Positions 1 through 64,000 of a stretch of 64,000 bases of DNA are shown piece by piece (position 1 is the first letter of the stretch; each line of letters opens with the position of its first letter). Source of the stretch: Candidatus Gastranaerophilales bacterium (GTDB lineage: Bacteria > Cyanobacteriota > Vampirovibrionia > Gastranaerophilales > Gastranaerophilaceae); assembly GCA_944325515.1 (NCBI GenBank), contig CALVAO010000002.1, forward strand, positions 85,091 through 149,090. The letters are read 5' to 3'. Both the position numbers and the translations under genes were made by a program. The notes under the pieces were generated by a model. It was not told where the DNA came from. It saw nothing but the letters and a program-made list of their open reading frames with translations, and searched no databases.

Positions 1-251
1 ATGTTTAAAATATCTGAAACAGATACAATGTCTATTTTGTCTTCGCCGTTATAAAGCTGCAGCATTGCCTCATACACATAACGGTGCGCCGGTTTGTAAA
101 AAGATTCCGGTTTCAAGTGTTCAACAATTTTATTCATACAGGCGGGATTAACCAGTATTGCGCCGAGTATTGCTTCTTCCGCATCAATATTTTGAGGCAT
201 CAGCTGTGATAAATCTTCCTGTTGTTTCTTTTTAGTGTATGTTGTCGGCAT
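1..251 (-). CDS. dnaB: Replicative DNA helicase DnaB, N-terminal fragment (cut by window edge)
   Basis: Reading the minus strand from an ATG at 251 gives an open frame of 83 codons that runs off the left edge. It begins MPTTYTKKKQQ and continues with PQNIDAEEAILGAILVNP, the hallmark start of the DnaB N-terminal domain, followed by the FYKPAHRYVYEAM and DIVSVSDIL segments typical of that helical domain. GGAG lies 5 nt before the ATG. DnaB is the hexameric 5'-3' helicase that unwinds DNA at the replication fork; the ATPase part lies outside the window. It sits just downstream of proS on the same strand with 10 bp between them, so the two are probably co-transcribed. The family call rests on the N-domain only. 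Confidence 0.85.
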   Translation of the reverse strand, partial: MPTTYTKKKQQEDLSQLMPQNIDAEEAILGAILVNPACMNKIVEHLKPESFYKPAHRYVYEAMLQLYNGEDKIDIVSVSDILN

Positions 252-261
252 ATAGACTCCG

Positions 262-2007
262 TTACTTAATATTATGTACTGCTGTAACAACAATTTCAGC
301 CGCTTCTTCCGGCTTAATATTTGAGAGTTCTCCGGTTTCACGGACTTTGAATTCTACTAACCCGTCTGTAATAGTTTTACCTACAGTAATTCTGTAGGGG
401 AAACCAATTAAATCAGCATCTTTGAATTTTACGCCAGCACGTTCATCTCTGTCATCAATAACAACTTCAACGCCGTGTTTTCTTAAAGTTTCGTAGATAT
501 CCTTTGCAACTTTCATCTGCAAATCATCTTTTGTACTTACCGGAATCACAATTGCGTGATATGGAGCAATTGCAAGAGGCCATTTGATACCGTGTTCATC
601 ATAATGTGCTTCGACAGCAGCAGCCGCTGTTCTTGAAATACCAATGCCGTAACATCCCATGATATAAGGTTTTGTTTTGCCGTCAATATCTGTATAAACC
701 GCATTCATAGGTTTTGAGTATTTTGTTCCCAGTTGAAAAATGTTTCCGACTTCTATTCCGCGGGTAACTTTTAACGGTTTTCCGCATTGAGGACATAATT
801 CGCCTGCTTCTACAAGCCTTATGTCGGTAACAACAGAAGGAAGTTCCACATCAGCCCCCCAGTTATAACCTACTCCGTGTTTATCTTTTTGATTTATTCC
901 GATAACAAAATTTTTCATTTCTTTTACAGTTTCATCGGCAATGACAGTAACAGGATAGCCGTTATACTCTTTCAACCCTTTTGGACCAATAAATCCTTTT
1001 TCGGCTTCAAAACCATTTACTGCCATCATTTCTTCTATCTCGCCTGCGGTTGCAATTCTTATATCAACACCGCCAAAAGCATTCATCAGCTTGGTTTCTT
1101 CAACTGCTTTATCCCCTCTGATTAATGCAAGGACAGGCTTTTTATCAATAATATAAACCAGAGTTTTAACAATCAATGTTGCCGGAATATTTAAAAATTT
1201 GCATAATTCTTCTATAGAATGTGTATCGGGTGTATCAACGACTTCCGGTTTTGTATAATCACCTGCGGTTATTGCATCCGGAAGTTTAGAAACAGCATGG
1301 TTAGAATTTGCGGAATAGTCGCACCCGTCGCAATAAAATACATCGTTTTCTCCCGCATCAGTATCTGTAATAACCATAAATTCGTGGCTTACGCTTCCGC
1401 CTATTGCACCGGAATCTGATTGAACCATTTTTGTATTGAGTCCGCATCTTTTGAATATTTTTGTATAAGCCTGCGCCATGTTTTGATATTCTTTTTCAAG
1501 CCCTTCCTGCGTTGTATCAAAACTGTAGGCATCTTTCATAATAAATTCGCGCCCTCTTAAAAGCCCGAAACGCGGTCTTACTTCATCGCGGAATTTGGAC
1601 TGTATTTGATATAAATTAACCGGTAATTGTTTGTATGATTTTAAGCCGTCACGGGCAATGGAAGTAATTATTTCTTCATGCGTTGGTCCAAGGCACATTT
1701 CTCTGTCATGCCTGTCTTTTAGACGCATTAATTCTTTTCCGTAGACATCCCACCTTCCGGATTCTTCCCAGAGTTCTTTCGGCTGTACAAACGGCATAAG
1801 AAGTTCCTGCGCTCCTGCCGAATCCATTTCTTCTCTTACGATATTTTCAATTTTTTTAAGTACACGCCACATTAAAGGCAGATAATTGTATACACCGCTG
1901 GTGAGTTTTCTTATATATCCTGCTCTAACAAGCATTTTATGAGAAATAACTTCCGCATCAGAAGGAAATTCTCTTAAGGTCTGTACAAACAATTTCGACA
2001 TTTTCAT
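262..2007 (-). CDS. proS: Prolyl-tRNA synthetase, bacterial type with editing insert
   Basis: Cytoplasmic class II aminoacyl-tRNA synthetase that charges tRNA-Pro with proline. The N-terminal segment MSKLFVQTLREFPSDAEV is the classic start of bacterial ProRS. Motif 2 is seen in RPRFGLLRGREFIMKDAYSF and motif 3 in GCYGIGISRTAAAAVEAH near residues 435-455. About 170 residues between motifs 2 and 3 form the INS domain that edits misacylated Ala-tRNA-Pro, and an anticodon-binding domain closes the protein. The frame stays open to 2040, but AGGGGA stands 11 nt before the ATG at 2007, and homologues begin there, so I chose that start (581 aa). dnaB follows 10 bp downstream. Confidence 0.96.
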   Translation of the reverse strand: MKMSKLFVQTLREFPSDAEVISHKMLVRAGYIRKLTSGVYNYLPLMWRVLKKIENIVREEMDSAGAQELLMPFVQPKELWEESGRWDVYGKELMRLKDRHDREMCLGPTHEEIITSIARDGLKSYKQLPVNLYQIQSKFRDEVRPRFGLLRGREFIMKDAYSFDTTQEGLEKEYQNMAQAYTKIFKRCGLNTKMVQSDSGAIGGSVSHEFMVITDTDAGENDVFYCDGCDYSANSNHAVSKLPDAITAGDYTKPEVVDTPDTHSIEELCKFLNIPATLIVKTLVYIIDKKPVLALIRGDKAVEETKLMNAFGGVDIRIATAGEIEEMMAVNGFEAEKGFIGPKGLKEYNGYPVTVIADETVKEMKNFVIGINQKDKHGVGYNWGADVELPSVVTDIRLVEAGELCPQCGKPLKVTRGIEVGNIFQLGTKYSKPMNAVYTDIDGKTKPYIMGCYGIGISRTAAAAVEAHYDEHGIKWPLAIAPYHAIVIPVSTKDDLQMKVAKDIYETLRKHGVEVVIDDRDERAGVKFKDADLIGFPYRITVGKTITDGLVEFKVRETGELSNIKPEEAAEIVVTAVHNIK

Positions 2008-2104
2008 GATAATTAATTCCCCTAACTTTTGATTATACATGAGATTCTACCATAAATAGAGCAATCAAAAAAGTTTTTAGGAAATTAAATTGTTCATTCC
2101 GCCA

Positions 2105-2131
2105 AAAGAAAAACCGGAGTTTTTGCTCCGG
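2105..2131 (-). terminator. Intrinsic terminator downstream of the 848-aa gene
   Basis: On the minus strand a 6-bp GC-rich stem (CCGGAG/CTCCGG at 2114-2119 and 2126-2131) with a 6-nt loop is followed by a T-rich tract. It lies about 30 bp past the stop of the large hypothetical gene and separates it from proS. Confidence 0.75.
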
Positions 2132-2162
2132 CAATCTCTGGTTAAATACCAATATCTTACAT

Positions 2163-4709
2163 CTAATTATCTATATTTAATACTTTTAAGATATTTTTAT
2201 CAATATCTTTAAGTTCGTTATCAGTGAGTAGTCTATCGCTATTCTCAGTTAATTCTTTAAGAATGTTCTTTAAATATTGCATTTCTTTAGAAGTTAGATT
2301 CAATCGATTTTGCTTGTCTTCACAATACTGTATAACTAAACTTATAATGCGTTTTATAACAGTGTATTTATCTTTAAAATCATCTTCTGTCATTATTTGT
2401 CGGCATATTTTATCAGAATACCACGTATCTTCTTTAGTATATGCGTCTATGAAATATCTTATGTTATATTTGTTAACATTTTTGTCTAAGATATCATATG
2501 CTTTTTTTGTTTGTTCACCGCTTGAGCAACCTATTACATTGTCAGCAAATTGTTTACCAAATTGCGCGCCGCTATTTCTAACTTCATCTTGGATAGTTTT
2601 TATTGTAGTTTCTTTTACGGCTGCTTGTTCCGGATTTACTGGCTTGCCTGCTTTTGTAACAACTTGATTCTTTTTATTTATAAGTTTTACATCTGTAAGT
2701 TCATATAATTTGCCATTTTTAGCCATATAGTGTTTCTTCAAGTTTTCTGAATAATATATCTTCGGATTTTTACCATATGTTTCGCGTAAAACATTTTCTT
2801 GTATTAGAGTATCAAGTTGTTTTTGTATTACATCATTATCTTTTTTTATTTCTTCTTCTTTTGCTTTTTTTACTGCTTCTGCGTGTTTGTCAGTCGTAAC
2901 AATATCAGAGTCTTCGATTTCTCTAAAATCGCTTTCTTCAAGTTTGGCGAAATCTTTTGTTGTGCCGCCGGAGAATGCTGCTTTACCTTCTGCAGATAAA
3001 GAATCGCAATTGATTTCTACAAGTTTATTATCTCTTATTACAAAGTACTGGCTGCGTCCGTTTTCTTTTAATCCCTTGGATTTAAAGAGCTTTTCGCCTT
3101 TTAACCAGTCAAATTGTTTCCATTTTTCAAGAGTGCCGTCTTTAACAAGTCTATCAACTCTATCTACAGTGTTGTTATAATCAACTATATCTTGAGCAGC
3201 TACTTCTTTTGTGGACTTTTTAGCATCTTCAAGAGATTTCTTCGAACCGTCAATCATTGTGCAGTTGCCATCTTTGTCAATTGCTTTAACATTTTTCAGT
3301 TCTAAAATTTTATCATCTTTTATTACATAAAAATGTGCAGGATTATTGTCTGTAGAAGCTGTAGTTGTATAAACACCTGCTTTTGCAGTTTTCTTCAATG
3401 CTTTTTCATCTTTTACAAGTGCATCAACTTTTTCTTCTGCTGTATCATATTTATCATCAATGTCTGTAATTTCTTCAGTTTCTTCAACAGGTATTGTGTC
3501 TGTTTCAATACCATTGAGTTTTATACCTTCTGAAGCAAGGTCATCTTTTGTTTCTTTAACTATAAGGTCATCATTAACAAAATCTTTGTCATCAGAAGCT
3601 ATTTTGTTTAAAAATTCATATTTTGTCTTGATTTTATTTCTAATTCTTTCAGCATCCATTATTCTAAGCATTGCATAAAGAGTTTCAACTTTATCTGCCA
3701 GTGCTTTAACGTTAGCTTCATTGAATGCAGATTCTGCTGTAGTCAAAGCCTTTGAAACCTCTTCTTTAGCTTTATCTAATTTAGGATAATCTCCGCCCAA
3801 TTCTGCTTTCAAATCTTCAACTTTATTAATTAAAGACATCGTAAGATTCTTAGTTCCGGATTTGAATAATTCCTGTTTAGATTCATCTGCCGGAATATTT
3901 TTAGCAACTAATCTCAAGATACTTCTTTCATCAGCATCCTTGCGTGTATCATTCCAGTGGCTGATTATTCTTAAAACAGCGGATTCACTTTCAGAAGCGA
4001 ATACTTGAGCAAGTATATTAGCATCTTTGCTCTTTAAACCTTGTTCAAGGCTGTTTAATTTTTTGGTTAACTCTAAATCAGCACTTTTGTCCATGCTGCC
4101 CATATCATATCCTGTTACAAGAAGTGATTTTTTGTTTTCATCAAGAGCAAGCAATGCTTTTTCAAGCTTTGTTTTGTTCAAAGTTTTATAAACATCTTTC
4201 AAAGCCTGCATTTTTTCTTCAGGTTTGCCGGACTGATTCAAAGCTTTATTAATTCTGTCAAGAACTTCCGGACTCAAAGAATTATTTTTTGTTCCAAGTT
4301 CTTTGTATTTAACAATTAAGTTTCTTAATGCAGTATATTCATTGCTGACAGTTCCGTTTGAACCGCCGTTCCCGCTAAACCCCGGGAATGTGAAATTCCA
4401 CGGATTGTTAGAAAACATATTTCCGAAATTAAAATTGCCGAAACCGCCATTATTCATGCCATTCATCCAGCCGCCTTGAAAAGAATTCATTGTCTGCTGG
4501 ATTGCAAGAGCTGGGTTAAGCAAATTGTTTCCATACATACTGAATTCCGGAAAAGCCCAGCCGCCATTAAAACTAAATGTCGGTGTCATATACATTATAC
4601 TATTGGCTTTTATTTTTTCAGCCTGTTGATTCCATAACAAATTAAGTGAATCCATTGGACTCTGGCTCAACATTGATTGATTTATACTTGAAAATTGAAA
4701 TGGAAACAT
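2163..4709 (-). CDS. Large hypothetical protein with three internal repeats
   Basis: 848 residues; I do not recognise a family. The first 120 residues are rich in Asn, Gly, Met, Phe and Trp (GGWMNGMNNGGFGNFNFG) and look disordered or low-complexity. Residues about 120-400 are charged and helical. After that, three copies of a unit of about 80 residues occur near 425-505, 517-600 and 631-705. Each starts with a VDxLVKD-like helix and carries a short beta pair of the type FYVIKDDKILEL, YFVIRDNKLVEI or HYMAKNGKLYEL. The C-terminus is helical and charged. No signal peptide, membrane segment or catalytic motif is visible. It stands alone between proS and an RHH regulator, with its own terminator. 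The repeat unit could be a small binding module, but its function is unknown. Confidence 0.85.
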   Translation of the reverse strand: MFPFQFSSINQSMLSQSPMDSLNLLWNQQAEKIKANSIMYMTPTFSFNGGWAFPEFSMYGNNLLNPALAIQQTMNSFQGGWMNGMNNGGFGNFNFGNMFSNNPWNFTFPGFSGNGGSNGTVSNEYTALRNLIVKYKELGTKNNSLSPEVLDRINKALNQSGKPEEKMQALKDVYKTLNKTKLEKALLALDENKKSLLVTGYDMGSMDKSADLELTKKLNSLEQGLKSKDANILAQVFASESESAVLRIISHWNDTRKDADERSILRLVAKNIPADESKQELFKSGTKNLTMSLINKVEDLKAELGGDYPKLDKAKEEVSKALTTAESAFNEANVKALADKVETLYAMLRIMDAERIRNKIKTKYEFLNKIASDDKDFVNDDLIVKETKDDLASEGIKLNGIETDTIPVEETEEITDIDDKYDTAEEKVDALVKDEKALKKTAKAGVYTTTASTDNNPAHFYVIKDDKILELKNVKAIDKDGNCTMIDGSKKSLEDAKKSTKEVAAQDIVDYNNTVDRVDRLVKDGTLEKWKQFDWLKGEKLFKSKGLKENGRSQYFVIRDNKLVEINCDSLSAEGKAAFSGGTTKDFAKLEESDFREIEDSDIVTTDKHAEAVKKAKEEEIKKDNDVIQKQLDTLIQENVLRETYGKNPKIYYSENLKKHYMAKNGKLYELTDVKLINKKNQVVTKAGKPVNPEQAAVKETTIKTIQDEVRNSGAQFGKQFADNVIGCSSGEQTKKAYDILDKNVNKYNIRYFIDAYTKEDTWYSDKICRQIMTEDDFKDKYTVIKRIISLVIQYCEDKQNRLNLTSKEMQYLKNILKELTENSDRLLTDNELKDIDKNILKVLNIDN

Positions 4710-4828
4710 AAATTTAGTCCTCTATTTATCCTCTTATATATATAAAGTGAATACGGATGAAAAAATTGACTTTTTTGTAAACACTTCTTAATAATTTGTT
4801 ACAAAGTAAATATAAAAGCGATATACTC

Positions 4829-4856
4829 TTGTAATAAATCATTTGTATGATATAAT
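4829..4856 (+). promoter_or_regulatory. Extended -10 promoter of the RHH gene
   Basis: TTGTAA (4829-4834), a 16-bp spacer and TATAAT (4851-4856) preceded by TGA make a sigma-70 type extended -10 promoter. Transcription would start about 4863, just ahead of the Shine-Dalgarno GGAGGG at 4871. Confidence 0.6.
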
Positions 4857-4879
4857 ATAGAATATTGTATGGAGGGAAT

Positions 4880-5068
4880 ATGGCAAGAGTACTTATATCA
4901 ATGTCAAATGATTTTCTTAACAAAGTAGACAGTGTAGCCAGTTCTGAACAAAGAACAAGAAGTGAATTAATCAGAGAAGCTCTCAGAGTTTATATAAAAC
5001 GCAATAAAATTTCTAATAATCTCAAAGCAGAAGAAAATGCGTCAATTCTTACGGATTTATTGAGCTAA
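4880..5068 (+). CDS. Ribbon-helix-helix (CopG/Arc-type) DNA-binding protein
   Basis: 62 residues. MARVLISMSNDFLNKVD is the beta-strand plus first helix of an RHH fold, and RTRSELIREALRVYIKR is the second helix with the conserved S(E/R)xIREAL pattern. Such proteins bind DNA as dimers and are either free-standing regulators or antitoxins. GGAGGG lies just before the ATG at 4880, so an upstream TTG at 4865 in the same frame is rejected. No toxin gene follows; the next gene is on the other strand. It could therefore be an autonomous regulator, perhaps of the divergent 848-aa gene; that target is a guess. Confidence 0.85.
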   Translation: MARVLISMSNDFLNKVDSVASSEQRTRSELIREALRVYIKRNKISNNLKAEENASILTDLLS

Positions 5069-5100
5069 AAACTCTTTTTAGTGTGTTATATATAATAAAA

Positions 5101-5120
5101 ACTGACTCATTTGAGTCAGT
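5101..5120. terminator. Palindromic stem, probable bidirectional terminator
   Basis: ACTGACTCA/TGAGTCAGT form a 9-bp perfect stem with a 2-nt loop, flanked by an A-run on the left and T-rich sequence on the right. It lies 32 bp after the RHH gene. The rest of 5121-5342 is very AT-rich and shows no gene that I can support. Confidence 0.55.
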
Positions 5121-5342
5121 ATCTTTTCTCTAATAATTTTGGGAGGAGATTTGGGGATAGTTGATACATGGCATGCTACTATAAATTTTGTAATCATGAT
5201 ACATGTTGTCAAGAAAAATTTACAAAAATTTACATTCTTTTACATTTTATAATTTTTTTGTTTTTATAGCTCTCTTATAGAACTGTACTATATATATTTA
5301 AAAGCTTAAAATATTTTACTTATAAAATTGCCGTCAAATCTA

Positions 5343-5993
5343 TCATTTTTTGATAATATATCCGTAGCGGTGATTTTTAAATTCTAAGTTTTTGCTTGAA
5401 ATTATTCCTAAGGCTTTATAAGGAATGTTCAGCTGTTCAAGCAAAGACTTTTGAATTTCAGCTTCTTCTTCACCTTGATTAACAATTAACATCTCTTTTT
5501 TTAGAATAGAATATGCATGCTCTAAAAGTTTTTCCGGCATAAATAATTTTTTAGGAAGCCCCCATTTTTGAAGCGGATAAGGGGTTACAAAAGGTAAAAG
5601 CCATATAATATAATCATATTTATCACGCATATTTAACAAATCATCTGCATAATAATTTACTCCCTCTAACCCTTTAGTATAAAACATTACAGCCTCATAC
5701 CTTGAATACAAATTGGAATAAAGCCTGTAAGCATCAATCTCAACTCCGTCAAGAAAAAGATTAGGTGTAAATTGTCTGAAAAAATCATACTCTCCCTTTA
5801 CATATGCCCAGTTTTTAGAGCCGATATCCAGAACCTTTAAAGATTCCTGCGGCACAGGTTTTATGTACTGATTAAGAATATCAAAAACATAGTTGCTTTC
5901 TTTATTTTCGACCTCTCCTTGATAATTTTTTCTCGAAAATTTTGTATGCGTACGTATAAAAAAATCAAACCTGTTTTTTAAATCATTTAACAT
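5343..5993 (-). CDS. SAM-dependent methyltransferase-like protein
   Basis: 216 residues. LKVLDIGSKNWAY at about 52-64 resembles motif I of class I methyltransferases (the SAM-binding glycine loop, here DIGSK), and LDGVEID at about 81-87 resembles the acidic residue after beta-2 that holds the ribose. YDYIIWLLPFV at about 125-136 sits where motif IV is expected. I cannot name a substrate. There is no Shine-Dalgarno: a TGATATAAT box ends 6 nt before the ATG, suggesting a leaderless mRNA. The neighbours are unrelated. It could be an inactive Rossmann protein, since the glycine loop is minimal. Confidence 0.6.
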   Translation of the reverse strand: MLNDLKNRFDFFIRTHTKFSRKNYQGEVENKESNYVFDILNQYIKPVPQESLKVLDIGSKNWAYVKGEYDFFRQFTPNLFLDGVEIDAYRLYSNLYSRYEAVMFYTKGLEGVNYYADDLLNMRDKYDYIIWLLPFVTPYPLQKWGLPKKLFMPEKLLEHAYSILKKEMLIVNQGEEEAEIQKSLLEQLNIPYKALGIISSKNLEFKNHRYGYIIKK

Positions 5994-5999
5994 AATAAA

Positions 6000-6008
6000 A
6001 TTATATCA
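6000..6008 (-). promoter_or_regulatory. Extended -10 box giving a leaderless methyltransferase-like mRNA
   Basis: Minus-strand TGA-TATAAT followed by exactly 6 nt and the ATG at 5993. No Shine-Dalgarno is present. Confidence 0.55.
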
Positions 6009-6066
6009 AATGATTTTTGCTGGCAAATTTTTTTTTCTTGTGTTTTCCTAATATACGGAGGACAAT

Positions 6067-8286
6067 ATGAAAATTTCAAAAATTACGCTGGCAGAATATA
6101 AACCGCAAATAAAGAAACAAAATACAAAAAACACGCAGAATAGCACTATTTCTAATCCAATAAATACAGGTTACAGAGATTTTAATATAAATTTTAGAGG
6201 ACGCACGCCGGAAAACTTTTATGAACAAGATTTCAACATCAAATTTATGCCGGATACAATGAAAAAATTCTTAAATGCAGATTATGAAGTGCGCAAGCAC
6301 ATTCCTCCGGAACAGGTTATGAGTGAAAGTTTTAAATATCTTGCTATTACGGATAATTTTGCAGATGTAAAATCAACTTATCCCGACGAGCCGTTGTTCA
6401 ATAATTTACACGAAGCAAGTTTAAAAGGCAGAACCGGCATACTTTCTGATATCAAACTCGCAAAAGAAATGTCTGATACTCCGCTATTTAATGACGGCTG
6501 TAATGATTTGGGAATATATCTTCTAAGAAAAATCTATCTTGAAGGAAAAACGATAAAAGAGATTAATAAAGATTTCTATGAAAAAGACCTTAATCCTGCA
6601 TATAAAGGGATTATAACTCAGCCCGTAACATATGGAACAACTTCGGCTTACGGTATTCAGTACCCGAAAACGGATTTTTGGAACTCTTTTATTGCTACAA
6701 GAGAAGAATACAAAAAATTCTTTGTAAACCTGCCAAAACAAAATAAAGTCGAACTTAAAAAAGAATTGGCAGAACTTCATCAGCCTAAAACTTATAAAAC
6801 AGAAAAACCAAAGCCAAGAAAATATACAATAAAAAAATATCAAAAAGAACAAATTAAAAGGGATATACTTAAATCAAAAGGTGATGAAAATGCAATAAAA
6901 AACGCAATAACCAGACGTTTTAAAAACGATGATCCTGAAGCTGCATTTATAGTAAAATATTTGAGTCCTGTTATGGCTGTTGCTGCAGATAAAATTCATC
7001 TATCAGAAGAAATGAAATTTTTTGCGGAATCCATAAAAGAAAATGGCAAAAAAGCTGATAATCTTTTTGCGCAATTCTGGAAAGCCAATCCGAAGCTTCT
7101 GGAACATTATTCTACTGCAATAACCGATACTATAGATTTGTTTGAAGAAACATACGAAAGCGGCGGAGTATTACCTATAAATAATGAATACCAGATAATT
7201 ACACAGGATACAAAAAATCAGAAACCAATAGATTTTGTACCGCAAAGATTTGTTGAACTTCTGGATTATACACAAACTATCGCGCCTAATCGTGAAAAAA
7301 TTTATGCTGCACATAATGAAGAACAAAAAAAATGGGAAGAGCATTTCTTATGGCGTTACGGTGAACAAGACGCAAAACAGCCGGTTGAAGAAACTCCTCA
7401 AAAATCTGATAAAACTCCGTTAGACTTACTGCAAGAAACTGCTGATGCTAACAATGCCAGAGTTTATACACTGAAAGGTATTAATGGAGAAATGCTGCAT
7501 ATTACAGCCAATCTTGATGAAACGCTGGGAGATTATATTAAACGCGAATATATAGGTTTTCCGCCTAGATTTGTTAATCTTGTCATTAAGCGTGCATTAA
7601 AAGATCCGTTCATGACAGAAAAAGCTAAACTAAGTTTTGCTGCGGCACAAATTGAAGACAAAATTGATGATGAAAATATTTTAAATAAGACAGAAAGAAG
7701 ATATATATTAAATTCAGTTGTTTCCGGTATGCGGACGGAGCTTGCAACTGCAAGCATGGCAACTCTCGATATACTTGCTTCATATACGGATGAGCCGCAG
7801 AGAATTTACAGAACTATGGCACAAGTACCCTCTGACAGAGATGTTTCAGAATACAGTACGGCACTTTTAAAAGCAATGTCAGAAGAAGATTTTGATAAAA
7901 AAACTGATTCATTATATAGTTTATACAAAAAACCTCTTGCTAATAACGAAATTGTGAAAATTACACACATTATAATGGACTATATAAGAAACTTTGATGC
8001 AAAATATGCTGCAACAGAGCAGTCTGTTTTTTGTAATAATCAAGAGTTTATAAAAGGTTTAACAAGTTTCAAAGAAAGATTTAATCTCAATACTGCAGAT
8101 TTCAAGAAAGGATTTAAACAGGTGCTTAGAAACGAGATTGCCGAGCACATACAAAAAAACAATTTCGGAAGAACCTTGTTAATACAAGATATATCTGCAA
8201 AACAATTAACAGCTAAAACAGAATCTTATATCAGCATTATCCTAAACAGTATGCTTGATTCTGTAGCGCAAAAACATAAGCTGTAA
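6067..8286 (+). CDS. Large hypothetical protein with lineage-type N-terminal motif
   Basis: 739 residues, not recognised. It starts MKISKITLAEY, passes through a polar Asn/Thr-rich linker and reaches NINFRGRTPENF at about 40-51, the same kind of 'MKI...F(K/R)G' leader seen on the genes at 11241, 12195 and 60843. The rest is mostly charged alpha-helix with no membrane segment or signal peptide. A Lys/Pro-rich stretch (TYKTEKPKPRKYTIKKYQK) lies near 240. A CGGAG-class Shine-Dalgarno stands before the ATG, and a strong bidirectional terminator follows. It is monocistronic. Function unknown. Confidence 0.85.
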   Translation: MKISKITLAEYKPQIKKQNTKNTQNSTISNPINTGYRDFNINFRGRTPENFYEQDFNIKFMPDTMKKFLNADYEVRKHIPPEQVMSESFKYLAITDNFADVKSTYPDEPLFNNLHEASLKGRTGILSDIKLAKEMSDTPLFNDGCNDLGIYLLRKIYLEGKTIKEINKDFYEKDLNPAYKGIITQPVTYGTTSAYGIQYPKTDFWNSFIATREEYKKFFVNLPKQNKVELKKELAELHQPKTYKTEKPKPRKYTIKKYQKEQIKRDILKSKGDENAIKNAITRRFKNDDPEAAFIVKYLSPVMAVAADKIHLSEEMKFFAESIKENGKKADNLFAQFWKANPKLLEHYSTAITDTIDLFEETYESGGVLPINNEYQIITQDTKNQKPIDFVPQRFVELLDYTQTIAPNREKIYAAHNEEQKKWEEHFLWRYGEQDAKQPVEETPQKSDKTPLDLLQETADANNARVYTLKGINGEMLHITANLDETLGDYIKREYIGFPPRFVNLVIKRALKDPFMTEKAKLSFAAAQIEDKIDDENILNKTERRYILNSVVSGMRTELATASMATLDILASYTDEPQRIYRTMAQVPSDRDVSEYSTALLKAMSEEDFDKKTDSLYSLYKKPLANNEIVKITHIIMDYIRNFDAKYAATEQSVFCNNQEFIKGLTSFKERFNLNTADFKKGFKQVLRNEIAEHIQKNNFGRTLLIQDISAKQLTAKTESYISIILNSMLDSVAQKHKL

Positions 8287-8308
8287 CACATGCTTGAAAA
8301 AGTTAATA

Positions 8309-8345
8309 AAAAAATATCGGAGTTTGAAACTCCGATATTTTTTAT
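8309..8345. terminator. Bidirectional intrinsic terminator
   Basis: A near-perfect stem (AATATCGGAGTTT paired with its complement, centred about 8326) is flanked by an A-run on the left and a T-run on the right. It ends both the 739-aa gene (plus) and fabF (minus). Confidence 0.85.
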
Positions 8346-8357
8346 TTCCAATCATTG

Positions 8358-9611
8358 TTAAACTTCTTTAAAAATCAAAGTTGCATTATGACCGCCGAAT
8401 CCGAAAGAGTTTGACAAAGCGGCACGCACTTTTTTATCTCTTGCTTTATGCGGTACATAATCGAGATTAGCAACGCGTTCATCTTGATTATCAAGATTAA
8501 TTGTCGGAGGAACTTTGTTATCTGTAATTGCTTTTACACAAACAATACCTTCAACAGCACCGGTTGCACCGAGCATATGACCGTGCATACTCTTAGTTGA
8601 ACTTACAACAAGATTCGGGTTCTTCTCTTTATCGCCGAAAATCTTAGCAATTGCTTGAGATTCAGCTATGTCACCCAGACCTGTGCTTGTTCCGTGCGGA
8701 TTGATATAATCAATATCTTCCGGTTTCAAGCCCGCATCTGCCAGTGCAAGTTCCATAGATTTAATTGCACCGTTGCCTTCCGGATCCGGAGCAACCATAT
8801 CATAAGCATCGGCAGATTGTCCGTAACCAACTATTTCTGCATAAATATGAGCACCGCGTTTTTTAGCTAATTCGTATTCTTCAAGAACAAGAACGCCTGC
8901 CCCTTCACCCATTACAAAACCATCTCTGTCTTTGTCATAAGGTCTTGAAGCTTTTTCCGGTTCATCATTTCTTTTTGATAATGTTCTAGCCGCAGTAAAT
9001 GCACCGATACCAAGAGTAGTAATTGTAGCTTCGCAGCCGCCTGCAACCATAACATCAGCGTCACCGTATTGAATAGTTCTGAAAGCATCGCCAATTGAAT
9101 GAGAACCTGTTGCACAGGCAGAAACAACAGCTTTATTTACACCTTTATAACCGTGCTTCATAGAAACACGACCGGATGCCATATCTACAATAAGCATCGG
9201 AACAGTAAACGGTGATCCTTTAGTCGGTCCTTTTTCAATCATTGCCATATGGTTTTTTTCAAAAGTCTTAAAACCGCCGGCAGCTGAACTTACTAAAACA
9301 CCTATTCTATAAGGGTCGATACCTGCTTCATCCAATTTTGCATCGGCGATAGCTTCATCAGCAGCTGCCATTGCAAACTGGGTAAATCTATCCATTCTTT
9401 TTGCATCTTTTGGTTCTATATAATCTTCGGGATTGAAATCTTTATCTTTAATTTCACCTGCAATTTTAACTGTATGTCTTTCTGTATCAATTGATTCAAT
9501 CAATGATACACCACTTTTACCATTAAGCATTGCATTCCAAAACTTATCAACTCCTATACCGCAAGGAGTAACAGCTCCCAACCCTGTTATAACAACTCTA
9601 CGTTTTGTCAT
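8358..9611 (-). CDS. fabF: 3-oxoacyl-ACP synthase II (KAS II)
   Basis: Condensing enzyme of type II fatty-acid elongation: it joins malonyl-ACP to acyl-ACP, releasing CO2. 417 residues, the usual length. MTKRRVVITGLGAVTPCG is the typical start. The nucleophilic Cys lies in SACATGSHSIGDA at about 165, and the two active-site His are in NPHGTSTGLGD and KSMHGHMLGATGA. AGGAAAAGG precedes the ATG. acpP lies 88 bp upstream on the same strand, the usual acpP-fabF pair. The bidirectional terminator at 8309-8345 ends the unit. Confidence 0.97.
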   Translation of the reverse strand: MTKRRVVITGLGAVTPCGIGVDKFWNAMLNGKSGVSLIESIDTERHTVKIAGEIKDKDFNPEDYIEPKDAKRMDRFTQFAMAAADEAIADAKLDEAGIDPYRIGVLVSSAAGGFKTFEKNHMAMIEKGPTKGSPFTVPMLIVDMASGRVSMKHGYKGVNKAVVSACATGSHSIGDAFRTIQYGDADVMVAGGCEATITTLGIGAFTAARTLSKRNDEPEKASRPYDKDRDGFVMGEGAGVLVLEEYELAKKRGAHIYAEIVGYGQSADAYDMVAPDPEGNGAIKSMELALADAGLKPEDIDYINPHGTSTGLGDIAESQAIAKIFGDKEKNPNLVVSSTKSMHGHMLGATGAVEGIVCVKAITDNKVPPTINLDNQDERVANLDYVPHKARDKKVRAALSNSFGFGGHNATLIFKEV

Positions 9612-9644
9612 CTTTTCCTTTTCCTATTAATAATAAAATAATAA

Positions 9645-9682
9645 ATAAGAGGGCGAAAATAAAATAATCCTCACCCTCTTAA
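9645..9682 (-). promoter_or_regulatory. Inverted repeat between acpP and fabF
   Basis: AAGAGGG and CCCTCTT arms enclose about 20 nt between the acpP stop and the fabF Shine-Dalgarno. On the minus strand the right arm is followed by an A/T-rich tract. It could be a weak terminator or a processing hairpin that lets acpP be expressed above fabF, as is common for acyl carrier protein. Confidence 0.35.
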
Positions 9683-9699
9683 TATAAATTCAAACTTTA

Positions 9700-9930
9700 C
9701 TATGAGTGAGCGTCAATGTAGTTAACTGCATCTTGAACAGTTTGAATTTTTTCAGCTTCTTCATCAGGGATTTCGCAACCGAATTCTTCTTCAAAAGCCA
9801 TAACTAATTCAACTGTGTCTAATGAGTCAGCACCTAAGTCAGCTGTAAAGCTAGCTTCCGGAGTAACTAAAGCTTCATCGCAGCTTAATTGGTCAACTAC
9901 AACTTTTTTTACTTTTTCTAATGTACTCAT
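9700..9930 (-). CDS. acpP: Acyl carrier protein
   Basis: 76 residues, acidic. It carries growing acyl chains on a 4'-phosphopantetheine attached to the Ser of the [16 protein letters not shown] motif. [18 protein letters not shown] is the conserved helix II-III region. The frame extends upstream to 9963, but GAGGA stands 8 nt before the ATG at 9930 and [15 protein letters not shown] matches the usual ACP start, so I chose 9930. fabF follows. Unlike most genomes, fabD and fabG are not beside it; the region upstream is a noncoding stretch with octamer repeats, then plus-strand genes. Confidence 0.97.
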
Positions 9931-10066
9931 GTTTTTTATCCTCTTCATTATTGTGTAATACACTATTCTACTAAATTATACTATTTCAAGATAATTTTGC
10001 AATAAACTTCAAAAATTGTTACATTTTAAGGAGAAATGTTACATTGGAGATTAGTGAATAGCGTTT

Positions 10067-10120
10067 AGGTGACTAAGTGACTAAGTGACTGAGTGACTGA
10101 GTGATTAAGTAAATAAGTTA
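10067..10120. repeat. GTGACTRA octamer tandem repeat (solo copy)
   Basis: AGGTGACTAA followed by about six further degenerate 8-bp units (GTGACTAA, GTGACTGA, GTGATTAA, GTAAATAA). The same units make the 33-bp inverted ends of the element inside groESL (20568-20600 and 20955-20987). Here there is one array, with no matching inverted copy and no four-helix-bundle gene. The rest of 9931-10275 shows nothing I can assign, except a possible decayed GTGACAG/CTGTGAG stretch near 10133-10155. Confidence 0.8.
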
Positions 10121-10275
10121 ATGAGCAAACAAAGGTGACAGCTCTGTGAGCGTGAAGCAAATACAAGACGGGATTGCAGTTGATTCTAATTCCACGCAGC
10201 CAGCATTACTTAAAGAACAGTCTTGGTGTTTTATAAAATTTATGCAATAATTAAGTCATAATAGAAGGAATTTTT

Positions 10276-10689
10276 ATGAGTATTAATACTGAATACCTTG
10301 CAAGGTGCATAGCAACATTAGAGAAGGCTTATGAACTCATTAAAACTGAGCAGGAAGGCTCTATTGATTATGAAATGTATAGAAATTCTCTTGTCAAAGG
10401 TTTTGAAATGACTCTTGAGCAAAGCGGTAAGCTTTTGAGAAAAAGATTACTGCCTTATTTTGCAAGCAAAAAAGCTGTAGATGCGCTTACTTTTAAAGAC
10501 TTGTTCAGACATGCTTATAAATATTCTCTGCTTAATGAAGATGAAATCTCGCGGTGGATGAAATACAGGGATAACAGAAATAATACCGCGCATGATTACG
10601 GAAGAGCTTTTGCAGAGGAAACGCTTGCTTTAGTAGATGATTTTCTGAAAGATGTCAAAAACTTAAGGACTGTTATAGAAAATGGATAG
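10276..10689 (+). CDS. HEPN-type nucleotidyltransferase substrate-binding protein (HI0074-like toxin)
   Basis: 137 residues, all alpha-helical, of the family described as nucleotidyltransferase substrate-binding protein (HI0074). The HEPN Rx4H motif is visible as RNNTAH (R101, H106), preceded by KYRDN. In HEPN/MNT type VII toxin-antitoxin systems this protein is the RNase toxin. AAGGA lies 6 nt before the ATG. The stop overlaps the start of the next gene by 8 bp, so translation is coupled. The pair opens the plus-strand island between acpP and fabH. Confidence 0.88.
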   Translation: MSINTEYLARCIATLEKAYELIKTEQEGSIDYEMYRNSLVKGFEMTLEQSGKLLRKRLLPYFASKKAVDALTFKDLFRHAYKYSLLNEDEISRWMKYRDNRNNTAHDYGRAFAEETLALVDDFLKDVKNLRTVIENG

Positions 10690-10984
10690 ATTGTTTTTAA
10701 GGACTGAATATTTACAAATGCTTGTTGATATTTTTAATTCCTACTGCCCGAAAGCTGAAATCTGGGCTTACGGAAGCAGGATTAAAGGCGAGGCGCACGA
10801 AGGAAGCGATTTGGATTTGGTTATAAAAAATTTTAACAGTCCGAATAAAAATATTTATGATTTGCGAACTCTGATAAATGACAGTGATATTCCGATTATT
10901 GTAGAAATTGTAGATTTTAATAATGTACCGGCTTCTTTTCAAGAAGAGATACTTAAAGATTACGTAGTGATATTCCATCCTTGA
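10682..10984 (+). CDS. Minimal nucleotidyltransferase (MNT) domain protein, antitoxin partner
   Basis: 100 residues. The nucleotidyltransferase pattern is present: GSRIKGEAHEGSDLDLVI gives the GSx(n)SDxD metal-binding site (GS at 31-32, SDLD at 42-45), and VEIVDF near 75 is the usual third strand. In characterised HEPN/MNT pairs this protein inactivates the HEPN toxin by adding AMP to it. Its frame overlaps the HEPN gene by 8 bp. A hairpin at 11046-11083 follows. Whether this pair is active is not visible from the sequence. Confidence 0.88.
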   Translation: MDRLFLRTEYLQMLVDIFNSYCPKAEIWAYGSRIKGEAHEGSDLDLVIKNFNSPNKNIYDLRTLINDSDIPIIVEIVDFNNVPASFQEEILKDYVVIFHP

Positions 10985-11045
10985 ATTTATGCATCTAAAC
11001 TCCGATATATTGTAATTTCAATTGCTAAGATTGAAAAGGAGAATC

Positions 11046-11083
11046 AAAAGCAGGTAAGGTAGACTAAAGTCTACTCTGCTTTT
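11046..11083 (+). terminator. Hairpin terminator of the HEPN/MNT operon
   Basis: Outer arms AAAAGCAG/CTGCTTTT and inner arms GTAGACT/AGTCTAC with a 2-nt loop, ending in TTTT. It stands about 60 bp past the MNT gene. An asymmetric bulge separates the two stems. Confidence 0.65.
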
Positions 11084-11240
11084 ACTTTGAGTTAATTTAT
11101 GCATAATCATCACACATAGTCTTAATATTTCTTAAAATATTATTTCCTAAACTTGTTTTTGATTTAAAATAGATGAAATATAAATTATATCACAAATGAT
11201 ATATTAAGAGGTCTATTAAGAGTGTTTAAAGGAGGTAAAA

Positions 11241-12179
11241 ATGAAAATAGCACCTATTAGTAATTCTACTATTAATCCAGTGAAGAAAGCTCCGAGCTTT
11301 CAAGGAGTAACAACAGATTATAAGGTTTATCTAGGTAAAAATGATTTGAAAAACAACAGCTACTGGCATAAAAATTCAAGTGTAGAAAATGCCGTAGGAG
11401 CTTTCCACGCTAATTATACCGGCAAAGCATATTTTGCAGCACCGATGGAATATGTCGGCGATGCAATAAAAGATAAGGTTGATTTTGTTGTTTATGATAA
11501 TGAACCTGCTTATCCGGCATTGAGAGAAGTTAAAGAAAATTATACAGGCGAATTAAGAAAAGATTTTAAAAAAGATTTTGAAGAAGTAAGAGAATATTTT
11601 TATCGTCGTGAAATGGGCGGTTTTGCAAATGTTGAAGAAGCAAAAGCCAGACAAACAGAAGCTGCTGAACTTACCGGATTTTATGACAGAGCAGGGGATG
11701 CAAGATATAGAAAAGAAACTTTAGAAGACAATGTTGCAAAATTAAATACACAGATTTCGGAAAAAGAAAAAGAAATTAAAACTCTTGGAGAATCTCTTAA
11801 TGAAACGATTGCTCACAAAGAGATTTTAGAGCAAAAACATGAAAATTATGTTCAAAAAGATGTAAAATATGGTGAATTAAAAAAACTTGCAGCACAAACT
11901 ATAGATAAAGATAAGAACGAAGTAGATTTTGTAAATTCTCAAATCAATAAAATGAAAGAAAAAATTGCTGAATGCAAAAAAGGTATTCAAAACTGTATTA
12001 ATGCGATAGATAAAATTAATCAAAACCTTGTTACTAAAAAAGCAGAAAAAATTGCATTAGAACAAGAAAAAAGCAAAAAGAAAGTTCAGATTAGGAACAT
12101 AATCGATAAAGAATTGGCTCCTAAATTTAATGAGTTGTTGGAATTTTGCCGTAACAAAGGCGTAAAAATTAAATGGTAA
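11241..12179 (+). CDS. Coiled-coil hypothetical protein with lineage-type N-terminal motif
   Basis: 312 residues, not recognised. It begins MKIAPISNSTINPVKKAPSFQG, another 'MKI...F(K/Q/R)G' leader. Residues about 25-110 may form a small globular part with many Tyr. From about 155 to 290 it is a long Lys/Glu-rich coiled coil (NTQISEKEKEIKTLGESLNE). No signal peptide or membrane segment is seen. AAAGGAGGT stands 4 nt before the ATG, a near-consensus Shine-Dalgarno that suggests high expression. The next gene starts 15 bp later, so the two form an operon. Confidence 0.85.
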   Translation: MKIAPISNSTINPVKKAPSFQGVTTDYKVYLGKNDLKNNSYWHKNSSVENAVGAFHANYTGKAYFAAPMEYVGDAIKDKVDFVVYDNEPAYPALREVKENYTGELRKDFKKDFEEVREYFYRREMGGFANVEEAKARQTEAAELTGFYDRAGDARYRKETLEDNVAKLNTQISEKEKEIKTLGESLNETIAHKEILEQKHENYVQKDVKYGELKKLAAQTIDKDKNEVDFVNSQINKMKEKIAECKKGIQNCINAIDKINQNLVTKKAEKIALEQEKSKKKVQIRNIIDKELAPKFNELLEFCRNKGVKIKW

Positions 12180-12194
12180 GAGGAGGTTTAAGAT

Positions 12195-13073
12195 ATGAAA
12201 ATTAATGCAATAAATACAACAAATTTTAAAGGATTATTTACAGATAAGACTGCTCAAAACGGCGGTAATTGGCGTATGGAATACAGTCCTTACAGTTGGG
12301 AAAGCAATAATACTTCTAAAATGGCAAATAAAAAGAAAGTTGATGTATATTCATCCTATCTGCCGGATAATGAAGAAATTTATACTAAATTTTCTGAAAC
12401 TGCAGAAAATTCAAAAGATATTTTAGGAACAGAATCTTATTATAAACGCTCAGATGGTAAAATGCGCAGAACAATAACAGAAGTACCTGCAATGAACAGA
12501 GAAGAATCATTAAAGGTACAAAATAAAAAGTATGATGCATTTCTTGAGATGAAAAAAGAAGAATTCAGCAGACTTAGAAACAACGTTACCGGTATAACAG
12601 ATAAGGTTGATAATAGTGTTACTGATTTTAGAAAATATGCGGCAGACGTTCCGCTAGGTTTCTTTACTGCAGCATATGACAGACGATATGCAGTTAATCA
12701 AATGAGTAAAGAATTTGATACAGTCCTTGATTCTGCAAAAAATGCATACACCAATTTTCTTGATTATGATAAATTAAGAATATCAGCTGATAACGTACGC
12801 AGTGTTCAAAAACGCAATGCAGAAGAAATAGATAAACTGGCAAATCTCAGAAAAGCAGGACAGCTTATTGATATCAGCCGCCGTGACATTAATGATGCTG
12901 ATAAACCGCTTATTGAAAATCTAAAACACGGATTTAATACAATCAGATCTAAATTCGTATGTTTACCGCACAGACTTATTTCAATGGATGAGGTTATGCG
13001 TACACTAGGACGTGCTGCAGAAGTGCCGGATAATAAACAGTTGATTATTGACTATATTAAAAGACTTATATAA
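12195..13073 (+). CDS. Hypothetical protein with lineage-type N-terminal motif
   Basis: 292 residues, not recognised. The leader is the shortest of its kind in this window: MKINAINTTNFKGLF. The rest is charged and mostly helical, with GFFTAAYDRRYAVNQM as the only less polar segment, too short and mixed for a membrane helix. It lies 15 bp downstream of the coiled-coil gene, with AGGAGG before its ATG, so the two are co-expressed. The shared leader and operon suggest a shared destination or machinery, which is inference. Confidence 0.85.
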   Translation: MKINAINTTNFKGLFTDKTAQNGGNWRMEYSPYSWESNNTSKMANKKKVDVYSSYLPDNEEIYTKFSETAENSKDILGTESYYKRSDGKMRRTITEVPAMNREESLKVQNKKYDAFLEMKKEEFSRLRNNVTGITDKVDNSVTDFRKYAADVPLGFFTAAYDRRYAVNQMSKEFDTVLDSAKNAYTNFLDYDKLRISADNVRSVQKRNAEEIDKLANLRKAGQLIDISRRDINDADKPLIENLKHGFNTIRSKFVCLPHRLISMDEVMRTLGRAAEVPDNKQLIIDYIKRLI

Positions 13074-13103
13074 TTAGTCAATATTGTACAACTGTAGCTT
13101 TTT

Positions 13104-13145
13104 AATTCCTCCTAATCATATAAACTTGTTTAGGAGGAATTTTTT
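13104..13145 (+). promoter_or_regulatory. Hairpin burying the Shine-Dalgarno of the thioredoxin gene
   Basis: A perfect 12-bp stem (AATTCCTCCTAA at 13104-13115, TTAGGAGGAATT at 13130-13141, 14-nt loop) is followed by a short T-run that ends at the ATG at 13146. The right arm contains the AGGAGG ribosome-binding site at 13132-13137. The structure can act as terminator for the upstream operon, as a block on translation of the thioredoxin gene, or both. Confidence 0.7.
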
Positions 13146-13442
13146 ATGTTAAAACAACTCAATAAAGAAAACTTTAATGAAGAAACAAAATCCGGTTTAA
13201 AACTTGTAGAATTTTTTGCTCCCTGGTGTGGATATTGTAAAAAACAACAGGCAGAACTTGAAAAAATGGATAAGATTTGGATAGGACAGCTTAATACGGA
13301 TGAAGACGCTGAAATAGCCGTACGCTATGGCATACATTCGTTTCCGACATTTTTAATATTCAGTAACGGAAAAGAAGTTGAGCGGTTTAGCGGGTATAGA
13401 AATAAATTTGATTTAGCAGACAAAATTATGAAATATGTTTAG
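13146..13442 (+). CDS. Thioredoxin-fold protein with CGYC active site
   Basis: 98 residues, the size of a minimal thioredoxin. VEFFAPWCGYCKKQQ holds the redox pair C28 and C31 with the usual WC, and SFPTFL holds the cis-proline. The residues between the cysteines (GY) differ from the GP of classical TrxA, so its redox potential or partners may differ. No signal peptide, so it is cytoplasmic. It starts directly after the hairpin at 13104-13145. The DJ-1/PfpI gene begins 9 bp downstream, and the two probably form a stress unit. Confidence 0.9.
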   Translation: MLKQLNKENFNEETKSGLKLVEFFAPWCGYCKKQQAELEKMDKIWIGQLNTDEDAEIAVRYGIHSFPTFLIFSNGKEVERFSGYRNKFDLADKIMKYV

Positions 13443-13451
13443 GAGATAAAA

Positions 13452-14135
13452 ATGAAAAACTTGCTTATAATAACAACGAATTATTCCGGTTGTGAATGCA
13501 ATGCCCCTTATTGTAATTGCATACAAAATACGGGGGTCTATTTAGAAGAATTTGCGGTTCCGTACCTTGTGTTTCAAAAATCTAATATAAATGTTACAGT
13601 TGCAAGCCCGTTAGGAGGTCTTTCTCCAGTGGATGAGAATTCTATGTCCTGTTCTAATCCGGAAGAATGGGACGATTGTATAAAAATTTTACGCAAGACC
13701 AAAAAATTATCTGAAATAAATCCGGAAGAATTCGATGGTGTATATTTCCCCGGCGGTCATGGTCCAATGTTTGATTTAGCCGAAAACGATGAAGTAAAAC
13801 AAACAGTAGAATATTTTTTTAACAGCGAAAAACTGGTAAGTGCTGTATGTCATGGTCCTGCAGGTTTAATTAATGCTAAAAATAAAGATGGAAAATCAAT
13901 TTTTGATAAAAAATTTGTAACCTGTTTTACAAATGAAGAAGAAGGAATTGTAAAATTAAAAGAGCTGGTTCCTTTTCTTCTGGAAACAAGGATTCGTGAA
14001 CTCGGCGCAAACTTTATTGCAGAAAAACCCTGGGCTGAGCATGTAGAAGTTGACGGGAATTTAATAACAGGACAAAACCAGAATTCAGCACTGTTAATTG
14101 CAGAAAAAATCGTTGAATATTTTTATCGCAGCTAA
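13452..14135 (+). CDS. DJ-1/PfpI family protein (Hsp31-like class I glutamine amidotransferase fold)
   Basis: 227 residues. The nucleophile elbow is VSAVCHGPAGL (C133, H134), the oxyanion/glycine region is FPGGHGPMFDL near 99-109, and the acidic partner is in YLEEFAVP at 30-37. This arrangement is that of Hsp31-like glyoxalase III/chaperone proteins, which detoxify methylglyoxal or repair glycated molecules. The N-terminus has an unusual Cys-rich segment (SGCECNAPYCNCI, residues 12-24). It follows the thioredoxin gene by 9 bp, which supports a redox or carbonyl stress role. The exact activity cannot be fixed. Confidence 0.85.
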   Translation: MKNLLIITTNYSGCECNAPYCNCIQNTGVYLEEFAVPYLVFQKSNINVTVASPLGGLSPVDENSMSCSNPEEWDDCIKILRKTKKLSEINPEEFDGVYFPGGHGPMFDLAENDEVKQTVEYFFNSEKLVSAVCHGPAGLINAKNKDGKSIFDKKFVTCFTNEEEGIVKLKELVPFLLETRIRELGANFIAEKPWAEHVEVDGNLITGQNQNSALLIAEKIVEYFYRS

Positions 14136-14162
14136 TTTATATTAAATTCACTTTTGTTTAGT

Positions 14163-14197
14163 TTAATGTAACACAATTAATAATTGTGTTACATTAA
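14163..14197. other. 35-bp near-perfect palindrome between convergent genes
   Basis: Two 17-bp arms (TTAATGTAACACAATTA and its exact complement) flank one central base at 14180. It lies between the DJ-1 gene and fabH, which converge. There is no T-run, so it is either a bidirectional terminator of a weak type or a protein-binding site. Confidence 0.6.
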
Positions 14198-14277
14198 TTC
14201 AGAATTTTCACATTACGACAGATTTGCTTAATACCAACAAATTTCACTATCCGTAAATTTTTCCTGCTAGTATCTTT

Positions 14278-15288
14278 TTAGCAGATACCTTCTCTAAGCC
14301 TTACAATAGCACCGCCCCAGGTCATACCTGCGCCAAAGCCGCACAATACTGCAGTTGTGTCGAGTTTAACCTTGCCTTTTTCTACGCTCTCGGCTAAAGC
14401 TATCGGAATTGAAGCTGCTGAAGTATTTCCGTAATATTTAATATTTGTTACTACTTTATCGTCAGAATAACCTAATCTTTCTTGAACAGCTTGAATAATT
14501 CTTATATTAGCTTGGTGCGGAATAAGATAATCAATATCCTCCGCCTTCATGCCGGCATTAGTGATAAGATTTTCCACATAATGCGGAAGAATTTTGGCAA
14601 CAAATGCATAAACCCCTTTTCCGTTCATTCGGATTCCTTGCGGTTTTGGTTCATACTGTTCGACCAGCGGACAGTTTTTGCCGTCAAAAGAAAGCTCGAT
14701 TAATTCTCCGAAACTTCCGTCAGATTTAATGTCTATAGCGATAACATCGTCTACTCCGTCATCAGAAGCCGTAACAACCATCGCTCCGGCGCCGTCGCCG
14801 AACAAAATAGAAGTCGCTCTGTCCTCCCAGTTAACAAGGCGGGAATTGTTATCTGTTGCAACTATTAAAATCTTTTTATACATGCCTGATGCTATATAAG
14901 CTTTCGCAATACTTAAGCCATAAATCAAACCGGTGCAGGCAGCAGTAATATCAAATGCCGGCACTTGAGTTTTAATACCGAGTCTTGTTTGGATATGACA
15001 TGCAATTGCAGGATATAAATCCGGCGGTGCAGAAGAGGCTGCAAGAATTAAATCAATATCATCAGGTGCCATTTTTGCTTTCTCTAAAGCCTTTTGAGCG
15101 GCTTCAAAGCCCAAATCAATAGCATTTTGTTCACCGGATACAACACGTCTTTCTTTTATACCTGTTCTTGTATAAATCCATTCATCAGATGTTTCATACA
15201 ATTTTGTTAAATCATCATTTGTTATAACAGTTTCCGGCAGGCTGTAACCAACGCCTGCTATTCTCAAAGGAATAATACTTTTGTCCAT
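14278..15288 (-). CDS. fabH: 3-oxoacyl-ACP synthase III (KAS III)
   Basis: Starts fatty-acid synthesis by condensing acetyl-CoA (or another acyl-CoA) with malonyl-ACP. 336 residues. The Cys-His-Asn triad is visible: Cys in DITAACTGLIYG at about 118, His in IPHQANIRI at about 255 and Asn in YYGNTSAASIP at about 285. SDEWIYTRTGIKERR is the conserved N-terminal signature. A TTG directly before the ATG is in frame, but AGGACGG is best spaced for the ATG at 15288. It lies 11 bp after plsX. Downstream, where fabD/fabG would be expected, there is a plus-strand island. Confidence 0.97.
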   Translation of the reverse strand: MDKSIIPLRIAGVGYSLPETVITNDDLTKLYETSDEWIYTRTGIKERRVVSGEQNAIDLGFEAAQKALEKAKMAPDDIDLILAASSAPPDLYPAIACHIQTRLGIKTQVPAFDITAACTGLIYGLSIAKAYIASGMYKKILIVATDNNSRLVNWEDRATSILFGDGAGAMVVTASDDGVDDVIAIDIKSDGSFGELIELSFDGKNCPLVEQYEPKPQGIRMNGKGVYAFVAKILPHYVENLITNAGMKAEDIDYLIPHQANIRIIQAVQERLGYSDDKVVTNIKYYGNTSAASIPIALAESVEKGKVKLDTTAVLCGFGAGMTWGGAIVRLREGIC

Positions 15289-15299
15289 CAATTCCGTCC

Positions 15300-16355
15300 T
15301 TATCCTTCTATTGATTCTGAAATCTTGCTGTTAACACCTGTTTCAACAGCTTCTTTCGCTACTCTTACGGCATTTTTAATTGCATATGCACTGCTTCTTC
15401 CATGCGAAATTACGGTAATACCTTTAACTCCTAAAAGCAAAGCTCCGCCGAATTCTTCATAATTAATTTTTTCATAAATTCTTTTCATAAACGGTTTTGC
15501 AAGAAGTCCTATCAGCATACCTAAAAAGTCTGATTTAAACTCACTCTTAATCATTTTGAATAATAAAGATGAAGTTCCTTCGGTAACCTTAAGAACAACG
15601 TTACCGACAAAACCATCGCAAATAACTACATCGCAAAGGTTAAGGAATAATTCTCTTCCTTCAATATTACCCATAAAGTTAAACTTTTCTTTTTCTTCTT
15701 CAAGAAGATTATAAGTACTTTGTGCAAGCTCATTGCCTTTTCCGGCTTCTTCACCGATATTTAAAACACCAACGCGGGGTCTTTCTATTCCTAAAACATT
15801 TTTAGAGAATGTCATACCCATAATCGCAAATTGTCTGAGCATTTGCGGAGTACAATTGCTGTTTGCACCGGCATCAATAATTACAATCGGTTTTTTCATT
15901 GTAGGAAGAGTTACGGCAATCGCCGGTCTGTCAATTCCAGGGATTCTACCCAATCCAAACAGGCTTGATGCCATAGCAGCTCCGGTAGAACCTGCTGCAA
16001 CAAGAGCATCAGAGCTGCCTGTTGCAACCGAATTTACCGTTAATACTATTGAAGAGTTTTTCTTTTTACGAATAGCCTGCCCCGGGGCTTCTCCCATTTC
16101 AATAATCTCCGATGCGTGGGTTATTTTTATATCTAGAGATTTCACATCTATTCTTACTCGTCTTTTTCTTCCGATTTTTCCGCATTCAGACAGAAATCCT
16201 TCTTGCTGAATTACTTCAAGACAATGTTCAATTCTATCCTGTTTTCCGACCAATTCAAGCGCTACGCCGTAATCAGCCGCTGCCCATACTGCACCTGCTA
16301 CTATTTCAAAAGGAGCGCGATCGCCGCCCATTGCATCTATAGCTATTCTTGTCAT
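15300..16355 (-). CDS. plsX: Phosphate acyltransferase PlsX
   Basis: Makes acyl-phosphate from acyl-ACP, the acyl donor for PlsY in phospholipid synthesis; peripheral membrane enzyme. 351 residues. MTRIAIDAMGGDRAP is the signature start, and DALVAAGSTGAAMA, VIIDAGANSNC and DVVICDGFVGNVVLK are conserved family segments. AGAGGAAG precedes the ATG. It lies between rpmF (28 bp upstream) and fabH (11 bp downstream) in the common yceD-rpmF-plsX-fabH order. Confidence 0.97.
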   Translation of the reverse strand: MTRIAIDAMGGDRAPFEIVAGAVWAAADYGVALELVGKQDRIEHCLEVIQQEGFLSECGKIGRKRRVRIDVKSLDIKITHASEIIEMGEAPGQAIRKKKNSSIVLTVNSVATGSSDALVAAGSTGAAMASSLFGLGRIPGIDRPAIAVTLPTMKKPIVIIDAGANSNCTPQMLRQFAIMGMTFSKNVLGIERPRVGVLNIGEEAGKGNELAQSTYNLLEEEKEKFNFMGNIEGRELFLNLCDVVICDGFVGNVVLKVTEGTSSLLFKMIKSEFKSDFLGMLIGLLAKPFMKRIYEKINYEEFGGALLLGVKGITVISHGRSSAYAIKNAVRVAKEAVETGVNSKISESIEG

Positions 16356-16383
16356 CTTCCTCTTCCCTTTATTATTATAGATA

Positions 16384-16755
16384 CTAAGCTTCCGGCTTTT
16401 CTTCAGATGTTTCAGCTTCTTCTGCTTTAACTTCTTCTTCAGCCTTTACTTCTTCAACTTTTTCTTCAACTACAGCTTCTTCTGCTTTAGCTTCTTCAAC
16501 CTTTGCTTCAGCTTTTTTTGTTGATTTTTTTGTTTTCTTTGCTTCTTTTACTTCTGCTTTTGCATCTTCAACAAAACCTTCTGCTTTTCTTGAAACAACT
16601 TTGCCTTTATAAGTTCCGCAAGCTGTGCAAACTGTATGAGTTAAAACTTTTGCTCCGCAATTAGGACATGTTGTTAATTCCGGTTTTGATGCTTTCCAGT
16701 TTGATCTTCTTTTTCCTTGAGCGCTGTGCCCTGTTCTTTTCTTTGGTACTGCCAT
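16384..16755 (-). CDS. rpmF: Ribosomal protein bL32 with a long Lys/Glu/Ala tail
   Basis: The first 60 residues are bL32 of the large ribosomal subunit: MAVPKKRTGHSAQGKRR, then a zinc-finger with C30, C33, C43 and C46 (CPNCGAK, CTACGTY). Most bL32 proteins stop near residue 60; this one continues for about 63 residues of Ala, Glu, Lys and Val (AKVEEAKAEEAVVEEKVEEV), acidic overall, low-complexity and probably helical. The tail is in frame without a stop and has the base composition of its neighbours. The gene sits 41 bp after yceD, as usual. What the tail does is unknown. Confidence 0.95.
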   Translation of the reverse strand: MAVPKKRTGHSAQGKRRSNWKASKPELTTCPNCGAKVLTHTVCTACGTYKGKVVSRKAEGFVEDAKAEVKEAKKTKKSTKKAEAKVEEAKAEEAVVEEKVEEVKAEEEVKAEEAETSEEKPEA

Positions 16756-16796
16756 TTTCTTAAACTTCCTTTCTAAATACTACTTATATTATCGGG

Positions 16797-17294
16797 TTAT
16801 TTATCTTTTTCAATACGGATATTTTTAAAGACATCCATTCTGCTGTCGTGAGGTTGCATTTCTTCATCAGATACAAATAATCCCTCATTACAATTTATAC
16901 CACAAACTTTTTTATTTGGTAACTGTAATATTACAGATTGATACAATAAGTCATAAACATCTATTTCTTTTGCACCGTTTAAATCTGTAATGAACTGTCC
17001 GGACTGGAGTTCCACCTCTTGAGCATATTCATCGAAAAGCGAATATTTTGCATAAGTTTCATCTATATCAAACTCCAACCTGTAATCAAATTTATTAAGA
17101 CATCTGTCACATTCAAGAGTAATAATACCGGATGCATGTCCTTTTACTTCTATAAAACCGCCTAGAGATTTCAGAACAAGATTAGCAGTTATATTACAAT
17201 TATCCAGCTCTTGAATTTCACCGCTAAACTCGTAATCAAGAGTTTTATCCGGCTCACGTTCAATATCTTCAATTAAAACCTTATATGTTGACAT
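16797..17294 (-). CDS. yceD: DUF177 (YceD) family protein
   Basis: 165 residues. The conserved ITLECDRCLNKFDY segment (CxxC at about 82-85) and ELQSGQFITDLNGAKEIDVYDLLYQSVIL-like C-terminal half, ending in KKVCGINCNEGLF, identify the YceD/DUF177 family, usually encoded just before rpmF and linked to 23S rRNA accumulation. It is the first gene of the yceD-rpmF-plsX-fabH unit, or the second if the small gene 31 bp upstream is included. Confidence 0.9.
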   Translation of the reverse strand: MSTYKVLIEDIEREPDKTLDYEFSGEIQELDNCNITANLVLKSLGGFIEVKGHASGIITLECDRCLNKFDYRLEFDIDETYAKYSLFDEYAQEVELQSGQFITDLNGAKEIDVYDLLYQSVILQLPNKKVCGINCNEGLFVSDEEMQPHDSRMDVFKNIRIEKDK

Positions 17295-17324
17295 TTTAAT
17301 TCCTGTATCACCTATGTATTGCCA

Positions 17325-17570
17325 TTATGCGTACGGCTCTTCCTGTAATACAAGTCCTGCCATTTGAGTAGAAACAAAGCACAACTTCTTAATCGGTCCT
17401 ATAGGTTCCTTTTCTACAAGTACCGGTGTAGGGCTCTTCATCAGCTGTTTTAATTCCGCATAAACAGCTTGAGGATTATCAAAATACATTACAACAGGAG
17501 TTGCAGAACCTTTTAAAAAAAGGATTACAGCCTGTCTTGTTTTTTGAGGCGTATTAAATTGTTGAACCAT
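17325..17570 (-). CDS. Small hypothetical protein upstream of yceD
   Basis: 81 residues, not recognised. The sequence has alternating hydrophobic strands (RQAVILFLKGSATPVVMYF) and one short helix (PQAVYAELKQLMKS), consistent with a small alpha/beta fold that might bind a ligand or nucleic acid. GGAG lies 8 nt before the ATG. yceD follows 31 bp later on the same strand, so it probably opens the ribosomal/lipid operon. No signal peptide. Confidence 0.75.
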   Translation of the reverse strand: MVQQFNTPQKTRQAVILFLKGSATPVVMYFDNPQAVYAELKQLMKSPTPVLVEKEPIGPIKKLCFVSTQMAGLVLQEEPYA

Positions 17571-17665
17571 TTTGAATCTCCTTTTTTTTGTACTGTATTA
17601 TTATAGTATAAAATTATACGCGTGACAAAGAAATAAAAGAAATACGAAATAAGTTTAAGCGTTTA

Positions 17666-17989
17666 TTATATTTTATTATAATAAGCATACAAAAGTTTTT
17701 CTTTTAGCATTCCGGTTTTACTGCACAGCACTCTGCCAAAAGCTTTAAGTTCTGCTGTAAAACTTTTGCCTAAGGCTTCTTCTTTTTCAAATTTATCTAT
17801 CGCGTCTGCATATTCCCTTTCATTTTTCATAAATCTTATATTATGCACACGCGCTTTTGCCTCTCTATACATATCATCATAAAAAAGAGCCAGCTCTCTA
17901 TTATGCTGATTGCTGTATAGTCTGGATAAATTTCTATATGTTTGTTTTCCTCTACATTGAATACTGTTTCCCTGCACAGATATATTCAT
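17666..17989 (-). CDS. Small basic hypothetical protein
   Basis: 107 residues, Lys/Arg/Tyr-rich and helical. It starts MNISVQGNSIQCRGKQTY, a variant of the 'M(K/N)I...F(K/R)G' leader with CRG in place of FKG. AAGGTG stands before the ATG. It is monocistronic, 95 bp upstream of the next minus-strand gene. Function unknown; the basic helical content resembles the C-terminal fragment at the right end of the window in composition only. Confidence 0.7.
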   Translation of the reverse strand: MNISVQGNSIQCRGKQTYRNLSRLYSNQHNRELALFYDDMYREAKARVHNIRFMKNEREYADAIDKFEKEEALGKSFTAELKAFGRVLCSKTGMLKEKLLYAYYNKI

Positions 17990-18112
17990 AATACACCTTG
18001 TTAATTTTATTGTTGTATTATAATATAAAAATTAGGAATTACAATAAATCAAGGAGAATAAAATATAGAATGGATAAGTTTTGATAACCGTAAAACTTAA
18101 ACATTTCCATTC

Positions 18113-18118
18113 TAAACT
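18113..18118 (+). promoter_or_regulatory. -10-like box 6 nt before the tsaC start
   Basis: TAAACT followed by 6 nt and ATG at 18125; no Shine-Dalgarno in front of the gene and no good -35. Weakest member of the leaderless set. Confidence 0.35.
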
Positions 18119-18124
18119 GTAATT

Positions 18125-18697
18125 ATGTTAAATCAAATTAATGAAGTACTAAAAAATGACGGTGTAATAGCATATGTAACAGATACAGTCTGGGGGCTCG
18201 GCTGCCTGCCTTCAAGTGAAAAAGCCGTAAAAAGAATTTATGAAATAAAACACCGTGACGGGAAAAAACCTTTAATTTTAATGAGTGATGAATTTTATAA
18301 TTTATTTGAATATCTAAAACAGCCAATAGAAAAAGAAGCGCAAAAATTAATAAAGAAATATTTTCCCGGTGCATTAACTCTGGTATTAGAAAAGTCTGAA
18401 AAAACTCCGGATTATATAACTTCTTCGCTTCCGACGGTAGGCGTAAGAATTCCGGATAACAAAACTTTCGCGGATATTTGCAGGAATATAGAAGGACGTG
18501 TACTTGCAACAACAAGCGCCAATTTATCCGGAGAGCCGCCGGCTTTAAGCTATGAAGAAGCCGTAAAATATATCGGAGATAAAGTAGATTTAGTCATTCC
18601 GGATTATGGTTATACAGCTAAGGGAAAAGCCTCAACAGTAGCCGGTTTCAAAGAAGGAAAAACCATAATCTACAGACAGGGTGAAGTTGAATTATAA
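18125..18697 (+). CDS. tsaC: L-threonylcarbamoyladenylate synthase (Sua5/YrdC family)
   Basis: 190 residues, the length of the short TsaC type. It forms threonylcarbamoyl-AMP from Thr, bicarbonate and ATP for the t6A37 modification of ANN-decoding tRNAs. TDTVWGLGC, the KHRDGKKPLILM segment with its conserved K/R pair, FPGALTLVL, GVRIPD and TTSANLSGEPP are family signatures. No Shine-Dalgarno is seen. A strong hairpin lies 33 bp downstream; it faces the groESL operon and may serve both. Confidence 0.93.
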   Translation: MLNQINEVLKNDGVIAYVTDTVWGLGCLPSSEKAVKRIYEIKHRDGKKPLILMSDEFYNLFEYLKQPIEKEAQKLIKKYFPGALTLVLEKSEKTPDYITSSLPTVGVRIPDNKTFADICRNIEGRVLATTSANLSGEPPALSYEEAVKYIGDKVDLVIPDYGYTAKGKASTVAGFKEGKTIIYRQGEVEL

Positions 18698-18730
18698 GTA
18701 CCAAAGTCAACATGACAGAGTACAAAAGAG

Positions 18731-18764
18731 GGCGGGTTTGGTAGTAAAAACTACCAAACCCGCC
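18731..18764. terminator. Strong 15-bp hairpin between tsaC and groEL
   Basis: Perfect arms GGCGGGTTTGGTAGT/ACTACCAAACCCGCC with a 4-nt loop. On the minus strand it is followed by CTCTTTTG, so it mainly terminates transcription coming from groEL and the RNA between; on the plus strand it stands 33 bp after tsaC. Confidence 0.8.
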
Positions 18765-18882
18765 TATAATATATCTATGCACATTCTGTGAAATCAAAGA
18801 TTTCTACACAGCAATCATTTAGTTTTCCCCTTAGTTCACGGGCTTACAACCGCGGAATTCGGGTTCCACTATGGTACTGCAT
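18765..18882 (-). ncRNA. Candidate structured RNA or 3' UTR downstream of groEL
   Basis: About 118 nt between the groEL stop and the terminator hairpin. It is clearly richer in G and C than other intergenic DNA here and holds ordered segments on the minus strand: GTGGAACCCGAATTCC, GCGGTTGTAAGCCCG, AAGGGGAAAAC and a 10-bp hairpin with GAAATC/GATTTC arms at its core. ATGCA near the start can pair with TGCAT near the end. No ORF fits. A 6S-like RNA is one possibility, but I cannot confirm a family. It could also be only a groEL 3' UTR. Confidence 0.4.
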
Positions 18883-18883
18883 T

Positions 18884-20536
<1,653 letters not shown>

Positions 20537-20567
20537 TTATATTCCTTTCGTTATTTTTTTTATAATA

Positions 20568-20600
20568 AGGTGACTAAGTGATTAAGTGACTGAGTGACTA
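20568..20600 (+). repeat. Left 33-bp inverted repeat (GTGACTRA octamers)
   Basis: Perfect reverse complement of 20955-20987. It contains the TAG stop codon of the four-helix-bundle gene (20598-20600). Related array at 10067-10120. Confidence 0.95.
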
Positions 20601-20945
20601 TGATTTCTGGTTTAAATACTTCTTTAAACCGCTGATTAATGCTGAAACTGTATTTATATCATTATATAGACTTGTTTGTTTTATATAATTCAATCTTTCA
20701 GCAATTATTAACTGAGTTTCTAATTCGGCAAGAGAACCCAGAGCAATATCAATAAATCTTGCATTTTCTTTGTCAGAACCCCTTGCACAACCTTCCGCAA
20801 TGTTAGAAGGAACAGAAACCGCAGCCCTTCTTATTTGATTTGTTAAACCATATTTTTCTTCTTGCGGAAAATTTTTTGTTTCACAATATACCTTCATAAC
20901 TAATTCAATAGATTTTTTCCATGCTTCTAAATCTTTATGGTACAT
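20598..20945 (-). CDS. Four-helix-bundle protein (S23 / 23S rRNA intervening-sequence protein family)
   Basis: 115 residues. The family pattern is clear: a W near the start (LEAWKKSIELVMKVY), FPQEEKYGLTNQIRRAAVS, VPSNIAEGCARGS and a final helix pair (LGSLAELETQLIIAERLNY). These proteins form five-fold four-helix bundles; they are found inside 23S rRNA intervening sequences, beside diversity-generating retroelements (as Avd) and scattered alone in genomes. Their molecular role is largely unknown. AGAGGA is just before the ATG. The gene fills the space between two 33-bp inverted repeats between groES and groEL, so it would be transcribed with the chaperonins. Confidence 0.93.
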   Translation of the reverse strand: MYHKDLEAWKKSIELVMKVYCETKNFPQEEKYGLTNQIRRAAVSVPSNIAEGCARGSDKENARFIDIALGSLAELETQLIIAERLNYIKQTSLYNDINTVSALISGLKKYLNQKS

Positions 20946-20954
20946 AAATCCTCT

Positions 20955-20987
20955 TAGTCACTCAGTCACTTAATCACTTAGTCACCT
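20955..20987 (-). repeat. Right 33-bp inverted repeat
   Basis: Perfect reverse complement of 20568-20600. It lies 5 bp from the groES stop codon and ends just before the Shine-Dalgarno of the four-helix-bundle gene. Confidence 0.95.
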
Positions 20988-20992
20988 ATATG

Positions 20993-21280
20993 TTATTCTA
21001 CAATCGCCAACGCGTCTTTAATGGAAAGAATCTTATATTCAACTCCGTCCATCTTAATATCAGTACCGGCGTATTTAGCGTAAAGAATGATATCTCCGAC
21101 TTTAACGTCCATAGGTTCTCTTTCGCCGTTTTCTCCGACTTTTCCTTCGCCTACAGCTACTACTTCACCTTTTTGTGGTTTTTCTTTAGCGCTGTCCGGA
21201 ATAAAAATTCCGCCGGAAGTTTGTTCTGTATCTTCAATAACTTTGATAACAATTCTGTCTTGCAATGGTTTTAATGCCAT
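20993..21280 (-). CDS. groES: Co-chaperonin GroES (Cpn10)
   Basis: 95 residues; the lid of the GroEL chamber. [20 protein letters not shown] contains the mobile-loop region, and [20 protein letters not shown] is the conserved core. AGGAGG stands 7 nt before the ATG. It is the first gene of the operon; the element with the four-helix-bundle gene follows 5 bp after its stop. The 120 bp upstream are almost pure A/T, with TATAAAT/TATAAT boxes but no CIRCE. Confidence 0.98.
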
Positions 21281-21402
21281 AATAATATCCTCCTATCTTC
21301 TACAATTATATTTATACTCCAGATTTTAAAAATAATTAAAAAAGTTAAGAAAAAATTAATTATTTATTAAAACAGAGTATAAAATATAAATCCGATTTTT
21401 GT

Positions 21403-22182
21403 TTAATATATTTTTGAAAACGAAAGAAAAAATTCTGAAATTACATTAATCAACATTGGCAGAATCCATATCATAATTGCAGCACCAAAAACCGGCTTGA
21501 ACAAGAAACTCAGCTGGAATACGTTTACCTGCGGTGCTGTTTTGGAAATTACACCCAGAATAATATCCTGTCCTAATGTTGCCAGAAGAATTGGAGATGC
21601 TATCTGTAAGCCCATATATAAAACATTGGAGGTTGTTGTAACAAGATAATCTATATTTATTATTTTTTCAAGCGGAATACTGACAGCATACAACGGGAAA
21701 ATCTCAAAACTTCTCATAAGTGCATTAATCATCCAGTAAAAACCACCGAGTTCTATAAAGATTAAAATCCCGAGCAGAGTAATAATACGGCTTAATATTG
21801 ATGTCTGGCTGTTTGTTGTAGGATCCATTACCATTGCAGAGGATAAACCCATCTGTGTATTAATCATATCACCGCCGGCTTCTATTGCAAGTATAAGCAA
21901 CTGTGCAATATAGCCGATGATTGCACCAACTGCAAAATTCAACAATAAAAGCAGTAAAGGAGAGATGTCAGACGGCGGAATTGCCGGTTTTAAAAGCGGA
22001 GTAATCATTATTGTTAAGATAAAAACAAGTGCAAGCTTTACCAGACCGGCGATTTCTCTCCTGTTAAAAATCGGAGCAAATCTAATAAACCCTAAAAGGC
22101 GTGCAAAAACAATAAACCCTGCAGAAAACCAGCGGTCAAATTCCGGAAACATTATTGAAATTTGTGTTATCAACTGTTCCAT
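21403..22182 (-). CDS. fliR: Flagellar biosynthesis protein FliR
   Basis: 259 residues with about six membrane segments, a component of the flagellar type III export gate with FliP and FliQ. FDRWFSAGFIVFARLLGFIRFAP is the typical first helix, followed by FNRREIAGLVKLALVF, and the middle carries EAGGDMINTQMGLSSAMVMDP, a conserved FliR signature (first 20 residues or fewer quoted in parts elsewhere). It is the last gene of the fliM/N-fliO-fliP-fliQ-X-fliR run, with the small secreted protein gene 9 bp before it. Confidence 0.95.
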   Translation of the reverse strand: MEQLITQISIMFPEFDRWFSAGFIVFARLLGFIRFAPIFNRREIAGLVKLALVFILTIMITPLLKPAIPPSDISPLLLLLLNFAVGAIIGYIAQLLILAIEAGGDMINTQMGLSSAMVMDPTTNSQTSILSRIITLLGILIFIELGGFYWMINALMRSFEIFPLYAVSIPLEKIINIDYLVTTTSNVLYMGLQIASPILLATLGQDIILGVISKTAPQVNVFQLSFLFKPVFGAAIMIWILPMLINVISEFFLSFSKIY

Positions 22183-22191
22183 AACTATTCC

Positions 22192-22566
22192 TTACTCTTT
22201 ACTGATTTCCGGCGGAATATCAAGTTCATATTCATAAATATTAGGCGGATTATCAAGACTCATAATATCAAAACCTTCTACATCTTCTATAAAAGTGTTT
22301 GAAGGTGTTACTTTTACTTTAAAAACAACTTTTTCTTTTCCGTTTTTTAGAATAGAAAAACTTGTTTCACCTTCTTTTAAAGGGTGAACTATTAAAGTAT
22401 TTTTTTCATTCATTACTGTTATGAGAGGATAAACATCGATAATATCATTTTTTTCAATACTGATATCAGAAAGCCTTCCATTCGATGAAATAATACAATC
22501 TTCCATTGCATGTACTGTTTGAATGGATAATGAAATTATTAAAAGTATTAAAAATTTTTTTATCAA
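22192..22566 (-). CDS. Small secreted protein with pilus/secretin N-domain-like fold
   Basis: 124 residues. A signal peptide (MIKKFLILLIISLSIQTVHA) is followed by about 80 residues that fit the pattern of the T2SS/T3SS pilus-formation N-terminal domain: GRLSDISIEKNDIIDVYPL, then NTLIVHPLKEGETSFSI and KVVFKVKVTP. Such domains sit at the N-terminus of secretins; here the domain stands alone. The start is TTG with AAGGA 7 nt before it. It lies between fliQ and fliR on the same strand, so it may be a periplasmic part of this flagellum. The domain call is by pattern, not alignment. Confidence 0.6.
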   Translation of the reverse strand: MIKKFLILLIISLSIQTVHAMEDCIISSNGRLSDISIEKNDIIDVYPLITVMNEKNTLIVHPLKEGETSFSILKNGKEKVVFKVKVTPSNTFIEDVEGFDIMSLDNPPNIYEYELDIPPEISKE

Positions 22567-22642
22567 ATTTATTTCCTTTTTTAAATTTTATAAAGAATTA
22601 ACGGTTAATGTATATCGTTTGTTATTTACAAATCGTTAATTC

Positions 22643-23131
22643 CTACCTTCCTAACATCTTATTAATCTCAACGAAGTTGCCTTTTGGCATTGGCGCTCTT
22701 GGTGCAGTATCATACTTAATTTTTTGTGCTTTATCTATATATGGTACCTTACCAGGATTTTTCATTATTTCATTAACCGTAGGAGCATCTTTAAATGAAT
22801 CTTTCATCTCTCCTTCAAAAGGTGTTGTGTATTTATAATAATCTGCCGGAAGTACAAAAGCATCATTTTTAGGAACGGTGTTAAATGCAAGTGCCGCACC
22901 TTCTGTAAAAAGATTTGTCAAAAGTTTAATAAATCCCATACCGCCAATAATTATTACAAGAAACACTGCAAAAATCTTAGGAGCAGCCGCAATTGTTTGT
23001 TCTTGAACCTGCGTAACAGCTTGAATAATACCTACTACCAGACCGATTGCAGCAGCAACAAGTACACATGGCATAGATATTGATAACATTACCATAAAAC
23101 CTTTTGCTAAATATTCAGTTAACATTTCCAT
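22643..23131 (-). CDS. fliQ: Flagellar biosynthesis protein FliQ with C-terminal extension
   Basis: The first 88 residues are FliQ, with two membrane helices (MVMLSISMPCVLVAAAIGLV and IFAVFLVIIIGGMGFIKLL) and the conserved GIIQAVTQVQEQTIAAAPKI between them. FliQ normally ends near residue 90; this protein continues to 162 with a polar, Pro- and Lys-rich tail (DAFVLPADYYKYTTPFEGEM). GAGGAAAC precedes the ATG. fliP is upstream (122 bp gap). The tail is in frame with no sign of a frameshift. FliQ is part of the export-gate ring in the inner membrane. Confidence 0.93.
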   Translation of the reverse strand: MEMLTEYLAKGFMVMLSISMPCVLVAAAIGLVVGIIQAVTQVQEQTIAAAPKIFAVFLVIIIGGMGFIKLLTNLFTEGAALAFNTVPKNDAFVLPADYYKYTTPFEGEMKDSFKDAPTVNEIMKNPGKVPYIDKAQKIKYDTAPRAPMPKGNFVEINKMLGR

Positions 23132-23221
23132 AGTTTGTTTCCTCTTGGTGATTCGGGTTTGAGTGAAGTTTTAAGTGTCATTATAGATTATTTTTAATCG
23201 ATTTATATTATTTTTACGTTC

Positions 23222-23253
23222 CCTTCGCATTTCACTCTTCACGCTTCACTCTT
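23222..23253. repeat. Short degenerate TTCACTCTT repeats between fliP and fliQ
   Basis: TTCACTCTTCACGCTTCACTCTT lies directly after the fliP stop on the plus-strand reading, with a matching GAGTGAAG at 23160-23167. It looks like a decayed short tandem array, of a different unit from the GTGACTRA one. No function visible. Confidence 0.4.
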
Positions 23254-23892
23254 TTAATTATAACTTTGCACCAACCCTTGAACAATTAATGCCCAGCCGT
23301 CAACAGCTATAAATATAAGCAGCTTAAACGGCAGTGAAATAATTGTCGGTGATAACATAAACATACCGAGTGCCAGTAATATGTTTGCAACAATAAGGTC
23401 TAATACAATAAATGGTACAAATACTACAAAACCGATTTCAAAAGCCGTTTTAAGCTCACTTAATATAAATGCCGGTGCAACTTCCCATATTGTAATATCT
23501 TCCGGTGATTTTGGAGGTGTTTTATGTTTTAGTTCCACAAAAAACGCCAAATCAGTTTCCCGTGTTTGTTTCATCATAAATTCTTTTAACGGTTTGGACC
23601 CTTCATCTATTGCCGCAATAAGGTTTTGATTTTTCTGATACGGTATTGAGCCTCTTTCATACATTTGTTGAAAAACTCCGCCCATTGTATAAAAGGTTAA
23701 AATCATACAAAGACCTATCGTTACGATTGCAGGCGGTACTTGAACACCCATTGCTGTTTTTAGAAGTGAAAATACTATTGTGAATCTTAAAAAACATGTC
23801 ATGCAGCAAAAAACGAACGGTAAAAGCGAAAATAACGTCATTACCGTAAGCATTTGTAAAACAGGGTTCATATCTTGTATAACTGAGTCCAT
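23254..23892 (-). CDS. fliP: Flagellar biosynthesis protein FliP
   Basis: 212 residues, core of the export gate. Conserved segments: FVFCCMTCFLRFTIVFSLLK, GVQVPPAIVTIGL, ILSELKTAFEIGFVVFVPF and SPTIISLPFKLLIF. It lacks the cleavable signal peptide of enterobacterial FliP and is shorter than the usual 245 residues, starting almost at the first membrane helix. Its ATG is 3 nt after the fliO stop, with the Shine-Dalgarno AAAGGA inside fliO, so translation is coupled. Confidence 0.96.
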   Translation of the reverse strand: MDSVIQDMNPVLQMLTVMTLFSLLPFVFCCMTCFLRFTIVFSLLKTAMGVQVPPAIVTIGLCMILTFYTMGGVFQQMYERGSIPYQKNQNLIAAIDEGSKPLKEFMMKQTRETDLAFFVELKHKTPPKSPEDITIWEVAPAFILSELKTAFEIGFVVFVPFIVLDLIVANILLALGMFMLSPTIISLPFKLLIFIAVDGWALIVQGLVQSYN

Positions 23893-23895
23893 AAT

Positions 23896-24366
23896 TTATA
23901 ATCCTTTTTGACTTAGAGGTCTGACTGTTATATTTGAATCTGTGGTTGAAACATTCATTTTGTTTATCAGATTTCTCATCACAGAAGAATGACTATTAGA
24001 ATGAAGCATGCTTGTTTTAATTCCTATATTACTTCTATCCATATAATCAGTTTTTATATCGGGCGGAATATTATTGATTTTAGGCAAAGCTTCCATTGTT
24101 TCTTTAAAACTCATGGTTTCATGAGTTTCTAATTTAGAAATTAAAGTCGTTTTATCTACATCACCTGCAATAAGAAATTTTTCTTGTCCTGTAGAAACTA
24201 TATAAAGAGTTTTTCTTGGCGCAAGTGACATTGAATCTATTACTTTTAAATATTTAGATTGTTTGCCAAGCCCTGCAGATGTTGTATTTTTAAACACTAA
24301 AAGTGCTACAACAATTACGCCGACCATTGCAAGTGTATATACCATAAAGTTTGCTAAATATCCCAT
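23896..24366 (-). CDS. fliO: FliO-like flagellar export assembly protein
   Basis: 156 residues: one N-terminal membrane helix (LANFMVYTLAMVGVIVVALL) then a cytoplasmic part with MSLAPRKTLYIVSTGQEKFL, the usual FliO pattern (LxxRRxLxLVxxGxxxxLIG). FliO helps FliP assemble. The position directly before fliP, with a 3-nt gap, confirms the call. The C-terminal 60 residues are polar and poorly conserved. Confidence 0.88.
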   Translation of the reverse strand: MGYLANFMVYTLAMVGVIVVALLVFKNTTSAGLGKQSKYLKVIDSMSLAPRKTLYIVSTGQEKFLIAGDVDKTTLISKLETHETMSFKETMEALPKINNIPPDIKTDYMDRSNIGIKTSMLHSNSHSSVMRNLINKMNVSTTDSNITVRPLSQKGL

Positions 24367-24404
24367 ATTCTATCCTCTTAATAATTTATAGTACGAAGTC
24401 AACG

Positions 24405-25496
24405 TTATTTATTTTCTACTTCAAAGTCGCTATAATCAAAGTCTTCACCTTCCTGTACGACCTCCGCTTCCTCTGCCGGAACATGTTGAGAAGGCTCGTC
24501 TGCCTGTGAAGCAGAATCATTAACTTTTTCTATTCTCACGCCGAATCTGTCATTGATAATAACCAGTTCACCGGCAGCTACAATTTTACCGCCGACTTTT
24601 AGAGAAACTTTATTATCATAGACTGAACATAAATCTACGATTAAACCCTCTTCAATGCTTTTGAGTTCCCCAAGCGTAACTTTTACTTTATCAAATTCAG
24701 CCGCCATTTCGACTTGAATACTATCCCATAAATTAGTATTTGTATTTTCTTCCATACCGTTTCCTCCGCCAGTATCATATGGTTCTATAATCTTAATATT
24801 AGGTTTTATCTGAAATTTTTGTACAATATTTTCGCACATTAGGGTCATTTCTGAAGAATTACTGTTTTCAAAAACAACAATATCGCCGGCATCGAGTTTT
24901 TTAATCTCTGCAACAGGGAAGGTTGTTGTGCCTAAAAGCAGATTAACTTCCACAAGACTGTCTGCAAAATCCTTATCCTCAAATCTTACTGTATCAAGTT
25001 TTATGTCCTGCGGAGAGAGAATATCTTTTGGCACAGAAATTATAAATTTTGCTGCTGTATCAGAAATTTCCGATTTTACAAAATAGGTTAAATGCAAAAT
25101 TTCGTTGTATCTTCTATGCGGTTCAATATTAAAATTCGGGGCAAGAGATTCATACAAAAAGTCATTAAATGCAGTTATAATCCGTGCTTCCAGCTCTGTA
25201 ACTTCTGTCAAATCAAATCTTCTGTTATTTTTTCCTAAAACTTTATCAAGTATGACATTAATTGCTTCTTGTGAAATTCGTATATAAACATCATTTTTAG
25301 CATTGATTTTCACTTTTGTAACAAAAAAAGTTTCGTTTTGAGAAAGCACATTCATATTTGTACTGATTGATGCGAGCTTGTATTCAAAACCATCAAAAAA
25401 GAATTCACTGCTGCAATTTTTGACAACAGGTGTAAACACGGAATCATACCATGCAAACTGTTTATATAATTCATCAAAAAACACGGAATTCATCAT
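24405..25496 (-). CDS. Two-SpoA-domain flagellar C-ring protein (FliM/FliN-like)
   Basis: 363 residues. Residues 1-170 contain a segment (TELEARIITAFNDFLYESL) like the middle domain of FliM/FliY. Two SpoA (SurfaceAg presentation) domains follow: one near 180-240 (GTTTFPVAEIKKLDAGDIVV) and one near 258-325 (VKVTLGELKSIEEGLIVDL, GELVIINDRFGVRIEKV), then an acidic tail. The second is FliN-like. No separate fliM or fliN is seen in the window, so this may combine both, as FliY or the SctQ proteins of injectisomes do. It is the first gene of the export-gate operon. No CheY-binding N-terminal motif LSQxEIDALL is visible. Confidence 0.8.
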   Translation of the reverse strand: MMNSVFFDELYKQFAWYDSVFTPVVKNCSSEFFFDGFEYKLASISTNMNVLSQNETFFVTKVKINAKNDVYIRISQEAINVILDKVLGKNNRRFDLTEVTELEARIITAFNDFLYESLAPNFNIEPHRRYNEILHLTYFVKSEISDTAAKFIISVPKDILSPQDIKLDTVRFEDKDFADSLVEVNLLLGTTTFPVAEIKKLDAGDIVVFENSNSSEMTLMCENIVQKFQIKPNIKIIEPYDTGGGNGMEENTNTNLWDSIQVEMAAEFDKVKVTLGELKSIEEGLIVDLCSVYDNKVSLKVGGKIVAAGELVIINDRFGVRIEKVNDSASQADEPSQHVPAEEAEVVQEGEDFDYSDFEVENK

Positions 25497-25709
25497 ACAT
25501 AGCCCTTTAGGGGGAAATTATCCAACTATTAAATCTACTCCCCGTCCAAGGTTATCATAAAGGAATTTGTATCTTTGTACATCAACTGTTTAGAGGAAAT
25601 ATTTGCTTATTTTTGCTAAAATAAAAATCAATATTTAATACGTCCGGACATAATAAATAAAATTAAAGATAAAAATAGAGCAGATACAGTATGATTTTGC
25701 CCTTAAAAG

Positions 25710-25718
25710 TGTTATAAT
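25710..25718 (+). promoter_or_regulatory. Extended -10 box giving a leaderless HD-GYP mRNA
   Basis: TGT-TATAAT followed by exactly 6 nt and ATG at 25725. No Shine-Dalgarno is present upstream. Confidence 0.6.
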
Positions 25719-25724
25719 TCTAAT

Positions 25725-26726
25725 ATGAGAATTGTTACACCCAAAGAATTAAGCAGTTATAAGGTTCTGCCTTTCGATTTATATACAGAAAACAAAGGTA
25801 AAATTCTGGAAGCAGGTGAAGTTTTAACCCCTGGAAAACTTATCATGCTCAAGAATTATATTAAAATTTATACGGAAGAATTTAACAGCAATGAAGAAAA
25901 TACAGCTTCTGAGCCTGGCGAGAATCCGGATAGAAAAACAAACTCAAAAATAATGAATTTTTCCTATGAAGCGCTTGACCCGACAGATTTTGAAACAGTC
26001 ATTAACAAAGATGCCTATGTAAAAATGGAAACACAGGTTAAAATCAAATATTTTTACAAAAAAATTCTCGACCTGTTAATGCAGGGCTATTATGAAGAAG
26101 GATTATTAAAACTTAATTCGCTAATAGGAATTTTAAAAACAGAAGTCTATAAGCAGGTGCATAAATCCGGTAAAGGTTCAAAAATCCGATTTTTAGGAGA
26201 ATATGAGCTTTGCCATCCCCTAAATGTTGCGGTAGTATCTGGATTGATTGCTCAAAAGCTCGATTTTTCAACTATGGCGATAGACCAGATTATTCTTGCA
26301 GGACTTTTGCATGATGTCGGCAAACTAAAAATAGACCTTGCTGATTCACAGGCGCTTTTAACCATGAATGAAGATGAAGTAAAAGAGCATACAATTATCG
26401 GATACAAATTAATTAAAGAAAATTTTGAGCTTTCCGAAGATATTGCCAAGGTTGCTCTTGAACATCACGAAAATAATGATGGTTCCGGCTACCCTCAAGG
26501 GCTTTCCAGCGATTATATTTCAGAATTCAGCCAGATTGTTAATGTAGCTAACTATTATGACAACCTCGCTTTTAACAGAACACATACAATTATCACCAAC
26601 AACAAAGAGGCTTTAAGAACGATGCTTGAAGTCGGAACAAAAAGATTTTCTGCAAAAATGCTCTATACATTCATACATATGTTCAACTATGACGACTCAA
26701 AAGAATTCAATGATATGGTTGTATAG
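25725..26726 (+). CDS. HD-GYP domain protein, probable c-di-GMP phosphodiesterase
   Basis: 333 residues. The N-terminal 140 residues are of the kind that precede HD-GYP domains in DUF3391-type proteins (SYKVLPFDLYTENKGKIL). The HD motif is in GLLHDVGKLKID (H196, D197); the second metal site and GYP signature are in EHHENNDGSGYPQGL near 246-260, and VNVANYYDNLAF matches the next conserved helix. All catalytic residues appear present. It degrades c-di-GMP in known members, usually switching cells to motility. It is divergent from the flagellar gate operon, which fits. Confidence 0.88.
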   Translation: MRIVTPKELSSYKVLPFDLYTENKGKILEAGEVLTPGKLIMLKNYIKIYTEEFNSNEENTASEPGENPDRKTNSKIMNFSYEALDPTDFETVINKDAYVKMETQVKIKYFYKKILDLLMQGYYEEGLLKLNSLIGILKTEVYKQVHKSGKGSKIRFLGEYELCHPLNVAVVSGLIAQKLDFSTMAIDQIILAGLLHDVGKLKIDLADSQALLTMNEDEVKEHTIIGYKLIKENFELSEDIAKVALEHHENNDGSGYPQGLSSDYISEFSQIVNVANYYDNLAFNRTHTIITNNKEALRTMLEVGTKRFSAKMLYTFIHMFNYDDSKEFNDMVV

Positions 26727-26767
26727 TTAGGCACTACTGTTAGAAAAGATGTGACATTAATTTAATA

Positions 26768-26837
26768 GTCATGCTGAACAAGCCGGCAAAGAGTTTTTTT
26801 AGTAAGTGTAACAGTCTAAGGCGCGTTTCAGCATGAC
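26768..26837. repeat. Palindromic intergenic element with GTCATGCTGAA ends
   Basis: GTCATGCTGAAC (26768-26779) and GTTTCAGCATGAC (26825-26837) are inverted ends around a 45-nt middle. It lies in the 378-bp gap after the HD-GYP gene. GTCATGCTGAA-type repeats are common, REP-like intergenic elements in many bacteria. Confidence 0.65.
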
Positions 26838-26895
26838 AGTTATTGTCGGGTTAATGTACTGCTTACAAATCTTGATTTTTACCGGAAAGTTATGT

Positions 26896-26950
26896 CCACA
26901 AGAGGCGAGGGCGTGTCACAACTAGCGTTTAGCTTACCCTCCCCTTGTGG
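26896..26950. repeat. Palindromic element with CCACAAG...CTTGTGG ends
   Basis: CCACAAGAGGCGAGGG pairs with CCCTCCCCTTGTGG at the other side. A related copy stands at 59344-59400. In the rest of the 26727-27104 gap, 27023-27042 holds GGACAGCAGTGTCCGGT, which matches the joined ends of the repeats at 52860 and 59401; nothing else is assignable. Confidence 0.55.
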
Positions 26951-27104
26951 AATGGTAAAAATCTTTGATTTCAAGGGGGGATACAGATAGTACGTAAGTA
27001 ATTTTAATTCCTAAAATTATCATGGACAGCAGTGTCCGGTTAGGGAATTGTTATTTGTCATATTTTCAAGAATCTTATATATGTTAAATACAGGATGAAT
27101 AAAA

Positions 27105-27371
27105 ATGGACAAAATAAAAGAATTCAAAAAACTGATGGAAAAAAGTGAAACAGATAAAATCAGTATCATAACAAACCATTATCAAATCTTAGGACGCGTT
27201 TATGATTGCGAAGAGTCCAGCAAAGAGTTTTTTATAAATCTAACCAACGCATCTTTATGTTTAATAAATGAAATCTATGGCGGTGAAACTTGTGACAGCT
27301 ACACAGGTACACATTATGACTGGCTTCATATCAATTTTGACAAAGTCGTTGCCTTTAGTTTTATAAAATAA
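27105..27371 (+). CDS. Small hypothetical protein
   Basis: 88 residues, not recognised. It reads like a small alpha/beta protein: a charged N-terminal helix, then strands (KISIITNHYQILGRVYD), FFINLTNASLCLINEIY and DWLHINFDKVVAFSFI. The pattern of strands recalls Sm-like or small RNA/ligand-binding folds, but there is no firm motif. AGGA stands 10 nt before the ATG. Its stop abuts that of yqeG, which converges on it. Confidence 0.65.
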   Translation: MDKIKEFKKLMEKSETDKISIITNHYQILGRVYDCEESSKEFFINLTNASLCLINEIYGGETCDSYTGTHYDWLHINFDKVVAFSFIK

Positions 27372-27848
27372 TTAATGCCTTATAGTACTTCTTTCAAGGG
27401 CACGTACAAATTTTGTAGGTAGATTTTCTCTAGGGTTAATCGAGCCTACAAGAATAGTTTTGCACCCCAGAAGCTTACCCGCAAGAATATCCGTAAGAGG
27501 TCTGTCCCCTACCATAGCTGCGCAGCAAGGATTGATGCCTATGCTGTTCAAGTATTCCCTCATAACCTTCGGGTTTGGTTTGTTCGCATGCCCGATAACC
27601 CTGCACGGTGCAAGTTTGGAAGCATTCAAAATATATTCTTCATTTTTATTGTTGGAAATTATTGCAACTTGAAAATCTTTTAAAAAAGTGTTAAACCATT
27701 CAACTGTTTCCGGAAGAAAGTCAGCAGATTTAGACACCATAACCGTGCTGTCTAAATCAAACATTATACACTGTATGCCTTTTTCTTTCAGTTCAACAAA
27801 ATCTATTTCGTAAATATTTTTTAGATTATAATCCGGTTTTAAAAACAT
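27372..27848 (-). CDS. yqeG: YqeG-type HAD phosphatase
   Basis: 158 residues, HAD subfamily IIIA. Motif I is MFDLDSTVM (both Asp present), motif II is the Ser/Asn of VAIISNNKNEE, and motif III/IV are KPNPKVM and MVGDRPLTDILAG. YqeG proteins are dephosphorylating enzymes of the phosphatidylglycerophosphate phosphatase (GEP4-like) type in some lineages. AGGGATAAA precedes the ATG. It lies 17 bp after the U32 gene on the same strand. Confidence 0.9.
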   Translation of the reverse strand: MFLKPDYNLKNIYEIDFVELKEKGIQCIMFDLDSTVMVSKSADFLPETVEWFNTFLKDFQVAIISNNKNEEYILNASKLAPCRVIGHANKPNPKVMREYLNSIGINPCCAAMVGDRPLTDILAGKLLGCKTILVGSINPRENLPTKFVRALERSTIRH

Positions 27849-27864
27849 TTTATCCCTATCCTAT

Positions 27865-29190
27865 CTAATCCCCGCAGGAACATTTTTGTATCTCATTTAC
27901 TCCGCCCTTTATGCCGACTGTTCTTGCAAGTGCATATTTATATTCTACAGGAGCATGAGTCAATCTGACAAAAAGCTCGTCATTTGTGTTTGCAATTTGC
28001 AGCTCTTCTCCCTTTGTGTTGATAATTTCCGTCACTCGGGCAGTAAACTTTTCGGAAGGCGAAATTATTTCTATATCTTCATTTTTATTAAATTTGTTTT
28101 TAGTTCTAATTTTATAATACTCACCGTTTTCATCTTCAACAAATTTTACAAAAGGAAAATCTGCCTGTTCTAATGCATTATACCTTCCATCCAGAAATTC
28201 ACACAAGAAATCCGCACCGGCAAGCCCTTTTGAAATATCATAGCTGTAACCGTCTTTCGGATACCCTTCTCCTAAATAAAATCCTGTTGTATATCCTCTG
28301 TTTCCGACTTTCAAAAGTTCTTGATAATATTGCTCCATATCAGCATCCGGATTTACTATAACCGCATCTATCGCTTCGCGGTAAGCTTTAGCCACGGCAG
28401 ATACGTAATAAAGGCTTTTTGTTCTGCCTTCAACCTTAAACGAGTCTATGCCGGCTTCTATCATTTCTTTGAGGTGGCGCACCAGACACAAATCCTTTGT
28501 ACTCAATATATGCGTGCCTTTTTCATTTTCTTCAATTTCGTAGTACTGCCCCGGGCGTGTTTCTTCAACCAGTTTATAACTCCACCTGCAGGGCTGCGAA
28601 CAATTTCCGGAATTGGCTTTTCTTTCACCATTTGTCATATAATCGCTCAAAAGGCATCTGCCGGAAAAAGAAACACACTGTGCCCCGTGAATAAAGCATT
28701 CTAATTCCATTTCCGGTACTTTATTTTTTATTTCTGCAACATCTTTTATAGGAAGCTCCCTTGCAAGAATTGCACGCGTTGCACCCATATCCTGCCAGAA
28801 TTTTACGGCTTCATAATTCAAAATATTTGCCTGCGTGCTTACATGTATATCTGTATCGGGCATATATTTTTTTGCCAGCCTCATTATTCCAACATCACTT
28901 ATAATTAAAGCATCCGGCTTAGAATCAACAATTTTATCCATGCAGCTTTCAAGCAGTTTTATATCACTGTTAAAAGCAAAAATATTCAATGTCAAATATG
29001 ATTTTGCCCCCATCCGGCGTGCGGTATCAATTGCATATTTTAGGTTATCGAGTGTAATCAATTCACCTTTGCGCATTGCTCTTAAGCTAAAATCAACAAC
29101 GCCGAGATAAACAGCGTCTGCGCCGTATTTAACAGCATATTTAAGTTTTTCTATATTACCTGCCGGCATCAACAATTCGGGTTTAATCAT
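27865..29190 (-). CDS. Peptidase U32 family protein, TrhP/YegQ-like
   Basis: 441 residues. KPELLMPAGNIEKLKYAVKY is the U32 N-terminal signature and ELECFIHGAQCVSFSGRCLL holds the conserved Cys of the CxxxxSGxC site, with NSGNCSQPCRW completing the metal/cofactor ligands. DSFKVEGRTKSLYYVSAV is the conserved late segment. In E. coli and B. subtilis members of this type prepare the 5-hydroxyuridine at tRNA position 34 from prephenate-dependent steps. A TGTTAATAT box ends 6 nt before the ATG with no Shine-Dalgarno. yqeG follows. Confidence 0.88.
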   Translation of the reverse strand: MIKPELLMPAGNIEKLKYAVKYGADAVYLGVVDFSLRAMRKGELITLDNLKYAIDTARRMGAKSYLTLNIFAFNSDIKLLESCMDKIVDSKPDALIISDVGIMRLAKKYMPDTDIHVSTQANILNYEAVKFWQDMGATRAILARELPIKDVAEIKNKVPEMELECFIHGAQCVSFSGRCLLSDYMTNGERKANSGNCSQPCRWSYKLVEETRPGQYYEIEENEKGTHILSTKDLCLVRHLKEMIEAGIDSFKVEGRTKSLYYVSAVAKAYREAIDAVIVNPDADMEQYYQELLKVGNRGYTTGFYLGEGYPKDGYSYDISKGLAGADFLCEFLDGRYNALEQADFPFVKFVEDENGEYYKIRTKNKFNKNEDIEIISPSEKFTARVTEIINTKGEELQIANTNDELFVRLTHAPVEYKYALARTVGIKGGVNEIQKCSCGD

Positions 29191-29196
29191 AATTTG

Positions 29197-29205
29197 ATAT
29201 TAACA
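29197..29205 (-). promoter_or_regulatory. Extended -10 box giving a leaderless U32 mRNA
   Basis: Minus-strand TGT-TAATAT followed by exactly 6 nt and the ATG at 29190; no Shine-Dalgarno. Confidence 0.5.
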
Positions 29206-29268
29206 CAAATCCAAAAACGGGTAAAGAAAACCATTTGCAAGACAGTGGTTTAAATAAATGTAAATAAA

Positions 29269-29308
29269 GCAAAAAAGAAAAAGTAATTTTTTACTTTTTC
29301 TTTTTTGC
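29269..29308 (-). terminator. 18-bp A/T-rich hairpin terminator
   Basis: Perfect arms (GCAAAAAAGAAAAAGTAA and its complement) with a 4-nt loop, followed on the minus strand by TTTATTTAC. It ends the HExxH protein gene. Confidence 0.75.
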
Positions 29309-29326
29309 AAAATTTCTATTACTCAA

Positions 29327-29887
29327 TTAGTTTAAACCAAATTGATTTCTGTAAAAACCATTGCTTGCAATTTTTTGTTGAACAAGATTATTATTTTCGT
29401 TTGAAGCAAGGTATAAATTAGTCAAATTATCTAATCTTCTTGTTAACTTGCTGTCCGGATAAACTTTTGATGCATTTTTTAATCTTGACCAGCAGGAAGC
29501 TTCTTTTTGTGTTGCAAGAGTTTCTTCTTCCAAATCTGCTGAATAGCCTGTATGATAGCTTTCGTGTGCAATTAAGCAGGCAATTTGTTCTGCAGGTGCA
29601 TTTTTGTATTGTGAATTAATCAAAATAACTCTTGTACCGAACTGGTTATAAGTGCTTACTGCAAAAGCTTTATTGCTTCCTACAGAAACCATTGAAAGGT
29701 CGCTGAACTTAACCTTCATTCCATATTTCTGCAGATTTCTGAAAACATCTGTATCACCGGACTGTTCCAATAATCTCATTGCGGAAATAATCTTTGCATC
29801 ATCTGAAAAACTGTTTAATCTGTAGGCATAAGCCTGGTTTAATGTTAAAAACAATAATGAAACTAATACTAACAATACTTTCTTCAC
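29327..29887 (-). CDS. Secreted HExxH (putative zinc peptidase-like) protein
   Basis: 186 residues. A signal peptide (MKKVLLVLVSLLFLTLNQAYA) is followed by a mature domain with LIAHESYHTG, an HExxH zinc-binding motif, and a further Glu 12-15 residues on (LEEETLATQKEASCW) that could be the third ligand of a gluzincin-type site. I do not know a named family. The frame runs up to a TTG at 29908, but AGGAG lies 7 nt before a GTG at 29887, which gives a clean signal peptide, so I chose the GTG. It is monocistronic. It could be a periplasmic or exported peptidase, or an inactive relative. Confidence 0.75.
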   Translation of the reverse strand: MKKVLLVLVSLLFLTLNQAYAYRLNSFSDDAKIISAMRLLEQSGDTDVFRNLQKYGMKVKFSDLSMVSVGSNKAFAVSTYNQFGTRVILINSQYKNAPAEQIACLIAHESYHTGYSADLEEETLATQKEASCWSRLKNASKVYPDSKLTRRLDNLTNLYLASNENNNLVQQKIASNGFYRNQFGLN

Positions 29888-30126
29888 GACATAACTCCTA
29901 ATCAACAACTACTGACAATTGGGTCTACGGCGTGTTTCATGAAAACTTGAGGGCAAGGCTCTCTTAAAGTTACAAAACGTTACAAAAGTTAACCAAACTT
30001 AATTAAAATAGGGCTGAAACCCGCATATTACCTGGATGGATATTTTTCTAACGTATGTTTGCGATATAATACGAAAAAAGCATCTTTTTGAGCGTTATTT
30101 TACAATTCTTAACATTGGAGGATTAT

Positions 30127-33100
30127 ATGAATAAAAAAGCCTTAATAAAGACCGGTATTGCAGCAGGAAGCATACTGGCAGGAATATATGCGGTTTTTCT
30201 TTTAAGCCCGCTTGTTTTAAACCCTATTATCAACGGATATACACCGCAAATTGTGAATGAAATTCATAAAGCCTCCGGACTTGATGCAAAACTTGAAGGA
30301 GTAAAACTCGTTACAACTCCAAAACTTACAGCAGGTTTGAAGGTCAAAAAATTCACGCTGCTGACACCGGACAATGAACAAATCTTTAATACCGGCGATT
30401 TTCAAGTAAAAATGTCTTTAATTCCTCTTCTTGCAAGAAGAATTGAAATAGATACAGTACAGCTTAAAGGTGCGGATATTGATTTAAAAATAAACAAAGA
30501 CGGAAGTTTTGATATTGAGAGGTATCTGCCGGAGAGTTCCGCGGAAACACTTCCTGCTGAAGAGGTGAAAGAGAATGCAGGAGGGTTTTCTCTGCCGTTT
30601 GGATTTAAACTCTCAAATCATCTTCCGGACATAAAAATTGATACATATAATGTTACTTTCACCTGCGAAAATGATAAATATATTATTAGCGGAGACAGAA
30701 CGGAAATCACGGATTTTATACTTAATAAAAGTGTTAAGGTTAAAGCCTCCGGTAAAGCCGTTTTGAAGAACAAAGAACAGTTTAAATATAACGTCTGTGT
30801 TCTAAACAAGATTATGCCTGATATTGACCTAAACGAACTTGTAACGGAACCGCAGGCAGAAACTGCTATAAAAAAAGAAAGTGAACCTGTTAACATAGCT
30901 GCAATACTTGAGAGAATTGCTGATAACAATTTAACCGCAGATGCTGAGGCTGATTTAAAGATAGAGAAAGAGGGCATTAACGGTTATGCAAAAATAACAA
31001 ATGTTTCCATAATTAACCTTCCGCCGAGCAATGCAGACTTAAAATTTAAAGGTAAAAGCATTGATGTATCATCTGATATTTATACTGCAAAAGATGAAGT
31101 ATCTAAAATCAATGGTTTTGTTAAAACAGGCTCTCATCCGCAGATAGATTTAACCCTGCAGTCGGGTGCGGAAATATCAAATATTTTAAGAATAATAAAG
31201 GATATTGCCGTTATTTTTAATATAAAAGATTTGCAGACATTAAGTGCGAACGGAAAACTTGACGCCAATTTTAATATCAAGTCCGACTTAAAAACTGTTC
31301 GGTCAAACGGCTGGTTACGTGTTCCGTCCGCAAACATATATTACGGGTTGTATAAAATCGGCGTTGATAATATTAATGTTGATACAGAGCTTAATAACAA
31401 TAATATTAATATTAAGAATATCGGATTTACGGTATTTAACCAGCCTTTAAAATTCTATGGCACAATAAGCGATAAGGCTGTATGCGATCTGCATTTGACT
31501 GCAGACAAACTAAATTTGAAAGGTTTGCTTGTTGCTCTGGGGCAGGCAGCACTGCTAAAAGACAACAGCATTAATTCCGGACTAATATCCATGAATGCTG
31601 ATATTTCCGGAAGACTTGATAAAATTAATCCGGTTTTAAAATTAAATATTAACGGTGTTGATATAAAAAATACACCGTCAAACACAACGTTAAAAGCGCC
31701 ATTAACAACAGTTAACATTACATCTGACGGTAAAACATTTGCAGGAGATGCGCAGAGCGAAAATATAAAAATTCTTAATCCGTCCGCTTCTGTTTCGATT
31801 CCAAAACTTAATGCAGAAATCAGAGAAAACGAAATTGAAATCACTCCTGCTCAAGTTCAGATAGACAAAATTAATACAACTGTGTCCGGTAAAATTCAAA
31901 ACTATTTGACAGAAAAAATCGGACTGAATTTTGTTACAACGGGTGATATAAAATCTATCTTAAACGGTGATATAAATACAAAAAAACAGACACTGAACCT
32001 CACATACCATACAACAGAGGCTTCTACTATAATTATTCCGATGTTTGATAAATCAAAAATGACATTCAGCGGAAATATTATAATAAATTCAAGCATTATG
32101 AACCCTGTTTTAAAAGGCAGCATTAATGTTCCATCTTTAAGCATACCGGAAATACCGGTTAATATGACTAATCTAAATATAAATCTTGACGGACATATAC
32201 TTAAAGGTAACGCGACAGCCGAAAAATTTTCATCGGGCGGTATTGCTGCAGAAAATATCACAGCCGGCTTTGCATTAGAAGGCAATGATTTTTATCTTAC
32301 AAATCTACAGGGCACAGCTTTTGACGGCTCTATTAACGGTAATATAATTTATAATCTTGCAAACGCAAAAACAGCAATAGATTTTAAAGGTGAAAATCTT
32401 AATGCAGAAAAAGCAGTCTGCGGGTGTACCGGTATTAAAAATGCACTTAGCGGAACTCTTGGATTTAATACAAAATTAACTCTTACAGTGACCGACTATA
32501 ATGAAATGATGAAATCTCTTGCCGGAGATTTAGTTTTCAGTGTAAAAAACGGTGCATTCGGAGCTATCGGGCGTCTGGACAGGATGCTGAAAGCAAGTAA
32601 TATTATAACAAACAGTGTTATGAAGACAACAGTTGATACACTTACAAATAATGCAGGTCTGGCTGATACAGCTAAATTTGACTATATTGATGGCAGCTTG
32701 AATTTTGCAGGCGGCTGGGCTGAATTGAAAGAGATTAAAAGCGCGGGCAAACTCCTTGCATACTATATAACAGGCAAATATAATCTTATAAACGGCACAA
32801 CAAATGTAACCATACTCGGACGTCTGGATAGTACAATTATTGCGAAACTCGGACCGCTGGGCGAACTCTCTGCCGATAAACTTTTAGGATATATTCCAAA
32901 ATTCGGCTTATTAACTGCAAATATTGTTAATGCACTTACAGAAAATCCGAAAGGCGAAAATATCAGCGCAATTCCTGCTTTAACCGGCGGAAGTACAAGC
33001 TATAAAGATTTTAAGGTTTTGTTTAACGGCGGATTGGAAAGCACAAGCTCCGTAAAATCTTTTAAGTGGCTTACCGATGTTGATACCAGCGCAATTGAAA

Positions 33101-33273
33101 CAAAATCAACAAAAGAAGCTCTTGAAGAGTTGAAACAATCTGTTAATGAAGATTTATCAAACACGGTTAAGAGTGTTACCGACGCTGTTGCAGGCTCCAA
33201 AGAACAATGGAACGAAACAAAAGAACAGCTTAAAAACAGCGCTGAAGAGTTAAAAAATCTGTTTAAGTTTTAA
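30127..33273 (+). CDS. AsmA-like envelope protein
   Basis: 1048 residues. One N-terminal membrane helix (IAAGSILAGIYAVFLLSPLV) anchors a very long, beta-rich periplasmic part (many short alternating strands ending Asn/Lys-Gly). The N-terminal region (GLDAKLEGVKLVTTPKLTAG) is AsmA-like and the region before the end (DYNEMMKSLAGDLVFSVKNG) matches the AsmA C-terminal domain, with FGAIGRLDRML. Such proteins bridge the periplasm as lipid-transfer grooves between membranes. GGAGG lies 5 nt before the ATG at 30127; an upstream ATG at 30088 has none. The last 60 residues form a charged coil. Monocistronic. Confidence 0.88.
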   Translation: MNKKALIKTGIAAGSILAGIYAVFLLSPLVLNPIINGYTPQIVNEIHKASGLDAKLEGVKLVTTPKLTAGLKVKKFTLLTPDNEQIFNTGDFQVKMSLIPLLARRIEIDTVQLKGADIDLKINKDGSFDIERYLPESSAETLPAEEVKENAGGFSLPFGFKLSNHLPDIKIDTYNVTFTCENDKYIISGDRTEITDFILNKSVKVKASGKAVLKNKEQFKYNVCVLNKIMPDIDLNELVTEPQAETAIKKESEPVNIAAILERIADNNLTADAEADLKIEKEGINGYAKITNVSIINLPPSNADLKFKGKSIDVSSDIYTAKDEVSKINGFVKTGSHPQIDLTLQSGAEISNILRIIKDIAVIFNIKDLQTLSANGKLDANFNIKSDLKTVRSNGWLRVPSANIYYGLYKIGVDNINVDTELNNNNINIKNIGFTVFNQPLKFYGTISDKAVCDLHLTADKLNLKGLLVALGQAALLKDNSINSGLISMNADISGRLDKINPVLKLNINGVDIKNTPSNTTLKAPLTTVNITSDGKTFAGDAQSENIKILNPSASVSIPKLNAEIRENEIEITPAQVQIDKINTTVSGKIQNYLTEKIGLNFVTTGDIKSILNGDINTKKQTLNLTYHTTEASTIIIPMFDKSKMTFSGNIIINSSIMNPVLKGSINVPSLSIPEIPVNMTNLNINLDGHILKGNATAEKFSSGGIAAENITAGFALEGNDFYLTNLQGTAFDGSINGNIIYNLANAKTAIDFKGENLNAEKAVCGCTGIKNALSGTLGFNTKLTLTVTDYNEMMKSLAGDLVFSVKNGAFGAIGRLDRMLKASNIITNSVMKTTVDTLTNNAGLADTAKFDYIDGSLNFAGGWAELKEIKSAGKLLAYYITGKYNLINGTTNVTILGRLDSTIIAKLGPLGELSADKLLGYIPKFGLLTANIVNALTENPKGENISAIPALTGGSTSYKDFKVLFNGGLESTSSVKSFKWLTDVDTSAIETKSTKEALEELKQSVNEDLSNTVKSVTDAVAGSKEQWNETKEQLKNSAEELKNLFKF

Positions 33274-33289
33274 GGAATAGACAATAAGA

Positions 33290-33336
33290 CTTGACAACAA
33301 TGAGGTATAGATAACGCACGCCTCATTGTTGTCAAG
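33290..33336 (+). terminator. 16-bp perfect stem after the AsmA-like gene
   Basis: CTTGACAACAATGAGG and its exact complement enclose 15 nt. There is no clear T-run, so termination is probable but not certain; it lies between convergent genes and may serve both. Confidence 0.55.
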
Positions 33337-33362
33337 CCATTTGTTCTAATAATTCTGTTTAT

Positions 33363-34085
33363 TTATTGCCAGTATTTATCAAGCCATTTTGTCGGTTTAA
33401 TATATCTAAATCCGCATTTACCGAAATAGCCTTTATATGCCTGCTCCGGAGTTGGTTTGCCGTGAAAAATCAAAATTTTCGCTTCTTCAGGGTCTCTGGG
33501 GACTTTAAACCAGCAAAGCGGAAACTTATGCAGACACTGGCGTTTAAAACTTACAACCCAGTCTTTAGGCCAGTATTTTAACAAGCCTTTTCTGTCCATT
33601 TCATAGGATAAAAACGCCTGTTCGTTTTTGTATCTTTCTCTTATTGTTTTTCCTTCTTGATAGAAATGTTCAATAATTTCCGGATGTTTTCCTACTTCAA
33701 AACGGAATACGGAAGAGTTGCCTATAATATCATGAGGAAAATCGTAATCCTTGGAAATTAAAAAACTTCCTTCCACTTCAAAAAACGGATTGAGAGAGCT
33801 TCTTATTATTATATCTAAATCCAGAAACAGCGCCGTTCCTTTTAAATCCGCCAGCGGATTTGCAAACAAACCTAATTTTTTCCACATTCTATCCGGAATA
33901 CCTTCATCATTAAGCTCTGGAAGCGGACGTATTTCAACACCATCAACAATACCTTCCGCGTTATCCGTAAAACATACAAATCTGTGAGGAAGAGTTAAAT
34001 TTTTCTCAACCATTCTGTATAATTTGTTCACATATTCCGGACCAAATTTTGTTCCCCATTTTATACAAATTACATTTCTATCCAT
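33363..34085 (-). CDS. Putative GT-A glycosyltransferase
   Basis: 240 residues. It begins NVICIKWGTKFGPEYVNKLY and contains HRFVCFTDNAEGI, MWKKLGLF and TALFLDLDIIIRSSLNPFF, the DLD being the DxD metal site. This set of motifs marks a widespread family of putative GT-A glycosyltransferases found near polysaccharide genes. The sugar and acceptor are unknown. AGGAG lies 6 nt before the ATG. No other sugar genes surround it here, although a TPR-glycosyltransferase occurs at 56169. Confidence 0.75.
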   Translation of the reverse strand: MDRNVICIKWGTKFGPEYVNKLYRMVEKNLTLPHRFVCFTDNAEGIVDGVEIRPLPELNDEGIPDRMWKKLGLFANPLADLKGTALFLDLDIIIRSSLNPFFEVEGSFLISKDYDFPHDIIGNSSVFRFEVGKHPEIIEHFYQEGKTIRERYKNEQAFLSYEMDRKGLLKYWPKDWVVSFKRQCLHKFPLCWFKVPRDPEEAKILIFHGKPTPEQAYKGYFGKCGFRYIKPTKWLDKYWQ

Positions 34086-34123
34086 ATTCTACTCCTAACT
34101 CGTTTTAAGATATCATAAATATT

Positions 34124-35137
34124 TTAATTAGACAATTCTTTATTTATTTCTTCTGCAAGCTTTTTATACCCTTTTCCAATATTTAAAACCTTAGATTTTG
34201 CAATTGCATCTAAAAAGACTTTGTTATCAATATCCTGTGCAATATCTTTTCTTGCAGGAACAATCAGACCTGTTTCCAGAAAATATTTGCTGCTCTTCGC
34301 TGAAGAAAGGTATTTAACCAGTTTTACCGCATTATCTTTATGCTTTGAGCTTTTTGACACTGCCCAGCCGGAAGCATCTAAAGGAACCAATCCGGAAAAT
34401 GTTATTATATCCCAGTCGAATTGAGCTTTTTCGGAGATTTTGGGATACAGCCATCTGCCGGACAAATAAAGAGCCGTTTTTCCGTCAAGAAACATTTGAG
34501 CCTGTGTTAAGCTTCCACTCTGACAAGGAGCCGGAGCTTGTCTGCCTGCAAGATTTTTATAAAACGCAAGTGATTTTTTAGGATTATAAATATCTTCACC
34601 GAGTGTTAATGTGTAAGGCAGCATGTAGTAAAAATCCGCCTCATAGCTTAAACCGTATGGTTTTATTTGTTTAGTGAACTTCATTAGCTCGTCAAGATTT
34701 TTAGGTGTATTCTTAAGCAAGTTCTTATTGCGGTAAAAAACAAGAGTTGAAATATCCCGCGGAACTGCCAGAAGCTTGCCGTCAATACTCAGTGCCTCAA
34801 GACTTTGCGGATAAAATTCAGCAGAATCTACATAACTGCTTAAATCTTCCAGATAATTTGAATATACCGGCAGGTATAAATTATTTATAAATAGTACATC
34901 CGGAGCTTGATTTGAGGCAAAAAGCAAATGGAGTTTTTGAAAATAATTTTGCGGAATATGCATAAAATTTATTTTTATATCTGGATTTTCCTTTTCAAAA
35001 TCCGCAATTATTTGTTCAATTATTTTTAACTCAGTAATAGAACCCCAGGAAGAAAAAGTGATTTCATTTTCATTCCGACCGGTGCAGGAACACAGAAAGA
35101 AGGGCAGTAAAAATAAAATCAGCAGTTTTTTCAACAT
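34124..35137 (-). CDS. Extracellular solute-binding lipoprotein (family 1)
   Basis: 337 residues. The lipoprotein signal MLKKLLILFLLPFFLCSC ends in a lipobox-like LCSC, so the mature protein would be lipid-anchored at Cys. Then EITFSSWGSITELKIIEQII, DFEKENPDIKINFMHIP and APDVLFINNLYLP match the sugar-type ABC solute-binding family 1. No permease or ATPase gene is beside it. It overlaps the preceding 887-aa gene by 7 bp, so the two are translated together, which suggests a role other than classical transport. Confidence 0.88.
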   Translation of the reverse strand: MLKKLLILFLLPFFLCSCTGRNENEITFSSWGSITELKIIEQIIADFEKENPDIKINFMHIPQNYFQKLHLLFASNQAPDVLFINNLYLPVYSNYLEDLSSYVDSAEFYPQSLEALSIDGKLLAVPRDISTLVFYRNKNLLKNTPKNLDELMKFTKQIKPYGLSYEADFYYMLPYTLTLGEDIYNPKKSLAFYKNLAGRQAPAPCQSGSLTQAQMFLDGKTALYLSGRWLYPKISEKAQFDWDIITFSGLVPLDASGWAVSKSSKHKDNAVKLVKYLSSAKSSKYFLETGLIVPARKDIAQDIDNKVFLDAIAKSKVLNIGKGYKKLAEEINKELSN

Positions 35138-37794
35138 AGATCCATTACATACTCCATGCCGTTTTCTTTAACATTTAGTATAAACTTATGTGACCCGATT
35201 CTTATTATATAGCGCAGAGTGCCATCCGGAAATCTTTCACTTATTCTTGCCTGTATTTTTTCGGATTTTAGTGTATCGTATTTTTTGATTTTGAAATATT
35301 TTTGGGATATAAAACCGGCAACCCAGTATTCATCACCATCTTTTATTAGACAGCAGCCCTTATTTTCACTAAAATCGGCTTTGTCAAGAATAGAATACTT
35401 TACTCCGCCGATAGAGCATACAAGAGGCACAACTTCTTTTTCGTGAAGTTCTTCTTTTAAAGATTCTGCAGAAGGTTTAACATCTTCTACCGGAGCTGCA
35501 TTTTTATTTTTTCTCTCGGTCTTCTTTTCCGCAATAAACTGCAGCAGTTTGTCAGTTGCTTTATCCCGCTGTTTCTCTGCTTTAACGTTTTCTTTTTTAA
35601 CAGGCTGCAGAATTTTTTCCGGCGTTTTATTTATATCTATCTCTTCTTTCTGCTCTTCATCCTGCGCCGATACCGGAGGCGGAGCATCAAAATCTACATA
35701 GCTTGTATCAAAGAGAGATTCAAAATCGTTTATGTCATCTTGATTCGGAACGTTTTGTTCATAAGTTTCATCAGCATCAATGATTTCAAACTCTCCATCC
35801 AGCCTGCTAAATTCTTCCTGCATATCAGATACGGTCGGTGCCGGCTCATCTGTCTTCGGAGCGTCATTATCATCTTCATAAAAAGGTTTAAACTGAACAT
35901 TAGCAATATTACGAAGCAAGGCTTCTTCGTCTGCTTGCACAACTTCTTTATCGTCTGTTTCATATTTTTCTGGATTTGCAAGAGCATCCTTTAAATCCGG
36001 CAATATATCAGACACAGACATTTTAGCAACGTCATAGCCGGTTTCTGCATATTCTATTTCATCAGAAGGACGGGGAACGTACGCATCTTCATTATTAATT
36101 TCTATTGACAAATCCGGAAGCTGATCTTTTAATGAAATTGTGCTTACATCATATCCTTCACTATAATAAACAATCTGCGGTCTTACTTCTGATTCAATTC
36201 TTCTGCCTCCCTGTTTTTTTAGTGCTTCTGACAGGTCCGGAAGCATATCTTTTACATTCAAAGTCAGCATTTCAGAAGTTTTATGAGGTTTGGATTTTTG
36301 TTTGGCAATTTCTTTTTGCATTGCTTCCAAACGTTCTGGATTGGTTCGCAAATCTGTTATAAAATCATTATCAATCTCAACACTTATAAGCTTATATAAA
36401 ACATCTACATCTTCTTTTGTAAAACTTATATTCTGATTAACCGTATATGATGTCACAAAGTTCTCTAAAATTTCGGTGCGTGACGGTTTCTTCTCAATCG
36501 GATTTGTAACCAGAAATTTGTCAAGATTTCGCATTGTGTCGTCGCTTATTTCATTATTTAAAAGCTGTTCTATGCGCTCTATATCGTCTTTTGTAAAACG
36601 CAAATTGTCATCATTAATGTATTTATTATAAAGCTCTTCATCAAAACTTTCTTCTTCTTGAGTAGGATTATTCTCTTCCTCATCCTCAGTAAATGAAAAT
36701 GCACTCAAAAAATCTTCTAAAGCACTGTTTTCATCATTATCTTCCGCTGATTCTTTTTTATTAGTTGTTTCATTGAAAAGCTCATCTAAATCAACAATAA
36801 GCCGTTCTTCTGCCGGTTCATCCGGTTTAGTAACAGGCGTTTGTGCTGGCTGTGTTTCTTCACTATCAAGATTAACAGGCATTTTAACGGGTTTTGAATA
36901 CATTTTATCAAGAGCACGAATAGTACTCCTAATCTTTTGTTTTTTCTCCTGTTTTTGACTTTTTTTCTTTTTATCCGGCTCGTCATCAATGCTGAAATTT
37001 GGCTGTTCACCCAGAATTTCCGTCATTTTGTTTTTTGCTTTTATAAAGAAATAAACACTTGTTATAAGAACAAGCATGACTCCCATAAGTATGAGTACCA
37101 TTTCACTTGTATTTGTAGTCTGAACAGGCTCCTCCTGTACAGGGGGTTGTTCCGGTGCAGCTGCAGAAGATTTTATTGGGGCTGTGGCTGTATTGACTTT
37201 ACTTCCTGCTTTATTAGAAGGGCGTGAAGTCTCAAACTGTTTCATACTTTTTTTTATATCAACAGGAGCTGTTTGATCCACACCGCTGCGTGAATAAATA
37301 TCTCTGTTTTGCTGCCGTGGCTGAACAGGCTGATAGTTTTGTTCGGGCAGAGGTTCAGAATTTTCTGCCGTACCGGTAGCGGCAATCTGCTCTACGAGTT
37401 TGCTTTCCGGAACATAAAGTGCCTTTTTGGCATTCAGCATTGTATTAGGAAGGGTTGTGACGGTAATTTTTGTGTAGCCTTTGCTGTTTGTTGTATAAGG
37501 CATTGTTTTGATATCAACGCTCTCAACATTTCCGGTAATCTCCGGCGACGAAGGCATCTGGCTGTTGGTTTCCGGAAGCATAATAACGTACGTACTCGCA
37601 TCTTTTTTTACGGGTGTGATAGTTTTTTCATAGTTTCGTTTGGTAAGAAGAGTCATATTGACAGCGCCGTTAGCTCCGCTTTCAAATTTAAGCGACATTA
37701 AACTGTTTTTATAATTTTCTGCGCCGAAAGCCCCGACCACGGTAACCACTGAAGCCAGAACTAATGCAAGCGTTCTCTTCTTAAAATGCTTCAT
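35131..37794 (-). CDS. AMIN-like membrane protein with LPDL repeats
   Basis: 887 residues. A signal/anchor (LALVLASVVTVVGAFGA) leads into a beta-rich domain of about 110 residues (NYKNSLMSLKFESGANGAVN), like the AMIN domains of pilus and cell-wall proteins. A Pro/Gln linker, a membrane helix near 228-250 (VLILMGVMLVLITSVYFFI) and a long acidic cytoplasmic part follow. The latter has two helix-hairpin units (KDDIERIEQLLNNEISDD, KEDVDVLYKLISVEIDND) and three LPDL motifs at about 518, 559 and 598. A beta-rich domain closes the protein. A TGATAAAAT box ends 6 nt before the ATG. Not a named family. Confidence 0.75.
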   Translation of the reverse strand: MKHFKKRTLALVLASVVTVVGAFGAENYKNSLMSLKFESGANGAVNMTLLTKRNYEKTITPVKKDASTYVIMLPETNSQMPSSPEITGNVESVDIKTMPYTTNSKGYTKITVTTLPNTMLNAKKALYVPESKLVEQIAATGTAENSEPLPEQNYQPVQPRQQNRDIYSRSGVDQTAPVDIKKSMKQFETSRPSNKAGSKVNTATAPIKSSAAAPEQPPVQEEPVQTTNTSEMVLILMGVMLVLITSVYFFIKAKNKMTEILGEQPNFSIDDEPDKKKKSQKQEKKQKIRSTIRALDKMYSKPVKMPVNLDSEETQPAQTPVTKPDEPAEERLIVDLDELFNETTNKKESAEDNDENSALEDFLSAFSFTEDEEENNPTQEEESFDEELYNKYINDDNLRFTKDDIERIEQLLNNEISDDTMRNLDKFLVTNPIEKKPSRTEILENFVTSYTVNQNISFTKEDVDVLYKLISVEIDNDFITDLRTNPERLEAMQKEIAKQKSKPHKTSEMLTLNVKDMLPDLSEALKKQGGRRIESEVRPQIVYYSEGYDVSTISLKDQLPDLSIEINNEDAYVPRPSDEIEYAETGYDVAKMSVSDILPDLKDALANPEKYETDDKEVVQADEEALLRNIANVQFKPFYEDDNDAPKTDEPAPTVSDMQEEFSRLDGEFEIIDADETYEQNVPNQDDINDFESLFDTSYVDFDAPPPVSAQDEEQKEEIDINKTPEKILQPVKKENVKAEKQRDKATDKLLQFIAEKKTERKNKNAAPVEDVKPSAESLKEELHEKEVVPLVCSIGGVKYSILDKADFSENKGCCLIKDGDEYWVAGFISQKYFKIKKYDTLKSEKIQARISERFPDGTLRYIIRIGSHKFILNVKENGMEYVMDLC

Positions 37795-37800
37795 AACTGT

Positions 37801-37809
37801 ATTTTATCA
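37801..37809 (-). promoter_or_regulatory. Extended -10 box giving a leaderless mRNA for the AMIN-like gene
   Basis: Minus-strand TGA-TAAAAT followed by exactly 6 nt and the ATG at 37794; no Shine-Dalgarno. Confidence 0.55.
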
Positions 37810-37842
37810 TAATATTCTAAAACAAACTATACTTTATTTAGC

Positions 37843-38844
37843 CTACATATCCGTAATAATAATCTTTTTATCAGATGATATTTTTTCTATATTAAGTATG
37901 GTATAAAGAGTTCCGTTATATAAAAATTCGTTTGAAAAATATCCGTCCCCAGGCTCTACAATTTCATTTTCCATAAATTCAAATAATTCATTAATTTTAT
38001 CTATCAAAAGCGCCAGTTTTAATTCATTGCATTTTATTATAATGACGGGCTTTTTCTCCGGTGTCTGTTTTGAGGCAAGACCGAGGAATTTTTTCAAATT
38101 TATAACCGTTATATAATCTCCTCTCAGATTCATAATACCCTCAATAAAATCAGGAGTACCGGGGACATGAGTAATAGAAGTATCTTTCAAGACTTCTTTT
38201 ACATAATCCAGTGCAATACAATATGAATCAGCATTTAGGTTGAATGATATGTATTTGTTCCTTACATGTAATTCTCCGGATGCAAGCTTAAGACTGGATT
38301 TGTCAGCTATCGCTAACGTTCTTTTATTCATTATTGTTTTTGAAGCTTCATCCTGCGGGAAAAGTGAAGGAATATCAACATTTGCCCATTGATTATCATG
38401 CTGTTTTAAAAGGTTTTCAATTGCATAAATATTAATAATAAAAATAGTTTCTTTATTATATTTATAAAGCGAATCTATAATCATTTTGCTGTCAACAAAC
38501 GGTATTGCATCCATCAATGATGTATCAAACGGCAGGATACCTATGACCTTGTCTGTTATTATTCCGAAAATAACTTCATCCGTCTTAACAATCAAAAGTT
38601 CATTTTGCGTACTATAAGACGGCACTTCTATATTAAGATAAAATCTGACGTCAATAACATTTATAACAAAATTGTTGTATTTTAATAGTCCAACGATATT
38701 GTTAGGGAGTTTTTGAGGATAATCAAGCGCCGGAAGTTTCATAATTTCAAGAATATTCTCGGAATTAACGGCATACTTGTTTTCCCCTATCTGAAAATAT
38801 AGATGGGTATTTTTTTTCTGTTCCAAATAATTAGTGCTGCTCAT
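37843..38844 (-). CDS. Double-domain CheW-like coupling protein
   Basis: 333 residues with two CheW folds. The first (about 14-140) has FQIGENKYAVNSENILEIM and IVGLLKYNNFVINVIDVR; the second (about 190-325) has SYCIALDYVKEVL and FIEGIMNLRGDYITVINL, the classical IxGxxNLRGxxxxVxDL pattern. CheW links receptors to CheA; two domains could bridge two arrays or kinases. It overlaps the upstream REC-GGDEF gene by 14 bp, so the two are made together. The divergent MCP and CheA genes complete the set. Confidence 0.9.
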   Translation of the reverse strand: MSSTNYLEQKKNTHLYFQIGENKYAVNSENILEIMKLPALDYPQKLPNNIVGLLKYNNFVINVIDVRFYLNIEVPSYSTQNELLIVKTDEVIFGIITDKVIGILPFDTSLMDAIPFVDSKMIIDSLYKYNKETIFIINIYAIENLLKQHDNQWANVDIPSLFPQDEASKTIMNKRTLAIADKSSLKLASGELHVRNKYISFNLNADSYCIALDYVKEVLKDTSITHVPGTPDFIEGIMNLRGDYITVINLKKFLGLASKQTPEKKPVIIIKCNELKLALLIDKINELFEFMENEIVEPGDGYFSNEFLYNGTLYTILNIEKISSDKKIIITDM

Positions 38845-40288
38845 ACAATACTACCCTGTTTCTTCCGCTCTCTTTTGCTTTATACAAAGCTTCATCCGCA
38901 GATTTAAGAATATCTGCAGGCATATTAAACTCTTGATAATTCATTGTAAGCCCTATACTTACCGTAACCTTAGACTTAATATTGTTATATTCAAAATCGT
39001 ACTCTTCAACCATTCTCCTCAGACGCTGAACAGGAATAACAGCACCTTCAATATTAGTTTCCGGCATAATCATAATAAGTTCTTCGCCGCCGTATCTATA
39101 CAGCAGGTCTGTTTTTCTGAATGCAGCTTTCATTAAATCCGCAACCGTCTTGAGTACATAATCGCCGTATTGATGCCCGTATGTATCATTAACCTTCTTA
39201 AAGAAATCAATATCAAGAATTGCAAGGCTAAAATCGGAAGGATGGCGTTTGCTTCTGTTATGCTCCTGCTCAAGGCTTATTTCAAACTGACGCCTGTTAT
39301 ACAAACCGGTTAAACCATCCAGTACGGACATAAATTCTTTTTCTGTATATTGATATTTCATTTTAAATATGGCAAGCAGCTCGCTTATCATAATATCGAA
39401 ATATCTGAAAGACGCATAATCCATATCTTGACGGGTATAGAAGCATATACCGCCGATTAATTTCTTATCAAAAATAAGCGGAATAATGATTTTTGAGCGA
39501 AAATCCGTAAACTGATAATCAATTTCTTTGCCCAGAAGCATCCTAACCACTTCAAATTTTGTATTTTTAAAGTTTCTGAACTCTTCCATCTTACGGAAAA
39601 AGTCATAATGAATATCTGACAAAACATTCTTTGAAAAATTTCTGCCGAGAGTATCTATGTAAAGTATATTTTCAGCAAAATCATCCGGTGAAGCAAAAAA
39701 TACGCCTGCAATATTGTATTCCACAAACGAACTGAGCAAGGAGAACAACTTTTCAACAAGAATCCGCTCATAGTTCAAAAAGTCGCTTAAATTTCTGAAT
39801 TCATTAGAAAATACAGATTTTAAAAGCAAATCATTCAAAATAGTGTTCAATCTGGTTTGAGCAGGATTGTCGTTCTTTGACTTCAGAGAAAGCGTCGTTT
39901 TATACTCATCCGTAAGCGGATAGCGCCTTAAAGTTGCATTAATGTTTCTTACAAGCTCATCCATATTGATTGATTTGGACAAAAACAACTGTGCACCGGC
40001 TTTTTTACCCCAGAAACTGTCAATTTTTTTATCCAGAACAGTAAGCAGTATTACCGGAATTTTTTTTGTTTCATCTACATTCTTAATCATTCTGCAAAGT
40101 TGATAACCGTCAATCACAGGCATCATAATATCAGACACAACAACATCCGGAACGTATTCATAAAGCTTTTTGTATGCTTCGGCACCGTTCATCGCCGTTT
40201 CTACTTCAAAACCATTCTGAATAAGCCCGTCTTTCAAAAACTTAAGCTGCGTGTCGCTGTCTTCTACCAGTAAAATTTTTGCTGCCAT
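38831..40288 (-). CDS. Response regulator with GAF-like and GGDEF domains (diguanylate cyclase)
   Basis: 485 residues. A receiver domain (ILLVEDSDTQLKFLK; phospho-Asp D53 in VVSDIMMP) is followed by a GAF-like sensor (about 165-310) and a GGDEF domain (320-485). The active-site loop reads RYGGEEL near 398-402, an acceptable GGEEx variant, and RKTD five residues before it is the inhibitory I-site. It would make c-di-GMP when phosphorylated, probably by the nearby CheA. It overlaps the double-CheW gene by 14 bp. Confidence 0.93.
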   Translation of the reverse strand: MAAKILLVEDSDTQLKFLKDGLIQNGFEVETAMNGAEAYKKLYEYVPDVVVSDIMMPVIDGYQLCRMIKNVDETKKIPVILLTVLDKKIDSFWGKKAGAQLFLSKSINMDELVRNINATLRRYPLTDEYKTTLSLKSKNDNPAQTRLNTILNDLLLKSVFSNEFRNLSDFLNYERILVEKLFSLLSSFVEYNIAGVFFASPDDFAENILYIDTLGRNFSKNVLSDIHYDFFRKMEEFRNFKNTKFEVVRMLLGKEIDYQFTDFRSKIIIPLIFDKKLIGGICFYTRQDMDYASFRYFDIMISELLAIFKMKYQYTEKEFMSVLDGLTGLYNRRQFEISLEQEHNRSKRHPSDFSLAILDIDFFKKVNDTYGHQYGDYVLKTVADLMKAAFRKTDLLYRYGGEELIMIMPETNIEGAVIPVQRLRRMVEEYDFEYNNIKSKVTVSIGLTMNYQEFNMPADILKSADEALYKAKESGRNRVVLYEQH

Positions 40289-40371
40289 ATATTTATATAT
40301 TCCAATTTTATAAATTTTAGTATAAAATAATTATATAATAAATAATCAAAAAAAACTATAGGAGAGAAGAA

Positions 40372-41418
40372 GTGCAAAGCGAATGGAATTTTGGATTAAA
40401 ACAAAAATTTAATATTAAATGTTTACTTGATTTGGTAGTATTTGTTATAGCTTGTATTATATTTATATTTTTTGCAAAGGCTAACGGAATCTCACCGTAT
40501 GATACTTTTGTATTTCTTGCTATAATCATAGCTATTAATTCAATTATATATTTTGCAACAAAACAGTGGATATTGAAATCAATAAAAAATACTTTAACGC
40601 TTCAATCGGATTCACTTTCCGAAACCACTGACGATATTATGAATACTATTAATTCTCAAAAACGCGTTTTTGAGACACTTACAACAAATACAAAAAACAT
40701 CTCAGTACTTGTAGAAAAACTGAAAACTCTGTCGGATGAATCCCTTGCAACATCAAAAAATACCGAAAAACAGGTAAATCAATCTATAAGTTTTTCCGAA
40801 AAAGAACATGACGCAATTTCTTCTAATGCTGATAAAATGCTTGTTCTAAGGCAAAAAATTCAAATGATAGCAGAACTTATACTGGAACTTTCAGAACACT
40901 CTCAACAAATCGGAAACACAATCAGTGTAGTTGATGATATAGCTGAACAAACAAACATGCTTGCACTTAATGCTGCGGTTGAAGCTGCAAGAGCTGGAGA
41001 GCATGGCAAAGGTTTTGCCGTAGTTGCAGGAGAGATCAGAAAACTCGCGGATGAATCTAAACAGGCAATTACTAAAATTACATCTCTAACCAGCAGTATC
41101 CAGTACACGACCAATTCAACCGTTATGGCAACGGAAGAAGGCTCAAAAGAAATTGAGGCTGTTGTTAAGGATATCAATTCAGTATCTTCCAGCTCCGAAG
41201 TTTTATTAAACCTTATTAAAGAAATTCTTGATTCACTTGATGCACTCAACCAGAATGCAAAAAAACAAAGTGATATTATAGAACGTTTAAATCTCATTGA
41301 CGAAGAAAATACTAAGATTGCAGAAAATCTTATTCAAGCAATGACTGTAAATTGTGATAAGGTAGCCAAATTGAGCAGTTTATCTGACGAAATAAAAAAT
41401 TCCGCAATTGAGGGTTAA
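40372..41418 (+). CDS. Methyl-accepting chemotaxis protein
   Basis: 348 residues, short. Two closely spaced membrane helices ([14 protein letters not shown] and [17 protein letters not shown]) with almost no periplasmic loop, then a signalling domain with the conserved tip [20 protein letters not shown] and EIRKLADES. It therefore senses something inside the membrane or cytoplasm rather than an external ligand. The start is GTG with GGAGA 6 nt before it. cheA follows 6 bp after the stop. Confidence 0.93.
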
Positions 41419-41424
41419 GATAAA

Positions 41425-44388
41425 TTGGATTTTTTAGATAATGAGAACAGTGATAATAATAAAGAGGTAATGTCTATCTTTCAGAGCGAGTCTGAAGAGA
41501 TTATTGACCGTATTTTTAATAATCTGTTTGCGCTTGAAAGCACTCCTGCAAATAAGGAAATTATAGGCTTTGTCTACAGGGATTTGCACAGCTTGAAAGG
41601 TGCTGTCAGAATGGTCGGGTTTAATAATATCCAAAACATTCTGCACAAGATGGAAGATATCTTTGACGGGGCAAATAATGACAAGTTCCTGCTTGATAAC
41701 GAGGCGATAAAGCTCATGTCGCGTTCACTTGAAAGTGTATCAAAATTTTTGCAGGAATCAATAAGAAACAACCGTGAAATCATTGACGAATCATACAGCG
41801 CAATAATTTCAAATCTGGAATATGTTCTTGAAGTAGAAATGCAGGAACAGCAGGCTATGGATACGGCATCTATTGCATCTATCGCAGCTGCGGATTTAAA
41901 ACAGGACAAACTTGCCGCTTATCAAGAAGAAATAAATTTTGCATTTAATAATTGTTTTGAAATCATTGACGGCATTGTTCCGGAAGAAGAATCGCAGGAT
42001 ATTGTTATTCTGCAGGAAGAAGTCCAGAAGATTTATGAATTTTTTAAGGATTCTAACCTGTATGAGGTCAAAAGTTCTCTTGAAAACATTCTTACAAAAA
42101 TCGATTTTGTAATGAATGCAACCAATACATTGACAATAAGCGAAATTCTGGAACTTCGTAATGAACTGAGTTCTGCTGCTGCAAAATACAATACTTCCTG
42201 CATTGAAACCGAAAATTCCGGTTTGACATTCTTTGATGTTGCAGAAAAAATAACTATGCTGCAAGGAAGCAGTGTCTATACCTCGGAAATAAAAGAAGAT
42301 ATTAATAAACTCAAGGCAGGAATTGATGATGCTAACATTCTGGAAATCATCAATATGGTTCTTGAGGTTCTTGATTTTATTACGGATAATTCCGTTCAGC
42401 TTGAAGAACAAATGATGCTGACATTAAAGAGTGCCGTTGAATACTGTGCAGCACCGAATGAAAGCATTGACAGCGATTTAATCCTCCAGCAGCTTGAAAT
42501 TATGAAACAGCTTCTGGAACTTAATTACAAAAAAGATGCCGGAGTAAGTGAGATAAAGAGCCTTTCGACACAGACTTCCGCCGGCAGCAAATCTTCATCT
42601 TCTACAGAAATAAAAACACTGCACGTTAACGCCCAAAAACTCGATTTACTTGTTAACCAACTGGGCGAATTGATAATAACTAAAATTAAAACAGAAAAGA
42701 AGCTTGAAAAAATCGAAAGTATTAAAAATGCCAACGAAAGCTGCCAGAAAGATTTACTTAAGACCTCTAACTACTTGAGATATTATAACAGAAAATATCT
42801 TCAAGCAGGCAATACGGAACAATATACGAGCGCTTTTGTCAAACAGGTATTTTCTCTGCTTTCAGATATAACCCAGAATGTTTCCAGAACAATATACGAT
42901 TTAAATTCTTTGTACCGTTCTTCTAAAGAAGACGATATGAAAATGCGGCTTATCATTGATGAAATGGAATCCATGGTTAAAAACATCCGTGTACTTCCTA
43001 TCTCAACAGTTTTTAACTCTTTTTCACGTATGGTTCGTGATATAGCAAATGAAAAAGGGAAAGACATTGACTTTGAAATTGAAGGCAAAGACACCTGTGC
43101 CGATAAAAAGATTATAGAAGAGATTAAAACTCCGCTGATACATATATTAAGAAATGCAATAGACCATGGTATTGAAACCAAAGAAGAAAGAATAGCCAAC
43201 GGTAAAAATCCTGTAGGTAAAATACTTTTATCTGCTAAACAGGATGATAATAAAGTTATTATTGATGTTGTAGATGACGGACACGGTTTTAATCTGGAAA
43301 AAATCAAAGACCGTGCGGTTTCAAGAGGGTTTTTAACACAGGAAGATATTGACTCAATGACAGACGAAGCCATTATGAACATTATTTTCTGGCCCGGATT
43401 TACAACTGGAGATTCAATAACAAGCATTTCCGGCAGAGGTATAGGGCTGGATGTTGTTAAGACAAAAATTTCCCAGCTTAACGGTAAAGTTAAGGTAATT
43501 TCGGAATTTGGCAAAGGAAGCTGTGTACATATTGAAATTCCTGTTACACTCACTACATTAAGAGTATTCTTAGTAAAAATTTCCGAGCAGACATTTGCAA
43601 TTCCTATACAGGTTATAACAACATTTATATTAAAGAACCAGAGCGATATAAAAACTAATAACGGTATGCGCTCAATTGCATATAACGGTAACATAATACC
43701 CCTTTATTATCTGTCAGATATTTTAGGGCTAAAACCTGTGCCGCGCGGTGACAAGGAAACCATTTTGATACTTGAAGCAGATGAAAAGACAATCGGACTT
43801 GTTGTAGATAAACTTCTCGGCGATCAAGATATTTTGCAGAAAAAACTCTCTCCTCCGCTGTACAAGGTTAAAAATATATCCGGAATTACCAATCTGGCAT
43901 CGGGAGAATTGTGCCTTATATTAAATATGCAGGATATCATGCACTATGATTTCAATAAAGCGATGACAGCTTCAAATACCCAGCTGCTTCCTCCGGACGC
44001 TCTTGCATATAAACGAATTCTGGTTGTAGATGACTCTATTACAACCAGAACCATGATAAAAAATATTCTTATGAATATTGGTTATATGGTAGATGCTGTA
44101 TTAGATGCGCCGGAAGCACTTGTAAAATTAAAACTCAATCACTATGATTTGATTATAACAGATTTAACTATGCCTAAAATTGACGGATATGAGTTTATTG
44201 AACGCTTGAAAAATGACGAAATGTACATGGATATTCCAATTATCGTTATGAGCTCTTTACAGGAAAATAAAGCCAGAAAGAAACTTGCCCAGTATAATAT
44301 TGAATACTATATTTCAAAAGATAATTTCAACCAGACAGATCTTGCCCAGCAGGTTAAAAAGATAATCACTAAATACCATATGCAGTAA
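41425..44388 (+). CDS. cheA: Hybrid chemotaxis histidine kinase CheA with receiver domain
   Basis: 987 residues. The HPt domain carries the phospho-acceptor H55 in YRDLHSLKGAVRMVG. After a long helical spacer come the dimerisation domain, the ATPase with N-box HILRNAIDHGIE near 573-584, DVVDDGHGFN near 613 and GRGIGLDVVK near 670, then a CheW domain (about 710-850) and a receiver (ILVVDDSITTRTMIKN, with the phospho-Asp near 911 in IITDLTMPK). The start is TTG, 10 nt after GAGGG. The last 20 bp overlap coaD, which converges. It feeds the flagellar motor and perhaps the REC-GGDEF protein. Confidence 0.95.
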   Translation: MDFLDNENSDNNKEVMSIFQSESEEIIDRIFNNLFALESTPANKEIIGFVYRDLHSLKGAVRMVGFNNIQNILHKMEDIFDGANNDKFLLDNEAIKLMSRSLESVSKFLQESIRNNREIIDESYSAIISNLEYVLEVEMQEQQAMDTASIASIAAADLKQDKLAAYQEEINFAFNNCFEIIDGIVPEEESQDIVILQEEVQKIYEFFKDSNLYEVKSSLENILTKIDFVMNATNTLTISEILELRNELSSAAAKYNTSCIETENSGLTFFDVAEKITMLQGSSVYTSEIKEDINKLKAGIDDANILEIINMVLEVLDFITDNSVQLEEQMMLTLKSAVEYCAAPNESIDSDLILQQLEIMKQLLELNYKKDAGVSEIKSLSTQTSAGSKSSSSTEIKTLHVNAQKLDLLVNQLGELIITKIKTEKKLEKIESIKNANESCQKDLLKTSNYLRYYNRKYLQAGNTEQYTSAFVKQVFSLLSDITQNVSRTIYDLNSLYRSSKEDDMKMRLIIDEMESMVKNIRVLPISTVFNSFSRMVRDIANEKGKDIDFEIEGKDTCADKKIIEEIKTPLIHILRNAIDHGIETKEERIANGKNPVGKILLSAKQDDNKVIIDVVDDGHGFNLEKIKDRAVSRGFLTQEDIDSMTDEAIMNIIFWPGFTTGDSITSISGRGIGLDVVKTKISQLNGKVKVISEFGKGSCVHIEIPVTLTTLRVFLVKISEQTFAIPIQVITTFILKNQSDIKTNNGMRSIAYNGNIIPLYYLSDILGLKPVPRGDKETILILEADEKTIGLVVDKLLGDQDILQKKLSPPLYKVKNISGITNLASGELCLILNMQDIMHYDFNKAMTASNTQLLPPDALAYKRILVVDDSITTRTMIKNILMNIGYMVDAVLDAPEALVKLKLNHYDLIITDLTMPKIDGYEFIERLKNDEMYMDIPIIVMSSLQENKARKKLAQYNIEYYISKDNFNQTDLAQQVKKIITKYHMQ

Positions 44389-44848
44389 TCAGATAATCTG
44401 CAACTGCCTTGGGAACAAAAGGTTTGATATCTCCTTTGTTTATTAAAATTTCTCTTACGCAGGATGATGAAATAAAGTTATATTCCGGTTTTGTGATTAG
44501 AAAAACCGTTTTAATGTTATTGTATAATGCGTGGTTGGTTTGTGAAAGCTGCATTTCATATTCAAAGTCAAAGGATGTTCTCAGCCCTCTCAATAGTACA
44601 GAAGCTCCTCTTTTCTTTGCGTATTCTACAGTCAAACCTTCAAAAGCATCGACTTCTACATTTTTAATATCCACTACAGAGTCTTTAATAAGCTTAACTC
44701 TTGTATCAATCGGCAAAAACCCCTGTTTATTTGCATTATAAGACACAGCAATGATGACTTTCTCAAAGATTTCAGCACCGCTTTTCAATATATCAATATG
44801 TCCGTTTGTAATCGGGTCAAAACTGCCCGGATAGATTGCAATAGTCAT
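44369..44848 (-). CDS. coaD: Phosphopantetheine adenylyltransferase
   Basis: 159 residues. Fourth step of coenzyme A synthesis: transfers AMP from ATP to 4'-phosphopantetheine. IAIYPGSFDPITNGHIDIL (with the HxGH-type NGH) is the family signature, then VSYNANKQG, RGLRTSFDFEYEMQ and FISSSCVREI, the ISSSxVR motif. AAGGTGA lies before the ATG and a TGTTATAAT promoter about 30 bp upstream. The 3' end overlaps cheA by 20 bp on the opposite strand. Confidence 0.97.
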   Translation of the reverse strand: MTIAIYPGSFDPITNGHIDILKSGAEIFEKVIIAVSYNANKQGFLPIDTRVKLIKDSVVDIKNVEVDAFEGLTVEYAKKRGASVLLRGLRTSFDFEYEMQLSQTNHALYNNIKTVFLITKPEYNFISSSCVREILINKGDIKPFVPKAVADYLITAYGI

Positions 44849-44875
44849 AATTCACCTTGTGTTTATAATTATAAC

Positions 44876-44913
44876 ACAAAAAAATATAAAAGGAGCTTTT
44901 GAAAAAAAGCTCC
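44876..44913 (-). terminator. Intrinsic terminator of the grcA-like gene
   Basis: On the minus strand GGAGCTTTT and AAAAGCTCC form a 9-bp stem with a 4-nt loop, followed by TTTTATATTTTTTTG. Confidence 0.85.
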
Positions 44914-44969
44914 AAGGCATTGTGTTATTTGGTCGAAGAGAGATTTTACAGAATCCTCATCAATTCTGT

Positions 44970-45212
44970 CTATCCCGCAAGAGAATTGTGGAATGTTCTT
45001 GATATAACATCATCCTGCTGTTCTTTTGTTAATTTGATAAAGTTAACAGCATAACCGGAAACCCTTACTGTTAATTGAGGATATTTTTCCGGATGTTTCT
45101 GGGCATCTAACAATGTTTCTCTGTTAAATACATTAACATTCAAATGGTGACCGCCCTTTTCTACATATCCATCAAGTAAATTGATTAAATTTTCTTCTTG
45201 TTGAGTTGTCAT
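44970..45212 (-). CDS. Stand-alone glycyl-radical domain protein (GrcA/YfiD-like)
   Basis: 80 residues, equal to the last domain of pyruvate formate-lyase. [18 protein letters not shown] and [19 protein letters not shown] contain the glycyl-radical site G53 in RVSGYAVNF. Autonomous proteins of this type (GrcA/YfiD) replace the damaged C-terminus of oxygen-cleaved pyruvate formate-lyase. No pfl gene is nearby, so it may serve a lyase elsewhere. The divergent Crp/Fnr gene and the GTTGT/ACAAC repeats between them suggest regulation by that factor. Confidence 0.9.
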
Positions 45213-45265
45213 TTTTTATCTCCTTATGCTTTTTAACTTTTTACATTCTTATTATAAACTATGAT

Positions 45266-45295
45266 TTACAACATTTCTGTTGTTTTTACAACAAA
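45266..45295. promoter_or_regulatory. Candidate Crp/Fnr operator between grcA-like and crp-like genes
   Basis: Three half-sites, ACAAC (45268-45272), GTTGT (45279-45283) and ACAAC (45288-45292), form overlapping inverted repeats in the 149-bp divergent intergenic region. They could bind the adjacent Crp/Fnr protein. Confidence 0.5.
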
Positions 45296-45325
45296 AATAT
45301 CTTCCTAACATAATTTTTTTTTAAA

Positions 45326-45354
45326 TTGTAATTAAAATAATACTATCCTATAAT
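45326..45354 (+). promoter_or_regulatory. Promoter of the Crp/Fnr gene, predicted leaderless
   Basis: TTGTAA, 17-bp spacer, TATAAT (45349-45354). Transcription would begin at about 45361, directly before the ATG at 45362. No Shine-Dalgarno is seen. Confidence 0.65.
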
Positions 45355-45361
45355 AAGATAT

Positions 45362-46033
45362 ATGGAAAAGTTAGAAAATTATTATAATCAGATAAAAAAT
45401 TCTCCTGTATTTTTTGGCATGAGCGATGATGAGCTTAAAGGTCTTTTAGAATGTTTCAATGCAAGAATTCGTAAGTATGAAAAAGACGAAATGATAATAA
45501 GACAGGGTGATATGATATCAAATATCTATTTGATACTTGACGGTGGAGTAAATATCGAAAAAGACTCATACTGGGGCAGAAGAATTATTATTTCGCGTCT
45601 CGGCAAAAATGATAACCTTGCTCTTTCATTTGTAGGTTCAAAAGATGTGGAATCCAGCGTTGATGCTATTACTGTAGAAGACACACTGGTTCTTGTTTTA
45701 AGATATGAAAAATGTACGTCAATGTGTCAGAATGCCTGCACAAGGCATAAAGTCTTGATTAATAATTTATTCCAAATATTGTCCAAAGAAAACATTGAAC
45801 TGATTCAAAAAATAGAAAATGTTTCTCAAAAAACCATACGTGATAAACTGATGACCTATCTTTCAAATGAAGCAATGAAAAATCATTCCAACAGTTTTGA
45901 CATTCAATTTAACCGGCAGGATCTTGCGGATTACTTGAATGTTGACAGGAGTGCAATGAGTTTTGAGCTTTCAAAACTCCAGAAGGAAGGTCTAATCACT
46001 TACAGCAAAAACCATTTTGAATTATTGTCTTAA
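45362..46033 (+). CDS. Crp/Fnr family transcription regulator
   Basis: 223 residues. The cyclic-nucleotide-binding fold starts with NSPVFFGMSDDELKGLLECF, with IIRQGDMISNIYLILDGGVN as the beta-roll. A three-Cys segment KCTSMCQNACTRH (CxxxCxxxC) lies just before the long dimer helix, as in a common Crp subfamily; with C33 it could hold an Fe-S cluster or be redox active. The HTH is FNRQDLADYLNVDRSAMSFE. The divergent neighbour is the oxygen-related grcA-like gene, so an anaerobic regulator is likely. It overlaps typA by 4 bp (convergent). Confidence 0.92.
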   Translation: MEKLENYYNQIKNSPVFFGMSDDELKGLLECFNARIRKYEKDEMIIRQGDMISNIYLILDGGVNIEKDSYWGRRIIISRLGKNDNLALSFVGSKDVESSVDAITVEDTLVLVLRYEKCTSMCQNACTRHKVLINNLFQILSKENIELIQKIENVSQKTIRDKLMTYLSNEAMKNHSNSFDIQFNRQDLADYLNVDRSAMSFELSKLQKEGLITYSKNHFELLS

Positions 46034-47823
46034 ATACTCTTAAATTTTACCAGATCCTGCTTTCTCATACGGATGTTTTCCGGTGTTATTTCAACCAGCT
46101 CATCATCTCCTATGTATTCAAGACAATCCTCAAGCGAGAGTTCTTTGTGCGCCTGCAGTGTTACCATAACATCAGCGGTTGCGCTTCTCATATTGGTTAA
46201 TTTTTTGGTCTTGCAGATGTTTACGACAATATCCTGCGGTCTGTTGCCTTCGCCTATAATCATTCCTCTGTAGACTTTTGTTTTCGGCGTAATAAAGAAC
46301 ACGCCCCTGTCTTCAAACTGCGCAAGAGCATATGGTATTGCTTCGCCCTGTTCGTGAGCAAGGATAGAACCGCTTCTTTGTTTCGGGATATCGCCCGCAT
46401 AAGGTTTATACTCGTCAAAAGTATGATACATAATTCCTTCACCGCGTGTCATACGGATAAATTCTGTTCTGAAGCCGATTAAACCGCGCGCCGGAATTGA
46501 AAATTTCATATTAGTTCTTCCGTTTGCACTCTGCATCTCAAGCATAGTTGCTTTTCTTCCGGAAAGTCTATCGATACAGGAGCCTGCGTATTCTTCCGGA
46601 ACATCTACAAGCAAATCTTCAAAAGGCTCATATTGTTCGCCGTTAACCTCTTTATAAATAACTTCCGGCTTAGATACCTGGAATTCGTAACCTTCCCTTC
46701 TCATTGTTTCAATAAGAATACCGAGGTGAAGTTCGCCTCTTCCGCTGACTTTAAAACAGTCTGTTGAGTCAGTATCTTCGACCCTTAAACTTACGTTCTT
46801 TTCCAATTCGTCATATAATCTTTTTCTCAGCTGTCTGGAAGTAACAAATTTTCCTTCCTGTCCTGCAAACGGGCTGTCATTTACTGAAAAGTTCATCTGC
46901 AGTGTAGGTTCGTCAACTTTTATTAATGGCAGTGCTTCAATGTGATTGGGATCACAGAGAGTTTCACCGATATGTATATCAGAAAAACCTGCAATACCTA
47001 CAATATCTCCTGCCTCAGCAGACTCAATTTCTACACGTCCGAGGTCTTTAAAACCAAATAATTTGGTTATTTTCCCGCGGATAATTTCTCCTGCCGCATT
47101 AATCCAGACAACCTGTTCGCCCGCACTGACTTTTCCGTTTGCAATACGTCCGATTACAATTCTTCCTACATACTCATTGTAATCCAGAGTTGTTGCTCTA
47201 AACTGGAAAGGTTTATTAGCATCGCCTTCCGGTTCTTGTACGTTTTCCAAAATACAGTCAAGAAGGGGAGTAACATCTTTTCTTTCATCATCAAGATGCT
47301 TGATTGCAAATCCATTTAAACTGCTTGCATATATATAAGGAAAATCAATCAAATCTTCTCTGTCAGTCAATTCCGTAAACAAATCAAAGACTTTATCCAG
47401 AGTTCCGTCCGGATCAGCAGCCGGTTTATCAATCTTATTAATAACAACGATAATTTTAATACCAAGCTCTAATGCTTTTGAAAGTACAAATCTCGTCTGA
47501 GGCATAGGACCTTCTGCAGCGTCAACTATCAGCAAAGCCCCGTCTACCATACCGAGAACACGTTCAACTTCCCCTCCGAAATCCGCGTGTCCCGGAGTGT
47601 CAACAACATTAATTTTTACGCCTTTATACGTAATTGAAATATTTTTGGAAAGAATTGTAATACCTCTTTCCCTTTCCAAATCATTACTGTCAAGTACTCT
47701 TTCCTGCACCTGTTGATTATCGCGGAAAACACCGCTCTGTTTGAGCATACAATCTACAAGTGTAGTTTTTCCATGGTCAACGTGTGCTATTATTGCTATA
47801 TTTCTTATATTTTTATGAGCCAT
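46030..47823 (-). CDS. typA: Translational GTPase TypA/BipA
   Basis: 597 residues, the usual length. Ribosome-associated GTPase needed for stress and low-temperature ribosome assembly. [20 protein letters not shown] is the P-loop, [13 protein letters not shown] is switch [16 protein letters not shown] is switch II, and [13 protein letters not shown] is the NKxD region. The C-terminal half has the BipA-specific [11 protein letters not shown] and [10 protein letters not shown] segments. The convergent overlap with the Crp/Fnr gene is 4 bp. Confidence 0.97.
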
Positions 47824-47956
47824 TGTCCTAATCCCTATACATTTTCGTCTAGTGTTATTTGTACACTTATATTGTAAAATATAAAAAGTAAAATTACAAC
47901 AGAAACGCCAAACAGCTTTTTAAATTAAAGAATTCTTCTTTACACTTATTAATAAT

Positions 47957-47985
47957 TTGAAAAGATTTTTTGCTTAGGTTATTAT
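47957..47985 (+). promoter_or_regulatory. Promoter of the fliF operon
   Basis: TTGAAA, 17-bp spacer, TATTAT (47980-47985): a good sigma-70 type promoter 30 bp before the fliF start, rather than a sigma-28 or sigma-54 one. Confidence 0.6.
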
Positions 47986-48014
47986 TATATTGAATAATTG
48001 TGCGCGGGGAGTAC

Positions 48015-49559
48015 ATGGAAAATAACTATTTTTCTCTACTTGCTAATGATGTAAAAAAACTATGGAACGGGCTTGACGGGAATCAAAAGCTCGGTATGCT
48101 GGCTTTGATTGTAGTAACAATTGTTGCTGCAACATTTTTCCTGTCCAAAGCAATGGAGCCAGATTGGGTAGTTTTATATTCGGATCTGAACGAAGTAAAT
48201 GCAATAAGCATAGTAGAAGGTATGAAGAAAAACGGATACCGCTATAAGGTATCGGAAGATCATAAAACAATTCTTGTTCCATCTAACGTTCGGGATGAAA
48301 TGAGAGTTTTTGTGGCAGAAAATGATTTAATTAAGAACGGTGACAGCGGCTTTGAGCTTTTGGATGAAATGCAGCTCGGTTCTACTGATTTTAAAAATAA
48401 GCTGACAAGACAGAGAATCTTCCAGGGTGAATTAACCCGTTCTATTGAAAAAATTGACGGTGTAAAATATGCCCGTGTTCAGCTTGCAGAGCCGGAACGT
48501 TCAATATTTGAGGATAATGACGAAAAACCGACAGCATCTGTAGTTCTGGTGCTTGAACCGGGATATAAAATTAAAAGTTCTCAAGTTAAAGCTATTAAAA
48601 ATCTGGTTGCTTATTCAGTTCCGCGAATGACACCGGAGCAGGTTTTTATCACTGACCAGAACGGAAACAGTCTGTCTGACGAAACTTCTAAAAATTCTAC
48701 AGACATGGAAAGCTTTAAGACAAATCTTGAAAAAGATACTGCAAAAAAAGTTTCTGACGTTCTGGAAAAAATTGTAGGAAAAGGTAATGTGTCAGTACAG
48801 GTTAATGCAGATATTGACTTTAATTCTGCAAAATCTACTATTGAAAGTTACATTCCGATTAATGACAAGGGAGAAGGTGTTGTTACAAGCTCTCAAACAG
48901 AAGTCGAAACATATGAAAACCCGAATAATGTGCCGAATCCTAACAACGTTAACCAGAGAAATTTAAACTATTCAAAACAGAAAACAGCCATAAATTACAG
49001 TGTATCAAAAGAAGTTAAACAAGTAGTTTATGCCCCGGGTACCGTAAAAAGATTATCGATAGCTGTTGCTGTAAATAAAATATTAACCGACTCAGAAAAA
49101 GAAGAGGTCAAAAGTCTTGTACAATCAGCATCAGGTGCTGACTATTCACGCGGTGATGTAATATCAGTATCCGGTCTTCAATTTGAGGGCGCAACTATTG
49201 ACAAGAAAGCACAGGATGAATTTGCTGAACAATACCAGAAAGAGCAAATGTTCTACTTTATTACTTCTTCTGTAATTCCTCTTGTTATAGTATTAATATT
49301 AGGATGCTTTGCATTGTATATTCTGAAAAACTTTGTATCCAAAATGCCGTCTGCAAGAAGACAGGAACAGAGAATAATACAGGAAGATAACTCCGAACAG
49401 ATTGAAGAAACAGAACCGGAAGAAGATCTTCCCAAAATAGAATTCAACAAAAAAGAGATTAAATCTCAAAAAGAGCAGAATATAAATGAACTAAATGAGG
49501 CTGTAATGGCATCTCCGGAAGATGCTGCAAAGTTATTAACATCGTTTATCAGAAATTAA
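48015..49559 (+). CDS. fliF: Flagellar MS-ring protein FliF
   Basis: 514 residues. It forms the inner-membrane MS ring on which the flagellum assembles. First membrane helix MLALIVVTIVAATFFLSKAM, then the ring-building YVVLYSDL-type motif (WVVLYSDLNEVNAISIVEGM), TRQRIFQGELTRSIEKIDGV and PTASVVLVLEPGY, and a second membrane helix (FITSSVIPLVIVLILGCFAL) before the FliG-binding tail. An in-frame GTG at 48000 has no ribosome site, but GGGGAG precedes the ATG at 48015, so I chose it. fliG follows after 95 bp. Confidence 0.96.
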   Translation: MENNYFSLLANDVKKLWNGLDGNQKLGMLALIVVTIVAATFFLSKAMEPDWVVLYSDLNEVNAISIVEGMKKNGYRYKVSEDHKTILVPSNVRDEMRVFVAENDLIKNGDSGFELLDEMQLGSTDFKNKLTRQRIFQGELTRSIEKIDGVKYARVQLAEPERSIFEDNDEKPTASVVLVLEPGYKIKSSQVKAIKNLVAYSVPRMTPEQVFITDQNGNSLSDETSKNSTDMESFKTNLEKDTAKKVSDVLEKIVGKGNVSVQVNADIDFNSAKSTIESYIPINDKGEGVVTSSQTEVETYENPNNVPNPNNVNQRNLNYSKQKTAINYSVSKEVKQVVYAPGTVKRLSIAVAVNKILTDSEKEEVKSLVQSASGADYSRGDVISVSGLQFEGATIDKKAQDEFAEQYQKEQMFYFITSSVIPLVIVLILGCFALYILKNFVSKMPSARRQEQRIIQEDNSEQIEETEPEEDLPKIEFNKKEIKSQKEQNINELNEAVMASPEDAAKLLTSFIRN

Positions 49560-49654
49560 AGGAGGTTGAAGGAAGTATAGAGGTTTAGAATAAATTTTAT
49601 GAGCAAAAACGAATATAAATTCTTATAAACCCCTAAACTTATAAACTAACTACT

Positions 49655-50704
49655 ATGGGCATAGAAGAGATAAAAAAAGCAAAGGAAGAAGCTAAAAAGA
49701 CAATAACACGTCCGAGTCAGAAGGTCGCGGCGCTTCTTATTGCGCTCGGTCCGACAACAGCTTCTGAGATTCTAAAAAATATTAAAGATGAAGACTTGCT
49801 GGAACAAATTACTCTTGATATTGCTAATTTAGGTAAAATTTCCGATGAAGATTTGAACGATGTATTAATAGAATTTAAGACCGTATTCCAGGCAAAAAAC
49901 TATGTTGCACAGGGTGGTGTTGGATATGCTAAACAACTGCTTTCACAAACATATGGAGAACAGGAAGCAGCAAAATTATTAGAAAAAGTTAACTCGATGG
50001 TTAACACAAACCCGTTTTATTTCTTGAATGAGGCAGACCCTTCACAGCTTGCAAACACATTTGCCTCAGAAAATCCTCAGCTTCTGGCACTTATCCTTGC
50101 CTATTTAAGACCGGAGCTTTCAGCACAGGTATTGGCATTTCTGCCGCCTGATGTGCAAGCAGTTGTATCAATGCGTATTGCAGATATGACCCCTACCAAT
50201 CCGGAAATCTTATCTACAATAGAAGATATAGTTGAACGCAAATTCTCCGCACTCCTTGTACAAGATTTCTCTAACGCGGGCGGTGTTGAGTCTTTAGCTA
50301 ACATTTTGAACTGCTGCGACAGAGGCACTGAAAAGAATATCATGGAATGGCTTGATATTGAAAATCAAAAGATGGCGCAGGAAGTTCGCGATTTGATGTT
50401 TGTATTTGAAGATATTATTATTCTTGACGACAGAGCTATTCAAAGACTTCTTAGAGAAATCGATACCAAACAGCTTGCTCTTGCTCTTAAGGGTACAAAA
50501 GATGAAATTAAAGAAAAAATCTTTAAAAATATGTCAGAGCGTGCAAGACAAATGCTTACCGATGATATGGAATACCTTGGACCTGTTCGTGCAAAAGAAG
50601 TTCAAGAGGCACAGACCGGAATTGTTAATGCTATTAGAAATCTTGAAGCAACCGGTGAAATTACTATTACACGTGCAAGCGTTGAGGATGAGTTAATTGA
50701 GTAG
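49655..50704 (+). CDS. fliG: Flagellar motor switch protein FliG
   Basis: 349 residues. The rotor protein that meets the stator and transmits torque. KVAALLIALGPTTASEILK, LARPELSAQVLAFLP-like segment LRPELSAQVLAFLPPDVQA and the C-terminal VFEDIIILDDRAIQRLLREI with its charged torque helix (DTKQLALALKGTKDEIKEKI) are conserved. The upstream 95 bp contain short repeats (AGAGGTTTAG/CCCCTAAAC) but no strong ribosome site. Its stop overlaps the fliH start. Confidence 0.96.
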   Translation: MGIEEIKKAKEEAKKTITRPSQKVAALLIALGPTTASEILKNIKDEDLLEQITLDIANLGKISDEDLNDVLIEFKTVFQAKNYVAQGGVGYAKQLLSQTYGEQEAAKLLEKVNSMVNTNPFYFLNEADPSQLANTFASENPQLLALILAYLRPELSAQVLAFLPPDVQAVVSMRIADMTPTNPEILSTIEDIVERKFSALLVQDFSNAGGVESLANILNCCDRGTEKNIMEWLDIENQKMAQEVRDLMFVFEDIIILDDRAIQRLLREIDTKQLALALKGTKDEIKEKIFKNMSERARQMLTDDMEYLGPVRAKEVQEAQTGIVNAIRNLEATGEITITRASVEDELIE

Positions 50705-51455
50705 TAACAGAATAAAAGGTCAAGAAATTCAAATGGGCGACAGTTTTGTACTGCCGATAGAACAAACACGCGTTACAAAACAGCAGGCAAAAGTTCAGCA
50801 AATTATAGAAGAAACTGATGCAAAAGCCCAGCAGATTTTGTCTAATGCAGAAAATAAATCTCAAGTAATCGTTCAAACTGCCAGTAACGAAGCCGAAAGG
50901 ATTATTGATGAAGCAAGAAAAAAAGCACAAAAGGAGTACGATGCAATAAAGAACGAAGCGTATCAAGAAGGATTCAAAAAAGGAGAACAGGACGGATTAT
51001 ATAAATTCCAGAACGATGCGGTCGAAGGTTTGAAATCTTTAGAAACTCTAGCGAGCAGCTCATATGAGATGAAAAAAAATATAATTGATTCGGCAGCCCG
51101 TGATATTGTTGAATTAGTCACTGCAATTGCAGATAAAGTGTGTCATCAAAAATTTAGTAATCAAGTTTTGTACAAAATTACGTTAGATGCCATAAAACAA
51201 CTTAATGACAAAGAAACTATTACGATTATTGTTAATCCTAAACTTGTAGAAAATATAAATAAATTAGCGGCTAATTTCAAAAGTGAGATTCCAAAACTTC
51301 AAACTTTGAAAATACTTGAAGACAGTTCTCTTTCTGCAGATGGAGTAATCGTAGAAACTCCGACAACACGGCTTGATTCCAGAATTTCTGCACAAATAGC
51401 AGAAATTGCAGCTAAAATGCTAACAGGTACTGAAAATGAGCTGGGACAAAAATAA
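50697..51455 (+). CDS. fliH: FliH-like flagellar export ATPase regulator
   Basis: 252 residues. Long N-terminal coiled coil with Ala/Gln/Lys repeats (AKAQQILSNAENKSQVIVQT) and a GxxxG-like region, then the V-ATPase E-type C-domain (SAARDIVELVTAIADKVC). FliH holds the FliI ATPase inactive until it docks at the export gate. The start is a TTG at 50697 overlapping the fliG stop by 8 bp, 8 nt after GAGGA; an ATG at 50733 with a weaker site is the alternative. It overlaps fliI by 20 bp. Confidence 0.88.
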   Translation: MSSNRIKGQEIQMGDSFVLPIEQTRVTKQQAKVQQIIEETDAKAQQILSNAENKSQVIVQTASNEAERIIDEARKKAQKEYDAIKNEAYQEGFKKGEQDGLYKFQNDAVEGLKSLETLASSSYEMKKNIIDSAARDIVELVTAIADKVCHQKFSNQVLYKITLDAIKQLNDKETITIIVNPKLVENINKLAANFKSEIPKLQTLKILEDSSLSADGVIVETPTTRLDSRISAQIAEIAAKMLTGTENELGQK

Positions 51456-52773
51456 ATATCTGGATATAATTAAAAATACTCAAACGATAAAAGAGATAGG
51501 AAAAATTACTGAAATCATAGGTTTAACCATAGAATCCGACGGTCCTAAATCTTCCATCGGAGATTTGTGTTATATATATAATAATTACAATGATGTTCCT
51601 ACTATGGCGGAAGTGGTTGGCTTTAAGCGCGACAAAATTCTCTTGATGCCTCTAGCTAATCCGGACGGAATACAGCCGGGAGCTCTTGTTGTAAATAGCG
51701 GCGGAGCTATGAAAATTGGTGTTGGAACCCAGCTTATCGGACGTGTACTAGATGGTCTGGGTAATCCTATTGACACATTGGGAGATATAAGGTTTTCGGA
51801 ATACCGTTCAACACATGCAGAAGCAATTAATCCCCTTAAACGCAAAAGAATTTCAGAACCTCTGGCTTTAGGTATAAAATCAGTAGACGGCTTTATTACT
51901 ATAGGAAAAGGACAGAGAATGGGTATTTTTGCGGGTTCCGGCGTCGGCAAAAGTACTACAATAGGCATGATGGCTAAAAATACATCTGCAGATTTAAATG
52001 TTATAGCTCTTATTGGAGAACGCGGACGCGAGGTTAAAGAATTTATTGAAGAAATCTTAGGTCCGGAAGGTATGAAACGCTCTATTGTTATTGCCGCGAC
52101 ATCAGAGCAGCCTTCTTTAGTAAAAATAAAAGCAGCTTTTGTTGCCACATCAATTGCTGAATATTTCCGTGATAAGGGTTTAGACGTCCTATTTATGCTG
52201 GATAGTATCACCCGTATTGCAATGGCACAGAGAGAAGTCGGGCTTGCAATCGGAGAGCCGCCAGCAACACGAGGCTATACGCCTTCAGTATTCGCTCTGA
52301 TGCCAAAACTTATGGAAAGAGCCGGTACTAATGAATTTGGTACTATAACCGGACTTTATACTGTCCTTGTAGAAGGTGACGATTTTAACGAGCCTATTTC
52401 AGACACTGCAAGAAGTATTCTTGACGGTCACATTGTTTTGTCACGTGATCTGGCACACAAAAACCACTATCCTGCAGTAGATGTCCTTCAATCTCTCAGC
52501 CGTGTAATGGGCGATGTTACGACAAAAGAACACCGCGAAGCTGCCGGTAATATCCGAAATCTTCTTGCCGTACACAGAAAAAACGAAGACTTAATTAATA
52601 TCGGCGCATATGTTAAAGGCTCCGACCCTGTATGCGATAAAGCAATTGCTCTTATGGGAAATATTGATGAGTTTTTACTCCAGACAACAGATGAAAAAGT
52701 CGAATATGAAGATACGGTAAATAAACTTCTTGAACTTAACAGACTTGCCGGCGGGGGCACAACTATCCAGTAA
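51436..52773 (+). CDS. fliI: Flagellar export ATPase FliI
   Basis: 445 residues, the F1-beta-like ATPase of the flagellar type III system. Walker A is GIFAGSGVGKST (K172), Walker B is DVLFMLDSITR, and EPPATRGYTPSVFALMPKLM is a FliI/SctN signature. HGSITAIYTVLVEGDD-type segment reads TGLYTVLVEGDDFNEPISD. Its start overlaps fliH by 20 bp. It ends the fliF-G-H-I operon; downstream lies a 282-bp gap with repeats. Confidence 0.97.
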   Translation: MSWDKNKYLDIIKNTQTIKEIGKITEIIGLTIESDGPKSSIGDLCYIYNNYNDVPTMAEVVGFKRDKILLMPLANPDGIQPGALVVNSGGAMKIGVGTQLIGRVLDGLGNPIDTLGDIRFSEYRSTHAEAINPLKRKRISEPLALGIKSVDGFITIGKGQRMGIFAGSGVGKSTTIGMMAKNTSADLNVIALIGERGREVKEFIEEILGPEGMKRSIVIAATSEQPSLVKIKAAFVATSIAEYFRDKGLDVLFMLDSITRIAMAQREVGLAIGEPPATRGYTPSVFALMPKLMERAGTNEFGTITGLYTVLVEGDDFNEPISDTARSILDGHIVLSRDLAHKNHYPAVDVLQSLSRVMGDVTTKEHREAAGNIRNLLAVHRKNEDLINIGAYVKGSDPVCDKAIALMGNIDEFLLQTTDEKVEYEDTVNKLLELNRLAGGGTTIQ

Positions 52774-52788
52774 AAGCCCTGTTAGCTT

Positions 52789-52860
52789 GCCCCCTTAGTA
52801 AGAATTTCTAATATTCAACTTACGTTGCTTATTGAAATTCTATCCTCTTCCGTAAGGGGC
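52789..52860. repeat. Imperfect hairpin after fliI
   Basis: GCCCCCTTAGTAAGAATTTC pairs imperfectly with a GAAATTCTATCC...TAAGGGGC arm 25 nt on. It abuts the dispersed repeat starting at 52860. Confidence 0.45.
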
Positions 52861-53067
52861 ACTGCTGTCCGGTAAAAAAAAGAGCATAAAAAATCAAGAC
52901 GTAGCAAATAAAATCTATTCACCGTGTAATACAGTTGACCGGACAATAAAATGAGATGTCATCTTGAAAGCGTAGAAAATCGGGGGTAAATGAGGAGTAA
53001 ATGAATGAGATGAGGAAGTAATATTTTACCCCTTTACCCCCGATTTTCAAGCTGTTCAAGAGCTTAC
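52860..53067. repeat. Dispersed intergenic repeat, copy A
   Basis: A left unit of about 103 bp begins CACTGCTGTCCGGT and contains ACCGGACA near its end; a hairpin follows with 28-bp imperfect arms (52963-52990 and 53033-53060) around a 42-bp loop. Copy B at 59401-59619 matches the left unit with about six differences and both arms exactly, but its loop is inverted. The last bases supply the final codons and stop of the histidine kinase gene. Confidence 0.85.
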
Positions 53068-54726
53068 CAGCGGCATAAAAACTTTTACGCAGAAGCCGCA
53101 CTCTTCGTTTGAATACAGCCTTATTTCTCCTCCCATTGCCTCAACAAGTCCTTTAACAATATACAAGCCTAGACCTGTACCGCGCGTAGTTCTGGTCGTT
53201 GAATCATCCACCCGTGTAAACTTGTCAAACAGGGTTTTTAACTTTTCACGCGGTATTATGTCATAATCATTCTGGACTTTTACAACAAGCCTATCCCCTT
53301 TAATTTCATAATCAATGATAATAGCAGAGTTTTCTTTTGAATATTTGATAGCGTTTTCAATCAAGTTGACAAAGACCTGCTCAATACGGTCATTATCTGC
53401 AATTATACAGGCAGAACACTCTTGAACATTATTTATTATTTCTTTATTTAAATCATTGCGTACAAGCATAATAGAGCTTTCTATAACAGAATTTACCGGA
53501 ATAGGTCTAAGCTCAACATTAAGCCTTGCGCCTTCTATATCCGGAATTACAAGTAAATCCTCTATCATCCTTCTTAAACGCTCAGATTGTTTTTTGATTA
53601 CCTTCAATGATTTTTGACGCGTTTCTTCATCAATCTGGATATCCTGCCTTAAAAGTCTTGTGGTGTATCCTAATATACTTGTTAAAGGAGTTCTGAATTC
53701 ATGACTTACTGTATCTACCATATTTGAACGAAACTCGTTAACCTGTTTGAGTTCCTTATTCTTCTTTTTAAGCTGAATATACGACTTATGAATCTGATTA
53801 ACCATTCTGTTAAATTCATTGCCGAGGAATACAATTTCAAATGGCGTAAAAATATTAGTTAGGAGCCGAATTCTTCTTTCATAGTTTCCTTTTGATATTG
53901 CAATTATTGCCTTAAAAAGCTGTCTTATATTAATATACAGGTAATATGTGTATAAACCAACTACAAAAAATACAGTTAGCATAGTTAATATAATTGAAAG
54001 TATAATTTTATCTCTGTTGTAGTCGATTGCATGTTTAGTTACAGCCTCTGTCGTATTAACAACAATTAAAGCATCCGGACTGGATTTTTTCAGATAAACC
54101 AGCGGTTGATTTTTTATAGCCCCGTAAATTACAGGCTTGTCTTCCTCAAGTTGTTTAGGAAGCTGTGCAATACTTGCCTTAAATCCTTCCTGTGTGTAAT
54201 TGCTTGATGCAACAAGATTGTTATCCGCTATTACATATATTTGTCTTTTGTCTTCTGAAAGGGTTTTAAACAGATTTTTTTTCAAATTATTCAAGTCTAA
54301 AACTGCGGCTAAATAACGTCCGTCGCTCATTGGTCTGCTGAATACCACATAATCATCCTGCATGTTATAAGCATTGTATTTTTCCAGCTGGTTTTGTTTA
54401 ACAACAGCAAGCTCTTTATATATGGGAAGATTCTGAAGTATAGTGTCAAGATATTTTTGCTCCTGGCTTGGAGATTTGTAATACTCAAGTGTTGCTATAA
54501 TTTGCGACAACTCATTGTTTATTGAATGGTCAAAAACATCAATTTCTTCGGATACAATATTGGCAATCATAGCGGCTGCCGAGCGCAGCTGCGCCCTGTT
54601 GGACTGCTGATTAATATTGTTAATTATAACTCCGCTTACAGTCATGGGAATGAGTACTGCGAAAAAAATAACAATTATAATTTGTTCCGCAATTTTAAGA
54701 CGTCTTTTGCTAAAAAATTGAACCAT
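53056..54726 (-). CDS. Membrane sensor histidine kinase
   Basis: 556 residues. First membrane helix (IIIVIFFAVLIPMTVSGVII), a periplasmic sensor of about 200 residues, second helix (ILSIILTMLTVFFVVGLYTY), a HAMP linker, HisKA with H342 in VDTVSHEFRTPLTSILGY, and an ATPase domain (VFVNLIENAIKYS, TRGTGLGLYIVKGLVEAM). It would phosphorylate the response regulator 37 bp upstream on the same strand. Its last three codons and stop lie inside dispersed repeat A, directly after the domain end, so nothing vital seems lost. Confidence 0.94.
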   Translation of the reverse strand: MVQFFSKRRLKIAEQIIIVIFFAVLIPMTVSGVIINNINQQSNRAQLRSAAAMIANIVSEEIDVFDHSINNELSQIIATLEYYKSPSQEQKYLDTILQNLPIYKELAVVKQNQLEKYNAYNMQDDYVVFSRPMSDGRYLAAVLDLNNLKKNLFKTLSEDKRQIYVIADNNLVASSNYTQEGFKASIAQLPKQLEEDKPVIYGAIKNQPLVYLKKSSPDALIVVNTTEAVTKHAIDYNRDKIILSIILTMLTVFFVVGLYTYYLYINIRQLFKAIIAISKGNYERRIRLLTNIFTPFEIVFLGNEFNRMVNQIHKSYIQLKKKNKELKQVNEFRSNMVDTVSHEFRTPLTSILGYTTRLLRQDIQIDEETRQKSLKVIKKQSERLRRMIEDLLVIPDIEGARLNVELRPIPVNSVIESSIMLVRNDLNKEIINNVQECSACIIADNDRIEQVFVNLIENAIKYSKENSAIIIDYEIKGDRLVVKVQNDYDIIPREKLKTLFDKFTRVDDSTTRTTRGTGLGLYIVKGLVEAMGGEIRLYSNEECGFCVKVFMPLVSS

Positions 54727-54763
54727 ACTCTATCCTTATGTTTCTCTATCAGTTTTAAATGGA

Positions 54764-55480
54764 TTATAAAACTGTTTCGCCAAACGGAGTAAGCTTATAA
54801 CCTACATTTGTAACAGTATGCAGATATTTCGGATTTTTCGCATCCGGCTCTATTTTGTTTCTCAGCGCACCTACATGTACTCTCAGCATTCTTACATCCT
54901 CATCGCTGCTGTAGCCCCATACTTCTTCAAGTAGTGTAGCAAGAGTGACAGCTTTGTTAAAGTGCTGCATTAAACAGTATAAAATTTCAAACTCGGTAGG
55001 AGTAAGCTTAGTTTTTTTGTTGAGAATAATCGCTTCCAGAGTATCCGGCAAAATTTCAATTTCTCCGGCTTCAAGAATTTCTGAAGAAGTAAGAATTTCG
55101 GCTTGAGGTTGGTTTCTGCGGAGTAAAACACGGATTCTCAAAAGAACTTCTTGAATATCAAAAGGTTTGACTAAATAATCATCCGCGCCGCTGTCAAATC
55201 CGCTCGTTTTATCTCCTATAGTTCCTTTTGCTGTAAGCATCAAAATCGGAACATTGATTTTTGCCTGCCGTATGTTCTTGCAAACATCAAAACCGTTCAT
55301 TTTTGGCATCATTACATCCAACAGAATTAAGTCATATTTGTTATTCAGAGCTTTATTCAGCCCTTCCATGCCATCAGATGCAGTGTCAACAAAATAACCG
55401 CTTGACGATATATCAAACTCCAGCAAATCCCTAATTTCAGTGTCATCATCTACAATAAGTATTCTTTTCTTCTCTGCCAT
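54764..55480 (-). CDS. OmpR/PhoB-type response regulator
   Basis: 238 residues. Receiver domain with ILIVDDDTEIRDLL and phospho-Asp D55 in LILLDVMMPKMNG, T/S and Lys in MLTAKGT and DDYLVKPFD, then a winged-helix domain (LTPTEFEILYCLMQHFNKAV, VRMLRVHVGALRNKIEPDA). GGAG lies 5 nt before the ATG. It is the partner of the histidine kinase that follows after 37 bp. Its targets are not visible here. Confidence 0.95.
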   Translation of the reverse strand: MAEKKRILIVDDDTEIRDLLEFDISSSGYFVDTASDGMEGLNKALNNKYDLILLDVMMPKMNGFDVCKNIRQAKINVPILMLTAKGTIGDKTSGFDSGADDYLVKPFDIQEVLLRIRVLLRRNQPQAEILTSSEILEAGEIEILPDTLEAIILNKKTKLTPTEFEILYCLMQHFNKAVTLATLLEEVWGYSSDEDVRMLRVHVGALRNKIEPDAKNPKYLHTVTNVGYKLTPFGETVL

Positions 55481-55555
55481 ACCTGCTCCTTTTATTTTAT
55501 TTTAAAGTAATAAGAGAGGCTTTGCAAGAGATTTTTGCCTTATGTAAACAGCACT

Positions 55556-55774
55556 CTATTTATCGAATATAAAGAAATCGCCCAGCTTAATATCAAGCGC
55601 TCTTGACAATTTGAACAACATTTTAAGCGAAGGATTGCACTTGCCTGCTTCCAGTTTTCCAACATAAGTGGGATGGATTCCGACTTTATCAGCAAGCTCT
55701 TCCTGTGTTAAATCTCTCTCAAGACGTAAGCTTTTTAATTGCTTACCAAATATATTAAGAATTTTTGCGTCCAT
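55556..55774 (-). CDS. Small XRE-family HTH regulator
   Basis: 72 residues, one helix-turn-helix: LKSLRLERDLTQEELADKVG then IHPTYVGKLEAGKCNPSLKM, the Cro/CI type. The frame extends to a TTG at 55783, but the ATG at 55774 gives the usual start. There is no Shine-Dalgarno; TATATT ends 7 nt before the ATG. Single-domain XRE proteins of this size are often autoregulators. The two-component genes lie downstream on the same strand (75 bp). Confidence 0.9.
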   Translation of the reverse strand: MDAKILNIFGKQLKSLRLERDLTQEELADKVGIHPTYVGKLEAGKCNPSLKMLFKLSRALDIKLGDFFIFDK

Positions 55775-55781
55775 ACTTGAC

Positions 55782-55787
55782 AATATA
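55782..55787 (-). promoter_or_regulatory. -10-like box 7 nt before the XRE gene start
   Basis: Minus-strand TATATT, 7 nt, ATG at 55774; no Shine-Dalgarno and only a weak -35. Confidence 0.4.
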
Positions 55788-55881
55788 AAATAAACAGGTT
55801 ATTATTTGTATAGACTGATGCGCTTATAATTTAATATAATTTAAAAAATATAGTATTTAATTTAAAATTTTGAGAGAATTT

Positions 55882-56085
55882 ATGCAAAACACTGAAAACA
55901 TAAAAGATATAAAAAATGTTATGTTTCATACAAATGTGCTGATAAAGTCAATGATTGGGTACTGCAGACATGATATTGAAAAAACAGAAGAAATTTCTAA
56001 TATATTGGACGGCTTGATTGAACTTGAAAAACAACAGCAAAAACTGTATAAAATTATTCAAACCTGTATTTTATCCCTTAAATAA
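55882..56085 (+). CDS. Small helical hypothetical protein
   Basis: 67 residues, two amphipathic helices (FHTNVLIKSMIGYCRHDIEK and IEKTEEISNILDGLIELEKQ). Not recognised. GAGAG lies 5 nt before the ATG at 55882; an upstream TTG at 55870 in frame is less likely. It stands between the divergent XRE gene and the TPR gene, both nearby. It could be a small partner protein. Confidence 0.6.
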   Translation: MQNTENIKDIKNVMFHTNVLIKSMIGYCRHDIEKTEEISNILDGLIELEKQQQKLYKIIQTCILSLK

Positions 56086-56168
56086 CCCATTTTTCTTCTC
56101 AAGAGTTCAAAAAAGCGGTAAAGTATGCTATGCTTTTGTTAACTTATAGTATAGCAGGGAGAGGAAAG

Positions 56169-57872
56169 ATGCAGGTTTCAAAAAGACTCGTTGTCAGAAA
56201 AGAAATTCCGATGGATAATTCAAAAGATTTGATTGTTTCGCTTGATGTCGGAATGGCGGAGTATTATTGCAAAAATAATAATTTTGACCGTGGTTTGGAA
56301 CTCTATAGAGAGGTTATTCCAACAATAAATGACGAAGCTGAAAGAAACAAGATTATTAATCAGTATATTAACAATGCACTTTCATATGCTCAAAAGATGT
56401 ACATTGATAAAAAATTTATTGAAGCTATTGAGCAGTATCGCGAAATAATGAAATTTTCCGGTTTTCCGATTAATGTTTACAAAAATATTGGTCTTTGTAT
56501 GAAATCCCTCGGAAATGCCGACCTTGCAATTAAGTTCCTTAAACGCTTTGAAGAAATCTCGCCGGATAAAGAAGATGTTTATGTATATCTGGCGGATCTT
56601 ACATATACTGATATCAAGGACAACAAAAAGGCTATTGAATACTACGAAAAAGCTCTTGAGAAGAATAAAAACAATTATTCAATATACAATATGCTGGGAC
56701 ATTTATATTCTACCTGCTATCAAGACAAATTTAAGGATAAGCAGATAGGCTACCTTACAAGGGCTTTTGAACTCGCTCCGAACAATCGTATTGTAGTCAA
56801 AAACCTTGCTTACGTCTATGGTAAGTTTGATGAAACACAAAAAGCGGATGAATTTTATTCCAAACTTATGTATTTAAATCCAACGCATTCAGATTTGCAT
56901 GCATATGGTGCATATCTGGTAAGACACAAGCGTTTCGCAGAAGGTTTCAAATTCCTGCAGCACAGATTCCAGAAGGAAGATTTGAAAAATGTTTCATTCC
57001 CGCAGATATTTACAAGCAAAAAGAAAAGATGGAACATAAAAATTGATATCAAAGACAAACATATTCTTGTCCACTTTGAACAGGGTTTTGGCGACTCAAT
57101 TATGTTTGTGCGTTTTCTTGATGATTTGAAAAAACGCTGTGCAAAAGTTTCACTGGTCGTACAAAAACCGCTTATAGATTTGTTTAATGATTCAAAACTC
57201 GGCGTTGATATATATTCAGAAGACCAAATTTCAAGCATAAATTATGATTATTATATTCCAATGATGGATTTACCGATAGTATGTGAAACAAAGCCGGAAA
57301 CTATACCAAAAGCCGGCGGGTATTTGAAAGTTCCAAAAACAAAAATTAACGCATATAAAAAAGCGCATATTAACGATAATGACAAAATAAAAATTGGTAT
57401 AGCCTACGAAGGAACGCTGGCAAGTAAAGAAACTGACAGAGATATTCCGCTCACGTACCTGTATCCGCTAATGCGGCTTCCGGATGTTGAAGTGTACAGT
57501 TTCCAGGTCGACGATTTGACACGCCAGATGGATATGATACCGTCGGATGCAAATCTTGTACGGCTTGGCAAAACCTTTAAAAATTGGGAAGATACAGCCT
57601 GTGCCATGAATTGTATGGATTTAATGGTAACTACGGATAACGGGGTTATGAACCTTGCAGGTGCGCTGGGAATCAAGACTTTCGGTTTGTTTAACAGAAT
57701 TGTTGAATGGCGCTGGTTTAAAACTCAAGGCGAAGATATTGCATGGTACAAGAGTATTAAACCATTCCAGTGCCCGACAGCCGGAGCCTGGGAGGTTCCT
57801 GTAGGTTTGGTGCTGGAAGAAATTGATAAAATAAGATGTAAAAAGATAGCCAATAAAATTAAAAAGGGGTAA
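56169..57872 (+). CDS. TPR protein with glycosyltransferase-like C-terminal domain
   Basis: 567 residues. Residues about 15-300 contain six or more tetratricopeptide repeats (NNFDRGLELYREVIP, KFIEAIEQYREIMKF, NADLAIKFLKRFEEI, DNKKAIEYYEKALEK). The C-terminal part has FEQGFGDSIMFVRFL and TTDNGVMNLAGALGIKTFGL, the two segments typical of O-GlcNAc-transferase/GT9-like enzymes that follow TPRs. In flagellated bacteria such proteins may glycosylate flagellin or surface proteins; the target here is unknown. GAGAGGAAAG stands at the ATG at 56169; an upstream ATG at 56130 lacks a site. Confidence 0.85.
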   Translation: MQVSKRLVVRKEIPMDNSKDLIVSLDVGMAEYYCKNNNFDRGLELYREVIPTINDEAERNKIINQYINNALSYAQKMYIDKKFIEAIEQYREIMKFSGFPINVYKNIGLCMKSLGNADLAIKFLKRFEEISPDKEDVYVYLADLTYTDIKDNKKAIEYYEKALEKNKNNYSIYNMLGHLYSTCYQDKFKDKQIGYLTRAFELAPNNRIVVKNLAYVYGKFDETQKADEFYSKLMYLNPTHSDLHAYGAYLVRHKRFAEGFKFLQHRFQKEDLKNVSFPQIFTSKKKRWNIKIDIKDKHILVHFEQGFGDSIMFVRFLDDLKKRCAKVSLVVQKPLIDLFNDSKLGVDIYSEDQISSINYDYYIPMMDLPIVCETKPETIPKAGGYLKVPKTKINAYKKAHINDNDKIKIGIAYEGTLASKETDRDIPLTYLYPLMRLPDVEVYSFQVDDLTRQMDMIPSDANLVRLGKTFKNWEDTACAMNCMDLMVTTDNGVMNLAGALGIKTFGLFNRIVEWRWFKTQGEDIAWYKSIKPFQCPTAGAWEVPVGLVLEEIDKIRCKKIANKIKKG

Positions 57873-57889
57873 ATTCACCTTAACTAACT

Positions 57890-59137
57890 TTAAACTTTTC
57901 CGCAGCAATTTTTATATTTTTTGCCGCTGCCGCATGGGCAAGGTTCATTACGTCCAACTTTTTCTGTTACAGCAGGTTTTTCCTGCTTTGGAGTTGAAAT
58001 GTAATCAAATATTTCTGAAAAAGCATTTGAACAGTATAATACGGTAGCTGATGAATAAATTTTATTATTCAAATACTCTGATTTATAATTCTTGATTAAT
58101 TCATCAAAAGTATAATTTGTACCCATTAACTCGTTAATAACTTCCATAAAATTCGGATATTGAGTAGAAACTCTCTCCAGAATGGTATTTGGAATAGAAT
58201 CGTTGGTTAAAAAGTATTCCGCACAGCCTTTAGCATTTTCAACCGAGTTTTTATCTTCAAATAGCTTACAGAAAGTTCGATAGAACGGTATTGCATAAAG
58301 CCCGTTTTTCTCATCAAAAATTACTGCAACATCGTATGTTTCGTTGTGAGAAGAAAAACCGCCCATAGAGTTTTCCAGAAAATTAGAATAATTGTTATCG
58401 AGTTCTTTTACATGGAAAAATTTATAATTTTCAATATCGCATCCTTTATCGGACAAATCAATTTCTTCACCCTCATTAAAAGCTCCGATTATATCATCAG
58501 CATGCTTGTTGGTTGTCAGTATGATATCTGTATCAAAAGCATTGATAAATTTTTTATGCATTTCGCAGATTGTGTTTTTGATTTCCTCTTCTTTTTCCGG
58601 ATTATCAACATAAAGCAATCTAGGAGTCTGCACCAATTTCATTACCGCATATCTGTATGCTTCTTCTTTCTGAGAATGCGATAGTACGCTTGAAATTTCT
58701 ATTAAATAATATTCTTCTTCAAGCTTAAAAATTCTGGCAGCAATATACTGTCCTGCGTATATTCCTCGAAAACTTGTCATTTTGGTGAGAGATAATACTT
58801 TGTATAGTTTTTCATTAATCAAGTTATAGAGTTCAAATCCGTTCTTTAAAATCTTCTTGATTTCAAAAATAGAAGCCTGTGTATTTAACAAACTTTCAAT
58901 AATCGGTTTTGAGCCGTTATCTTCTTTATACATCTCAAGTATGGATTTGTTGTTGATTTTACGTTCAAAAATATAGGGCAAAAATATTTTTTCCATCTGA
59001 TTAAGCGGAATATTTCTTGCTCCAATTGTTGCCAGATACTCATCAAAATCTGCTTTTACCGTTTCATTTTTTTGCGTAAAATCAAATATTTCTTTTACAA
59101 CGTCATTAATTTCATTAATTTTTTCAATAACTGTCAT
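57890..59137 (-). CDS. SEC-C zinc-motif protein of unknown function
   Basis: 415 residues. The C-terminus is a SEC-C motif, [18 protein letters not shown], a small zinc finger found at the end of SecA and of many unrelated proteins, where it aids binding to ribosomes or partners. The rest is helical and charged and I do not recognise it. The frame continues to a TTG at 59221, but GAGGAG lies 9 nt before the ATG at 59137, so I chose that. It converges with the TPR gene (17 bp apart). Confidence 0.8.
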
Positions 59138-59343
59138 TTTTGCTATCTCCTCACTTATATAAGGATATCGTAAGCATAACAATTTAGCAATAATACCATC
59201 AGGCACTGCACTTATTTCCAAATGCCCGTATCATCTGTATGTTTATTTCGGGGCAAAGATACAAAAAAACTTCAAAAAGGTGCGTGAACGCGATTATTTT
59301 CTAAACCCTTAATTTTATATAACCCCTCTCCCTAACCCTCTCC

Positions 59344-59400
59344 CACAAAGGGCGAGGGAAGATGTTTACTATAAGTAGACTGCGTCACCCTCCCCTTGTG
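59344..59400. repeat. Palindromic element with CACAAAGGG...CCCTTGTG ends
   Basis: CACAAAGGGCGAGGG and CCCTCCCCTTGTG are inverted ends; a related copy is at 26896-26950. It is preceded by CCCCTCTCCCTAACCCTCTC, a common intergenic repeat type, and abuts repeat copy B. In 59222-59664 the only other content is copy B. Confidence 0.55.
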
Positions 59401-59619
59401 CACTGCTGTCCGGTAAAAAAAGAGCATAAAAAAGCAAGATGTAGCAAATAAAAGTTATTCCCCGTGTAATACAGTTGACCGGACAATAAAATGAGATGTC
59501 ATCTTGAAAGCGTAGAAAATCGGGGGTAAAAGGAAGAAAATATTACTTACTCCTCTCATTCATTTACCCCTCATTTACCCCTCATTTACCCCCGATTTTC
59601 AAGCTGTTCAAGATCTTAC
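59401..59619. repeat. Dispersed intergenic repeat, copy B (loop inverted)
   Basis: The left unit (59401-59502) and both hairpin arms (59503-59530, 59585-59612) match copy A in the same orientation. The 54-bp loop between the arms matches the reverse complement of copy A's loop over 37 bp with three mismatches, then carries extra copies of TCATTTACCCC (three in tandem with the arm). Confidence 0.85.
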
Positions 59620-59664
59620 AAATTAAAAGGTATAATTCCCGGTTGGTAAGATGCTGAAATACTT

Positions 59665-60681
59665 CTAATTTAATGCTTTTGATATCAAGGCTTTAATCAA
59701 AATATCTTTATCTAATGTTTCAACTTTATATATATCAGTCTGTACACAATCAATAATTTTATAGATCTCATTTCCGTTAAAACAACTCATGCCGGAATTA
59801 TCATTAAGAATTTTAGGCGCAATAAATTGATAAATTTCATCTACTAAACCGTCTTTCAGCATAGAACCTGCCAGAGTTCCGCCGCATTCAACAAATACAG
59901 AATATATTCCTCTTTTAAACAATTCTGCCAGCACAGCTTTGATATCCAGCCTGCCATTCTTTACCGGAGTATTTTCGTTTGATGCAACATAAATTTCTCC
60001 CTGCTGAAATATTTTTGCACTCTTATCAACCCTCAAGTCTTTATCCAGTATGCACTTAAATTTATGTTCCATTCGCGGATTGTCGGCTATTACTGTATTT
60101 GATGAAGTCATAATGCAATCAAATTCTTTGCGCATTTTATAAACCAGAGCTCGTGATTCATTAGAAGTTATCCATTTAGAATCACCCGTACAGGAAGCTA
60201 TTTTTCCATCCATAGTACATGCGGTCTTTAAAACAACATATGGAAGTTTTTGGGTCATGTTCTTAATGAATACACGGTTTAAAAATTCAGCTTCTTCCGT
60301 TAAAACAAAATCTACTTTAATTCCTGCTTTTTTTAATTTAGAAATCCCGTCCACTAAAGGATTAACATCTTTCATACCGATTACAACTCTGGCTAATTTC
60401 CGCTCAATAATTAAATCAACACAGGGAGGTGTCTTGCCATAGTGCGAGCAGGGCTCAAGATTAACATAAAGAGTTCCGCCCGCAGCCTCATTATTTTTTA
60501 ATTTCAAAAGAGCATCACGTTCTGCATGCTTTTCGCCATATTTTTTATGATATCCTTTGGATACTAGCATGCCGGATTTATTCAAAACAACACATCCGAC
60601 CATAGGATTAGGCTCAACTTTACCCTTCCCCTTTTTTGCCAGTGCAAAACACATACGCATATACTTTTCATCTTGATTCAT
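59665..60681 (-). CDS. ribD: Riboflavin biosynthesis protein RibD
   Basis: 338 residues, bifunctional. The N-terminal deaminase has the zinc site HAERDALLKL and PCSHYGKTPPC, removing an amino group from the pyrimidine; the C-terminal reductase (VLKTACTMDGKIASCTGDSK, with ECGGTLAGSML) then reduces the ribose. Length and order are normal. An upstream TTG at 60699 is in frame, but the ATG at 60681 gives the typical start; a TATACT box ends 6 nt before it and there is no Shine-Dalgarno. No other rib gene lies beside it. Confidence 0.96.
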   Translation of the reverse strand: MNQDEKYMRMCFALAKKGKGKVEPNPMVGCVVLNKSGMLVSKGYHKKYGEKHAERDALLKLKNNEAAGGTLYVNLEPCSHYGKTPPCVDLIIERKLARVVIGMKDVNPLVDGISKLKKAGIKVDFVLTEEAEFLNRVFIKNMTQKLPYVVLKTACTMDGKIASCTGDSKWITSNESRALVYKMRKEFDCIMTSSNTVIADNPRMEHKFKCILDKDLRVDKSAKIFQQGEIYVASNENTPVKNGRLDIKAVLAELFKRGIYSVFVECGGTLAGSMLKDGLVDEIYQFIAPKILNDNSGMSCFNGNEIYKIIDCVQTDIYKVETLDKDILIKALISKALN

Positions 60682-60687
60682 AGCTTT

Positions 60688-60693
60688 AGTATA
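60688..60693 (-). promoter_or_regulatory. -10 box giving a leaderless ribD mRNA
   Basis: Minus-strand TATACT, 6 nt, ATG at 60681; no Shine-Dalgarno. No FMN riboswitch is seen upstream. Confidence 0.45.
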
Positions 60694-60842
60694 ACGCAAA
60701 TGGAACTTGATATAAAACAGGCAATAATACTTCTTTTAAAGAAAATAGTTAAGTTTTGTAAAAAAATAAATGTAATAGCAAATTTTTTTTTTAGAGTTTT
60801 CTAAAATAGATATATGAGATTAAAAAAGGAAAGGATAAAATA

Positions 60843-61196
60843 ATGCAAAATTTAACAGTTAACACTAACGCTACCAGTTTTAGAGCACACATTGACAGCA
60901 AATTTTTATACGCTGCTAATGCTTTTTACAGAGAAAACAGATCGCCTGCAAAATATAGCCAATTCCGTTCTGCTATCAGACGCTTTAGAGAAATTCCGAA
61001 TTCTGATTCTCTAACTATCAGTTACAAAAAGGGATTCAAGGACGGAAAACCCTCACATCTGTTGTATGCTAAAGAAGAAGGCAAACAACAGGATATTCTT
61101 TTAGCACAAAAAGACCAATTCAGAAAACTTCTTGAAAAATTTTCTTATATGAATGAGTATGAATTTAAAATTAAAACCGGTTTAATCAAAAAATAA
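60843..61196 (+). CDS. Small hypothetical protein with lineage-type N-terminal motif
   Basis: 117 residues, basic, not recognised. It starts MQNLTVNTNATSFRAHID, a variant of the 'MKI...F(K/R)G' leader. The rest has alternating helices and strands (KYSQFRSAIRRFREI, SLTISYKKGFKDG, EYEFKIKTGLIK). AAAGGA is before the ATG. Monocistronic, closed by the terminator at 61221-61255. Confidence 0.8.
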   Translation: MQNLTVNTNATSFRAHIDSKFLYAANAFYRENRSPAKYSQFRSAIRRFREIPNSDSLTISYKKGFKDGKPSHLLYAKEEGKQQDILLAQKDQFRKLLEKFSYMNEYEFKIKTGLIKK

Positions 61197-61220
61197 AAGA
61201 ATTAAAATTACAATTACTAA

Positions 61221-61255
61221 AAAACACCATCATTTATTATGAATGATGGTGTTTT
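61221..61255. terminator. Bidirectional intrinsic terminator
   Basis: AAAACACCATCATT and its exact complement, 14 bp, 7-nt loop, with A-run before and TTTT at the end. It serves the 117-aa gene and, on the other strand, the TIM-barrel gene. Confidence 0.85.
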
Positions 61256-61272
61256 AACGTTAAAAAATTTTC

Positions 61273-62091
61273 TCACAAACTTAAATAGTACTCTTTCAGG
61301 AGTTTTGCATCCTCTTCTATATTCGGACTTTCACAGACAACAGCGCCTTTTATTCCAAACTTTTTAAAAGCTTTTAATAAATCCTTATAATTAAAATCAG
61401 ACTCTTCAAGATTTAAATGTTTTTTCTCTCCTTTAGGACCATATTCTATACCGGCAATATGCGCATGAAAATTATTGAGAGCGGTATCCCCGAGCTCTTT
61501 GCCTATTTTTTCAAAGATTTCGCAAAATTCATCATATGTATTTGATATTCCGTTATATCTGGCGTGCAAATGCGAAAAGTCTACACACGGAAGCACGGTT
61601 TCAAATTCTTTAGAAAGTCTTACAATTTCATCCAAATCGCCCCATTGTGTTGCCTTGCCCGTAGTTTCCGGACGAATCCAAATTCTGTTACCATTTTGAG
61701 ATAGAGCTTCTGTAATAATTTTTATCTGCTCTTTAACCTTGTTATAAACAATTTCTTTATCCATATCAAGATAATATGCTGCGTGGAAAGTTATACTGTA
61801 TCCGCCGAGTTCTTCTGCTGTTTGTGCGGTTTCAATTATTCTTTGCACACTTGCTTCCACTTTATCTTCTTCACGGGCATTTAGATTTACATAAAAAGGC
61901 GCATGGGCAGTTATAACTTTATTTGCAGAGCTTACAGCAATACGGCTTTTGTCACTTATTCGTACGCCTCTTACAAATTCAAGTTCCAAACCGTCCAGCC
62001 CCATTTCATCAAGAATGGCAAAGCCGGCTTCATATCCTTTATTTCCTGCCTTTAACGGAACACCTGCCGTTAAAAATTTTAATTTATCCAC
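61273..62091 (-). CDS. TIM-barrel protein of the AP endonuclease (endonuclease IV) family
   Basis: 272 residues. Metal-ligand positions of endonuclease IV are present: His in VITAHAPFYVNL and ITFHAAYY, Glu in IRPETTGKATQWG, Asp/His in PCVDFSHLHAR, His in NNFHAHIAGIEYG and Glu in VVCESPNIEED. Endonuclease IV cuts DNA at abasic sites. The family also includes sugar isomerases, but GKATQWGDLDEI favours the DNA-repair type. The start is GTG with AAGGGG upstream. The formyltransferase gene lies 73 bp upstream on the same strand. Confidence 0.85.
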   Translation of the reverse strand: MDKLKFLTAGVPLKAGNKGYEAGFAILDEMGLDGLELEFVRGVRISDKSRIAVSSANKVITAHAPFYVNLNAREEDKVEASVQRIIETAQTAEELGGYSITFHAAYYLDMDKEIVYNKVKEQIKIITEALSQNGNRIWIRPETTGKATQWGDLDEIVRLSKEFETVLPCVDFSHLHARYNGISNTYDEFCEIFEKIGKELGDTALNNFHAHIAGIEYGPKGEKKHLNLEESDFNYKDLLKAFKKFGIKGAVVCESPNIEEDAKLLKEYYLSL

Positions 62092-62164
62092 TTAACTTAT
62101 CCCCTTTTCAGACGCCTGCTGAATTTATATACTACCTAATCTCCGTACTGTTTGACAATCTATT

Positions 62165-63106
62165 TTACTTAAACTCTTCACCGATTTTCGGATTTACAAT
62201 TCTGATAAAATCTCTGCTGTCACCTATAAAGAAACTCCCGAACTGCATAACAATCGGCACTACAAGCCCTTTTGCAGTTGCTATAAAAAATTTATCATCT
62301 TCAATTTTTGCAACTGTACCTGCAGGATGCGGCACACAAAATGCATCAGACGCAACTTCTACCTTCATAATTTTCATCATGTTGCCTCTAAAAGTTGTAC
62401 TTGCAAGAATAAAAGGATTTAAAGCCCGTACAAAACGTTCAATTTCTTCGGCAGTTTTATTGTAATTTATAAAAATATCTTTTTCATTTAACCCTTTACC
62501 GGATATAAAATCTCCGACGGGCTGCTTAATCCTTGGCAGCGGCTGAGTTTCGTACGCTGTAAGCACCTGCAGAAGAAGTTCAATACCTATCACGTTAAGT
62601 TCGTTGAAAATAGTACCCATCGTCGCTTTTGAATGGATATGGTAGGGTTTTTGAGCAATAATATCTCCGGTATCAAAGTTTTCATCCATAAAATGAATGG
62701 TCACACCTGTTTCTGTTTCACCATTCATAATTACACGTGAATAAGGATTTCCTCCCCTGTATTTAGGGAGCATTGACGGGTGAACATTTATAAATCCATC
62801 CTTGACAGATTCTAGAAGTATCCGCGGAATTTTATAATTGAAAGAACAAACAACAGCCGCATCAATATCAAGCGCTCTGATTGTTTCTATCAGCTGCGGT
62901 TCGTCAAGCTCGTCATAATCAATATAATTCAGCCTTCTTGAAAGAACAAAATTTTTAAAATCAACATACATACTGTGATTTTTTTTAGGACCAAGAACAC
63001 CTGCAATATTTACACCTGCCATCAAAAGTCCGTCAAGCCCGATATATGCCATATCGGGAATCCCAACAAAAAGTATTCTTTTTTTAAACAGAACTCTATT
63101 GAACAT
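62165..63106 (-). CDS. Formyltransferase family protein
   Basis: 313 residues. The Rossmann start KKRILFVGIPDMAYIGLDGL and the catalytic GFINVHPSMLPKYRGGNPYS (Asn, His) with VTIHFMDENFDTGDI (Asp) mark the family of methionyl-tRNA and amino-sugar formyltransferases that use 10-formyl-THF. A C-terminal domain of about 90 residues has GTVAKIEDDKFFIATAKG, as in Fmt. It could be Fmt itself or a sugar-nucleotide formyltransferase; I cannot decide. Its ATG overlaps the upstream stop by one base (TGATG). Confidence 0.8.
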   Translation of the reverse strand: MFNRVLFKKRILFVGIPDMAYIGLDGLLMAGVNIAGVLGPKKNHSMYVDFKNFVLSRRLNYIDYDELDEPQLIETIRALDIDAAVVCSFNYKIPRILLESVKDGFINVHPSMLPKYRGGNPYSRVIMNGETETGVTIHFMDENFDTGDIIAQKPYHIHSKATMGTIFNELNVIGIELLLQVLTAYETQPLPRIKQPVGDFISGKGLNEKDIFINYNKTAEEIERFVRALNPFILASTTFRGNMMKIMKVEVASDAFCVPHPAGTVAKIEDDKFFIATAKGLVVPIVMQFGSFFIGDSRDFIRIVNPKIGEEFK

Positions 63107-63501
63107 CAGACTTTGACCTTAATCATTTCTGCAAGAATTTCAGAACAAGCATTCACCATATTGGTACAGTGAGCTTTTCTCTCCGGCGATGCCATATCCA
63201 TGCCGGCAGTAAGCACACGGCAGCAGGTTGCTTTATGGTTTTGCTTAAATCGTTCAATAAACTCTTTTGCTTTTGCCCTTGCACAGACTTCATTTCCCTG
63301 TGAATTTCCACGCCCGTATAAATAACCAAGAACAATCTGTGAGGAAGCTATTGCACCGCAAAGACATCCGGAGCCCATCCCGCCGGAAAATGATGTTGAA
63401 ACTGGCAAAAGCTCTTTAGGAACAATGCCTTTTTCAATGGCTTCCATAATTATACTTTCTGCACAGGAATACCCTTGATTAAAATACTCAGCTGCCTTCA
63501 T
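63106..63501 (-). CDS. C_GCAxxG_C_C family redox protein
   Basis: 131 residues. The defining motif lies in GMGSGCLCGAIASSQIVLG at about 42-60, with further conserved Cys in QGYSCAESII, NEVCARAK, ATCCRVLT and KAHCTNMV. Proteins of this family occur mostly in anaerobes and are proposed to bind metals or handle electrons. GAGGATTT precedes the ATG. It overlaps the formyltransferase gene by one base, so the two are translated together. Confidence 0.88.
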   Translation of the reverse strand: MKAAEYFNQGYSCAESIIMEAIEKGIVPKELLPVSTSFSGGMGSGCLCGAIASSQIVLGYLYGRGNSQGNEVCARAKAKEFIERFKQNHKATCCRVLTAGMDMASPERKAHCTNMVNACSEILAEMIKVKV

Positions 63502-63570
63502 TATTCTAAATCCTCTTTTAATAATTACTATATTATCATCAAATAGGATTTTTAACCAGAGGTTATATAA

Positions 63571-64000
63571 TTAAGCTTTTGTCCACAGAGTTTCTTTTCG
63601 TGTCAATTTACCATATTGCTGTATTTTTGAGGCTTGAAGATGATTATAATATCTTCTGGCATCTCTGGCTCTATAATTTGGATTTAAATTTTTCTCAGAC
63701 TTTATTTTTGCTTCTGCTTTATCAATTACAGCAATAATATCTTTTATTTCAAACATTCTTGTATTATCGACATTGCGTTTTTTGAGCATATAGTTCACAA
63801 GCTTTTTATTATTGCTATTAATTTTCAAATACAAATTCAAGACATCTTTGTTGGAAGAATTAATCCTTCTTTTGCCGACAGCTCTGTCAGTTTTTCTTGT
63901 TTCTGCTACCGAAGCAAAAATTTCAGGCAGCATATTCAAACGCATTTTTGTGGCATTTATGCCGAAAGCTTCACGCTGTCTTTCAAAAGTCTTTGGTCCC
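63571..64000 (-). CDS. C-terminal part of a basic hypothetical protein (cut by window edge)
   Basis: The visible frame has 143 codons and stays open to the right edge, reading GPKTFERQREAFGINATKMR before the internal ATG at 63945, so the real start is outside the window and the ATG is not proven to be used. The C-terminal part is basic and helical (DVLNLYLKINSNNKKLVNYM, NYRARDARRYYNHLQASKIQ). No motif is recognised. It has a 69-bp gap to the C_GCAxxG_C_C gene on the same strand. Confidence 0.7.
   Translation of the reverse strand, partial: GPKTFERQREAFGINATKMRLNMLPEIFASVAETRKTDRAVGKRRINSSNKDVLNLYLKINSNNKKLVNYMLKKRNVDNTRMFEIKDIIAVIDKAEAKIKSEKNLNPNYRARDARRYYNHLQASKIQQYGKLTRKETLWTKA

Follow-up and report, generated by a model that had tools for sequence, protein, structure and literature searches.

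The window analysed here is a 64,000-nucleotide stretch of a Candidatus Gastranaerophilales genome (G000 in our set; contig CALVAO010000002.1, assembly GCA_944325515.1), which carries on its minus strand a groESL operon with a small S23/IVP gene, enclosed by inverted repeats, between groES and groEL. Its features are the following, in window coordinates:

20993-21280, minus strand: groES, the upstream neighbour (open reading frame and tblastn against relatives)
20955-20987, minus strand: 5' arm in the sense of the gene, four GTGAYTRA octamers, an exact inverted repeat of the 3' arm
20950-20953, minus strand: GAGG, a Shine-Dalgarno-like motif located after the 5' arm and before the start codon of S23 (read from the sequence)
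20598-20945, minus strand: S23/IVP four-helix-bundle gene, 115 amino acids (PF05635, TIGR02436; relatives 2gsc and 2rld)
20568-20600, minus strand: 3' arm, with the S23 stop codon in its inner end
18884-20533, minus strand: groEL, the downstream neighbour (open reading frame and tblastn against relatives)
10069-10108, plus strand: five GTGAYTRA octamers forming a solitary array; no inverted partner was seen in its vicinity

Read along the minus strand, groES is followed after 5 bp by the first arm, then by S23, the second arm and, after 34 bp, the groEL start codon. The initial annotation had described an S23/IVP gene inside groESL with exact 33-bp inverted ends, its stop codon lying within one of them and its first arm 5 bp from groES; all of this is borne out (stop codon at 20598-20600), and only its distance of 35 bp to groEL had to be corrected by one base. 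The arms agree at 33 of 33 positions by direct comparison (an inverted-repeat search returned 36 nt at 97%), each consisting of four octamers plus one base, and the whole element measures 420 bp. S23 is the sole gene between the arms, and no transposase gene is found there. This locus (L001) has no Rfam match, and no known RNA family was found in the five loci of this genome that were scanned. Genes of the FliP, FliQ and FliR flagellar export families immediately precede groESL in the same direction (window 21281-25496). S23 occurs once more in this genome, as a partial copy (about 58 amino acids; G000:C10, L002 1504-1677) whose imperfect inverted ends are of another type.

In profile searches the S23 protein was assigned to PF05635 with E=2e-39 and to TIGR02436 with E=8.6e-38, and it gave no match to the Y1 transposase family; to our knowledge no catalytic domain has been recognised in S23. 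Genes of this family occur in many phyla and have no known function. The solved relatives 2gsc and 2rld comprise five chains each, and a Xanthomonas relative is described as a homopentamer in PMC4990558. The gene is under purifying selection (median dN/dS 0.23, all below 0.39 in 78 pairs), and the Shine-Dalgarno-like motif is present in 19 of the 27 S23 copies examined in the genus.

The predicted RNA fold of the region, at -129.7 kcal/mol where shuffled sequences average -85.4 (z -8.0), contains the entire arm duplex in both the minimum-energy and the centroid structure. In the groESL mRNA the arms are thus predicted to pair and to loop out S23, so that groES and groEL could still be read; the stem could be a substrate of RNase III, like that of the intervening sequences in 23S rRNA. 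Within an operon the pairing would make the insert harmless, an effect that cleavage has in rRNA. The strength of this predicted duplex, and the finding that the arms pair in 27 of 27 genus copies scored (27 of 31 loci, the broken or partial L002, L057, L058 and L060 being omitted; L058 lacks arms, with a score of 9), would also suit a processing switch, kept because cutting alters the groES:groEL ratio. We regard such a switch as very improbable: 31 of the 55 genomes with groES manage without S23 in the gap, the arms have been exchanged for those of other classes, and the same plan recurs at unrelated genes in other phyla.

groES was detected in 55 of 65 genus genomes, and S23 lies in the groES-groEL gap of 24 of these (broken in G051, decayed in G059) and is absent from that of the other 31. 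The relatives therefore do not all carry the gene in the same place without empty sites, which had been named beforehand as the pattern that would speak against mobility; and the proposal that the element moves gains from the gaps themselves, since 26 of the 32 S23-less gaps read (two from G047) are only 11-42 bp long. The remaining six (61-204 bp) are occupied by other sequence. By eye, the gap of G029 holds a hairpin with GGCAATAA-like arms, and in G006 the gap, 61 bp long, is similar in sequence to the ends of the G030 arms; together with the decayed copy in G059, the G006 gap suggests loss in place. In G023 (L079) and G056 (L090) the gap holds inserts (112 and 124 bp) that contain palindromic stretches and, by eye, no arrays of 7- or 8-mers, so that the site accepts several kinds of insert. 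The 65 genomes are mostly drafts that break at repeats. Ten of them have no groES match, and S23 is likewise unmatched in nine of the ten, among which G038, G045 and G057 are array-rich. Copies of S23 with arms also lie outside groESL in G008, G027 and G002. Reading its flanks by eye places the G008 copy between fliP and fliQ, and its GTGARCAG-type arm units recur elsewhere in the same genome among the matches listed. A target duplication at the groES-groEL site, which the initial annotation had envisaged, was not found in 23 groESL elements compared with a cross-element control (longest shared flank words of 5.5 nt within elements and 5.2 across them), a test weakened by the AT-rich flanks.

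Six classes of groESL arm were distinguished by eye, with labels set once the data had been seen: A (GTGAYTRA), B (GTGANTA), C (GTGARGN), D (GTTAATAA), E (GTGAATC-like) and F (GTGAYCA). Mapped onto a groEL tree with 54 rows (without G026, G023 and the genomes lacking a groES match), the presence of S23 requires 9 changes, 6 of them forced by supported branches, and arm class requires 11 among 23 carriers. The S23 tree comprises 29 genes, including the copies outside groESL but neither the fragment L002 nor the decayed copy of G059; on it, 9 changes suffice for 10 arm groups, the minimum possible. B, C, D, E and Y each occupy one side of a branch, support being modest for B and E, and classes A and F need two changes each. 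From the contrast between the two trees it follows that gene and arms travel together and apart from the host, and the independence of the cassette from host genes is well supported.

We also compared element and flanks in 11 pairs of genomes, chosen rather than drawn. In five the element is closer than the flanks: G048/G041 (2/461 differences in the element, 75/1628 in the flanks), G044/G039 (0/464, 45/1619), G051/G063 (3/489, 54/1628), G052/G036 (7/454, 115/1628) and G032/G033 (18/465, 131/1628). In five others the element has been swapped and the flanks are the closer part: G043/G063 (149/478, 61/1628), G050/G063 (154/478, 86/1628), G032/G046 (150/454, 81/1628), G046 and the present genome (176/457, 127/1628), and G035/G062 (147/454, 149/1628). 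One pair, G062/G044, shows neither pattern (17/464, 57/1628; p 0.89). In three pairs the blocks of low divergence coincide with the groES-groEL gap. In G052/G036 an identical tract extends from 300 bp upstream of groES into its first 200 bp, and this tract is ordinary recombination; spread among relatives at the same gap thus proceeds at least partly by homologous recombination via the conserved flanks (one clear case). This same pair (L039/L040) agrees almost completely in its S23 genes and 3' arms and differs at several bases of the 5' arm, so that one arm changes faster.

The G052/G036 tract could also be taken as a sign that S23 has long been an optional groESL gene, with alleles that pass between genomes by homologous recombination only, the arms being an RNA structure and not transposon ends. 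The occupation of the same gap in 24 genomes, the purifying selection on S23 and the missing target duplication are all compatible with such a history. We nevertheless judge it unlikely, given the armed S23 copies elsewhere in G008, G027 and G002, the coincidence of low-divergence blocks with the gap in three pairs, the multi-copy gene-less elements with similar arms, and the finding that 0 of the best 80 (of at least 581) loci beyond the genus lie beside groESL.

The arm repeat is dispersed through this genome, where the 14-base pattern GTGAYTRAGTGAYT has 49 matches and its reversed control none, which excludes chance. Among these matches are seven inverted pairs of about 130-165 bp that contain no gene. 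The spacers of four of them (C2a, C2b, C2c and C12b) are 85-98% identical over 57-86 nt, that of C12a has about 20 nt in common with these, and those of C7 and C11 gave no match. Five pairs (C2a, C2b, C2c, C12a and C12b; L100 2540-4425, L096 1993-3095) adjoin flagellar hook and basal-body genes, their neighbours being two FlgE/F/G-like genes and genes for an FlgA-like protein, FlgH, a rod-binding protein, FlgI and FlgN. In relatives, the gaps that correspond to C2b and C2c hold octamer elements in G042 and G037, class B elements in G032 and class C elements in G035; the C2c gap is array-free and 10-45 bp long in G034, G040, G041, G048 and G053. At the C2a, C12a and C12b gaps the relatives are more mixed, with octamers at the C2a gap of G035 and remnants or nothing at the C12b gap of G042 and G037. 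G037 has class B arms on its S23 gene, yet its flagellar elements are of the octamer type. In 40 stretches of G035 and G036 we counted 57 class C array sites, of which 11 are inverted pairs and 46 seemingly solitary, the latter being an upper bound because only class C units were paired; 9 of the 11 gene-less paired elements lie between co-directional genes, as compared with 83 of 114 gene pairs. The idea that the gene-less elements are deletion derivatives of the S23 cassette was dropped, since their spacers gave only two 13-nt matches (E 0.009).

Among genomes of at least 95% completeness, generic arrays number 1-511 (median 95) in the 15 with S23 and 0-78 (median 2) in the 14 without (p 4e-5); all array counts in this paragraph include the arms of the S23 cassettes themselves. 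The generic patterns are poorly controlled, because arrays of the same kind are also picked up by the reversed pattern (17 matches in this genome against 44 of the octamer), and the test was therefore redone with the class patterns, whose controls gave 0 matches in every genome for A, up to 7 for B and up to 4 for C; the medians are then 66 and 0 (p 8e-5). At least 15 generic matches are found in 23 of 26 rows with S23 and in 4 of 27 without it (p 5e-8; 53 rows with groEL read). Arrays of a genome's own class are enriched relative to other S23 genomes (p 0.03 for A, 0.0006 for B, 0.0003 for C), with cut-offs of 12, 12 and 6 that were set after the counts had been seen. Six phylogenetically independent pairs gave about 4.0 in the same direction for array load, 0.1 in the opposite one and 1.9 without difference; for class match (cut-offs 12, 15 and 6, likewise set after the counts) the pairs agreeing were 2.5 of 3 for A, 2.6 of 4 for B and 2.6 of 3 for C, with none opposite. 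The independent pairs are too few for either corrected test to reach significance. Several array classes coexist in many genomes, and G040, S23-negative at 96% completeness, is array-rich.

Array-rich genomes without an S23 match, such as G040 and also G038, G045 and G057, would be expected if the cassettes were passengers, moved along with anything bearing such arms by a transposase encoded elsewhere in the genome, with S23 as mere cargo. That S23 has no known catalytic domain, and that the gene-less elements are common and have interiors unlike the S23 cassette, fits this explanation as well. We consider it doubtful all the same, because array load tracks the presence of S23, arm class follows the S23 gene tree, and S23 with matched arms recurs in many phyla, which is unexpected of random cargo. 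Our preferred reading, to which we give a probability of roughly 55%, is that the cassette has been gained, lost and swapped independently of the host, is likely mobile, and encodes an S23 protein that would be specific for arms of its own type.

Beyond the genus, a scan of named species genomes yielded at least 581 S23-encoding stretches, of which the best 80 were analysed; the counts in this paragraph refer to those best 80. Matched inverted arms (score of at least 12) are present at 43 of the 80 loci, against 12 of 800 cross-locus pairings, and the remaining 37 have no matched arms at this score. Tandem structure was found in 77 of the 160 flanks, with a period of 7 in 62, of 8 in 12 and of 9 in 3, and after shuffling no flank passes; the period-7 flanks have a median of 4.6 units. 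At the 43 arm-matched loci the 5' arm is purine-rich in 36 cases and pyrimidine-rich in 4. None of the 80 loci matched rRNA, and none had groES or groEL in its flanks up to 3 kb. The groESL setting emphasised by the initial annotation is real in this genome and too narrow as a general description: with 0 of 80 outside loci near groESL and the G008 gene between fliP and fliQ, groESL is one niche only. Co-direction with neighbours (62 of 73, baseline 65 of 88; p 0.06) was dropped as a sign of insertion at the RNA level.

The likeness to S23-type 23S rRNA intervening sequences that had been proposed for this element stands, as does its non-ribosomal setting: an S23/IVP gene and stem-forming complementary ends are present, and the location is the gap between groES and groEL and not an rRNA gene. 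According to PMC4990558, the Coxiella burnetii intervening sequence has 428 bp (420 here), with S23 enclosed by complementary ends that form a 28-bp stem (33 bp here), carries tandem heptamers (GACAGAT) directly upstream of S23, and was excised by RNase III in vitro; its S23 was judged by those authors to be probably not made. The present element differs from that description in lying in a protein-coding operon instead of 23S rRNA, in having octamers instead of heptamers, and in an S23 gene that is under purifying selection, with a Shine-Dalgarno-like motif inside the loop. The operon and rRNA versions share the gene, the plan and, in part, the repeat period, and the cassette is probably a non-ribosomal relative of the 23S rRNA insertions.

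Other families of repeats resemble it in part. With REPIN/RAYT systems (PMC3116915) the likeness lies in short, gene-less inverted repeats dispersed between genes, in a repeat specific to the genome and in the presence of only one candidate protein, and the seven gene-less pairs here are indeed multi-copy paired inverted repeats with a short spacer; the differences are that S23 is no Y1 transposase, that the arms are tandem arrays of 7- or 8-mers, and that the S23 gene bears the same arms. A MITE of an insertion sequence is a multi-copy gene-less element whose ends are common to a gene-bearing one. The gene-less elements here likewise share their ends with the gene-bearing S23 cassette; in contrast to insertion sequences and MITEs, neither a target duplication at the groESL site nor a transposase gene between the arms was found. 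Cyanobacterial STRR sequences are dispersed, short, tandemly repeated heptamers, and as far as this general description goes the dispersed tandem repeats are alike; we know of no S23 gene or inverted pairing in STRR. Among the papers listed from the open-access PMC literature we recognised no description of S23 genes with tandem-repeat arms outside rRNA.

The Avd protein of diversity-generating retroelements belongs to a homologous four-helix-bundle family (PMC10053308), and the profiles of bAvd (E 6e-4) and of DGR Avd (E 2e-4) match S23 weakly, so that S23 might work like Avd with a reverse transcriptase. Such a retroelement-like system is the least probable of the explanations weighed here: no reverse transcriptase (PF00078) match exists in this 99.7% complete genome, which led us to reject that enzyme as a partner; only 15 of 65 genus genomes have such a match; the array-rich G042, G044, G048 and G052 have none; and co-direction does not exceed its baseline.

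Returning to a mobile cassette that recognises its own arms, we read the data as a family of such cassettes living in protein-coding operons and infer that S23 itself acts on the arms. The S23 ring would bind four to five tandem arm units and so bring the ends together, and it would move its own cassette and, in trans, the gene-less copies; unit-by-unit binding is suggested by a ring-shaped protein beside a fairly constant number of 7- or 8-base repeats. More tentatively, the S23/IVP proteins might be what confers mobility on a kind of bacterial transposable element that has not been described before, with a pentameric ring that takes one 7- or 8-mer unit per subunit and moves the cassette together with swarms of gene-less hairpins. 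Such elements would favour operons that are conserved and highly expressed, and the S23-bearing rRNA intervening sequences would be one niche of the class. If this is a mobile family with genome-specific tandem-repeat arms, the origin of the intervening sequences and the role of S23 become directly testable; the swarms of GTGA-type tandem hairpins in operon gaps would be accounted for, and transposon-like behaviour could be attached to a protein family without a recognised nuclease.

Two further loci from the wider scan deserve mention: L152, one of the best 80 of at least 581 outside loci, comes from a genome that is itself named Gastranaerophilales, and in a Gemmataceae assembly an S23 gene has a match to a group II intron at a distance of about 2 kb (L178 3637-3736).
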